39,414 bases of DNA from Planctomycetota bacterium (GTDB lineage Bacteria; Planctomycetota; J058), in contig JAGQRJ010000219.1 of NCBI GenBank assembly GCA_020425635.1, forward strand, positions 1-39,414, given 5' to 3'. The position numbers were made by a program, and so were the translations under genes. Numbering within the stretch: position 1 is the stretch's first letter; each line of letters opens with the position of its first letter. This document shows, in pieces, positions 1 to 39,414 of the stretch. A model generated the notes under the pieces. It had not been told where the DNA came from and did not search any database. It worked only from the letters and a program-made list of their open reading frames with translations.

Positions 1-1519
1 CAGCGTCCCCGCAGCGCAGGGCGAGCCCGGCCGCGCGGCCACCCAGGGCGCCGTCCGCGCGGAGCAGCTCGAGGAGTCGCGCGTCGCAGGGGGCCTGGCG
101 CTCGCGCGCGAGGGCCAGGTAGAGCGCTCCGGCGAGGGCGGCGGCGGGGGCGTCGTCGCAGGCGAGCCTCAACAGGGCCGCCGCCGCGTCAGGCGGGGGC
201 TCGAGCTCGAGGTCGAGGAGGCCGGGGAGGAGCGCGGGGGCCAGCTCCGCGTCCCGCAGGCCCTCGCCGAGCGCGGACCAGGCCTCCCCAGGATCCGCGG
301 GGGTGGAGAGCAGCCCCACCGCCGCCTGGCCGCGGGGGAGGGGAGCCCCTGCTCGGGCGCGGGGGAGGAGGGCCTGGGCCGCCGCTTCGCCGCCGCGCTC
401 CAGCACGCCGCGCGCTCGCGCCCGCAGGGTCGCAGAGCGGCTGCACGCCAGGGCCGCGGCCTCCAGGTAGGGGAGCCCCTCGAAGGCGAGGTCGAGCTCG
501 AGCTCCACGGCTCGCTGGATCCTCGGGTCGGGGTGCGCGTGCGCACGCAGGACCAGCGCGCGAGTGGCCTCGAGGTCGAGCGCCGCTGGGTCGTCCCCCG
601 TCCAATCGCGGAGCCGCCGGCAGATCGCCGCGCAGCTCAGGCGGACCGCGTCCAACTCCGCGGGGTCCTCCGCGCGCGCGACCAGCTCCGGCAGGGCCCT
701 GACGGCGAACGGTCCGAGTTCGCTGAGGGTGCCCGCGCAGGCCAGGCGGGTGCGGCGGTCGGCCGCGGTGAGCCCACGGCGCAGGGCGGGGATCGCGGGC
801 ACGGCGAGGTAGCCCAGCTGCCTCAGCGCGCTCGCGGCCCAGCAGCCCCCAGGTCGCCCGATCGCCTCCGCGAGCGGCGGCACCCCGGCGGGGCCGAGGG
901 CCACGAGCGCGTCCGTGGTCTCCACGCGGATCAAGTGGTTCGGGAGCGCGAAGCGCTCGACCCAGGCCGCGGCGCTCTGGCCTGCGAGCTTGCTGGGGTC
1001 GGAGGGCGGGGCCTGAAGGACCGTCGCCCAGGGGAGACCGCCCCCCACGACGTCCGGGGTGCCCGCGCTGAAGCCCCAGCGGGCGGGGGGCGAGCCGCGG
1101 GGCTTGCGCACCGCGTCGGGCTCGGGCGAGGCCACCACGTCGCGCAGGGGGAGGCTGCGCCAGGCGCGGGAGGCGGTCGTCGCGAGCAGGACCTCTCCCT
1201 CACCGGTCAGGAGGCCAGCGCGCAGCGCCTCGCACTCGGGGGCGCCGAGGACCTCGAGGCCGCAGAGCGCGAGCACGCGGCCGGCGGGGGTGGCCTCGGC
1301 CACCAGGCGACGGAGCTCGGGGATCGCGCCCGGTCCTTGCGCGCAGAGCTCTCGCAGCGCGACCAGCTCGGGGGTGAGGGTCGGCGCGGAGGCCACGGTG
1401 TCTACCCGCTCGGCTCGCTCCAGGATTCGTACGGGCAGGGAGTCTGGCGCTTGGGCGTTCGCGGCGGCCACGGCGCAGGCCGCGATCAGCGAACCCCAGC
1501 TGTGTCGACTCCCTACCAC
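1..1519 (-). CDS. Exported HEAT-like repeat protein (C-terminus beyond window)
   Basis: An uninterrupted frame of 506 codons runs from a GTG at 1519 to the window edge, so the C-terminus is missing. The GTG overlaps the TAG stop of the upstream gene (GTGGTAG), suggesting translational coupling. The N-terminus looks like a signal peptide: a hydrophobic stretch (SLIAACAVAAANAQA) with an AxA-like cleavage site near residue 23. The rest is rich in Ala, Leu, Arg and Glu, arranged as paired helices such as LVALGPAGVPPLAEAIGRP and LSELGPFAVRALPELVARA, which resemble HEAT/PBS-lyase repeats. No catalytic motif is visible. A scaffold or binding role in the periplasm is inferred. There is no ATG start, so ATG-based callers would miss it; codon use is strongly GC3-biased, as in real genes here. 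Confidence 0.7.
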   Translation of the reverse strand, partial: MVGSRHSWGSLIAACAVAAANAQAPDSLPVRILERAERVDTVASAPTLTPELVALRELCAQGPGAIPELRRLVAEATPAGRVLALCGLEVLGAPECEALRAGLLTGEGEVLLATTASRAWRSLPLRDVVASPEPDAVRKPRGSPPARWGFSAGTPDVVGGGLPWATVLQAPPSDPSKLAGQSAAAWVERFALPNHLIRVETTDALVALGPAGVPPLAEAIGRPGGCWAASALRQLGYLAVPAIPALRRGLTAADRRTRLACAGTLSELGPFAVRALPELVARAEDPAELDAVRLSCAAICRRLRDWTGDDPAALDLEATRALVLRAHAHPDPRIQRAVELELDLAFEGLPYLEAAALACSRSATLRARARGVLERGGEAAAQALLPRARAGAPLPRGQAAVGLLSTPADPGEAWSALGEGLRDAELAPALLPGLLDLELEPPPDAAAALLRLACDDAPAAALAGALYLALARERQAPCDARLLELLRADGALGGRAAGLALRCGDA

Positions 1520-1881
1520 CGGTCGCCCGTGGAGAGCTGAGCGCTACGCGCTGCCTCGGAGAGGCTCTCCCGCGCCTCGGCGTCGACCTTGGCGTAGGCC
1601 TCCCAGCGGTGGCGCAGGGTCTCTCCGTCGGAGCCTGCGCCGAGGGCCGCGTTGAACTCCCGCGCGAGCCGCAGGCGCTGCTGTTGCTGCCGCACGGCGA
1701 TCATGGCCTCGGGGGCGCGCGCCGTCTTCTGCATGGCGCGCATGGCGAGGGCGAGGTCGGCCTCGACCTGGACGATGTCGATCGCCTGGTAGCGGCTGAA
1801 CCAGACCACGGCGAAGCTGCCGGCTCCCAACGCGAGGAGCACGATCAGGACCCAGAGCTTGACCCAGCCGGAGCGCTTCAC
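1513..1881 (-). CDS. Small membrane-anchored protein of unknown function
   Basis: A 122-residue protein starting at GTG. One N-terminal membrane segment (about residues 8-29, core LWVLIVLLALGAGSFAVVWF) is followed by a polar, helical, Arg/Gln/Ala-rich domain (for example IAVRQQQQRLRLAREF) that may form a coiled coil. The orientation is probably a cytoplasmic N-terminus with the helical part outside. No family is recognised. It overlaps the start of the HEAT-like gene by 7 nt, so the two probably form one operon. A TACCAT hexamer sits exactly 6 nt upstream of the GTG and no Shine-Dalgarno is visible, which points to a leaderless transcript. The gene is supported by this promoter geometry, the clear TM segment and the coupled downstream gene. 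Confidence 0.75.
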   Translation of the reverse strand: MKRSGWVKLWVLIVLLALGAGSFAVVWFSRYQAIDIVQVEADLALAMRAMQKTARAPEAMIAVRQQQQRLRLAREFNAALGAGSDGETLRHRWEAYAKVDAEARESLSEAARSAQLSTGDRW

Positions 1882-1887
1882 GTGCCC

Positions 1888-1893
1888 ATGGTA
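1888..1893 (-). promoter_or_regulatory. -10 element of a probable leaderless promoter
   Basis: TACCAT lies on the minus strand exactly 6 nt before the GTG of the small membrane protein. This matches the TAnnnT-6-start pattern seen at five other genes here. The -35 region (TTGGTT, 19 nt upstream) is weak. Confidence 0.4.
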
Positions 1894-1925
1894 GCGCGTC
1901 GCCGAGCGCGTGAACCAAAGGAAGC

Positions 1926-1952
1926 GGGCCGGCTCGCGTGGCGAGCCGGCCC
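1926..1952 (-). terminator. 12-bp GC hairpin, probable terminator
   Basis: A perfect 12-bp inverted repeat (GGGCCGGCTCGC / GCGAGCCGGCCC) with a 3-nt GTG loop. It lies downstream of the lipoprotein gene ending at 2088. There is no T-tract, so termination efficiency is uncertain; GC-rich genomes often use such hairpins. Confidence 0.45.
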
Positions 1953-1977
1953 GGCCTGAGCTGTCTCGGAGCGCCCT

Positions 1978-2082
1978 TAGCAGCCCGTTGAAAAAGCCCT
2001 GGACTGCGTTGCTCGTCGGTCACAACCCCCACGGTTGCTGGACCTCCTCGCGCCTTGCCAGGGCTTCTTCAACAGGCTGCTA
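1978..2082. mobile_element. MITE-like palindromic element with 25-bp terminal inverted repeats
   Basis: The left arm 1978-2002 and the right arm 2058-2082 are inverted copies with 23 of 25 positions identical (left begins TAGCAGCCCGTTGAAAAAGC; the right arm read on the minus strand begins TAGCAGCCTGTTGAAGAAGC). Both ends carry TA, which could be a TA target duplication as in IS630/mariner-type elements. The ~55-bp core has no coding capacity. Such short, non-coding elements with long terminal repeats are typical MITEs mobilised in trans. It could also act as a transcriptional hairpin for the neighbouring lipoprotein gene. No second copy lies in this window. Confidence 0.55.
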
Positions 2083-2087
2083 GGCGA

Positions 2088-2804
2088 TCAAACGCCCGTG
2101 GACTCGACCGCGGGCTCCGCCCGGCGGAAGTTCTCGGGGTCGGGCTGGACGTCTTCGAACTCGTTGTAGGTCCGGTTCCAGGCGTCGTCCTTGACGATGT
2201 CGATGTGGAACCAGCCGAGGAAGAAGTCGATCAGCTGCCAGGGGGAGAGGTTGAACTCGAGCCCCACGATGAACGCTGCGGTCGCGTGGATGTCGGAGAT
2301 GTAGTGGTAGCGGGGTTGGCCGTAGTCGAGCGGGACCGCGTTGGCCACGTCGGGGGCCTTGCGCCAGCCGACGTTGAACTCGTCGACCGACTCGAAGAGG
2401 TAGTCGTTGCCCGCGACGACCCGCATCTTGCGGTCGATGGGGCCGAGGAAGTCCATGCCCTTGTCGCGCCAGACGCCCGCCGCGCGGCCTTCCCAGCCGT
2501 ACTTCTCGAAGTCGTAGTAGCCGAAGATCGGGTTGGGGGGCAGCAGGTGCCGGCGCAGGCCCGTCACCAGGGGAATCGGGGCGGCGAAGAAGTCTTCGTA
2601 CTGGGTGCCCATGTAGCTGTTGCCCAGCTCGATCCCGAACTTCATGCCCTTGCCCGCGACGAACTTGACGCCGGCGATGTCGACGAAGTCGAGGACACGG
2701 TCCCAGAAGTAGTTCTTGACCGAGCTACGTCCGGGGGTGCTCGAGCAACCACCCAACGCGCCCGTAAATACGACCAAGGCGAACACCGCTACGTGCTTGC
2801 GCAT
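2088..2804 (-). CDS. Lipoprotein of unknown function
   Basis: A 238-residue protein starting at ATG 2804 with a strong GGAGG 5 nt upstream. Longer in-frame extensions run back through the tRNA region and are spurious. The signal peptide ends in the lipobox LGGC (Cys20), so it should be lipid-anchored. The mature part is rich in aromatic residues (for example KNYFWDRVLDFVDIAGVKF, PIFGYYDFEKYGWEG, WQLIDFFLGWFHIDIVKDD) and contains SSV, GLEFNLSP and YNEFEDVQPDP segments. I do not recognise the family. Lipoproteins with repeated GxxFxxG and aromatic segments often associate with the outer membrane, but that is only an inference here. It is divergent from the tRNA gene and has its own candidate promoter. 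Confidence 0.8.
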   Translation of the reverse strand: MRKHVAVFALVVFTGALGGCSSTPGRSSVKNYFWDRVLDFVDIAGVKFVAGKGMKFGIELGNSYMGTQYEDFFAAPIPLVTGLRRHLLPPNPIFGYYDFEKYGWEGRAAGVWRDKGMDFLGPIDRKMRVVAGNDYLFESVDEFNVGWRKAPDVANAVPLDYGQPRYHYISDIHATAAFIVGLEFNLSPWQLIDFFLGWFHIDIVKDDAWNRTYNEFEDVQPDPENFRRAEPAVESTGV

Positions 2805-2866
2805 CGTTCCTCCACGTCGAGGGGGTCGCGAGACTTTCGCGCGCGTCGGACTCCCTCGGCCTCGCA

Positions 2867-2896
2867 ACCCTAACCCAAGGCCACGACACGCGTCAA
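2867..2896 (-). promoter_or_regulatory. Candidate sigma-70 promoter for the lipoprotein gene
   Basis: On the minus strand TTGACG (2891-2896) and TAGGGT (2867-2872) are separated by 18 nt, about 63 nt before the ATG at 2804. The spacing equals that of the tRNA promoter next door. Confidence 0.4.
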
Positions 2897-2974
2897 GCGC
2901 TCCCGGTCCCGTAATCCTCGCGGTGACCGAACGATGGCAATCTGCGCTCGGAGTCATCGAAGGTTGGCTATGGG

Positions 2975-3004
2975 TTGACACCTGCCAACGGGATCGAGTA
3001 TTCT
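2975..3004 (+). promoter_or_regulatory. Sigma-70 promoter of tRNA-Asp
   Basis: A perfect -35 TTGACA (2975-2980) and -10 TATTCT (2999-3004) with an 18-nt spacer. The predicted start of transcription is a few bases before the tRNA 5' end at 3016. Confidence 0.65.
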
Positions 3005-3015
3005 TCGCGGACCAA

Positions 3016-3089
3016 GGGGCGGTAGCACAATTGGTTAGTGTACCGGACTGTCGATCCGGAGGTTGCGGGTTCGAATCCCGTCCGCCTCG
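3016..3089 (+). tRNA. tRNA-Asp (anticodon GTC)
   Basis: The full cloverleaf is visible. The acceptor stem is GGGGCGG (3016-3022) with CCGCCTC (3082-3088), including one G-T pair. The D stem is GCAC/GTGT. The anticodon stem is CCGGA/TCCGG around loop CTGTCGA, giving anticodon GTC at 3050-3052. The T stem is GCGGG/CCCGT with loop TTCGAAT. The discriminator base is G3089, as usual for Asp. CCA is not encoded. Strong upstream promoter; hairpin downstream. Confidence 0.97.
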
Positions 3090-3096
3090 TACCCTC

Positions 3097-3114
3097 GCGG
3101 GCCTCACGGCCCGC
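3097..3114 (+). terminator. Hairpin after tRNA-Asp
   Basis: GCGGGCC / GGCCCGC, a perfect 7-bp stem with a TCAC loop, 7 nt after the tRNA and followed by a short T-containing tail (GTCTTC). Probable terminator or processing site. Confidence 0.4.
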
Positions 3115-3155
3115 GTCTTCATGTACTCGCCTTCGCGAGTGGGGTCCCTTAGCGC

Positions 3156-3920
3156 ATGAGCGAGTCCCGCAGAGCGTTGCGCCGAGCGGTCGCGTGGAGC
3201 GCGGCCCTGTCCTTGGCCGGGTGCTGCAGCAGCAGCCCCGAGCACCTCGCGGACCCCGACCCCAACGTCCGCCGAGAGGCGCTGGCGTGCCTCGCCGACG
3301 ACGACCCCGCGGGGGCGGTCGAGCTCGCGGGGTCGCTGATCGCCGAGGGGAGCGAGCCCGATCCGGCGCTGCGCGCCACCGCGCTGCGGGTGCTGGGAGA
3401 GCTCGAGGCGAAGCGCTGGTCGGCCTCGGTGGCCGCGCTCCTCGTCGGGGGCCCCGAGACCCAGCGGGATCGCAACGCGCGGGTGCGCCAACAGGCCGCC
3501 ACGACGCTGGGCCGGCTCAAAGCCGAGAGCCAGGCCCTGGCGGCCTCGGTGCGGGAGGACCCCGACGCGGACGTGCGCTGGTCGGCCGCCGACGCCCTCG
3601 CCCGGAGCGGAGACGACGCGCCTCAGACCTTGGAGGCGCTGATCGCGGCCCTCGACGACGCCTCTCAGCCCGTGCGCCTGACCGCTCGTCGCTCCTTGCG
3701 GGAGCTGACCCGCCTCGACCACGGCTCGAGCGCGAGCGCCTGGCGGACCTGGCTGCGGTCCGCCGCGGTCGAGGAGGTCACGCCCGAGGACCCTGGGCAG
3801 CCCTACGCAGACGAGGTCTACGAGGACGAGGTCTACGAAGACGAGGTCTACGAAGACGAGGTCTACGAGGACGAGGCGCCCCCCGCGGACGCTCCCGAGC
3901 AGCCCGACGGACCCAAGTGA
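3156..3920 (+). CDS. HEAT-repeat lipoprotein with acidic tandem-repeat tail
   Basis: A 254-residue protein. The N-terminus is a basic then hydrophobic signal sequence ending in a lipobox (SLAGC, Cys23). Residues ~30-200 contain three to four HEAT/PBS-like repeats (for example DPNVRREALACLADDDP, NARVRQQAATTLGRLK, DADVRWSAADALARSGDD), which usually serve protein-protein contacts. The C-terminal ~40 residues are a low-complexity acidic tail of repeated DEVYE units followed by a Pro/Ala/Asp-rich end. No enzyme motif is present. The stop overlaps the GTG of the next gene (GTGA), so it is probably co-transcribed and coupled with the flippase-like membrane protein. The start codon has no good Shine-Dalgarno. 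Confidence 0.83.
   Translation: MSESRRALRRAVAWSAALSLAGCCSSSPEHLADPDPNVRREALACLADDDPAGAVELAGSLIAEGSEPDPALRATALRVLGELEAKRWSASVAALLVGGPETQRDRNARVRQQAATTLGRLKAESQALAASVREDPDADVRWSAADALARSGDDAPQTLEALIAALDDASQPVRLTARRSLRELTRLDHGSSASAWRTWLRSAAVEEVTPEDPGQPYADEVYEDEVYEDEVYEDEVYEDEAPPADAPEQPDGPK
3810..3875 (+). repeat. 15-bp tandem repeat in coding sequence (4.4 copies)
   Basis: Four full copies of GACGAGGTCTACGAR plus a partial GACGAG, encoding DEVYE repeats at the C-terminus of the HEAT lipoprotein. Only the third-position R varies between copies, so it is probably recent and length-variable. Confidence 0.9.
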
Positions 3921-4993
3921 GCGCCTCCTCCGAGCCCGCGAGCGAGTCGAGCGAGTCGAGCGCCAACGCCGCGGAGGGAATGCGCTGGAAGGGCTTTACG
4001 CTCAAGCTGCTCGCCGCGGCGGCGCTGATCTACTTCCTCTACCGCATGGGCTACCTCGACCCGGAGAAGCTCAAGCGGCCCCTCGAGCAACCGGGGACGA
4101 TCGCGTTGGCGCTCGTGATCGCGGCCGTCGCGATCTCGATGAGCGGGCTGCGCTGGTGGTTGCTCCTGCGGCTGGAGGGGATCCACATCGGGCTCGGGCG
4201 CTCGGTGTGGCTGACCTGGATCGGGCACTTCTTCAACATGGTGTTCCCGGGCGCGGTCATGGGCGACGGGGTCAAGATGTTCTACATCGGCCAGGCCGTG
4301 CCCGAGCGCCGCGCGGAGGCGTGGACGACGGTGCTCGCGGATCGGGTGATCGGGCTGACCGCCCTCGTCGCGCTCTCGATCGGGGCCTCGCTGCTGAACC
4401 TCGACTTCATGCTGAGCCGCGAAGAGCTGCGCTGGGTGCTCGCGGTCATGGTCGCGCTGCTGGTAGGCGCCTTGATCGGCGGGGTGATCCTCGCGACCGG
4501 GTTCGGCAGCGAGTGGGCCTGGTTGCAGGAGCAGCTGAAGCGGATTCCCAAGCACGAGTCCCTGGCGCGCGCCTACCGGGTCTTGCGGCGCCTGGGGCGC
4601 AACCCGCTGGGGGTCGGGGCGACCCTGGTGTTCTCGTTCAGCGCCCACTGCATGAACGTGTTCAACGCCTACCTGCTGGGCTGCGCGGCGTCGGACGACC
4701 GGACCCTGGCGTTCCTCAACTACTGCACCTTGTTCCCGATCGCGATGTTCTCCAACGCGGTCGCGTTCACGCCGGGCGGCCTCGGGGTGGGGGAGGGGGT
4801 CCTCGGCAAGCTCTTCGCGTGGTCGGGCGCGCCCGCCGAGCTGGGGACGACCGTCATGCTCTGGTGGCGCATGCTGTTCTACGTGCTGGCCCTCGTCGGC
4901 GCGGCTTGCTACCTCAGCTACCGCCGCGATCCGCTGCCCCAGGGGCGGTCGCTCGACGCCGAGCCGGCGGCGGCGCCTCGCGAGGCGGGCTAG
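3917..4993 (+). CDS. LPG-synthase-TM / UPF0104 family multipass membrane protein
   Basis: A 358-residue polytopic protein with about eight membrane segments (for example residues 29-41, 57-73, 133-152, 171-195 and the last near 325-345). The stretch FTPGGLGVGEGVLGK near residue 290 is the signature of the LPG_synthase_TM family (Pfam PF03706), which includes lysylphosphatidylglycerol synthase/flippase membrane domains and glycolipid-related transporters. A C-terminal aminoacyl transferase domain is absent, so it is the membrane part only. Substrate unknown. GTG at 3917 overlaps the stop of the lipoprotein gene. An ATG at 3980 directly after the first charged stretch is an alternative start, but its GGAGGG is too close (1 nt) to serve well. 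It ends convergently against the PP2C gene. Confidence 0.87.
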   Translation: MSASSEPASESSESSANAAEGMRWKGFTLKLLAAAALIYFLYRMGYLDPEKLKRPLEQPGTIALALVIAAVAISMSGLRWWLLLRLEGIHIGLGRSVWLTWIGHFFNMVFPGAVMGDGVKMFYIGQAVPERRAEAWTTVLADRVIGLTALVALSIGASLLNLDFMLSREELRWVLAVMVALLVGALIGGVILATGFGSEWAWLQEQLKRIPKHESLARAYRVLRRLGRNPLGVGATLVFSFSAHCMNVFNAYLLGCAASDDRTLAFLNYCTLFPIAMFSNAVAFTPGGLGVGEGVLGKLFAWSGAPAELGTTVMLWWRMLFYVLALVGAACYLSYRRDPLPQGRSLDAEPAAAPREAG

Positions 4994-5000
4994 CTAGCCC
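4987..5000. other. 14-bp perfect palindrome holding two converging stop codons
   Basis: GGGCTAGCTAGCCC contains the TAG stop of the plus-strand flippase-like gene (4991-4993) and the TAG stop of the minus-strand PP2C gene (4994-4996) back to back. There are zero bases between the two genes. It may double as a weak bidirectional terminator. Confidence 0.4.
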
Positions 5001-5806
5001 TTGCGCTCGCGGACGACCATGGCCTCGGTGTCGTCGTCGTCCTCTTCCTCGACCACCTCGCCCACGACCACGGTCACGTTGTCGTTGCCGCCGCGCTTGT
5101 TGGCGAGGGCGATCAGGGAGCGCACCGCCTTGCGCAGGTCCATCGAGCAGCGGTCGAGGACCTCCATGATCTCGCTCTCGTCCACGAGGTCGCTCAGGCC
5201 GTCGGAGCAGAGGACGTAGACGTCTTCGGCTCGCGCGTCGAAGAGCTGCACGTCGGGGCGCACCGACGGCTTGGTGCCCAGGCTGCGGGTCACGTACTTG
5301 CGCATGCGCGGCGGGCGTGGGTCGGCGGGGTGGCGCTTGGCCTCTGCCTGGATCACGTGGTCTTCGGTCAGCTGCTTGATCTCGCCCTCGCGCAGGCGGT
5401 AGATCCGGCTGTCGCCTACGTGCGCGACGACCACGAAGTCCGAGACGAAGAGCACGAGCGCGAGGGTCGTTCCCATGCGCTGCTTGAAGTTCGTGGTCCC
5501 GTCCGGGTTGCCCATGCGGTGGATCTCGGCGTTGGCCTGCTGAGTCCACTGGACGATCAAGTCCTGGGCCATGGCTCGGGCCTTGGAGAGCTTCAACCGC
5601 GGGTTGTTGAGCGTGCTCCAGGCGCGGCTGATTCGCTCGCTGAAGATCTCGACGGCCAGGCGGCTCGCGACCTCGCCGCGATCGTGGCCGCCCATGCCGT
5701 CGCACACCATGCCCATGCCCTCGTCTTCACACAGGGCATAGGAGTCCTCGTTGGTGGTGCGTCGGCGGCCCACGTCCGACCGCCCGTAGAACCGAATCTC
5801 GAACAC
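4994..5806 (-). CDS. PP2C-family Ser/Thr protein phosphatase
   Basis: A 270-residue soluble phosphatase, probably reversing the Hanks-type kinases encoded around it. Metal-binding and catalytic PPM motifs are all present: NEDSY (Asp21), VCDGMGGH (Asp36), HVGDSRIYRL, LCSDGLSDLVDE and GGNDNVTVVV. The size fits the bacterial Stp/PrpC group, and there is no membrane segment. The end is an acidic tail (VEEEDDDDTEAMVV). It starts with GTG only 3 nt after the stop of the STAS gene, so it is the last gene of a kinase/TPR/STAS/phosphatase transcription unit. Its substrates are not evident from sequence. Confidence 0.95.
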   Translation of the reverse strand: MFEIRFYGRSDVGRRRTTNEDSYALCEDEGMGMVCDGMGGHDRGEVASRLAVEIFSERISRAWSTLNNPRLKLSKARAMAQDLIVQWTQQANAEIHRMGNPDGTTNFKQRMGTTLALVLFVSDFVVVAHVGDSRIYRLREGEIKQLTEDHVIQAEAKRHPADPRPPRMRKYVTRSLGTKPSVRPDVQLFDARAEDVYVLCSDGLSDLVDESEIMEVLDRCSMDLRKAVRSLIALANKRGGNDNVTVVVGEVVEEEDDDDTEAMVVRERKG

Positions 5807-5809
5807 GGT

Positions 5810-6169
5810 TCAGGCGGTCTGGGCGGGGAACGCGTTCTTTGCGTCTTCGATGGAGTCGTAGAACTTGAAGAAGATCGTGAGCCCGAGCATGTCGAAGGGC
5901 ATGCGCACGCGCGGGCTGACCCCGACGAGCGCGATCCCCCCGCCTTGCCCGTGGTAGGTCTCGCGGAACTTCACCAGCACGGCGAGCGCGGACGAGTTGA
6001 CGTAGCTCGTCTGCTTCATGTCGATCACGAGCTGCGTGATCCCGCGGTCGAGGAGCCCCTGCAGCGCGCCCTTGAGCTGGCCGACGGTGTCGAGGTCGAT
6101 CTCTCCCGTGAGCTCGATCAGCGCGCGGGTGCCTGCGGCCTCGACTTCGTTAATGCTCAACACCGCCAC
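5810..6169 (-). CDS. STAS-domain protein (anti-sigma factor antagonist-like)
   Basis: A 119-residue single STAS domain. The signature LVIDMKQTSYVNSSALAVL resembles the SpoIIAA/RsbV phosphorylation loop, with Ser59/Ser60 at the conserved phosphoacceptor position. In the family this loop is phosphorylated by an anti-sigma kinase and dephosphorylated by a PP2C phosphatase. The neighbouring PP2C gene, 3 nt downstream, is therefore a natural partner (inference). No RsbW-like kinase is visible in the window. Start GTG at 6169 with GGAG 7 nt upstream. Confidence 0.93.
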   Translation of the reverse strand: MAVLSINEVEAAGTRALIELTGEIDLDTVGQLKGALQGLLDRGITQLVIDMKQTSYVNSSALAVLVKFRETYHGQGGGIALVGVSPRVRMPFDMLGLTIFFKFYDSIEDAKNAFPAQTA

Positions 6170-6190
6170 GGAACGCTCCTCAGGTCGCGC

Positions 6191-7093
6191 TCAGCTCGCT
6201 CCGGCTTGCAGCCGCTCCAGCTGAACGCGAATTTGCTCCAAGATCTTGCGCGCCTCGTCGACCTTGGGGCCGGCCAGGTTCAGACGAGTATATTCGCCGA
6301 AGGCTCGCTGTGCCTCTGCCATGCGCTCGGTGGCGAGCTCGGTCTGACGCGCCTTGAGCGCCTCGAGGGAAGCGCGGCGCAGCGCCGTCCCGAGGTTGTA
6401 GTAGCTGGTCGTCCACTCGTCGGTGCGCCGGGAGGTCAGCGTCTCGTTGAGCTCGACGGCACGCCGGTAGAACTCCAGGGCCTCTTCGTTGCGGCCCATG
6501 AGGCTCAGGACCACGCCGAGGTCGTTGTGGAACACCGCGCGCTCGGGGTCGAGGCGCAGCGCGCGGCGAATGCTCTTGGCCGCGCGGCTGTAGTTCTTCG
6601 AGGAGACCAGCTCGCGGGCCTCGGCCTCGAGCTGCCAGCACTGCGCCTCGAGCTCATGGCGCTTGGCCTCGGCGTCGAGCTCGCGGTGGTCGGCGGCCAT
6701 GCGCTGCCGCAGTCGCCCGGGGAGCCCCACGATCTGCTCCATGTCCTGCAGGCCGGGCTGCTTGATCGCCCGGGCGAGCTTCACGTGCAGCAGCTGCAGC
6801 TGGTCGGTCAGCTCTTCGGCCAGGTCTCCGGGCAGCGGCTCGCCGCCGCCAGGCAGGCGCCGCGCGAGGCTCTCGACGCGCACGAGCTGCCGGTAGGTCT
6901 CGTCGTTGAGCAGGGCCAGCGCGGAGCGCAGCGCGCGGCGCAGGTCGCGCAGCAGGTAGCCGACGCGCTCCCCGTCGTCGTCGGCCAAGGCCTCCTCGAG
7001 GTCCATGTGCAGGCCCGCGACCTGGCTGTAGACCTCGCAACGCTTCTCGATCAAGACGCGGCTGACCGTAGGGTCGTCGGTTCGCTCCGCCAT
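6191..7093 (-). CDS. TPR-containing cytoplasmic protein
   Basis: A 300-residue, mostly helical protein without a signal peptide. The first half is charged helix (HMDLEEALADDDGERVGYLL), possibly coiled coil. The second half holds recognisable TPRs, such as NYSRAAKSIRRALRLDPERA, HNDLGVVLSLMGRNEEALEF and a degenerate one with SYYNLGTALRRASLEALKAR. The ATG at 7093 is preceded by AGGGAG 7 nt upstream; a TTG at 7132 is the longer alternative. It is 21 nt from the STAS gene and has a good upstream promoter, so TPR-STAS-PP2C looks like one unit. Likely role: adaptor in the signalling module (inference). Confidence 0.85.
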   Translation of the reverse strand: MAERTDDPTVSRVLIEKRCEVYSQVAGLHMDLEEALADDDGERVGYLLRDLRRALRSALALLNDETYRQLVRVESLARRLPGGGEPLPGDLAEELTDQLQLLHVKLARAIKQPGLQDMEQIVGLPGRLRQRMAADHRELDAEAKRHELEAQCWQLEAEARELVSSKNYSRAAKSIRRALRLDPERAVFHNDLGVVLSLMGRNEEALEFYRRAVELNETLTSRRTDEWTTSYYNLGTALRRASLEALKARQTELATERMAEAQRAFGEYTRLNLAGPKVDEARKILEQIRVQLERLQAGAS

Positions 7094-7147
7094 CCGTGGC
7101 TCCCTGCAAGCGGATCGCTGCGCGCGACCCAACCGCTTGCTGACTCA

Positions 7148-7176
7148 AAGGTAACGCCCCTCTGACCATCGATCAA
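7148..7176 (-). promoter_or_regulatory. Sigma-70 promoter of the TPR-STAS-PP2C unit
   Basis: On the minus strand TTGATC (7171-7176) and TACCTT (7148-7153) are spaced by 17 nt, about 54 nt before the TPR start codon. The leader contains an 8-bp inverted repeat GCAAGCGG/CCGCTTGC (7106-7113 and 7133-7140). Confidence 0.5.
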
Positions 7177-7197
7177 CCGGGGAGCCCCTTCCCGCCG

Positions 7198-10100
7198 TCA
7201 ACGCAGCCGGAGCGTGGCCCTCTCCAGGGTCTCGGCGTCCTCTGGCCGCGGCTGGTGGCCCTCCAGGACGAAGCGCAGCGCCTGGCGCAGGGCGGCCCGG
7301 GCTTCGGCCTCCTGACCTCGGGCGAGGTGGCACTCCAGGAGGCCGGTCACGGCCGCCACGGCGTGGCCCTCGACCATGATCGCCTGGAGCAGCGCCGTCC
7401 CGAGCGCATCACCATAGCGCGCTACGCCCTTGTGCTCGGCCACACTCAGCTCTCCGGACCGCTTGAACGCGCGCTCGGCGTCGTCCACCTTGCCGGTCTC
7501 GAGCAGCGCTCGGCCGAGGCTGGTGCAGACCATCGAGCCGCGCGGGAAGATCGACCACGCCTCCCCCGCCGGGGGCTGAGCCGCCAACGCGGCTTCGAGG
7601 TCCGCGATCGCTTCGGCGTAGCGGCCCGCCCGCTCGAGGAGCATGCCGCGGGCGCCGCGCAGGCGCGGGGAAGGGGCGCTCGTGTTGGCCCCGCCGAGCC
7701 CGCGCTCGCACGCCGCGAGGCCTCGCTCGGTGAAGCCCAACAGCTCGTAGGCCCGAGCCTGGAGCAGGGTCGCAGTCGCGAGGCCTTCGGGGCTGCGGTG
7801 CTCGAGCTCCTGCGCCACCGCGAGCGCGAACCCGGTGCGTCGCAGCCGCAGCGCGCTCTCGCCCAGCAAGGCGAGCAGCGCGTCGGTGTCGGGTGACTTG
7901 GAGCGCATGAGCAGGCGGAGGTCGAGGAGAGCCTGGGCGGGTTCGCCCTGGAACAGGCGCAGCCGCGCGCGGCGCGCATGGAGCCTGGGGTCATCGGCGA
8001 GCCACAGGAGTTGCGCGCAGTACTCGATCGCGCTCTCGAGGTTCCCTTCCTGCAAGCGCCGATCGGACTCCCTGGCGGCCTCTTGCCTCAGGCGCATCAA
8101 GGGCTCCGTGGAGGCGCCCAGACGGGTTTGGGCGAAGAGCTCGAGCGCGTAGCTCGTGTAGATCCCCCCGCGCACGTCGTGCACCTGGCGCAGCAGCGAT
8201 TCGGCGCGCGCCGGGTCTCCCAGTCGGTGGGCGACGCAGGCTTCGAGGAGCACGTGCTCGACCGTGCGCTGAGGGTTGCGCGCGAGCTCGACGCTCGCCG
8301 CGCGGGGAAGATCCTGATTGAGGAGCAGCTTGGCCCACTCCAGAGGCGGGACCGCCTCCTGGGCGTTTTGCCGCAGCCAGGCGGCGAAGTCCCCCGCCGC
8401 GGGGTAGTTTCCGGCGATCAGGTTCCCGCGCAAGCCGGCCAGCTTTGCCAAGGGGAACTCGGGCGCGAGCGACTCCGCGTAACGAGAGAGCTCGAGGCCA
8501 CGTGCGACCTCGCCTCGGTCGAGCTTGAGCATTGCGGCGACCGCGTTGGCGACGGCAAGGTCGAGGTAGAGCGACCCGAAGCCGGCGCTCAGGGCTTGCT
8601 CAGCCTCGTCTCCATCGCTGAACTCGAGGGCGAGCTGCGCGCGCAGGAACTGCGCCCGCCACCGGTCCGGATCTTGCCGCGCGATCACCCGCAGCTGCTC
8701 GCGGAGCAGCGACGCCTCTTCGTTGCGCTCCGGGAGGTGTACGGTCCCGTCTCGCTCCAGCTGGGCGGCGATCCCGAGCTCGCGAATCCGGGGGTGGAAG
8801 GGCTCGTGGCTGTCGGCCTCCCGCAGACGGCGAATCAGCTCGTCTCGGCCAGGCCGCCTCCGGATCAGGTGCGCCAGGTCGACCCAGCCCAGCACGTCGC
8901 GCGGGTGACGCTCGAGCCGGGCGAGGAGCAGGGCCTCGCGCCTCGGGTCGCCTGGCTCGAACAGCTCGCCGGCTGCTGGCCAGGCGTCGAAGGCCGGGTC
9001 TTCGGGGTCGACCTCTCCCAAGGCCGAGCGCGCCGCCTCGGGATCCGAGGGCTGCAGGCGCAGGGCCGCGCGCGCGCGCAGCACGGCGGCCGCCGGGGAG
9101 GCGTCGCCCTCGAGCCTGCTCAGCGCCTCGCCATAGCGCCGCAAGGCGAGCAGCGCGCGCGCTTGGGCTTGGCGCGGCAGAGGGCTGTCAGGGATCCGGG
9201 AGGCCAGCTCCTGGGCGGAACGCAGCACCTCCTCCCACTCGCCGAGGCGCTCCTGGGCCAGGCTCAGCGCCCACAGCAGCCCGGGCGTTCCGCGCTCGGG
9301 AGCGTCCGCCAGCACCTGCTCGAAGGCCTTGCGCGCCTCGAGGGGGCGGTCGGCGAGCAGCGCGCGGAACCCGGCTTCGAACAGCGCCTGCGGGCTCGCG
9401 GCCTCGCTCAGGTCGAGCTGCGCTGGGGGCGCGACGTCCCACCAGGCGGGCTCCTGAGGCGCCGCTGGGGTGGGCGGGGGCGGGGCCACGAGGGTCGGCG
9501 TCGCGGGCGCGGGGGCAGTGGATCGCCCGAGGGCGAGTCCGATCGCGAGCCAGGTCGCCGCCACGACGACCCCGCTGATCACGAGCGGGGCCTTGCTCGA
9601 GGGGCGCGCGTAGCGCGCCCCCCCCGTGCCGGTGGTCCGCGCGAACAGGTCGCGCAGGGCCTCGCGCAACGACTCGGCGTCGTGCCCGCGCTCGTTGGGG
9701 GCCTTGGCCAGGCACTGCATGCAGAGCGCCGTGAGGGCCGGGTTGGCGCGGGGGTTGAAGGTCAGCGGGTTCGGCGGCGGGTCGGTGACCACCTGCTGCA
9801 TGACGGTCAGCGCCAGCTCCCCGTCGAAGGGCGGGCGCCCGCAGAGGCCGGCGTAGAGCGTGGCGGCGAGGGAGTAGACGTCGCTGTGGGGGCCCACCCG
9901 CTCCCGGTCGCCGAGGGCCTGCTCGGGCGCCATGTAGGCCGGCGTCCCCATGACCTCGCCCGTGACGGTCAGGGTCTCCTTGCTCGCGTCGTTCGCGAAC
10001 TGGGCGATGCCGAAGTCGGTGAGCACGGCGCGGCCGGTCGCGGCCTCGATCAGGATGTTGTGCGGCTTGATGTCCCGGTGCACGAGGCCCATGGAGTGGG

Positions 10101-10455
10101 CGTAGTGCAGCGCGTCCGCCACCTGCTCTCCGATCCGGCAGAGGTCCTCGACTACGATCGTGCCTTCGCGCTCGATCCGGCCTTGCAGCGACTCTCCCTC
10201 GATCAGCTCCAGGACGAGGTAGGGGTGTCCCTCGTGGTAGTCGAACTCGAGCACGCCTACGACGTGCGGGTGTCGCAGGCGGAAGGTGGCCTCGGCTTCA
10301 CGGCGGAAGCGCTCGATCTCGGCGGGCTCGGAGTGCGGCGCGAGCAAGACCTTGATCGCGACCGGGGTTCCCCGAGTCCGATGACGCGCGCGGTAGACCA
10401 CCCCGGCGCCGCCGCGAGCGATCTCGGCCTCCACCTCATAGGCGCCGATCTGCAT
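7198..10455 (-). CDS. Transmembrane Ser/Thr protein kinase with long TPR-like C-terminal region
   Basis: A 1085-residue Hanks-type kinase. The kinase domain is residues ~5-270: glycine loop ARGGAGVVY, Lys35 in VAIKVLL, HRDIKPHNIL (Asp128, Asn133), DFG 147-149, APE 176-178. A single membrane segment follows at ~290-310 (LVISGVVVAATWLAIGLALG), then a Pro/Ala linker and ~750 residues of helical TPR-like repeats, e.g. LFEAGFRALLADRPLEARKA and YAEAIADLEAALAAQPPAGE. The layout suggests a cytoplasmic kinase and an external repeat domain that senses or binds partners. The ATG at 10455 was chosen because the kinase fold begins at residue 5; the frame remains open far upstream but overlaps the divergent GTPase gene. 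TACCGT lies 5 nt before the ATG. It sits upstream of the TPR-STAS-PP2C genes in the same direction. Confidence 0.93.
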   Translation of the reverse strand: MQIGAYEVEAEIARGGAGVVYRARHRTRGTPVAIKVLLAPHSEPAEIERFRREAEATFRLRHPHVVGVLEFDYHEGHPYLVLELIEGESLQGRIEREGTIVVEDLCRIGEQVADALHYAHSMGLVHRDIKPHNILIEAATGRAVLTDFGIAQFANDASKETLTVTGEVMGTPAYMAPEQALGDRERVGPHSDVYSLAATLYAGLCGRPPFDGELALTVMQQVVTDPPPNPLTFNPRANPALTALCMQCLAKAPNERGHDAESLREALRDLFARTTGTGGARYARPSSKAPLVISGVVVAATWLAIGLALGRSTAPAPATPTLVAPPPPTPAAPQEPAWWDVAPPAQLDLSEAASPQALFEAGFRALLADRPLEARKAFEQVLADAPERGTPGLLWALSLAQERLGEWEEVLRSAQELASRIPDSPLPRQAQARALLALRRYGEALSRLEGDASPAAAVLRARAALRLQPSDPEAARSALGEVDPEDPAFDAWPAAGELFEPGDPRREALLLARLERHPRDVLGWVDLAHLIRRRPGRDELIRRLREADSHEPFHPRIRELGIAAQLERDGTVHLPERNEEASLLREQLRVIARQDPDRWRAQFLRAQLALEFSDGDEAEQALSAGFGSLYLDLAVANAVAAMLKLDRGEVARGLELSRYAESLAPEFPLAKLAGLRGNLIAGNYPAAGDFAAWLRQNAQEAVPPLEWAKLLLNQDLPRAASVELARNPQRTVEHVLLEACVAHRLGDPARAESLLRQVHDVRGGIYTSYALELFAQTRLGASTEPLMRLRQEAARESDRRLQEGNLESAIEYCAQLLWLADDPRLHARRARLRLFQGEPAQALLDLRLLMRSKSPDTDALLALLGESALRLRRTGFALAVAQELEHRSPEGLATATLLQARAYELLGFTERGLAACERGLGGANTSAPSPRLRGARGMLLERAGRYAEAIADLEAALAAQPPAGEAWSIFPRGSMVCTSLGRALLETGKVDDAERAFKRSGELSVAEHKGVARYGDALGTALLQAIMVEGHAVAAVTGLLECHLARGQEAEARAALRQALRFVLEGHQPRPEDAETLERATLRLR

Positions 10456-10460
10456 GCTGT

Positions 10461-10466
10461 ACGGTA
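10461..10466 (-). promoter_or_regulatory. -10-like hexamer 5 nt before the kinase ATG
   Basis: TACCGT on the minus strand, 5 nt upstream of the ATG at 10455. It resembles the leaderless arrangement of other genes here but is one base closer, and no Shine-Dalgarno is seen. Confidence 0.3.
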
Positions 10467-10533
10467 GCCCCGCGGAGCGGCCTGCGCCCGAGGAGGGCTC
10501 TGACCGGGCACGGCCCGACGGCGAGGCGGTGGG

Positions 10534-10563
10534 TTGCCCGACCTGGGCTCGAGCGCCTACCTT
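10534..10563 (+). promoter_or_regulatory. Probable leaderless promoter of the MnmE-like gene
   Basis: TTGCCC (10534-10539) and TACCTT (10558-10563) are spaced by 18 nt. The -10 ends exactly 6 nt before the GTG at 10570, so the transcript probably starts at the start codon. Confidence 0.45.
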
Positions 10564-10569
10564 GGTCCC

Positions 10570-11646
10570 GTGAACGCGACCCCTGAGCTGCAGCTGTTGA
10601 CCGCCGAGGGCGCCGGGGGCGTGGCGTTGCTGCGGATCTCGGGGGCGGGCGCGTCGGCCGTGCTGCGCCGGGCGTTCTTGAGCGGTCGCTGGCCGGAGGT
10701 CGGAGAGGTGGCCTACGGCGAGCTCCAGGACCTCGCGGGGGCGCGCGTCGACGACGTGCTCGTGACCCGTGTGGGCGAGGAGCGCTACGAGCTCGGCTGC
10801 CACGCTGGCCCCGCGGTGCAGCGCCGGGTGCTGGCCGCCCTCCAGGCGGCTGGGGCCAGGCCCGGGTCGCCCCCTGCGACCCTGGCCGACGAGGTCGAGG
10901 AGGCCCTCGGACGCGCGCTCTCCGAGCGCGCGTGCCGTCTGCTCCTGGCTCAGCCCGAGCTCTGGGAGCGCGCCCTCGAGCTCCCAGGCGACCTCGACGC
11001 CGCGCGGGCCCAGGTGGCCGCCCTCGAGCGCAGCGCCGTCTCGCGCCGGCTGCTCGAGCCCTGCCAGGTGGCGCTTCGCGGGGCGCCCAACGCGGGCAAG
11101 TCGAGCCTGCTCAACGCCCTCGTCGGGAGGACGCGCGCGGTGGTCTCCGACGCGCCCGGGACGACCCGCGACGCGGTCCGCGCGCTCGCGCTCGTGGACG
11201 GGCTGCCCGTGCTCCTCGTCGACACCGCGGGCGATCGCGACACCGGCGACGCGCTCGAGCGCGCGGGGATCGAGCGCGCGCGCAGGGCGTCGAGGTCTGC
11301 GGCGCTGCGGCTGGTGGTCGTCGACGGTCGGGAGCAGGGCGACCCCAGCTGGCTGCACGACGAGGCCGAGCCGAGGCTCGTGGTGCGCTCGAAGGCAGAC
11401 CTCGTCGCCCCCGAGGCCAGGGCGCCGGGGCGCTGGGTCTCCGCGCTCGAGGGCGAAGGACTGGCCGAGCTCGCCCAGACCCTCGCCGAGCAGCTGGCCC
11501 CCGAGGAGTGCCTGGGCGGCGCCTGCGTGTTCACGGACCGGCAGGCGGGCTGGGTGCGGCGAGCTGCCGCGGCCCTCGAGGCCGAGGACCTCGCCGCGGC
11601 TCGCCGCGCGTTGCTGCAAGTGCGCGAGGAAGCCGGGCGCGGCTGA
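10570..11646 (+). CDS. Degenerate MnmE (TrmE)-like tRNA-modification GTPase
   Basis: A 358-residue protein. Its N-terminal ~100 residues match the MnmE tetrahydrofolate-binding domain (AEGAGGVALLRISGAGA, VDDVLV, CHAGPAVQRRVLAALQAAGA). A GTPase domain follows: G1 GAPNAGKSS, G2 PGTTRDAV, G3 DTAGDRDT, and a diverged G4 SKAD in place of NKxD. MnmE with MnmG normally makes the 5-carboxymethylaminomethyl group on U34 of tRNA. Three departures stand out. The PGEFTxRAFxNGKxD segment after the N-domain is absent, the helical domain is short, and the terminal C-[IV]-G-K motif is missing (it ends QVREEAGRG). It is about 90 residues shorter than usual. It may be a streamlined orthologue or a paralogue. 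GTG 10570 fits the MnmE N-terminus. Confidence 0.85.
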   Translation: MNATPELQLLTAEGAGGVALLRISGAGASAVLRRAFLSGRWPEVGEVAYGELQDLAGARVDDVLVTRVGEERYELGCHAGPAVQRRVLAALQAAGARPGSPPATLADEVEEALGRALSERACRLLLAQPELWERALELPGDLDAARAQVAALERSAVSRRLLEPCQVALRGAPNAGKSSLLNALVGRTRAVVSDAPGTTRDAVRALALVDGLPVLLVDTAGDRDTGDALERAGIERARRASRSAALRLVVVDGREQGDPSWLHDEAEPRLVVRSKADLVAPEARAPGRWVSALEGEGLAELAQTLAEQLAPEECLGGACVFTDRQAGWVRRAAAALEAEDLAAARRALLQVREEAGRG

Positions 11647-11650
11647 AGAT

Positions 11651-11667
11651 CGGGGGCCGCCGCCCCG
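11651..11667 (+). terminator. Weak GC hairpin after the MnmE-like gene
   Basis: CGGGG / CCCCG, a 5-bp stem just downstream of the stop at 11646 and followed by TCTCTC. A possible terminator. Confidence 0.25.
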
Positions 11668-11696
11668 TCTCTCAGGAGCCACCCACGAGGCGCAGC

Positions 11697-11725
11697 CTGG
11701 ACGAGGCCTCGTCGAGGGCTACAAT
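11697..11725 (+). promoter_or_regulatory. Candidate promoter of the VWA gene
   Basis: A good -10 TACAAT (11720-11725), 41 nt before the ATG at 11767. The -35 at 17-nt spacing is poor (CTGGAC). The leader carries a GGAGG Shine-Dalgarno. Confidence 0.4.
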
Positions 11726-11766
11726 CCTCGCTCGCAGCTGCGGTCCTCGACCGCGACGGAGGCTTC

Positions 11767-13353
11767 ATGACCCGCTATCGCTTGGCCTGGTTCCTGTCCG
11801 TGATCCTGGTGGCCGGGGTGCTGACCCCCACCGTCGTCGCGCTCCCCAAGGAGAAGGTCGACAAAGAGACCAAGAACGCGCGCAAGGGGCTCAACAAGAA
11901 CCTGAAGCTGATCAGCGCCATGGGGGCGCAGCTCGAGAAGCTCAACGAGGCCTTGATTCAGACCTCCTACAAGGACGAGGCCAAGCGCAAGTCCCTCGAG
12001 GAGCAGATCGAGGCCCAGCGGATCGCGGCCCTCGAGCTCCTGCCCAAGATCACCGCGGCCAACTCCGACAAGGCCGCGCTGGCGCTGATGAACTTCGCGA
12101 TCAGCGTCCACGACCAGGTGCTCTACGAGCGCTCGAGCGAGGCCCTCGGCGAGCTGACCGACGAAGAGGCGATCGACCTCCTCGTCGGAGCGGTCGAGGG
12201 GCCGCACGGCGAGCGCAAGAAGAAGTTCAAGTGGAAGGGCGCCGGCGAGGAGTGGCAGGCGCGGGCCTTGGCCGCGACGGCGCTCGAGAGCTCCAGCGCC
12301 GAGGCGGTGATCCCGGCGTTCTTGCTCGTCCTCGAGAAGGAGACGAACCCGCACCTCTTCAACCGCGCGATCGACGCGGTGAGCTCGAAGGAGGACCCCC
12401 GGGTGATCGAGGCCCTGATCACCTGCCTCGGTCGGGTCGAGAAGGCGGGCGGCTGGGAGTACTACGAGATCCGCGACGCCTTGACCCGGCTCACCGGCGA
12501 AGACTTCTACACCCAGGAGAAGTGGGACGCCTGGTGGAAGACCAAGAAGAACGCCTGGAGCTTCGAGAGCAAGGGCGAGGCCAAGGAGGCAGAGCGCGAC
12601 ACGGGGACCCGCGTGCGCGAGGTCACCGGCGACGCGAGCAAGGCCGACGAGGTCCCGACCTTCTTCGGCTCGCAGATCGAGTCGAACCGCGTGGTGTTCA
12701 TCCTCGACTGCTCGGGGAGCATGATCATGACCGACATGCCCCAGGAGACGACGCTCACCGAAGAGGAGTTCAAGGCCAAGAACCCCGACGAGCCCGAATA
12801 CAAGAAGCTCAAGCGGATCGAGCGGGCCAAGGCGGCGAGCATCGCCGCGGTCAAGGCTCTCCAGCCCACCCAGCAGTTCAACCTGATCGCCTACTCGAGC
12901 AACATTCAGGGCTGGAAGCCCGCGGTCGTCCCCGCCACCGACGCCAACAAGGCCGAGGCCGTCGCTTGGCTCGAAGGGCGCACCGAGGGCGGCGGCACGC
13001 GGACCCTGTTCGCGCTGCAGAAGGCCTTCGAGGACCCGAACGTCGACACGATCTACCTGCTGACCGACGGCGCCCCCCAGGGCTCGAACATCAAGCTCGG
13101 CAACCCGGGTGAGGAGGCGCGGCTGTTCGCCAAGCAGGCGGTCGACGAGATCCTCGACTGGGTGCGGATCGCGAACCGCTTCCGCGGGGTCCGGATCTAC
13201 ACCTTCGGCATGGACGGCCCGGGGGTGTGGCACAAGAAGTGGACCCAACCGCGTCCGCTGACCCTGCCCACCGAGCCCGAGTGGCTGCAGATCCTCACGA
13301 ACTTCATGCGCCAGCTGGCCAGCATGAACAACGGGGAATACAAGTCGATCTGA
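11767..13353 (+). CDS. Secreted von Willebrand factor A domain protein
   Basis: A 528-residue exported protein with a signal peptide (residues 1-26, hydrophobic core FLSVILVAGVLTPTVVA). A helical, HEAT-like, charged region follows (~30-260). The VWA domain spans ~305-525: MIDAS residues DCSGS (Asp314, Ser316, Ser318), a later Thr in EGGGTRTLFAL and Asp in YLLTDGAP. VWA domains bind ligands through a metal ion; here probably a surface or periplasmic interaction role. An inserted, charged loop directly after the MIDAS (PQETTLTEEEFKAKNPDEPE) is unusual. ATG preceded by GGAGG 5 nt upstream. It ends 7 nt from the convergent VTC gene. Confidence 0.9.
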   Translation: MTRYRLAWFLSVILVAGVLTPTVVALPKEKVDKETKNARKGLNKNLKLISAMGAQLEKLNEALIQTSYKDEAKRKSLEEQIEAQRIAALELLPKITAANSDKAALALMNFAISVHDQVLYERSSEALGELTDEEAIDLLVGAVEGPHGERKKKFKWKGAGEEWQARALAATALESSSAEAVIPAFLLVLEKETNPHLFNRAIDAVSSKEDPRVIEALITCLGRVEKAGGWEYYEIRDALTRLTGEDFYTQEKWDAWWKTKKNAWSFESKGEAKEAERDTGTRVREVTGDASKADEVPTFFGSQIESNRVVFILDCSGSMIMTDMPQETTLTEEEFKAKNPDEPEYKKLKRIERAKAASIAAVKALQPTQQFNLIAYSSNIQGWKPAVVPATDANKAEAVAWLEGRTEGGGTRTLFALQKAFEDPNVDTIYLLTDGAPQGSNIKLGNPGEEARLFAKQAVDEILDWVRIANRFRGVRIYTFGMDGPGVWHKKWTQPRPLTLPTEPEWLQILTNFMRQLASMNNGEYKSI

Positions 13354-13360
13354 GCCGCCC

Positions 13361-14113
13361 TCAGACGTCGTGGCTGGCGAGGCCCAGGGCCTCGACGCCT
13401 GCGGCGTACTTGCTGAAGCGGTCGAGGGCCAGGCCGAATCGGCCGACGGCGTCGCGGATCCAGCGCGGGATCGCGTCGTCGAACTTGACCTCCATGATCG
13501 TGCGCGTCGGGTCGAGGATCGCGACCCCGCCCGGCTCGCCGACCTGGGCGAAGGCCTCCGGTAGATAGGCTTCGCACAGGCTGTCGAAGGTCAACCGCAG
13601 GGTCGGGTCGACCTTGCCGATCCATGCCTCGCGGAGGTAGGTGATCACGGTCACCGGGTGGAACCCGGGCTGGTTCGCGGCGCGGAGCACGGTCTCGATC
13701 GTCACCCGGTCCGGGTCGCCGCCCGGGGCGAGGTGACGCTCGAGGTGCCGCAGCTCGCTGGGGTCGGCGAGGATCGCGCTCGCGCCCTCGTCCGAGAGCT
13801 CGAGGCGCTCCTTGAACACCGTGTTGTTGATCCGGTGCTTGATCTCCATGAAGGCGCCCTGCACCAGGTTGTCGCGCAGGCCCTCGCTCACCGAGTAGTA
13901 GCGCAGGCGGAACTTCTTGCGCACCCGCTCGCCGTCGACCTTCTCCCAGTAGGCGAGGAGGTCGGCGGTGTCGAAGTAGAGGCTCGAGACGCGGTAGACC
14001 GCGTTGGTGGTGTGCTCGTCGACCACGAGCCCATGCTTGGCGGCAGCCACGATCTCGGGGACCAGCGCGCGGTCGATGGGGAACTTGAGCTCGTAGCGGC
14101 CCTTGACCGTCAC
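13361..14113 (-). CDS. VTC-domain protein (polyphosphate polymerase-like)
   Basis: A 250-residue VTC domain (Pfam PF09359), the catalytic tunnel domain of the yeast vacuolar transporter chaperone that makes polyphosphate from ATP. Conserved features are visible: RYELKFPI at the N-terminus, SSLYFDT near residue 44, KKFRLRYY (~67-73), EIKHR (Glu90, Lys92, Arg94) and MEVKFDD near residue 210. The GTG start overlaps the stop of the CotH gene (GTGA), giving coupled translation. It is the last gene of a DUF4956-CotH-VTC operon. Bacterial VTC proteins next to DUF4956 are a recurring but poorly studied arrangement; whether this copy makes polyphosphate or another phospho-polymer is unknown. Confidence 0.92.
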   Translation of the reverse strand: MTVKGRYELKFPIDRALVPEIVAAAKHGLVVDEHTTNAVYRVSSLYFDTADLLAYWEKVDGERVRKKFRLRYYSVSEGLRDNLVQGAFMEIKHRINNTVFKERLELSDEGASAILADPSELRHLERHLAPGGDPDRVTIETVLRAANQPGFHPVTVITYLREAWIGKVDPTLRLTFDSLCEAYLPEAFAQVGEPGGVAILDPTRTIMEVKFDDAIPRWIRDAVGRFGLALDRFSKYAAGVEALGLASHDV

Positions 14114-16800
14114 TCGCGCACCCGCGCCTCGAGCTGAGCCCACTCCGGGGGCAGCGCCTCGATCACGCGCAGGCGGCCTCCGGCGTCGGCGGTCCCGACC
14201 TGGGTGTTCAGCAAGAGCAGGCTCGTGCGGCGCTTGAGGCTCACGTCGACCTTCTCGCTGCGCTCGAGGGTGCAGCCGACCAGCGCGCCCCGCCCGCCGC
14301 CCGGGTAGAGCCACTTCTTCTGGTAGGCGTTCAGGGCCAGGCGGTTGCCGCGGAAGGCGGTGCCGTAGACCAGCGCCCGGCAGTCGTCCTTGAGCTCCAT
14401 GCCGATCCAGCAGCGCTCGATCACGGAGTCGCGGAGCACGAGCCGAGTGCCCTCGCCGACGCTGACCCCCTTGTCTCCGCTGCCGACGAAGCTGCACTCG
14501 GAGACCTCGAGGGTGCAGGTCATGAGGTCCAGGCCGTCGTTGCCGCTGTCGATCCAGCGGCAGGCGCGGACCGTTCCCCGGCACATGTCGAGGTCGAGGG
14601 CGTCGGAGCGCGAGTCGTTCCACTGGCACTCCTCCACCCGGATCACGCTCTCGCCGAGGTTGACCGTGTCGTCGCCCACGGCGTTGGCGCCGAACCAGCA
14701 GCCGCGGAGCACCACGTCGTCGCAGTCGTAGACGCTGAACATGCCCTTGAAGCGCACGCTGCCGTCCGTGCCCACGGAGCCCCCGTGGACGCGCATGTAT
14801 TCGAAGCGGGAGCCGACGGTCTCCGCGCCGGCGACGCCGAAGCAGGCCCAGGGCGCCGCCTGCGCCGGCTCGAGCACGACCGGGGCGGCGGGGGTGCCCT
14901 CGACCAGGGTCTGCCCCCGGGCGTAGATCCCCACGCCCGGGTGCAGCCGGAGGCGCGTGCCCGCGCGGATTCGCAGGCGCTGGCCGCGCGCGGTCTTGAG
15001 GTCCTTGGTCAGCTCGACCACCCCTGGCCCGAGGACCAGGTCGTCTCGCGGCGGCGCGGGGAAGTCGCCCGGGCGCAGGCTGCGCGTGGCGAGCGCCCCG
15101 CTGGGGGCGGCCTGGGGGGTGACCGCGGCGCCGGTGAGCGCGTTGCTGAAGCGCAGGGCCTCGGGGGCTGCGTAGACGCGGTAGACCAGGGGGGTCGGCT
15201 GGGCGAAGTGGTAGCGCCCGGGGAAGCCCCGGTCGAAGTTGAACTTGTTGTATTCCGTGAGCTCTTCGCTGAGCCCGGGGAGCAGGAGCGTGGGGTCGCC
15301 CGCCCAGGCGTCGGTGCGCAGGGCCAGCCCAGAGGCCTGCTCGACCCTGACCCCCGCCGTGCCGAACACCGTGACCCGGCTCGTTCCGGGGAGCTCGGGG
15401 TCGGGCTCGACGGCCACGCGCGCGTCGTCGAGGTAGGCGCGCAGGAAGCGCCAGCGAGTGCCCACGTAGGCCTTGAGCTCGGCCACCTTGTCGTCGATGT
15501 CGAGCACCGACCAGGGGTAGCTCAGCAGGCCGGCGTGGGTGAACTCGATCGAGTTGAGGTTCACGTCGGCGTCGAGGTCGGGCCGCAGGCGGGCCACCTC
15601 CGCGTCGATCCGCCGCTCGAGGGCCTCGGGCTTCAGCGCGCCCTCGAGCAGGCCCTGGAGCAGCTGGTTGCGGCGGTGGACCCAGCGCGGGTTGCGCGTC
15701 GCGCGGTCCATCAGCGGAAACAGCACCATGTCCACGTCGACGTCGGGCGTGATGTGCATGCCGAAGGAGTTCGCGTCCCACGGAAAGGCCTCGAGCCGCC
15801 CCTGGTTCGAGCAGAGGAAGTAGAGGTGGTTGTGCTCGTGGTCGGTGTGCACGCTGCCGGTCCCGATCATCAGCGCAGCCCAGCGGGCGAGGACCTCGAA
15901 GTCGACCAGGTCGTCGAGCCGCGCCCAGGCCGCCGGCGAGGGGGGCTCGGCGAGGGCCGCGAGGAAGCGCTCGAAGTGGGCTCGCGCCGCGGGGGAGTTC
16001 TCGCCCTCGAGCTTCCAGGCCTCGAGGTTGGTCCACAGGTCGTCGCGGAAGTCTCCCTTGAAGAACGCGCCGGGCATGCGCCCGTTGTGCAGCGCGAGCG
16101 ACTCTCCGGGGCGCATGGTCTGCAGGTAGACGCCGCGGTACTTCCCGTTGACGAACAGGCGCACGTGCTGCCCCTGGTCGGAGAGCAAGCCCAGCTCCTC
16201 GCGTCCGATTCGGTCGGGGAGCCAGTTCTTCAAAGCCAACACGTCTTCGGGTCGGCTGAGCTCGAGGTAGCGCAGGCCGTCGTCGACGTCGCCCTTGTCG
16301 ATCTTGATGCGCAGCGAGGGCTTTTGAGGCGTGTGGTGCCAGGAGCCCTGCCCGCGCATGCAGATCTTGACCTCCTTCAGCGTGTCCTTGGCGTCGAAGA
16401 GGTGCGCGTCGAAGTAGGGCTTCGTCCCCCCCGGGTCGTGCCCCAGCTCGGGGTCACCCGTGATCAGCGCGTGCTGCATCGCGTCGAAGGTGTTGTTGCC
16501 CACCACCAGGCGCAGCGTGGGGAGCGCGCTGTCGTGGTGCTCGGGGGTGGCGTAGAGCAGGTTCTCGAGGGTCGTCTTGTTGACGTGGACGAAGACCCGG
16601 GTCGCGCTCGCGATCAGCGCTGGGTCATGGCGAGCGCGGCTGACGTAGTTGCGCACCAGTCGCTCGGCCTGGAACAGCTGCACGCCCACGCAGAACACCG
16701 GCGTCCCGAACAAGAGCAGCAGCGGGAGCCAGGAGAACTGGCGCACGGTCCCCCCGCGGCCCACGACTCGAAACCCTCGCAACCCCAGGCGGACACGCAC
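14110..16800 (-). CDS. CotH-kinase family protein with C-terminal right-handed beta-helix
   Basis: An 896-residue protein. Residues ~24-43 form a membrane anchor (SWLPLLLLFGTPVFCVGVQL), with the rest probably outside. Residues ~75-430 match the CotH kinase fold (Pfam PF08757), an atypical protein kinase family known from spore coats and secreted bacterial effectors. The VHTDHEHNHLYF segment fits the catalytic loop, and FPWDANSFGM fits the metal-binding D-containing motif. The last ~250 residues (from ~AGTRLRLHPGVGIYARG) are a parallel beta-helix of repeated short strands (DALDLDMCRGTVRACRW, DGLDLMTCTLEVSECSF), rich in Cys and Asp, resembling polysaccharide-binding or -modifying folds. The start is GTG 16800, 10 nt after the DUF4956 stop. 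Confidence 0.92.
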   Translation of the reverse strand: MRVRLGLRGFRVVGRGGTVRQFSWLPLLLLFGTPVFCVGVQLFQAERLVRNYVSRARHDPALIASATRVFVHVNKTTLENLLYATPEHHDSALPTLRLVVGNNTFDAMQHALITGDPELGHDPGGTKPYFDAHLFDAKDTLKEVKICMRGQGSWHHTPQKPSLRIKIDKGDVDDGLRYLELSRPEDVLALKNWLPDRIGREELGLLSDQGQHVRLFVNGKYRGVYLQTMRPGESLALHNGRMPGAFFKGDFRDDLWTNLEAWKLEGENSPAARAHFERFLAALAEPPSPAAWARLDDLVDFEVLARWAALMIGTGSVHTDHEHNHLYFLCSNQGRLEAFPWDANSFGMHITPDVDVDMVLFPLMDRATRNPRWVHRRNQLLQGLLEGALKPEALERRIDAEVARLRPDLDADVNLNSIEFTHAGLLSYPWSVLDIDDKVAELKAYVGTRWRFLRAYLDDARVAVEPDPELPGTSRVTVFGTAGVRVEQASGLALRTDAWAGDPTLLLPGLSEELTEYNKFNFDRGFPGRYHFAQPTPLVYRVYAAPEALRFSNALTGAAVTPQAAPSGALATRSLRPGDFPAPPRDDLVLGPGVVELTKDLKTARGQRLRIRAGTRLRLHPGVGIYARGQTLVEGTPAAPVVLEPAQAAPWACFGVAGAETVGSRFEYMRVHGGSVGTDGSVRFKGMFSVYDCDDVVLRGCWFGANAVGDDTVNLGESVIRVEECQWNDSRSDALDLDMCRGTVRACRWIDSGNDGLDLMTCTLEVSECSFVGSGDKGVSVGEGTRLVLRDSVIERCWIGMELKDDCRALVYGTAFRGNRLALNAYQKKWLYPGGGRGALVGCTLERSEKVDVSLKRRTSLLLLNTQVGTADAGGRLRVIEALPPEWAQLEARVRE

Positions 16801-16810
16801 GGGGCCGGCC

Positions 16811-17509
16811 TCAGAGGTCGTCGGTGTGGGCGGAGTAGTTGTAGGTCACCTTGAGGTTGCCGTTGACCTTGGTGATCGCGTCGAGCACCTGCGCCCCGGT
16901 GATCCCTGGCTTGGCGAGCACGGAGTAGACGACCTGCGTGTAGAGGCCCTGGCGCGCGGTCTCGAGCGAGATCACGCTGTAGGACTGGAACAGCTGGAGC
17001 AAGGTCGGCTCGAGGGCGGCCTCGGCGTCCTGGTCCGAGGGCATTTGGATCTTGAGCAAGCGCTCCGCGCGGCGCACGGGGGCCGCGAAGTCGAGCACGT
17101 GGAGCAAGATCATCATCGAGCCCAGGATCCCGGTGGCCATGCAGGCCAGCACGTAGAAGCGGGTCCCGCAGGCCATCGCGATCGCCATCGCGAAGAAGAT
17201 GTAGGCGACGTCTCGCGTCTCCTTGACCGCGTTGCGAAAGCGGATGATCGAGAGCGCGCCGACCAGCGAGAAGGCGCGGGCGATGTTCGAGCCGATCACG
17301 ATCATGATCACGGTGGTGATCAGCCCCATCAGCACCAGGCTGTGGACGTACGACTGCGAGTAGCTGCTGCTCTTGTGGGTGAAGCGGTAGACGCCGCTCA
17401 CCACGAGCATCAACACTCCGCAGAGCGTCAGGGCAAGCAAGGTCTCCCAGCGGGTGAGGGCTTCCCCCTGTCCGCCTTGAGTACGAAAGATCCTCCACAG
17501 TTCGTCCAT
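16811..17509 (-). CDS. DUF4956 membrane protein
   Basis: A 232-residue integral membrane protein with about four N-terminal segments (for example WETLLALTLCGVLMLVVSGV, VLMGLITTVIMIVIG, FFAMAIAMACGTRFYVLACM) and a cytoplasmic C-terminal domain of ~80 residues. The motif LSIIRFRNAVKETRD is the DUF4956 hallmark. The family has no known biochemical activity but is very often next to VTC and CotH genes, as here, so a membrane partner in phospho-polymer synthesis or export is plausible. It is the first gene of the operon, with its own candidate promoter. ATG start at 17509 with GGAG upstream. Confidence 0.93.
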   Translation of the reverse strand: MDELWRIFRTQGGQGEALTRWETLLALTLCGVLMLVVSGVYRFTHKSSSYSQSYVHSLVLMGLITTVIMIVIGSNIARAFSLVGALSIIRFRNAVKETRDVAYIFFAMAIAMACGTRFYVLACMATGILGSMMILLHVLDFAAPVRRAERLLKIQMPSDQDAEAALEPTLLQLFQSYSVISLETARQGLYTQVVYSVLAKPGITGAQVLDAITKVNGNLKVTYNYSAHTDDL

Positions 17510-17532
17510 GCACTCGCTCCGCTAAGCAGCTC

Positions 17533-17560
17533 ATGCTAGCTCACGGGTTAGGCCTCGCAA
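17533..17560 (-). promoter_or_regulatory. Candidate promoter of the DUF4956-CotH-VTC operon
   Basis: TTGCGA (17555-17560) and TAGCAT (17533-17538) on the minus strand with a 16-nt spacer, 23 nt before the ATG at 17509. Confidence 0.35.
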
Positions 17561-17564
17561 CCCG
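17544..17564 (-). terminator. Hairpin after the DUF1549 gene
   Basis: CGGGTT / AACCCG, a 6-bp stem with a 9-nt loop, just downstream of the DUF1549 stop at 17573 and overlapping the candidate promoter of the next operon. Confidence 0.3.
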
Positions 17565-17572
17565 GGACGGCG

Positions 17573-19081
17573 TCAATGGGTGTGGAAGAACTCGCTGCTG
17601 TTGAAGAGGGCCCAGATCACGTCGTGCAGGAACGCCCGCTCCTCGTCGGACGAGGCGTCGCTCAGCCGCAGCGCCCGGGACTCGGCGGGGGTGGGCGGGC
17701 GGGCCAGGACCCGGAGGAAGAGCTCCTCCAGCCGCTGGGCCCGGGGCAGCGCGAGCAGCTGCTTGAGCAGGGAGTCGGGGGTCGTCGCCCCCACCGTCTG
17801 GTTGAGCAGCGGTCCGTTGATCAGGGCCAGGGCCTGGGCCACGGTGTTGTCGGCGGGGCTGCTGCGGTCGTCGCGGGCGAAGAGCGCGAAGAACTGCCGG
17901 CGCCAGGCCGTCAGTCGGCGCTCGGCGCCCTCCGGATCGTCGCCCTGGGCCACCGCCGTCAGGTTCAGGGTCTGCGCCAGCGAGCGCCAGAGCTGCTCCG
18001 GGGTCAGGGGGCGCACGCCGCGCGCCGCGAAGGCCTCGAGGGCCGCGGGGCTGGCCTGGCCGTGGGAGGTCAAGCCGTAGGCGCGTGTGAGCACCAGGGT
18101 GCTGACCAGGCGTCGCATGTCGTAGCCCTGGCGGAAGTCCTCGACCAGGAGCTCGAGGACGGCAGGAAAGGCCGAGGTCCGGTTGACGTCGTCGGGGTCG
18201 ACCAGCGGCTCCGCGAAGAAGAAGGTCCAGGTTCGGGCCACGGTCGCCCGGGCGAAGCCGGAGTCCGCGTGCCCGGTGATCAGCGCCGCGAGGCGCTCTC
18301 GCCGCGGCTGGGTCGGGGCTGGGGCCTGGGCGAACAGGCGCGGGGCCACGACCTCCCCTTCCCCGCCCAGGCGGACCTCACCGCGGGGGCGCTCGACGAC
18401 GGCCTCGTCGCGAACCGCGACCCGGGCGAAGAACGCGGCGAGCTGCCAGAACTCGCGCTGGGTGACCTCCTCCTCGAAGGGGTGGTCGTGGCACTGGGCG
18501 CACTGCAGCTGCCGGCCCAAGAAGACCTGCGCCGCGTTCCCGGCGAGCTCGGCGGGGGCGCCGCGGAAGCGCCGGAAGTAGTCTCCGGCGCCGCGCTCGG
18601 CGATCGGCCCCTGGGCGCCGAGCAGGGCCCGGACGACCTCGTCCCAAGGACGGTTCGCCGCGAACTGCTGCGCCAGCCACACGCTCAAGGGCGCCCGCGC
18701 CCCGCCGCGGTCGAGGAGGTAGCTGCGGCCGACCAGTTGGTTGGCCCAGCGCTCGGCCATGGTCTGCGCGTAGCCCTGACTCCAGAGCATGCTGGTCAGC
18801 AGGCGCTCGCGGCGAGCGTCGTCGTCCTTGCCGTCCAGGTAGGCGCGCACGACGTCGGGGCGGGGCGTCGTGCCCTGAACGTCCAGGCTGAGCCTGCGCA
18901 GGAACTCGGCGGGGCGGGCCTGGCGCGAGGGGGTGAGGTCGGCCGCCTCCCAGGCCTGAGCCAGGAGCGCGTCGACCCGCGCGGCCAGCTCGCGGGGGGT
19001 CTCGCGGGGGGCTGCGGAGTCTGTTTCGGTCTGTGCCCAGGCGCCGCCGACGAACACCAGGCCGAGCAGGAGCTGCTTCAT
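17573..19081 (-). CDS. DUF1549/DUF1553 domain protein
   Basis: A 502-residue exported protein (signal peptide MKQLLLGLVFVGGAWAQ). The N-terminal DUF1549 domain has FLRRLSLDVQGTTPRPDVVRAYL and the CxxCH-like CAQCHDHPF (Cys194, Cys197, His198), plus a preceding MAERWANQLVGR. The C-terminal DUF1553 domain has ATVARTWTFFFAEPLVDPDDVN and the usual end FNSSEFFHTH. The pair is typical of Planctomycetota and Verrucomicrobiota, normally next to a DUF1501 gene and 700-1000 residues long. Here it is short and without the partner. CAQCH resembles a heme c site but whether heme is bound is not established. ATG 19081; TACACT is exactly 6 nt upstream, indicating a leaderless transcript. Confidence 0.93.
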   Translation of the reverse strand: MKQLLLGLVFVGGAWAQTETDSAAPRETPRELAARVDALLAQAWEAADLTPSRQARPAEFLRRLSLDVQGTTPRPDVVRAYLDGKDDDARRERLLTSMLWSQGYAQTMAERWANQLVGRSYLLDRGGARAPLSVWLAQQFAANRPWDEVVRALLGAQGPIAERGAGDYFRRFRGAPAELAGNAAQVFLGRQLQCAQCHDHPFEEEVTQREFWQLAAFFARVAVRDEAVVERPRGEVRLGGEGEVVAPRLFAQAPAPTQPRRERLAALITGHADSGFARATVARTWTFFFAEPLVDPDDVNRTSAFPAVLELLVEDFRQGYDMRRLVSTLVLTRAYGLTSHGQASPAALEAFAARGVRPLTPEQLWRSLAQTLNLTAVAQGDDPEGAERRLTAWRRQFFALFARDDRSSPADNTVAQALALINGPLLNQTVGATTPDSLLKQLLALPRAQRLEELFLRVLARPPTPAESRALRLSDASSDEERAFLHDVIWALFNSSEFFHTH

Positions 19082-19087
19082 GCGGGT

Positions 19088-19093
19088 AGTGTA
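19088..19093 (-). promoter_or_regulatory. -10 element of a probable leaderless promoter
   Basis: TACACT on the minus strand exactly 6 nt before the ATG of the DUF1549 gene. No Shine-Dalgarno is present and no clear -35 is seen. Confidence 0.4.
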
Positions 19094-19125
19094 CGCGCTC
19101 GAATCCCAGCGCGGGGAGGTGCTTT

Positions 19126-20115
19126 GTGGCGGTTTCGGTGGAGCGGGTCCTGCAGGCGGTGCGCGAGCAATGCCCGCCGCGCTTTGCCCTCGAGGGCGAC
19201 GCGACCGGGTTCCAACTCGGCGACGGCAGCCGGCAGATCGAGCGGGTGCTCTGCACCCTCGACCTGACCCTCGAGGTCGCTGAGGAGGCGGTGCGGCGAG
19301 GTGCGGGGCTCGTGATCAGCCACCACGCGGTGATCTTTCGCCCGCTGCGCCACCTGCGCGCCGACGACTTCAAGGCGCGGATCGTCACGGCCTTGATCAA
19401 GGGCGACGTGGCGGTCTACGTGCCTCATACGGCCATGGACGTGGTCGCCGAGGGCATGAACGACCACCTCGCGCGCAGCGTGGGCCTCGGCGACACACGC
19501 TTCCTCGAGCAGACCGGGAGCGACGAGCGCTTCCTCCTGCGCGTCGCTGACCCGGCGCTCGAGGCGCCGCTCGGGGAGCGGGGCGTCGAGAACCTGGAGG
19601 TCGTCGGCGGTCGCCTCGAGGGGCGCGTGCGGGCTCCAGACGTGGGCAAGGTGCTGCGCTTCCTGGGCAAGCGCGGGATCACCCCCACGCTCGTGCCCCT
19701 GGCCGAGGCCGGCGCGGCGCGCGGGATCGGACGGATCGGGCGCCTGGCTCGGCCCGAACCCGTCGCGGACCTCGCGCGGCGGCTGAAGTCCACGCTCGGC
19801 GCGCCGGGCGTGCGGGTGGTGACCCGCGACCCCCAGCGCCCGATCGAGCGCGTCGCGGTCCTCGGCGGCGACGGCCGCCGCTTCCTCTCGGCCGCGATCC
19901 GCGCCGGAGCCGACGCTCTGGTCACCGGCGACGTCGACCACCACACCGCGCTCGAAGCCCGGGCCCGCGGGCTGGACGTGATCGACGTCGGCCACTGGGC
20001 CAGCGAGCGGCAGGTCAGCGCGCTGCTCGTCGAGGGGCTTCGGGCGCGGCTCGACGGCCTGGAGGTCGAGGTGCTCGCCAGCGAGGTCGACACCCAGCCC
20101 TTCGTCTTCGTGTAA
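19126..20115 (+). CDS. NIF3/DUF34 family metal-binding protein
   Basis: A 329-residue protein with the NIF3 (GTP cyclohydrolase 1 type 2 homologue) layout. Di-metal ligands are recognisable: ISHHAVIF near residue 65, VPHTAMDVV near 103 (usually HTNLDxA), and DVGHWASE near the end, preceded by TGDVDHHTALEARARG. The family is widespread and its role is uncertain (metal homeostasis or repair-type hydrolysis have been proposed). An inserted segment in the middle (~140-220) may correspond to the PII-like lid of longer members. Start GTG at 19126 with GGGGAGG 7 nt upstream. It is divergent from the DUF1549 gene with 44 bp between. Confidence 0.92.
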   Translation: MAVSVERVLQAVREQCPPRFALEGDATGFQLGDGSRQIERVLCTLDLTLEVAEEAVRRGAGLVISHHAVIFRPLRHLRADDFKARIVTALIKGDVAVYVPHTAMDVVAEGMNDHLARSVGLGDTRFLEQTGSDERFLLRVADPALEAPLGERGVENLEVVGGRLEGRVRAPDVGKVLRFLGKRGITPTLVPLAEAGAARGIGRIGRLARPEPVADLARRLKSTLGAPGVRVVTRDPQRPIERVAVLGGDGRRFLSAAIRAGADALVTGDVDHHTALEARARGLDVIDVGHWASERQVSALLVEGLRARLDGLEVEVLASEVDTQPFVFV

Positions 20116-20218
20116 GCCGAGTCCGAGACCGATCGACGAGACGGTTCTGAGCCGGGTCGCGACGGATTCTTCCCTGGCGCGCGCCCAATGCAGGACCTAA
20201 CCTGAAGCTGGGTTTGGA

Positions 20219-20237
20219 CCTGCACTTGCTGTGCAGG
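20219..20237 (+). promoter_or_regulatory. 5'-UTR hairpin
   Basis: CCTGCAC / GTGCAGG, a perfect 7-bp stem with a TTGCT loop, ending 5 nt before the GAGGAAGG ribosome-binding site of the next gene. Possibly an RNA structure affecting translation, or an operator. Confidence 0.35.
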
Positions 20238-20257
20238 CGCCGAGGAAGGCCTGGGAC

Positions 20258-21310
20258 ATGCTTCGAGCCAGCACCTTGAGTTGGGCTTTGCTCGCGGGAG
20301 CGAGCGTCACCTTCGGGCAGGGGAGCGACGGCAGTCGCCCCGCCCGGGGGTTGCCGGCGCCCCCCGTCAAGCGGGACTTCGCCACCCGCGTGCTCGAGGT
20401 GTGGGACGAGGGCAAGCGCCCCGAGGTGCTCGACTCGGGCAAGACCGAGGTCGAGTTCGTCGCCGCAGACGGCGCGCTGCTGCCGAGCCTCGCCCCCGAC
20501 GCCGCCGGCTCCGAGCCCGGCCCGGGAGCGGCCCAGTTCGTGCGCCTGAAGCTCCCCGCGGGCGAGCTCGACGTGCGCCGGATCGAGTTCGCCTCCCCGC
20601 AGGCGGCCCAGATCTACGCGGGCTACGGGGTCGGCGACGACGCGCCCGCCCTGATCGAGGTTCGCGGGAGCGCGGTGGTCCTGATCCAGGGCCCCGGACT
20701 CGCCAGCGCCTCGGCCAACGGCCTCGCCAAGCTGCGCCACGGCGCCTGGTCACGGGCGGAGGCAGGCCTCGCCCCCGCGACGCCCTGGTCCCTCGTGGCC
20801 GTCATGGTCGAGGGTGACTACGCCCTCGTCAGCCGCGGCGGGAAGGGCCCGGTCCACGACCAGCTCGTCCGCGCGCGCGAGGTGGCGCGAGGGAAGCCCG
20901 GCCTCCAGTCCGAACCCAGCGCCCTCCTGACGTGGCTCGACGGCGAAGCACGGGAGACCCTGAGCATGCTCCTCGCTACCTCGGCACGTCACGTCGAGCT
21001 CTACGCGGCCGAGGGGCAGGGGTCGTTCGCCATGGCCGAGAGCTGGGAGCGGGTCGAAGGGCTGAAGGCGGCGCTGCGCCAGATCCTCCAGCGGCGCATC
21101 CCCGCGGCGCCCGAGGGCGTCGCGCCGGCGGAGTGGGCCGCCCTGCACCGCAAGGCGCGCCTCGGCGGCGCGAGCCCGCATACGACCCCGGTCTTGCTGA
21201 CCGATCGCGCGCGCTCGGTCGAGGTCGCGGCGCTTGGCTCCGAGGGGGGCCCCCCGCAGGCCGGCCTGACCGAGGGCGTCGAGCAGGGAGCGGCGCCCGC
21301 CAAGGACTGA
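20258..21310 (+). CDS. Secreted protein of unknown function
   Basis: A 350-residue protein. ATG 20258 is preferred over GTG 20231 because GAGGAAGG lies 8 nt upstream and the signal peptide starts right there (MLRASTLSWALLAGASVTFG, cleaved near residue 21). The mature part starts with a Pro/Arg/Ala linker, then a mixed alpha/beta region (ATRVLEVWDEGKRPEVLDS, FVRLKLPAGELDVRRIEFAS) and a helical segment around SALLTWLDGEARETLSMLL. It ends in a low-complexity Gly/Ala/Glu tail. No motif is recognised. High GC3 codon use and the clear signal peptide support a real gene. It is 11 nt from the hydrolase gene, so they are probably co-transcribed. Confidence 0.77.
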   Translation: MLRASTLSWALLAGASVTFGQGSDGSRPARGLPAPPVKRDFATRVLEVWDEGKRPEVLDSGKTEVEFVAADGALLPSLAPDAAGSEPGPGAAQFVRLKLPAGELDVRRIEFASPQAAQIYAGYGVGDDAPALIEVRGSAVVLIQGPGLASASANGLAKLRHGAWSRAEAGLAPATPWSLVAVMVEGDYALVSRGGKGPVHDQLVRAREVARGKPGLQSEPSALLTWLDGEARETLSMLLATSARHVELYAAEGQGSFAMAESWERVEGLKAALRQILQRRIPAAPEGVAPAEWAALHRKARLGGASPHTTPVLLTDRARSVEVAALGSEGGPPQAGLTEGVEQGAAPAKD

Positions 21311-21321
21311 GCGTCGACGCC

Positions 21322-22218
21322 GTGCGCACCTGCACGCTCGAGGCCAACGGCCTCAGCTTTCACGGCTACGCCCAGGGCGACGCCAAGCGCCCCCTTGCCG
21401 TGCTCTTGCATGGCTTCCCCGACGACCCCCGCAGCCTGTTCCCCCTCGCGGACGGATTGGCCGAGGCTGGCTACCGCACGCTGGCCCCCTACCTGCGGGG
21501 CTACGGTCCCACGGGGCCGGCCCCGGACGGGCGCTACGGCCCCGAGGCCCTGGGGCGTGACGTGCTGGGGCTGATCCGCGCGGCGGGGGCGCGCCGCGCG
21601 CTGGTCGTGGGGCACGACTGGGGCGCGATCGCGGGCTACGCGGCGGCCAACCTCGAGCCGGCAGCGGTCGCGACCCTGGTCGCGTTGGCCGTGCCCCCGC
21701 CCCGCGCGCTCCTCGCCAACCTCCGCCGGGATCCCGTGCAGCTTCGCCGCAGCGCCTACATGACCCTCGGGCGCCTCCCCGGCGGGGCGGCGCTGCTCCG
21801 CGCCGGGAACTACGCCCTGATCGAGCGTCTGTGGCGGGCCTGGTCTCCGGGCTGGGAGCCCGACCCCGCGCACCTCGCCCGGGTCAAGCACACCTTCGAC
21901 TACCCCGGCACCCCCGCCGCCGCGCTGGCCTATTACCGCGCGCTGTTCTCGGCCCGGCCGTGGAAGCTGTGGAGCAACGCGCGGGTGCTGACCGACCTCC
22001 TCCAGCCACCGACCCTCGTGCTCGGCGGGCAGCTGGACGGCTGCCTGGGGAGCCGGCTGTTCGCCAACGCCGAAGCCGCCTGCGCGGGGCCGCGCGCGGT
22101 CGAGCTCCTCGCCGCCGGACACTGGTTGCACCTCGAGCAACCCGCGGCCATCGTCGAGCGGATCAGCGAGTTCGCGAGCGATTACGCTCGCTTCGCCCGA
22201 CCGTTGCCCACTCTGTAG
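21322..22218 (+). CDS. Alpha/beta hydrolase (epoxide hydrolase-like)
   Basis: A 298-residue alpha/beta-hydrolase. HGFPDDP (residues 30-36) is the oxyanion-hole loop, GHDWGA places Asp99 at the nucleophile position, and GHWLHLEQP near the end supplies the catalytic His. The Asp nucleophile and HGFPD loop match epoxide hydrolases and haloalkane dehalogenases rather than esterases (Ser). A cap region with YMTLGRL and YYRALF could provide the epoxide-activating tyrosines. Substrate not predictable. GTG start at 21322, 12 nt after the previous stop, chosen because the homology begins right after it; the frame is open further upstream. No signal peptide. Confidence 0.9.
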   Translation: MRTCTLEANGLSFHGYAQGDAKRPLAVLLHGFPDDPRSLFPLADGLAEAGYRTLAPYLRGYGPTGPAPDGRYGPEALGRDVLGLIRAAGARRALVVGHDWGAIAGYAAANLEPAAVATLVALAVPPPRALLANLRRDPVQLRRSAYMTLGRLPGGAALLRAGNYALIERLWRAWSPGWEPDPAHLARVKHTFDYPGTPAAALAYYRALFSARPWKLWSNARVLTDLLQPPTLVLGGQLDGCLGSRLFANAEAACAGPRAVELLAAGHWLHLEQPAAIVERISEFASDYARFARPLPTL

Positions 22219-22224
22219 GAGTGC

Positions 22225-22230
22225 TATCCT
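22225..22230 (+). promoter_or_regulatory. Possible leaderless promoter of trmL
   Basis: TATCCT ends 6 nt before the GTG at 22237 (the second of two adjacent GTG codons). If it is a -10, transcription would begin at that codon and the true start would be 22237. An AGGAG at 22217-22221 is an alternative for ribosome binding at 22234. Confidence 0.35.
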
Positions 22231-22233
22231 CAC

Positions 22234-22728
22234 GTGGTGAATCCGCTGGTCCACGTCGCGCTGCTCGAGCCCAAGATCCCGCAGAACACGGGGAACGTCG
22301 GCCGCACCGTCCTCGCCTGCCGCGGGCGGCTGCACTTGATCGAGCCCCTCGGCTTCGCCACCGACGAGAAGGCGGTTCGCCGCGCGGGCCTGGACTACTG
22401 GCAGTACCTGGACTGGGCGCAGCACCCCTCGTATGCGCGCTTCCGTGAAGTGCTCCCGGCTGAGGCGCGGGTGTTCGGCTTCACCACCCGGGGAGACCGG
22501 TCCTTCAGCGAGGTCGAGTACCGCCCTGGCGACTGCCTGCTCTTCGGCGACGAGGTCCGCGGCCTCCCGAGCTCGGTCCTCGAGCGCTGCACCCCGGTGC
22601 GGATCCCGATCCTCGACGAGCGGGTGCGCAGCCTGAACCTCTCCAACGCCGTGGCCGTAGCACTTTTGGAGTTCACGCGGCAGCTCGGCTACCCCTCCTT
22701 GGAAGGCGCGCCGTGCTCGCCCAGCTGA
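22234..22728 (+). CDS. trmL: tRNA (cytidine/uridine-2'-O-)-methyltransferase TrmL
   Basis: A 164-residue SPOUT methyltransferase that 2'-O-methylates the wobble base of tRNA-Leu using SAM. Motifs match the family closely: PKIPQNTGNVGRTVLAC near the N-terminus, LIEPLGF, LLFGDEVRGLP, and the knot-forming IPILDERVRSLNLSNAVAVALLE. Length is typical. Two consecutive GTG codons (22234, 22237) could start it. The 3' end overlaps the FHA-kinase gene by 16 nt, so the two are coupled. This function is expected from family membership; no direct evidence of substrate is in the sequence. Confidence 0.94.
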   Translation: MVNPLVHVALLEPKIPQNTGNVGRTVLACRGRLHLIEPLGFATDEKAVRRAGLDYWQYLDWAQHPSYARFREVLPAEARVFGFTTRGDRSFSEVEYRPGDCLLFGDEVRGLPSSVLERCTPVRIPILDERVRSLNLSNAVAVALLEFTRQLGYPSLEGAPCSPS

Positions 22729-23963
22729 ACTTCCTCAACGGGCCGCTGCGCGGGCAACGCGTGGCCGTGAAGATCGCGCAGCGCTTCATCCTCGGGCGGG
22801 GCGTCGACGTGTCTCTGCAGATCCCCGACCCGGGGGTCTCGCGGCAGCACGCGGTGGTGGAGCTGGAGACCAACGGCTGGATGTTCGTGACCGACCTCGG
22901 GAGCAGCAACGGGACCTTCGTCGCCGGCCGACAGATCGCGCCGAACGTGCGCACGCGGGTGCCGGCCGGGGAGACCCTCGCGCTCGGGCAGAACGAGATC
23001 GCCTTCGACCTCGAGGGGGCCGACGCCGCCTCGGCCAAGGAGGACAGCCGCACCAAGCGCCTCGACGCGCCCTTGCTGCCCACCGAGGAGTTCGAGCTGA
23101 TCGGGCAGATCGGGCGCGGGGCGACGGGGCGGGTCTACGCCGTGCGCCAGAAGATGTTCGACCGCACCGTCGCGGCGAAGGTCCTGCGCAACCAGCCCGC
23201 GTTGGGCGACGAAGACCGCCAGCGCTTCGTGCGCGAGGGCCAGCTCGCCTCGCGGATCCGCAGCCCCCACGTGGTCGAGGTCTACGACATTCGGCTGGCC
23301 TACGGGCGGGTCGTGTTGCTCATGGAGCTCGTCGACGGCCCGTCGCTCCTCGACCGCCTGCAGAGCGGGCCGATCGAGGTGTCGGAGGTGCTGCGGATCG
23401 GGCAGCAGGTCGCGCTCGGCCTGGCCGCGGCGCATGAAGCCGGGGTGATCCACCGCGACGTCAAGCCGGCGAACATCCTGCTCTCGCCGCAGGGGGTCGC
23501 CAAGGTCAGCGACTTCGGGATCGCCAAGGACCTGCAGCAGAGCGCCGAGTCCTTGACTCGCCTGGGCGAAGGGCTGGGGACCCTGGCCTACGTGTCGCCC
23601 GAGCAGGCCCTCGAGGCGAAGAAGGTCGACACGCGCACCGACATCTACGGGCTCGGCGCCACGCTCTACCACGCGCTGGCAGGGGCCCCGCCGTTCACCC
23701 CGACCAGCGCGCGGGTCCTGATCGAGATCATGCACACCCCGGCTCCGCCGCTGCGCAGCCGTCGGCCCCATGTCCCCAAGCCGGTGGCGGCGCTGATCCA
23801 CCGGATGCTCGCCAAGGAGCCCGACCAGCGCCCGGCGAGCGCGACCGAGGTCGCGCAGGAGCTGGCCGCGCTGCGGGCCGCGCTCTATTCCGATGGCGCC
23901 GACCCGAACGCCTACGACACCTCGGAGGACCGGATCGAACCCGACACGGACCCGGCTCGGTGA
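22713..23963 (+). CDS. FHA-domain Ser/Thr protein kinase
   Basis: A 416-residue soluble protein. An N-terminal FHA domain (residues ~10-100: ILGRG, VSRQHAVVE, TDLGSSNGTFV) binds phosphothreonine. It is followed by a Hanks-type kinase (~127-400): GRGATGRVY, Lys156 in AAKVL, HRDVKPANIL (Asp249, Asn254), DFG 267-269, and SPEQAL. The arrangement FHA-kinase is the reverse of common kinase-FHA fusions. No membrane segment. GTG start with GGAAGG 8 nt upstream, inside the trmL 3' end. The FHA domain may recruit phosphorylated partners, including the other kinases here (inference). Confidence 0.95.
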   Translation: MLAQLNFLNGPLRGQRVAVKIAQRFILGRGVDVSLQIPDPGVSRQHAVVELETNGWMFVTDLGSSNGTFVAGRQIAPNVRTRVPAGETLALGQNEIAFDLEGADAASAKEDSRTKRLDAPLLPTEEFELIGQIGRGATGRVYAVRQKMFDRTVAAKVLRNQPALGDEDRQRFVREGQLASRIRSPHVVEVYDIRLAYGRVVLLMELVDGPSLLDRLQSGPIEVSEVLRIGQQVALGLAAAHEAGVIHRDVKPANILLSPQGVAKVSDFGIAKDLQQSAESLTRLGEGLGTLAYVSPEQALEAKKVDTRTDIYGLGATLYHALAGAPPFTPTSARVLIEIMHTPAPPLRSRRPHVPKPVAALIHRMLAKEPDQRPASATEVAQELAALRAALYSDGADPNAYDTSEDRIEPDTDPAR

Positions 23964-24033
23964 CCCTGCGGTGACCGGCGTCTTGCATGCTCCCGTGATT
24001 GCCCCGAGTCCTCCTGCGTTGAGGGAGCCCCGC

Positions 24034-25527
24034 GTGTCTCGAACTCGGTCGATTGCGTTCGCCCTCTGCGCCGGCGCCGCCTGCGGAGCGCCGGGTTGGG
24101 GTCGACCGGAGGCAGCCGCCGAGGCAGGCCTCTACCTCCTCCTCGCCCTCACGCTGGCGATCGCCGCCCCGGCGTGGGCGCGAGGCGGCGTCGAGCGCGC
24201 CACAGGAGCGCTGACCTGCGTCGCGCTCATCGTGGGCGCGGGCGGTCTGGCCGGGGCCCTCGGCGGCGGGGTGCACCCGCTCGCGCTGCTCTGGCTGCTC
24301 TGCTTCGGTCTGGCCCTGGTGGGGCTCACCCGGGCGCTCCCCGGAGCGCGGGGGCAGGTCCTCGCGAGCGCAGGCGGGCTGGGCCTCCTCGGCTGGCCGT
24401 ACCTTGGTGTAGGCGACCTCTGCGCCCCCGACGTCGCCCTCGCGGCGGCGGTGCGCTCGCCCCTCGCGGTGCTGGGCGGGAGCTTCGCGGACTTCGACGT
24501 GCTCCGCGGCTCGCTGTATGCAGAGTTCGGGCCCGCCCAGCAAGCGCCCTACGCCTACCTCTCCCCGAGCGCGGCCCTGGGCTGGGTGGCGGGGGCCGCG
24601 GGCCTGGCGTGGGCGCTCAGCGCGTTGGCGGCGGCTTGGCGGCGACGTGGCTCAGCGGCGCGCCCCGCTCCGCGCGCGGCGACCCTCCTCGCCGGGATCG
24701 CGCTCGTCGCGGCCGGCCAGGGAGGCGCCCAGGAGATCTTCACCCCGAGCCCGGGGGCGAGCGGGCCCGTGATCGGAGACCTCAGCACGCGCGTTCAGCT
24801 GGGCTACTACGTCCCCGCCTTGGCCGGGAGCGTGCGCGTCGACGGCAAGAACGGGTTCAGGGGCTCCAAGATCTCCTTCAACCGCACCATGGACCTGGAC
24901 CCGCTGTTCGTCATGCCGACCTTCGAGGTGAACCTCGGCTGGCAGAACGGCGGCCGGCTGTGGGTGCAGTATCTGGAGGGGGCGTGGAGCGGCGAGAACC
25001 AGCTCACGCGGAACCTGTTCTTCGAAGAGCAGATCTACCCCGGCGGCGCGATCCTCGACTCGACCTACAAGTACCGCACGATCGCCCTCGGCGGTGAGCT
25101 GCACATTCCGGTCGCGGATTGGATCCTGCTGCGGATCACCACGGTGCAGCGCTACGTGAAGCACGAGGTCCGCGTCCGCGGCTTCAACGGCGGGGCGGAC
25201 TTCCGCACGTCGCGCGACACCCTCGAGACCTTCGTGCCCACGATCGGCGCCGGGGTCGACGTGTTCGTGTGGGGGGTGATCACCGCCTACGCCGACATGC
25301 AGTGGCTCGACTTTCGCACGAACCTCTTCGGCGGAGACGAGAACAAGTACGAAGTCCGCTACCGCGAGTGGAAGGTCGGCGTGCGCCTCGAGCTGATCGA
25401 GCACGCGCACATCCTCGGCGAGTGGTATTCCCTGGAGCACGCGTTCACCCGGGGCGACTCGTCGCAGAGCGAGCGCTACCAACAAGACCTCAACGGCGTG
25501 CGGATTCAGGTCGCGATCCTGTTCTGA
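24034..25527 (+). CDS. Polytopic membrane domain fused to outer-membrane beta-barrel-like domain
   Basis: A 497-residue frame. Residues 1-205 contain about five hydrophobic segments (LYLLLALTLAIAAPAWA, LTCVALIVGAGGLAGALGGG, LALLWLLCFGLALVGLT, ALGWVAGAAGLAWALSALAA). At ~205-233 comes a signal-peptide-like stretch (RAATLLAGIALVAAGQGGAQ). The rest is a predicted beta-barrel of alternating aromatic and polar residues (TRVQLGYYVPALAGSV, KYRTIALGGELHIPVADW, ITAYADMQWLDF) ending in Phe (VAILF), the outer-membrane insertion signal. GTG 24034 has GAGGGAG 7 nt upstream. Either it is a fusion, or a second gene starts inside, for example at TTG 24625. I do not recognise the membrane part. Confidence 0.78.
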   Translation: MSRTRSIAFALCAGAACGAPGWGRPEAAAEAGLYLLLALTLAIAAPAWARGGVERATGALTCVALIVGAGGLAGALGGGVHPLALLWLLCFGLALVGLTRALPGARGQVLASAGGLGLLGWPYLGVGDLCAPDVALAAAVRSPLAVLGGSFADFDVLRGSLYAEFGPAQQAPYAYLSPSAALGWVAGAAGLAWALSALAAAWRRRGSAARPAPRAATLLAGIALVAAGQGGAQEIFTPSPGASGPVIGDLSTRVQLGYYVPALAGSVRVDGKNGFRGSKISFNRTMDLDPLFVMPTFEVNLGWQNGGRLWVQYLEGAWSGENQLTRNLFFEEQIYPGGAILDSTYKYRTIALGGELHIPVADWILLRITTVQRYVKHEVRVRGFNGGADFRTSRDTLETFVPTIGAGVDVFVWGVITAYADMQWLDFRTNLFGGDENKYEVRYREWKVGVRLELIEHAHILGEWYSLEHAFTRGDSSQSERYQQDLNGVRIQVAILF

Positions 25528-25567
25528 CACCGCTTGCGGGCCACCTCCGCGATCGCCACGATCGAGC

Positions 25568-27826
25568 ATGCGCGAGCGGATCGGGCCGTATCGGATCCAG
25601 CGGGAGCTGGGCCGCGGGGGCATGGGGGTGGTCTACGCGGCCGTCGACCCGGCGGGGCGCGAGGTCGCGCTCAAGGTCCTGCCCACCCGCGGCGCGGACC
25701 CCGCGCGCCTCGAGCGCTTCAAGCTCGAGTGCGAGGCCCTGGGGCGGCTCTCACACCCCAACGTGATCGGGGTGCACTCCGCGGGCGAGGCCGACGGCTA
25801 CGTCTTCTACACCATGGCCCTGGTCGCCGGGGGCTCACTCGCCGAGCGCGTGGCCCAGCGGGGACCCCTGGGCCCCGCGGCGACGGTCGCGCTGGGGATC
25901 GCGCTCTGCGACGCCCTCGAGGCCGCCCACGGGATCGGGGTCTTGCACCGTGACCTCAAGCCCGAGAACGTGTTGTTCGGGCCGCAGGACCAGCCGCTGC
26001 TCGCGGACTTCGGGCTGGCGCGATCCATGCTCGCCGACGCCGAGCTGACGCGCAGCGGCGCGTTCCTCGGCACGCCGGGCTACATGGCGCCCGAGCAGGC
26101 GCGCGGGGACCGCCACGGCCAAGGGTCGCCTACCGACGTCTACGGGCTCGGGGGCACGCTCTACTTCGCGCTGACCGGTCAGCCGCCGATTCAGGGCGAG
26201 AGCCTGGCGCAGCTCTTGCTCAACACCCAGGAGCAGTCGCCGCAGCGCCCCTCGAAGCTCAACCCCGCGGTGCCGCCGGGCCTCGACGCCGTCTGCCTGC
26301 GCTGCCTGAGCAAGGACCCTCAACAGCGCTTCCCGACGCCAGCCGCCCTGAGGGGGGCCCTCGCAGCGGCCCTCGCCGCGGGCGGGACTGGGCGTGGGCG
26401 GCGGGGGATGCTGGCCGCCGGCGCCGCGTCGCTCCTCGCGCTCGCGGCGGTCCTGGTCGCTCACTTCGCCTCAGGGCCTCGCGCTCAGCGGTCGCCGGAC
26501 GCCGGGTCGCCGGCGCCGAGCATGGACGCCGCGCCCGGGAGTCAGGCGACGAACGACGCTCTTGAAGGGGGCGAGGTCCCCAGGCCGAGGGGCTACGGTC
26601 CGGTGCCCTGGGAGCGCGCAGGGCTGCCCGAGCTGGCGCTGAACGCCGCCGAGGCGATTCGAGCCGGTCGCGAGGCGAGGGTCGCCGGCGACTGGGCGCT
26701 CGCCGCGCAGATGTTCGAGCACGCCAAGCGGCGAGGCGCCGAGCGAGGTGTCGAGTTCGCCGCCGAATACGCCGAGGTCGCGAGCGCGCGCATGCAGGAG
26801 CTTCAATACGCGGGGTGGTGGGACGAGGCGGTCCAATGGGCGCGGAGGATCAGCGCGGTCGCGGACCCTCACTGCGAGCGCGAGTCCTTCGACCTGGAGC
26901 AGCTCGCGCGCGCGGGCAGATTCCAGCTGCCCTACGCCAACGCGCACTTCGTGCTCGCCGAGGTTCACTGCGAAGCGCGACGCTACCCAGAGGCCCTGGC
27001 CGAGCTCGTGCGCGTCGGCCGGGCCACCCCCGACAGCGGGCGGCTGCATCACCTGGCGGCCAAGGCCTACCTCGGGCAGGGCGACCTGGAGAGCGCGGCT
27101 CGCGAGGTCCAGGCCTGTTGCCTCGAGCCGCCGCGCGACGACCCCAGCACGGGTCACCTGCCCGAGGCGCGCATGGCGTATGCGGAGGCGCTGCTGGCGC
27201 GGGGAGACGTGGAGGGCGCCCGCCCACACCTCGAGTTCGCGCGGGGCGCCGTCTCCGAGTTCCATCGCTTTCGGGCTGGCTGCCTGCTCGACCCGGCGGG
27301 CCAGACCAAGGCAGCGGAGCTCGTGGCGAGCTACGACCCTCGTGGACTCGAGCCCGAGCTGCACCTGCGCGCGGCCGCCGCCTTCTGGCGTCTCGACCGC
27401 TGGGAGGGAGCCGAGCGCGCCGGCGTGCGCGCGACGCGCTTGGCGCCGCGGTCGGCGCGCGCCTGGGCGCAGCTCGCCGCCTACCGGGTCCAGCGGGGCT
27501 GGGGCGGCGCGGCGGCGGTGGAGGCTGCGCAGCGACTGCAAGCGCTCCCCGGCCAGCGCGCGCTAGGGCTCGCCTACGCCGCCTGCGGCTACGGCATGGA
27601 AGCTCGTTACGAAGAGGCCGCGGCCGCGGGCCGCGAGGCCCTCGCGCTGGAGCCGGGGCTGATCCTCACGACGCCCTTGGGGCAAGCGCTGGGCCGTGCC
27701 CTCGTGGAGGTCGGAGAGCTCGCCGAGGCGGAGCGCGTGGAGGGACTCCTGCGCGCGGGGCCGACCTATCGGCAAGCCCAGGCGCAGGAGCTCTTCGGGT
27801 TCATCGACCGCGCGCGGAGGGAGTGA
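25568..27826 (+). CDS. Transmembrane Ser/Thr protein kinase with TPR domain
   Basis: A 752-residue Hanks-type kinase. Kinase domain ~8-270: GRGGMGVVY, Lys36 in ALKVL, HRDLKPENVL (Asp129, Asn134), DFG 147-149, APEQA. A membrane segment at ~280-298 (MLAAGAASLLALAAVLVAHF) and an Ala/Pro/Ser linker precede ~430 residues of helical TPR-like repeats, e.g. WALAAQMFEHAKRRGAERGV, GRLHHLAAKAYLGQGDLESA. It is a shorter relative of the kinase at 7198-10455, with the same kinase-TM-repeat layout, suggesting duplication within the family. ATG 25568; no clear Shine-Dalgarno. It ends 27 nt from the convergent M16 gene. Confidence 0.93.
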   Translation: MRERIGPYRIQRELGRGGMGVVYAAVDPAGREVALKVLPTRGADPARLERFKLECEALGRLSHPNVIGVHSAGEADGYVFYTMALVAGGSLAERVAQRGPLGPAATVALGIALCDALEAAHGIGVLHRDLKPENVLFGPQDQPLLADFGLARSMLADAELTRSGAFLGTPGYMAPEQARGDRHGQGSPTDVYGLGGTLYFALTGQPPIQGESLAQLLLNTQEQSPQRPSKLNPAVPPGLDAVCLRCLSKDPQQRFPTPAALRGALAAALAAGGTGRGRRGMLAAGAASLLALAAVLVAHFASGPRAQRSPDAGSPAPSMDAAPGSQATNDALEGGEVPRPRGYGPVPWERAGLPELALNAAEAIRAGREARVAGDWALAAQMFEHAKRRGAERGVEFAAEYAEVASARMQELQYAGWWDEAVQWARRISAVADPHCERESFDLEQLARAGRFQLPYANAHFVLAEVHCEARRYPEALAELVRVGRATPDSGRLHHLAAKAYLGQGDLESAAREVQACCLEPPRDDPSTGHLPEARMAYAEALLARGDVEGARPHLEFARGAVSEFHRFRAGCLLDPAGQTKAAELVASYDPRGLEPELHLRAAAAFWRLDRWEGAERAGVRATRLAPRSARAWAQLAAYRVQRGWGGAAAVEAAQRLQALPGQRALGLAYAACGYGMEARYEEAAAAGREALALEPGLILTTPLGQALGRALVEVGELAEAERVEGLLRAGPTYRQAQAQELFGFIDRARRE

Positions 27827-27853
27827 GCTCCCACCGCGCGCCGCCGATCCGCC

Positions 27854-30646
27854 TCAGCGCCCTTCGGGGGCGCTCGAGAAGGTGTGGCTCGAGCGGTAGG
27901 CGTCCCAGTCGGTCACGGTGCCCGGGGTCGCGAACTCGCCCTGCTGCTTGGCGTTGAGCAGCACGATCACCCGCTTGCGGGTGGCCTCGGCCACGGCGCG
28001 CTTGGTGAGCTCGAGCACCTGCTCCTTGGTCAGGCTGCGCAAGACCTCGATCTCGCGCTCGATCCAGGCGAAGTCTTGCTCCTTCTCGAAGGCGCTGAGG
28101 TAGAACAGCCCGGCCTTCTGCGCGATCGACTTGGGCTTCTTCTCCCGGTCGTCGATCAGGCTCGCGCGGATCGCCTCGAAGTCCTCGTCGCCGAGGCTCG
28201 CGATCAGCTCGGGGAAGGTGTCGATGCAGGCGGTCGCGCGCTGGAGCAGGTCCTCGGCGTCGTGGGTCCCGGATTGAATGATGAACACCAGGTTCTGCAC
28301 GTTCTTGCGGTTGAATCCGCCCGAGAACACGATGTAGCCCAGCTTCTGCTTGGTGCGCATCTCGGTGTAGAACGCGCTCTCGACCGCGCGCGCCAGGGCG
28401 CTGGCCGCCATGCGGGTCTGGACGTCAGCGGCGCCGACCTCGTAGTCGAGGCGCAGGCAGGCGTTGTTGGTCGCGCCGACCGCCTTGAGCACCACGTCGC
28501 CGGGCTCCTCGAGGGTCAGGACCTCGTCTTCGTGGGCCTGCTCGGCGGGGAAGGCCGCGGAGCCCAGCGCCTCGCGGAACTTGGCCACGGTCGCCTGCGC
28601 CTGGGCGCCGGTGAGGTTGCCCGCGCAGAGCCCCTCGATGTGCGTCTTGGCGAAGAGCGCCTTGGCGTGCGCGCGCACGTCGTCGAGGGTCGCGGCCTCG
28701 ACCGCGGCGAGCTGGTCTTCGGGGGTGACGTAGACCTTGTAGGTCAGCTTGCGGTTGAGCTGCTGGGCCACGGTGTAGGCCTGGCCGAGGGGGAAGTTCC
28801 TCAGGCCCTGGGCCATGCGCTCGCGCACGAGGGCGAAGGCCTCGGGGTCGAGGTCCTTGCTCAGGGCGTCGGCCACGAGCTCGAGCATCTTGAACGCCGA
28901 GTCGGAGTAGCCCGAGACGCTCACCAGCAGACCTTGGTTGGTGGGCGAGAGCGACATGTTCAGGCCGGCGACGAGGGCGGGGTAGGAGAGCGCGTTGAGC
29001 TGCTCCTGGATCACGGACGAATAGAGCCCGGTCAGCGCCGCGTTCTTCGCTGAGCCGTAGGCCGCCGGCGAGAGCACGTGCAGCTGCAGCGCGACCTTGG
29101 GGCGCTTGAACTCGGTGTCCTGGGCGTACCACAGGGTGACCCCAGGGTCGCTCTGGATCAGCACCGGCTGCTCGGGGACGAGGGAGACGTCCTTGGGCAC
29201 GAAGGGGTTCGGGGGCGGGAGGTGCAGCTCCGCGGGGATCTCGCCCTCGAGCAGCGACTCGAAGTCCTCGCCTTCTTCGACGCGGAACGAGTATTGGGTG
29301 CCGTAGTACGGCTCCTCGGCGTCGGTCTCGAGCCCCTTGGCCACGAGGAACACCAACGCGTTCTTGGGCTGCAGGGCGCCGACCAGCGCCTTGTAGGCCG
29401 CGGGGTCGGGCTCCTCGAAGGTCACCGGGATCTTCTCGGCGAGCTCGAGGCCATACTCGAGGGCGTTGTTGGCGAGGTCGATCGCGGCCTGGGTGCCCTC
29501 GGGCTTGGCCGAGTACTTCTCTTGGAGCGTGCTCAGGGTGCGCATTTCCTCCCACACGTGGCGGGGGAACTCCGAGCTCTGCAGCATGCGGGTGTAGGCG
29601 AAGCAGAGCTCGAGCACGGTCCGCCACTGCTCGAGGCCCTTCGGGGTCAGGCCGACCGTGACCCCGCAGGAGCTGTAGTAGCGGGTGTCTTGGATCCCCG
29701 CGCTGAGCGAGGTCGCGAGCCCGAGGCCCTTGAGGTAGAGCAGCAGGCTGCCCTCGCCCTCGTCGCCCATGGTCATGCCGACCAGGCTCCCGAGCTTCTG
29801 CAGCGCGGTGGGGTGCTGGTTGGGGACCTCGAAGTAGATCCGCAGCTCGCGCATGTCCTTGACCGGCGCGACCTGCAGCAGGCGCAGGCCCTCGACTTCG
29901 GCGAGGATGTCGTCGGACGCGGTCCAGGGCTGAGGCGCTTCGTGCTGTACGTCGGCGAAGCGCTCGCGGACGAGCTTCTCGAGCCCGTCGAGGCTCTCCT
30001 TGCCGACCACGGCCAGGGTCATGTTGCTCGCCTGGTAGTAGTCGTTGAAGAACTTCCGCAGCGTCTCCTCCTTGACCTCGGCGAGGGTGTTCTTGTCGCC
30101 GGTCGAGAACGAGTTGGCGGGGTGCTCGGGGCGCAGGTTCGAGCGCTGCAGCTGCTGCAAGCGCCAGGTGTCGTCTTCGAGGTTCTTCGAGTGCTCGCTG
30201 TTGACGGCCATCATTTCGCGCTGGGCGTGGGTGTAGTCGAGCGTCGGCGCGACGAAGAACTGCGCGAAGCGGTCGAGGGCCTCGGGCAGCGCGTCATGGC
30301 TGACCTCGAAGTGGTAGTTGGTGTGGTCGCCCGCGGTGTAGGCGTTCGACATGCCGCCCCGCGACTGGAGGAAGTCGCTGTAGGCGTTGAGCTCGGGGTA
30401 CTTCTTGGTCGAGAGGAAGAGCATGTGCTCGAGGAAGTGCGCCAGCCCGGCGGCGCCTTCGGGGTCGGCGTTGGCGCCGATCCCCACGGCCATGGAGGCC
30501 GAGGAGACGTTGACGCTGGGGTCCGAGGCGAGCACGACCCGCAGGCCGTTTTCGAGGGTCAGTTTGCGGAAGGACCGCGTGTCGTCCGCGGTGACGCTGG
30601 CGGCCAGGATCAAGGCCACGCACAGCGCATACGAGAAGGGTTTCAT
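27854..30646 (-). CDS. M16 metallopeptidase, insulysin/pitrilysin type
   Basis: A 930-residue exported peptidase. The inverted zinc motif HFLEH (His70, Glu73, His74) lies in AGLAHFLEHMLFLSTKKYP, and the third ligand is Glu151 in NSEHSKN; both segments closely follow insulin-degrading enzyme. The full length gives the four M16 repeats expected of pitrilysin/insulysin. The signal peptide (MKPFSYALCVALILAASVTA) indicates periplasmic location, as for Escherichia coli pitrilysin. Expected substrates are small to medium peptides. ATG 30646 with GGAGG 5 nt upstream; the longer upstream frame is unnecessary because the signal peptide starts here. Confidence 0.96.
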   Translation of the reverse strand: MKPFSYALCVALILAASVTADDTRSFRKLTLENGLRVVLASDPSVNVSSASMAVGIGANADPEGAAGLAHFLEHMLFLSTKKYPELNAYSDFLQSRGGMSNAYTAGDHTNYHFEVSHDALPEALDRFAQFFVAPTLDYTHAQREMMAVNSEHSKNLEDDTWRLQQLQRSNLRPEHPANSFSTGDKNTLAEVKEETLRKFFNDYYQASNMTLAVVGKESLDGLEKLVRERFADVQHEAPQPWTASDDILAEVEGLRLLQVAPVKDMRELRIYFEVPNQHPTALQKLGSLVGMTMGDEGEGSLLLYLKGLGLATSLSAGIQDTRYYSSCGVTVGLTPKGLEQWRTVLELCFAYTRMLQSSEFPRHVWEEMRTLSTLQEKYSAKPEGTQAAIDLANNALEYGLELAEKIPVTFEEPDPAAYKALVGALQPKNALVFLVAKGLETDAEEPYYGTQYSFRVEEGEDFESLLEGEIPAELHLPPPNPFVPKDVSLVPEQPVLIQSDPGVTLWYAQDTEFKRPKVALQLHVLSPAAYGSAKNAALTGLYSSVIQEQLNALSYPALVAGLNMSLSPTNQGLLVSVSGYSDSAFKMLELVADALSKDLDPEAFALVRERMAQGLRNFPLGQAYTVAQQLNRKLTYKVYVTPEDQLAAVEAATLDDVRAHAKALFAKTHIEGLCAGNLTGAQAQATVAKFREALGSAAFPAEQAHEDEVLTLEEPGDVVLKAVGATNNACLRLDYEVGAADVQTRMAASALARAVESAFYTEMRTKQKLGYIVFSGGFNRKNVQNLVFIIQSGTHDAEDLLQRATACIDTFPELIASLGDEDFEAIRASLIDDREKKPKSIAQKAGLFYLSAFEKEQDFAWIEREIEVLRSLTKEQVLELTKRAVAEATRKRVIVLLNAKQQGEFATPGTVTDWDAYRSSHTFSSAPEGR

Positions 30647-30771
30647 GTCGCCTCCAGGGGGTGAGAGCGCGGATTCTGCCACGCCCCAGGCGCCGTGCCA
30701 CCCACGATCTGGAGCGGGCGCGGATTCCCGGCGCCGCCCGGCAAACGTCGGGCGGCGCGCCCCCGGGCCTG

Positions 30772-30777
30772 TAGCAT
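30772..30777 (+). promoter_or_regulatory. -10 element of a probable leaderless promoter
   Basis: TAGCAT ends exactly 6 nt before the ATG at 30784. No Shine-Dalgarno precedes the ATG. Confidence 0.4.
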
Positions 30778-30783
30778 GCGCGC

Positions 30784-31467
30784 ATGTCGCTCAATCACGG
30801 CTCCCGCGCGCGCCTGACGCGCTACACCCTCGACGAGTTCCCTGCGGACACGCTGCGCGACGCGCTGGGACGCACGCTCTGTGAGGCCGAGTGCCTGCCG
30901 CGCAAGGAGTTCTTCGAGGCCTGGGAGGTCGCGCGGCGGATTCGTCGGCGGTTCCGCGGCGGGCCCGTGCTCGAGGTCGCCGCCGGGCATGGGCTGCTGA
31001 GTCAAATCCTGCTGCTCCTCGACCGTACGAGCTCGCACGCGGTGTGCGTCGACAAGCGCCAGCCCGCCAGCTTCGCCCGCGTTCACGCAGCCCTCGTCGC
31101 CCGCTGGCCCCACCTCGCGGGGCGGGTGCGCTACCTCGAACAGAAGGCCCAGGAGGTGAGCGTCGAGCCGGGCGCGCTGGTCGCCTCCGTCCACGCCTGC
31201 GGCCGACTGACCGACCTGACCCTCGACCTGGCCCTCGCGGCCCAGGCGCGGGTGGCGGTGCTCCCCTGCTGTCAGAACACGAAGCGAGGTCCGACCGCCG
31301 GGCTGGAGGGCTGGCTCGAGCCCCAGCTGGCGGTCGACGTGACCCGCTTGTTTCGTCTACGCGCTGCGGGCTACCGCGTCGTGGCCCAGCAGATCCCGGC
31401 GGAGATCACACCGCAAAACCGGCTGCTCCTCGGTGAGCCCGCGGAGCGAGCCGGCCAGGGGGCGTAA
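30784..31467 (+). CDS. SAM-dependent methyltransferase, TRM13/METTL25 type (Methyltransf_32)
   Basis: A 227-residue methyltransferase. Motif I is VLEVAAGHGLLSQ (~60-73), followed by an acidic residue in CVDKRQ at the end of strand 2. The stretch SVHACGRLTDLTLDLAL and the double cysteine VLPCCQN match the HACG...PCC pattern of the PF13679 family, which includes eukaryotic TRM13 (tRNA 2'-O-methyltransferase) and METTL25 (rRNA/RNA-linked). The short N-terminal region lacks zinc fingers. Substrate in bacteria unknown; RNA is the best guess. Convergent with the ATPase gene; the gap holds a hairpin. Confidence 0.86.
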   Translation: MSLNHGSRARLTRYTLDEFPADTLRDALGRTLCEAECLPRKEFFEAWEVARRIRRRFRGGPVLEVAAGHGLLSQILLLLDRTSSHAVCVDKRQPASFARVHAALVARWPHLAGRVRYLEQKAQEVSVEPGALVASVHACGRLTDLTLDLALAAQARVAVLPCCQNTKRGPTAGLEGWLEPQLAVDVTRLFRLRAAGYRVVAQQIPAEITPQNRLLLGEPAERAGQGA

Positions 31468-31476
31468 CACCGCTGG

Positions 31477-31520
31477 CCGCACTTCGCATTCACGAGCGGA
31501 GCGAGGGGTGGGAAGTGCGG
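31477..31520. terminator. Bidirectional hairpin between convergent genes
   Basis: CCGCACTTC (31477-31485) pairs with GAAGTGCGG (31512-31520), a perfect 9-bp stem with a 26-nt loop, between the methyltransferase and ATPase stops. A short direct repeat of GGGCTAGGGC follows at 31519-31538. Confidence 0.45.
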
Positions 31521-31531
31521 GCTAGGGCGGG

Positions 31532-34192
31532 CTAGGGCTGCGGTCGAGCGCGGACGCAGGCGTGGGCGACCTGGCCGAGGAGCCAGGGCGCGAGGCTGAA
31601 TCCCGCGACCATGAGCCACCCCTGGGCGCCGATCTGGACGACGCCGAGGACCTTCGCCAGGGGATCGATCCAGGCGGCGGTCAACAGGAGCAGGGTGCAC
31701 CAGGCGAGCGCACCCCAGACGTGGGGGTTCCGGACCACGTCGTTGCCCCAGAAGCTCGAGCCGCGCTGGCGCATGTTGAACACGTGCCAGAGCTGGGCGA
31801 AGCCCAGGGTCAAGAAGGAGACCGAGACGGCGGCCTCGGGCGGGAGCGCGAGCCCGTGCAGCGCCAGCGCAAGCGCGCCGAGCACGCTGCCGGTGATCAC
31901 GGCTCCGTAGATCGCCACCCCGATCCAGTGAGCGCGGGTCACGAAGGGCTCCTGGGGGTCGCGCGGCGGGCGGTGGAGGGTCCCGGGGTCGCCTTCGCCG
32001 AAGCCGAGGGCGAGGGCTGGGAACACGTCGGTCACCAGGTTCAGGAACAGGATCTGCAGGGGCAGGAGCGGGAGCGGGAGCCCGACCAGCGAGGCCCCTG
32101 CGATCACCATGATCTCGGCGAGGTTGCACGAGAGCAGGTAGAGCACGAACTTGCGGATGTTCTCGAAGATCACCCGACCCTGGCGAATCGCGACCACGAT
32201 GGACTCGAAGGAGTCGTCGCGGAGCACCATGTCCGCCGCCTCCCGGGCCACCTGGGTCCCGCGCTGGCCCATGGCCACGCCGATCTCGGCTCTGCGCAGG
32301 GCCGGAGCGTCGTTGACGCCGTCGCCGGTCATGGCCACGACCTCGCCCGCCCGCTGAAAGGCCTCGACCAGCGACAGCTTCTGCGCGGGGTCGACGCGCG
32401 CGAAGACCGCGACCTTGCGCAGCTGCTGGGGGTCGTTCAAGGCCCCCTCGATCTCCCGCCCGCTGAGCACCAGCGGCTCCGGGTCTTCGGTCAGCCCGGC
32501 CGCGACCGCGATGGTGCGGGCGGTGGCGGCCTGGTCGCCGGTGGCCATGACGACCCGGATCCCAGCGCCCCGGCAGGCCTCGACCGAAGCTCGGATCCCC
32601 GCCCGCGCGGGGTCCTGGAGCCCGACGAGGCCGACGAAGGTCAAGCCCTCGTAGGTCGCCGCGGCGGGCTCGGTGGGGCGCTTGACCGCCAGGGCCAGCA
32701 CGCGCAGGCCCTGTTCGGCGAGGGACGTGTCGTGCTCGTGCCACCAGCGACGCCGCTCGGGGGTCAGCTCGACCTCCCCGCCCGCGCGCAGCTCATGGGT
32801 CGCCGCGGCCAGCACCGCTTCCGGGGCGCCTTTGACCGCGACCCGCAGCCCGTCAGGGCCCTCGTGGTGGGTCGCCATCATCTTGAGCTCGGGGTCGAAG
32901 GCGTCCTCGCGAACCTCGGGCTCCTGCGCGAGGAGCTGCTCGCGGCGGATCCCCGCCTGGGCGGCGGCCCGCAGGAGCGCGACCTCGAGCGGGTCGCCGA
33001 GCCCTTCGCTCGGGTCGGCGCCCTCGCTGGGGAGGGTCGCGTGGTTGCAGAGCGCGGCGACCTCGAGCGCGCTGCGCAGCGCCGGGTTCGCGTCGAGGGC
33101 CTGGGGCCCGCCCGCGCCGGGGTCCAAGGCCTCGCCGTCGCCCAGCCGGAGCTCGGTCACGGTCATGCGGTTCTCGGTGAGCGTCCCGGTCTTGTCGGTG
33201 AGGATCACCGTCGTCGCGCCCAGGGTCTCGACCGCCGAGAGCTTGCGGATCAACACGTTACGCTGGGCGAGGCGCCACATGCCGCGCGCGAGGGCCATGG
33301 TCGCCACCACCGGCAGGCCTTCGGGCACCGCCGCCACCGCGAGGGCGATCCCGGTCTCGATCGTGAGCCGCGGGTCTTGGCCCGAGAGGAGCCCGCCCAC
33401 GGTCACGAGCGTGGCGATCGCGAGCGCGACCACGATCAGGCGCCGACCGAGGCGCTCGAGGCGGACCTCGAGCGGGGTCTCCTGGTCGACGGCCTCGGCG
33501 ACCAGGGCCGCGATCTTGCCGAGCTCGGTCTGCATTCCGGTCGTGACGACCACAACGCGCGCGTAGCCTCGGGTCAGCGCGGTGCCCTTGTGGAGCATGT
33601 TCTGACGGTCAGCGAGGAGGGTCTCGGCGGGGAGGGGGGCGGTGTGCTTGCTGACCGGGAGCGACTCGCCGGTGAGCACCGACTCGTCCGCGCCGACCTG
33701 CGAGCCTTCGACGAGGCGCAGGTCGGCGGTGACCACGTCGCCGCCCTCGAGGATCAAGACGTCGCCGGGGACGAGATCCTGGGCGGGGACGGTCTGCTCC
33801 TTGCCGTCGCGGAGGACCCGGGTCAAGACGACGTTGAGCTCGGAGAGCGCCTCCATGGAGCGCACCGCGCGCAGCTCGGTGAAGAACCCGATCGCCCCGT
33901 TGATCACCAGCGCCGCGGCGATCGCCGTCGCCTCGACCCACTCGCCGAAGAGCGCCGAGACGACGCTCGCCGCGAGGAGCAGGAGGATGATCAGGCTCTT
34001 GACCTGGTTCAGCAGCAGGCGCCACAGGCTCGTGCGCTCCACCCGGCGCAGGAGGTTCGGGCCGTGTTCGAGCAGTCTGCGGCGCACCTCCGTGGGCAGC
34101 AGGCCACGCTCGAGGTCCCCCTCGAGATGTTCGCCGACCTGCGCTGCCTCCAGCGCCCAGGCCTGAAGCTCCGACTCGTTCTCGGCTGACAT
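31532..34192 (-). CDS. P-type ATPase, class IIA (Ca2+-transporting type)
   Basis: An 886-residue cation pump. Residues in order: actuator TGES (174-177), M4 VPEGLP (290-294), phosphorylation loop DKTGTLT (Asp333), ATP-binding KGAPE and DPAR, hinge TGDGVNDAPAL, M5 CNLAEIMVI and M6 LNLVTD. The PEGLP glutamate, the NxxE of M5 and the NLVTD of M6 correspond to SERCA/PMR1 calcium ligands, so calcium (or manganese) export is more likely than heavy-metal or Na+/K+ transport. There is no N-terminal metal-binding domain. Promoter TTGTTC-16-TAGAGT ends 8 nt before the ATG, so the gene can be transcribed independently of the HMA/thioredoxin gene 83 nt upstream. Confidence 0.95.
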   Translation of the reverse strand: MSAENESELQAWALEAAQVGEHLEGDLERGLLPTEVRRRLLEHGPNLLRRVERTSLWRLLLNQVKSLIILLLLAASVVSALFGEWVEATAIAAALVINGAIGFFTELRAVRSMEALSELNVVLTRVLRDGKEQTVPAQDLVPGDVLILEGGDVVTADLRLVEGSQVGADESVLTGESLPVSKHTAPLPAETLLADRQNMLHKGTALTRGYARVVVVTTGMQTELGKIAALVAEAVDQETPLEVRLERLGRRLIVVALAIATLVTVGGLLSGQDPRLTIETGIALAVAAVPEGLPVVATMALARGMWRLAQRNVLIRKLSAVETLGATTVILTDKTGTLTENRMTVTELRLGDGEALDPGAGGPQALDANPALRSALEVAALCNHATLPSEGADPSEGLGDPLEVALLRAAAQAGIRREQLLAQEPEVREDAFDPELKMMATHHEGPDGLRVAVKGAPEAVLAAATHELRAGGEVELTPERRRWWHEHDTSLAEQGLRVLALAVKRPTEPAAATYEGLTFVGLVGLQDPARAGIRASVEACRGAGIRVVMATGDQAATARTIAVAAGLTEDPEPLVLSGREIEGALNDPQQLRKVAVFARVDPAQKLSLVEAFQRAGEVVAMTGDGVNDAPALRRAEIGVAMGQRGTQVAREAADMVLRDDSFESIVVAIRQGRVIFENIRKFVLYLLSCNLAEIMVIAGASLVGLPLPLLPLQILFLNLVTDVFPALALGFGEGDPGTLHRPPRDPQEPFVTRAHWIGVAIYGAVITGSVLGALALALHGLALPPEAAVSVSFLTLGFAQLWHVFNMRQRGSSFWGNDVVRNPHVWGALAWCTLLLLTAAWIDPLAKVLGVVQIGAQGWLMVAGFSLAPWLLGQVAHACVRARPQP

Positions 34193-34200
34193 TGGGCCTT

Positions 34201-34228
34201 ACTCTACGGAATCGGCGAGCCCGAACAA
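34201..34228 (-). promoter_or_regulatory. Candidate promoter of the P-type ATPase gene
   Basis: TTGTTC (34223-34228) and TAGAGT (34201-34206) on the minus strand, 16-nt spacer; the -10 ends 8 nt before the ATG, giving a very short or absent leader. Confidence 0.4.
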
Positions 34229-34275
34229 CGCGCCAGGCTACCGCGCCGAGGTGCGGATCGGGCGCCCTGCTCGGA

Positions 34276-34977
34276 TCAACGGCCCTCGACCAGCGCGCGC
34301 ACGGCCTGAATGTCGTTCCGGTCGACGGCCCCGAGCAGCTCGCCCTCGGGTCCATAGACCCGAAGGTACGGCAGGCCCGGGAGCTCGTAGACTTCCGTCG
34401 CCTGCTTGGCGACGGGGGTCTTCCAGTCGACGATGTCGACCTTGCGAATCGCGACGTCTTCGCGCTCGAGGGCCAGGCGCTCGAGCTCCTTGCCCAGGAT
34501 CGAGCACGGACCGCACCAGTCGGCGTAGAAGTCCACGACAGTGAACTTGCCCGCGACCAGGTGCTGCTCGAGGTCCACGGCCTCGCCGTGGCTGATCGTC
34601 TCGACGTCGACCCGCGCCCGCTCCTCGGGGGTCAGGGGCTCGGGCTCGGGGGCCGCCGCTTGGCTCCCGATCGAGGGGAGGAAGTTGCCGCCGGATTCGT
34701 CGCTCTGGACGCGGACTGCCTGGAGCAACTCCTCCTCGGTGACCCGCGCGGGGTCATGGACGACGTGGAACTCCTTGGCGTCGTAGCGCATGCTGACCGA
34801 TCGAACTCCGGCGAGGCCTTCCAGGACTCGTGCGAGGGGCGTCCCTCAGCCGACGGGTCAGGTCATGCCCTCGACGTGCACGATGGTCGTGCGCAGCGCG
34901 GAGTCCGCGCTGGGCGCCGTATGGCAGCCAACCCACAGCAGGCAGGTTGCGAGGGCGATCGGGACGATGCGGTCTAT
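34276..34977 (-). CDS. Putative double-selenocysteine HMA-thioredoxin lipoprotein
   Basis: Read with two in-frame TGA codons as Sec, this is a 233-residue protein. Residues 1-18: signal sequence ending LLWVGC (Cys18), a lipobox-like end. Residues ~29-90: complete HMA domain, with VHVEGMT then TGA (codon 40, 34858-34860), PVG, TGA (codon 44, 34846-34848), then GTPLARVLEGLAGVRSVSM, YDAKEFHVVHDPARVTEEEL. The TGAs occupy both cysteines of the canonical GMTCxxC metal site. Residues ~120-233: thioredoxin fold with WCGPC (Cys155, Cys158) and a GLPYLRVYG loop. No ATG/GTG/TTG fits the 5' end; AGGAGG lies 4 nt before ATA at 34977, taken as start. Conventional calling from ATG 34791 leaves half an HMA domain and no good ribosome site. 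Alternative: a pseudogenised N-terminus. Sec is inferred; no sel genes are in view. Confidence 0.78.
34812..34830 (-). promoter_or_regulatory. Candidate bacterial SECIS element for the second UGA
   Basis: The minus-strand RNA forms a hairpin: CGAG then CCU on the 5' side, AGG then CUCG on the 3' side, one U-C mismatch, and a GGA loop. The stem starts 15 nt after UGA at 34846-34848 and the loop lies 24 nt after it. Loop guanines and this distance match bacterial SECIS criteria (loop 16-37 nt from UGA). Codons around here are unusually rich in A/T third bases, as if constrained by RNA structure. Confidence 0.5.
34833..34848 (-). promoter_or_regulatory. Candidate hairpin downstream of the first UGA
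   Basis: UGAGGG pairs with CCCUCG around a short ACGC loop (6 bp, one U-G pair). The loop is about 16 nt after the first UGA (34858-34860). It includes the second UGA in its stem, so it and the other hairpin could form in turn as the ribosome moves. Confidence 0.3.
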
Positions 34978-34981
34978 GGGG

Positions 34982-34987
34982 CCTCCT
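34982..34987 (-). promoter_or_regulatory. Shine-Dalgarno deciding the start of the HMA-thioredoxin gene
   Basis: A perfect AGGAGG on the minus strand. The only initiation-like codon in the HMA frame at suitable distance is ATA (34975-34977), 4 nt away; an ATC follows 6 nt later. No other gene can use this site. Confidence 0.55.
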
Positions 34988-35042
34988 GCTCCGAGTGTTT
35001 CACACGGTGGGCTCTTCGGGAATCACCGGTCCAAACGGGGTC

Positions 35043-36908
35043 CTATTGCGGGAGCTCCGCGAGCCACGCTTCCACCGTCTCGCGTTGGGGGCCCGGGGGC
35101 AGGCGGGTGCGCGCCTCCTCCAGGGCTCGCCGCGCCGCGTGGGCGTCGTCGAGGTCGCGGCACACGATCCCGAGGTTCGTGTAGACCCCTGGATCCTGAG
35201 CCCCCAGCTGCACCGCGCGCTCGAGGGAGCCGCGGGCCTCGCTCAGGCGCCCGAGCTGGGCCAAGGCGACGCCGTGGTTGGCCCAGGTCGTAGGCGGCGC
35301 TTGGGGGTCGAGCTGCAGGACCCGCGTCAGGTCCCCCAGCGCCTCCTGGGCCCGTCCGAGCTTGAGCAAGGCCGCGCCGCGTCCTTCGAGCGCGATCACG
35401 TTGTCGGGCTCGAGCCGCAGGCACGCCGAGTGGCTGGCCAGCGCCTCCTCGGTCCGCCCGAGCCGGCCGAGGGCTGCCCCCCGGTTGGCCATGGCCCCGG
35501 CGTCGTCCGGTCTCAGGCGCAAGCACTGAGCGTAGGCCTCCGCCGACTCCTCGAAGCGCCCGAAGTCCTGCAGGATTCGTCCGCGGTTGAAGTGGGCGTC
35601 CGCGAGGGTCGGGGCGAGCTGGACCGCGCGCTCGACGGCGGCGAGCGCGTCCTCTCCCCGTCCCAGCTTGCGCAGCACGTGGGAGAGGCTGAGCCAGGCG
35701 AGCGCGTGCTCGGGGTCGAGCTCGAGCGTTCGCTCGAGGTCCGCGCGGGCTTCGGCGAAGCGCCCCGCGGCCGACTTCAGCCGCGCGCTCAGCGCCCAAG
35801 CCTCGGCGTCGCGGCTCCCCGCGGCGAGGAGTTCGGCCAGGACGTCCAACGCTTGCTCCGCGCGGCCCGCGGCGGCGAGGGCGCGCGCCTCCACCAAGCC
35901 AGGCTCTGGGGTGACGGGCTTCGGCTGGGCCGGTGGCTCGGGCGTGGGGGCGGGGTCGTCTTGCGGCTGCTCCGGGACCGGCTGCGAGGCGGCCGGGGCG
36001 CGCGCGTTCTCGCGCAAGGCGACGCGCACCGCGTAGGCGCCGAGCAGAGCGACGACCGCGGTCGGCGCCAGGGCCAGGGCCCAGCTGCGGGCGCCGGCCG
36101 AGCTCGCCGCGCGCGGAGGGCCCTCCAGGGCCAGGGCCAGGGAGAGCGCCGTCGGGTAGCGCTGGCTTGGGTCGTCACGGAGGCAGCGCATGCACACGGC
36201 GTCGAGCCAGGGCGGAATCCCTGGGCGCAGCCGCGACGGGGGCACGATCGGCGCCTCCAGCGCCTCGAGGGTCAGCAGGCTCGGCCGCGGGGGCCCCCCG
36301 CAGAGGCAGGTGTAGAGGATCCCGCCGAGCCCGTAGACGTCGCTCGTCGGTCCGGTGGCCTCGCGCTCTCCCAGGGCTTGCTCCGGCGACCAGTAGCCCG
36401 GAGTCCCCACGTAGCCGCCGGTGCGAGTCAGCCGCTCGGTGCCCGGGTCGAGGTCGCGGGTGAGGCCAAAGTCGGTGAGGTAGGCGCGCTCGTCGACGTC
36501 GAGCAGGACGTTGGCGGGCTTGAGGTCGCGGTGCAGCAGGCCCAGATCGTGCGCGTGCTGTACCGCGCGCGCGAGGTCTCCCACGAGCCGGGTGGCGAGC
36601 GCCGGGGCCAGCGGTCCCCGTTCGCGGAGGCGGTCTTCGAGGGAGGTTCCCTCGACGTAGTCCATGACCAGGTAGGGGCAGCCCTCATGGCTCCCCGCTC
36701 CGCGGAGGCGCACGATCCCGGGGTGCCGCAGCGCCTGCAGCGCCTGGACCTCGCGCTGGAAGCGCGCCTTCGCGCGGGGGTCGGAGAGCGGCTTGAGGTT
36801 CAGCTTGAGCGCGACGGGGACCTCGCCGGGTCGCTGCGCGAGGAACACCGCGCCCGCCCCGCCGCGTCCCAACTCGCGCAGAATCCGATAGCCGTCGATC
36901 TCGCTCAC
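35043..36908 (-). CDS. Transmembrane Ser/Thr protein kinase with TPR domain
   Basis: A 621-residue Hanks-type kinase. Kinase domain ~6-270: GRGGAGAVF, Lys35 in ALKLNL, HRDLKPANVL (Asp128, Asn133), DFG 146-148, SPEQAL. A membrane segment at ~288-307 (WALALAPTAVVALLGAYAV) and a Pro-rich linker (~310-345) lead to about seven canonical TPRs, e.g. AEARADLERTLELDPEHALA and FEESAEAYAQCLRLRPDDAG. These TPRs are far closer to consensus than in the two other TPR kinases here. GTG start at 36908 with TATTCT exactly 6 nt upstream and no Shine-Dalgarno, so probably leaderless. The HMA-thioredoxin gene follows after 65 nt in the same direction with no obvious promoter of its own. Confidence 0.93.
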   Translation of the reverse strand: MSEIDGYRILRELGRGGAGAVFLAQRPGEVPVALKLNLKPLSDPRAKARFQREVQALQALRHPGIVRLRGAGSHEGCPYLVMDYVEGTSLEDRLRERGPLAPALATRLVGDLARAVQHAHDLGLLHRDLKPANVLLDVDERAYLTDFGLTRDLDPGTERLTRTGGYVGTPGYWSPEQALGEREATGPTSDVYGLGGILYTCLCGGPPRPSLLTLEALEAPIVPPSRLRPGIPPWLDAVCMRCLRDDPSQRYPTALSLALALEGPPRAASSAGARSWALALAPTAVVALLGAYAVRVALRENARAPAASQPVPEQPQDDPAPTPEPPAQPKPVTPEPGLVEARALAAAGRAEQALDVLAELLAAGSRDAEAWALSARLKSAAGRFAEARADLERTLELDPEHALAWLSLSHVLRKLGRGEDALAAVERAVQLAPTLADAHFNRGRILQDFGRFEESAEAYAQCLRLRPDDAGAMANRGAALGRLGRTEEALASHSACLRLEPDNVIALEGRGAALLKLGRAQEALGDLTRVLQLDPQAPPTTWANHGVALAQLGRLSEARGSLERAVQLGAQDPGVYTNLGIVCRDLDDAHAARRALEEARTRLPPGPQRETVEAWLAELPQ

Positions 36909-36914
36909 CCACGC

Positions 36915-36920
36915 AGAATA
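36915..36920 (-). promoter_or_regulatory. -10 element of a probable leaderless promoter
   Basis: TATTCT on the minus strand ends exactly 6 nt before the GTG of the kinase at 36908. No convincing -35 is seen. Confidence 0.4.
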
Positions 36921-36991
36921 GCGCGGACTGCAGACCGCATGCCCACTTCCTCGGGCAGCGTGCGGCTGACGAACGGGGCGGGCCGCTCGGG

Positions 36992-37990
36992 TCAGCTGGC
37001 CTTCACCACCCGCCACAGCGCGTCGCAGAAGCGGTGCTCGTCGTCCCAGTGGCGCGCCTGGACGGCGAAGCCGGTCTCCTGAGCCATGCGCAGCACGTCC
37101 TCGTCGAGGTACTTGAACGAGTATTCGGTGTGCAGCGGCTCGAAGGGCTTGAAGGTGAACGAGCGCTCGAGCGCGTCGATCCGCACCTCCTGATAGCAGA
37201 GGCTGAGCAGGTAGCTCTCCATGGCCCCCGAGAACACGTTGTAGGTGCCGAAGTGCGCGAAGCGCTGGAGGTCGAAGTGTCCGCCCAGCTCGCGGTTGAT
37301 CCGGGTCAGGAGGTTGAGGTTGAACCGCCGGGTCAGGCCTCGCGGGTCGTTGTAGGCCGCCAGCAGGACGTCGGGGTCCTTCTTGAGGTCGAACCCGATC
37401 AGGAGGCCGTCGTCGGCGAGCAGCGCGTTCCACAGCCGGCGCAGGAAGCGCGCCGCCCCGGCGCGGTCGAAGTTGCCGACGTTGCTGCCGAGGAACGCGA
37501 CGAGGCTCGCGCGTCGGGGCGCTTGCTCCACCAACCACTCGATCCCGTGAAGGTACTCCGAGACCACCCCCTCGATCTCGAGGTCGGGGTAGCGCGCCTG
37601 CATGCGCTCGATCAAGTCGTCGAGCGCCGACTCGGAGACGTCGATCGGCACGTAGCGGCAGTCGAGGCCCAGGCGCTGGGCGGCGTCGAGCAGCAGCACC
37701 GTCTTGCGTCCGTCGCCGGCGCCGAGGTCGACGAGGTTGAACGGCGTCCCGCGAAAGGCGCTCACGAAGTCTTCGGCCTGGGCGCTGAGGATCTCGTGTT
37801 CCACCCGGGTCAGGTAGTAGGCCTCCTGATCGCAGATCTCGGCGAACAGCTCGGAGCCATGGGCGTCGTAGAACCAGCGCGAGGAGATCCGCTTGGGCCG
37901 CTCGGTGAGCCCCACCAACACGTCGGTCGCGAACTCGCGTTCGGCGGAGCCGAGGGAGTGGGCGCGGAGGACGTGGTAGCGGCGCTTCAT
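36992..37990 (-). CDS. egtD: L-histidine N-alpha-methyltransferase EgtD
   Basis: A 332-residue SAM-dependent enzyme that trimethylates L-histidine to hercynine, the first step of ergothioneine synthesis. Signature segments are WFYDAHGSELFAEICDQ, EAYYLTRVEHEIL, LVDLGAGDGRKTVLLL (SAM site), FLGSNVGNF, AYNDPRGLTRRFNLNLL and, near the C-terminus, HTEYSFKYL. Length is typical of EgtD. ATG 37990 has GAGGAG 8 nt upstream. Divergent from egtB with 54 bp between, so the two genes share a regulatory region. The pathway is cytoplasmic. Confidence 0.97.
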   Translation of the reverse strand: MKRRYHVLRAHSLGSAEREFATDVLVGLTERPKRISSRWFYDAHGSELFAEICDQEAYYLTRVEHEILSAQAEDFVSAFRGTPFNLVDLGAGDGRKTVLLLDAAQRLGLDCRYVPIDVSESALDDLIERMQARYPDLEIEGVVSEYLHGIEWLVEQAPRRASLVAFLGSNVGNFDRAGAARFLRRLWNALLADDGLLIGFDLKKDPDVLLAAYNDPRGLTRRFNLNLLTRINRELGGHFDLQRFAHFGTYNVFSGAMESYLLSLCYQEVRIDALERSFTFKPFEPLHTEYSFKYLDEDVLRMAQETGFAVQARHWDDEHRFCDALWRVVKAS

Positions 37991-38000
37991 GAGAGTGCTC

Positions 38001-38010
38001 CTCACGTGAG
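38001..38010. promoter_or_regulatory. 10-bp perfect palindrome between egtD and egtB
   Basis: CTCACGTGAG lies in the 54-bp divergent region and overlaps the egtD ribosome-binding site (GTGAGGAG). A possible operator; TATCGT next to it (38011-38016, minus strand) could be the egtD -10. Confidence 0.3.
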
Positions 38011-38044
38011 ACGATAGCGCACCCTCAGCCCCCTCGGCAGGATC

Positions 38045-39304
38045 ATGACCCCGCTCTCCGCAGACGACGACGCCCTCGAGGCAGCCTACGCCAGGGTCCG
38101 CAGCCTGACGGCTGCGCTCTGTGCGCCCCTCGCCCCCGACGATTTCGGGGTTCAGCCGCGCGAGGAGGTGAGCCCTCCGAAGTGGCACCTGGCCCACACG
38201 ACGTGGTACTTCGAGACCTTCGTCCTGGCCCACGCCGACCCTGCGTATGCACCCGCGCAGCCCACCTGGCAGGCGCTGTTCAACTCCTACTACCAGGGGG
38301 TCGGGACGCCCTACCCGCGGCCTCGCCGCGGGGCGCTCTCGCGACCGACCCTGAAGCAGGTGTGGGCCTACCGCGACGAGGTCGACGCGCGGATCGCTGC
38401 GCTGCTCGCGCGCGGCGAGCTGGACGAGGCGCTCCGCTTTCGCCTGACCCTGGGGCTGCACCACGAGCAGCAGCACCAGGAGCTGTTGCTCATGGACGTG
38501 AAGCAAATCCTGGGGACCAACCCCCTGCGCGCGCCCTACCGAGCGCTGTCAGCTCCCGCGGCCTCGGAGCCGCAGCCCCTCGAGTTCCTCGAGGTCCCTG
38601 GAGGCGAGGCGTGGATCGGGCACGCGGGCCCAGGCTTCCGCTTCGACAACGAGGCTCCGCGACACCCCGTGCGCCTGCTGCCCTACCGCTTGGCCAACCG
38701 CCTCGTGACCAACGCGGAGTTCCGCGCCTTCGTCGAGGACGGCGGCTATCGCCGCCCCGAGCTCTGGCTGGCCGACGGCTGGGCCACGATCGCGCGCGAG
38801 GACTGGAAGGCCCCCGGGCTGTGGGTCCCCGACGGAGACGGCTGGCAGGAATACACGCTGCACGGCCTCGCGCCCCTGCAGCCCACGGCGCCGGTCGCGC
38901 ACGTGAGCTACTACGAGGCCAACGCCTACGCCTGTTGGGCTGGCGCGCGCCTCCCCACCGAGGCGGAGTGGGAGCACGCGGCGGGGGGAGTCCACGCTGA
39001 CGCGCAGCTCCTGCGCGACGCCGAGGGGTGGCTGCACCCGCTCCCCGCCCGCGCAGGCCCGGGCCTGCTCCAGGCCCACGGCGGGCTGTGGGAGTGGACC
39101 CAGAGCAGCTACGCCCCCTACCCAGGCTTCCGCCCCTTCGCGGGCTCCCTCGGCGAATACAACGGCAAGTTCATGTGCAACCAGTTCGTGCTGCGCGGCG
39201 GCGCCTGCGTGACCCCTGCGGACCACCTCCGGCCGACCTACCGCAACTTCTACTACCCCCACGACCGCTGGCAGTTCGCCGGGATTCGCCTCGCCCGGGA
39301 CTAG
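38045..39304 (+). CDS. egtB: Hercynine oxygenase / sulfoxide synthase EgtB
   Basis: A 419-residue non-heme iron enzyme that joins hercynine to cysteine or gamma-glutamylcysteine using O2. The N-terminal DinB-like domain carries the three iron histidines: His51 in HLAHTTW and the HxxxHxE pair His140/His144/Glu146 in LHHEQQHQE. The C-terminal FGE-sulfatase domain (~185-419) has VSYYEANAYACWAGARLPTE, GGLWEWTQSSY and VLRGGACVT, and the usual RPTYRNFYYP end. No egtA, egtC or egtE is in the window, so this is the short EgtB/EgtD-type pathway; which thiol donor it uses is not decidable here. ATG 38045 has AGGA a few bases upstream. Confidence 0.96.
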   Translation: MTPLSADDDALEAAYARVRSLTAALCAPLAPDDFGVQPREEVSPPKWHLAHTTWYFETFVLAHADPAYAPAQPTWQALFNSYYQGVGTPYPRPRRGALSRPTLKQVWAYRDEVDARIAALLARGELDEALRFRLTLGLHHEQQHQELLLMDVKQILGTNPLRAPYRALSAPAASEPQPLEFLEVPGGEAWIGHAGPGFRFDNEAPRHPVRLLPYRLANRLVTNAEFRAFVEDGGYRRPELWLADGWATIAREDWKAPGLWVPDGDGWQEYTLHGLAPLQPTAPVAHVSYYEANAYACWAGARLPTEAEWEHAAGGVHADAQLLRDAEGWLHPLPARAGPGLLQAHGGLWEWTQSSYAPYPGFRPFAGSLGEYNGKFMCNQFVLRGGACVTPADHLRPTYRNFYYPHDRWQFAGIRLARD

Positions 39305-39340
39305 CCCGCAAATCTCACCACGAAGTGGTGAGTTTGCGGG
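39305..39340 (+). terminator. Long hairpin directly after egtB
   Basis: CCCGCAAAT-CTCACCAC pairs with GTGGTGAGTTTGCGGG around a GAA loop: 16 bp with one bulged T. It begins immediately after the egtB stop codon and should terminate or protect the transcript. Confidence 0.6.
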
Positions 39341-39342
39341 GT

Positions 39343-39397
39343 AGCCGCCTGCGAAGCAGGCGGGCTGCGCCGGAGCGAGTCGGCGGCTCTGCCGCCG
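39343..39397. repeat. Two further GC hairpins in the egtB downstream region
   Basis: 39343-39366: AGCCGCCTGC pairs with GCAGGCGGGCT (one bulge) around a GAA loop. 39381-39397: CGGCGGC pairs with GCCGCCG around TCT. With the preceding hairpin they make three stem-loops with 3-nt loops in a row. The stretch runs to the window edge with no coding frame that I can support. Confidence 0.45.
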
Positions 39398-39414
39398 CGA
39401 GCGAGGCGCAAGCG

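Follow-up and report, generated by a model that had tools for sequence, protein, structure and literature searches.

A probable double-selenocysteine HMA-thioredoxin lipoprotein with a UxxxU motif in Planctomycetota, and its predicted role as a trap for mercury or a similar soft metal

The window, the whole 39,414 nt stretch of planctomycete DNA that was analysed (contig JAGQRJ010000219.1 of assembly GCA_020425635.1), carries on its minus strand a 233-codon gene that is read by direct translation from 34977 to 34276, ends in a TGA stop (34278-34276) and contains two internal TGA codons. When the latter are translated as selenocysteine (U), the product consists of a signal-like N-terminus, the sequence VHVEGMT-U-PVG-U-GTPLARVLEGLAGV, a linker and a thioredoxin with a WCGPC site. 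A sequence-only reading had described a single frame at 34276-34977, with two internal TGAs only, passing through an HMA domain into the thioredoxin, and the translation agrees with this; it also bears out the placing of both TGAs at the metal-ligand positions of the HMA domain, UGA1 (GMT-U; 34860-34858) being codon 40 and UGA2 (PVG-U; 34848-34846) codon 44. The label UxxU given to the motif has to be corrected, as three residues (P-V-G) lie between the two U and the motif is thus UxxxU.

The HMA domain (PF00403; 34711-34881) scores 26.9 bits against a cut-off of 24.8, and the thioredoxin domain (PF00085; 34315-34557) 41.4 bits against 23.5; the C-G-P-C active site of the latter (34504-34515) retains both Cys. 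In an AlphaFold model with a mean pLDDT of 85.2, a beta-alpha-beta-beta-alpha-beta domain precedes a thioredoxin fold, and both U positions are found at the start of helix 1 of the HMA domain. The CxxC ligand pair of HMA domains is altered here through the replacement of Cys by Sec and the presence of one extra residue, and CxxxC relatives exist. The N-terminal signal (34924-34977) ends in WVG-C, with the lipobox Cys at 34926-34924. No ATG, GTG or TTG start is found near the signal peptide, where an ATA (34977-34975) is the sole candidate; as only this codon and a good Shine-Dalgarno sequence (AGGAGG at 34982-34987, 4 nt before the ATA) are available, the start and the first residues are uncertain. 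The proposal of a lipoprotein-like signal stands in part: it is supported by the signal-like N-terminus and by the lipoboxes of the three closest homologues, which are clearer by eye (AVGC, SGGC and LVAC), and weakened by the ATA start and the slightly atypical WVGC of the window protein itself.

The next gene downstream, 83 nt away on the same strand (31532-34192), encodes a P-type cation ATPase of PMR1/SERCA type. It was rejected as a guide to function, being a Ca-type pump without a counterpart in the ORFs inspected next to the homologues. Elsewhere in the window, a gene for a histidine-specific methyltransferase (EgtD-like; 36992-38506, minus strand) adjoins one for an FGE-sulfatase/DinB protein (EgtB-like; 38045-39304, plus strand), and this pair, not far from the gene of the selenoprotein, may represent genes for ergothioneine or selenoneine.

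The host assembly contains a tRNA-Sec with a UCA anticodon, selA (521.6 bits), selB and selD (331.5 bits; contig C540), so that all four components on which the sequence-only reading had made its case depend are present. The selB profile matched two loci above its curated cut-off, on contigs C837 and C948, which may be paralogues or reflect slight contamination, and selD has an in-frame TGA of its own, probably also selenocysteine. Possession of tRNA-Sec alone is weak evidence, because it exceeds the cut-off in around 70% of the phylum sample; by counts made by hand from listings, it was found in 44 of 49 genomes with Sec-HMA domains, compared with 252 of 343 (Fisher p 0.007). An in-frame TGA within a conserved gene might also be expected had the codon been reassigned to some other amino acid in this host. 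Ordinary TGA stops, which terminate the selenoprotein gene and eight of the 14 other window ORFs inspected, refute this explanation, and with Cys as the equivalent residue in homologues and the Sec machinery present its probability is negligible.

Three full-length HMA(UxxxU)-thioredoxin lipoprotein homologues, 48-50% identical to the window protein and with the same two TGAs, were found in two genomes from the family to which the window belongs (L073 in G004; L185 and L186 in G006). The HMA half, which the sequence-only reading had wanted to see in homologues, is present in them and conserved together with both TGAs, and in the homologue alignment the conservation of the HMA sequence runs through and past both codons. 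A codon-pattern scan for UxxxU across 84,980 species, one genome each, returned 16 loci, 12 of them true UxxxU HMA genes: ten from Planctomycetota or Pirellulaceae and two from a metagenome-assembled genome that matches G006. The remaining four (L067-L069 and L075, from Vibrio, Bacteroidales, Gemmatimonadetes and Bacteroidia) are not HMA genes and were set aside as chance matches. Likewise, when 392 genomes of the phylum were searched with a profile, double-TGA domains ranked as the best matches.

Reading through stops in all fetched loci yielded 98 HMA domains, in 97 of which the pair could be classified: 31 UxxxC, 24 UxxxU, 24 CxxC, 14 UxxU, three CxxxC and one UxxC, counts that are not population frequencies since the loci were partly picked for TGA. 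The Sec/Sec, Sec/Cys and Cys/Cys homologues that the sequence-only reading had proposed to look for at these positions are therefore all in evidence. Neither TAA nor TAG was seen at either site in the 97 classified domains, nor among the phylum profile-search matches listed, and a single further stop, a TGA, occurs across the 6468 residues of read-through HMA domains; despite the TGA-biased choice of loci, this absence of other stops at the two sites is informative. The suggestion that the double TGA goes beyond chance is accordingly upheld, the same two codons recurring in over 20 separate domains within the phylum.

One pair of same-genus orthologues, L107 (GMT-U-GAGC) and L137 (GMT-C-GAGC), share 86.6% DNA identity over 1.4 kb and differ by TGA versus TGT at the first site, with the hairpin CAAGTGCGGTCTGCACTTG kept in both. 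To judge from the alignment, this is a recent Sec/Cys exchange with the SECIS still in place. In L137, which is Cys/Cys and has a perfect SECIS hairpin, selenocysteine was probably lost recently. The loop of this hairpin is one that we take to resemble that of E. coli fdhF.

Two in-frame stops, an ATA start and a metagenome-derived assembly in 966 contigs could also describe a pseudogene or an assembly error, in which a former CxxxC protein acquired two nonsense mutations. The recurrence of both TGAs in independent assemblies and families refutes this at the level of the family, and the absence of TAA or TAG at the sites, together with the integrity of the rest of the frame and its conservation at 48-50% identity, makes it extremely improbable for the window gene as well. 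The reading of both TGAs as selenocysteine has thus gained from the host's Sec machinery, from the Sec/Cys series at the same sites and from the HMA half of the homologues, and on this comparative evidence the window protein almost certainly contains Sec at both positions.

Two candidate hairpins lie beyond UGA1 on the minus strand. HP1 (34833-34848; TGAGGG[ACGC]CCCTCG) includes UGA2 within its 5' arm, and HP2 (34812-34830; CGAG.CCU[GGA]AGG.CUCG, with one mismatch) is the SECIS candidate, whose apical GG lies downstream of both UGAs, 35 nt from UGA1 and 23 nt from UGA2. The published bSECIS model expects a G in the first two loop positions, a distance of 16-37 nt from the UGA and an energy of -7.5 kcal/mol or lower (PMC13188914). 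With its GGA loop and both spacings, HP2 agrees with this model in loop and distance, while its energy of -7.0 kcal/mol falls just short and is unexceptional against a synonymous-codon null; given that energy and the mismatch, it is borderline alone, and the claim of a SECIS rests on the family.

Each gene was compared with synonymous-codon versions of itself, and hairpins of at least 6 bp meeting the published loop and spacing rules (PMC13188914) were counted as consensus SECIS. These were found in 23 of 31 UxxxC genes (3.5 expected), 10 of 23 UxxxU genes (2.3 expected) and 13 of 14 UxxU genes (2.1 expected), in contrast to two of 23 CxxC genes (2.4 expected), and Cys domains were also without excess structure in terms of hairpin energy. 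In UxxxC genes a single structure peak (mean z -1.79) spans 15-42 nt beyond the UGA, whereas UxxxU genes have two, at 9-33 nt (z -1.25) and at 30-57 nt (z -1.27), as do UxxU genes, at 6-30 nt (z -1.73) and at 21-48 nt (z -1.83). In nine UxxxU genes and eleven UxxU genes, the loop of the best hairpin starts at a distance of exactly 23 nt downstream of UGA2; counted from UGA1, the distance is 35 nt in the former and 32 nt in the latter, and the loop thus falls within the 16-37 nt range of both UGAs. Pairing at the HP2 position is further supported by covariation, with 17 double-changed cells (0 of 500 shuffles) and a decrease in pairing from 74% to 31-48% when the helix is slid, and a helix at this position is missing in some UxxxU genes. 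HP1 itself has excess structure over the null; across the family, UGA2 usually lies in its 5' arm, the loop G is mostly missing, and the loop sits only 12-15 nt from UGA1. These properties of HP1 weaken the idea of two identical canonical SECIS, one per UGA.

The ATG-initiated ORF at 34276-34791, which covers the thioredoxin part, raises the alternative of two products, an HMA peptide terminated at UGA1 (or UGA2) and a separate thioredoxin translated from an internal start. This ORF has no signal peptide and begins within the HMA domain, and separate products are made very improbable by the conservation of the HMA sequence beyond both TGAs and by the SECIS-like hairpins downstream of them in the family.

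As for how one or two hairpins serve two UGAs, which we infer from these patterns, the data favour one true SECIS with a helper hairpin over two unlike SECIS elements, because the best loop reaches both UGAs and HP1 is mostly without a loop G. In this arrangement, SelA, SelB, SelD and tRNA-Sec of the host would recode both UGAs, with the apical GG of HP2 in range of each and HP1, including UGA2, in between. A more specific and tentative idea, against which the odds lie somewhat, is that a single SelB-binding hairpin serves two UGAs 9 or 12 nt apart as a two-step RNA switch: HP1 would fold and bring the apex to about 17 nt from UGA1, and advance of the ribosome would then melt HP1 and leave the apex 23 nt from UGA2, a mechanism that would operate phylum-wide in metal-trapping selenoproteins.

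No mer gene lies near the selenoprotein gene within the window, and the search of the host genome found no convincing MerT and no MerA above cut-off. The neighbourhoods of relatives point more directly to mercury-resistance-type genes. In L185, a MerR gene is followed by a CopZ-MerT-MerP-like fusion and then the HMA-thioredoxin gene, and MerR lies directly upstream of the HMA-thioredoxin gene in L186 and L073. A MerT/MerP-like gene is directly upstream on contig C149 of G006 and in G030, G002 and G012; in the last three it is UxxU cousins that follow it directly on the same strand, with a MerR gene also nearby in G030 and G002 and none seen near the cousin in G012. The MerR-family regulators beside L073, L185, L186 and the UxxU cousins L182 and L183 have a MerR-like C...C-x8-C pattern, which we take to indicate the Hg(II) sensor, as opposed to CueR or CadR; despite this Hg-regulator-like Cys pattern, the MerR neighbour that was scored reached 133 bits, under the curated MerR cut-off of 150.9. 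Mercury is bound very tightly by selenols. Taken with these neighbourhoods, a mercury-like soft-metal function is a reasonable, somewhat favoured assignment for the HMA-thioredoxin selenoprotein.

A different role has been considered for the same residues, in which both are Sec and the pair forms a redox diselenol/diselenide centre, for instance of a disulfide, peroxide or oxidised metalloid reductase, instead of a metal ligand. The fusion to thioredoxin fits such a role, as do the free-standing thioredoxin relatives of the phylum that use ADW-U-GAC and the predominance of redox enzymes among known selenoproteins (PMC9312934). The HMA fold and the GMTxxxxC/U context are, however, typical of metal chaperones, and the MerR and MerT/MerP-like neighbours of relatives also speak for metal handling, so a redox centre is considered unlikely.

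The reading that we prefer, with a probability of roughly 0.8, is that of a secreted, lipid-anchored, double-Sec HMA(UxxxU)-thioredoxin, recoded by the host, that traps Hg(II) or a similar soft metal. Secretion and a putative lipid anchor would put the protein in the periplasm, where two selenols may capture the metal, presumably Hg(II) or one like it, in the way that MerP uses two thiols; the fused Cys-type thioredoxin could keep the selenol pair reduced, if electrons flow in that direction, or help to hand the metal on. Because close relatives keep both codons and adjoin mercury-resistance-type genes, this is, as far as genomes can tell, a genuine type of metal-handling protein that has been little described.

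Several other Sec-rich genes were observed. Free-standing Planctomycetota thioredoxins with a W-U-xx-C type site, such as ADW-U-GAC (L020-L023, L025-L028, L053 and L054), include several with lipoprotein-like starts, and an ISHGERVDL..HL lead-in is common to them and the window's thioredoxin domain. Four Sec are predicted in each of two proteins, an HMA-HMA-thioredoxin (L052:1223-2422; UxxU, UxxU, Trx) and an HMA-thioredoxin-HMA (L071:539-1504; UxxU, Trx, UxxxU). On a mer-like contig of G012 (L184), a MerT-HMA with UxxxC, an HMA(UxxU)-thioredoxin and an HMA with UPSTU comprise up to five Sec. On the minus strand of L033 (nt 2278), the HMA-thioredoxin gene is followed by a second HMA-like frame, short and rich in Sec (GATUGAUTTGL), and a glutaredoxin-like frame with TTUASC directly follows the UxxxU HMA gene of L098 (near nt 1759).

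Standard gene callers would read such genes as broken, and they have therefore probably been missed in many annotations. The natural series of Cys/Cys, Sec/Cys and Sec/Sec forms makes it possible to test what advantage a diselenol has over a dithiol with soft metals, mercury being the leading candidate, and the transcripts provide natural examples of SECIS elements shared by two UGAs or divided between them. If true, the RNA switch would represent two-step insertion of a selenocysteine pair in a phylum-wide set of proteins with two Sec, or four in two cases seen.

Selenoproteins of Planctomycetota are little described in the catalogues and papers searched, and Sec at both HMA metal ligands with UxxxU spacing, in an HMA-thioredoxin lipoprotein, is absent from them; the literature searched was mostly without subscription papers, so that the lack of a match to UxxxU is weak evidence of novelty. 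The sequence-only reading had found a double-Sec HMA-thioredoxin lipoprotein unfamiliar, which holds for the uncatalogued UxxxU architecture and not for double-Sec HMA-like proteins as such, these being known (NF041115; PMC13188914). MerP (TIGR02052) and the MerTP fusion (NF033556) resemble the window protein as periplasmic HMA metal traps, the role predicted for it, and in the mer-type neighbours of its relatives, but have two Cys in CxxC and no thioredoxin; membership of MerP was rejected on score, at 17.6 bits (cut-off 92.6), and on motif, and the score against the MerTP fusion is 27.1 bits (cut-off 180). NF045683, a heavy metal transport selenoprotein of MerT/CopZ fusion-like type, also has an HMA-like part, but is a membrane MerT fusion, to which the window protein scores 22.3 bits against 375. 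Sec thioredoxin-like proteins (UxxC) share the thioredoxin domain, and planctomycete relatives of the window's domain use WUGAC, but their Sec is in the thioredoxin site, whereas the window protein has WCGPC there and its Sec pair in the HMA domain. Two closely spaced Sec are also found in the Prx-like thiol:disulfide oxidoreductase (UxxU), which its description sets apart by a peroxiredoxin-like fold and other spacing (PMC13188914). The best NCBIfam match is NF041115 (UxxU_metal_bind, 74 aa), listed in a 2026 review as a 'metal-binding protein (putative mercuric reductase)' with UxxU and two Sec (PMC13188914). Nothing in the host genome search exceeded its cut-off, and the window protein was rejected as a member at 46.9 bits against 95 and with UxxxU in place of UxxU; the two share an HMA-like domain whose metal-ligand positions are both occupied by Sec, and differ in that NF041115 is a short single-domain model with UxxU, whereas the window protein is a UxxxU lipoprotein fused to thioredoxin.
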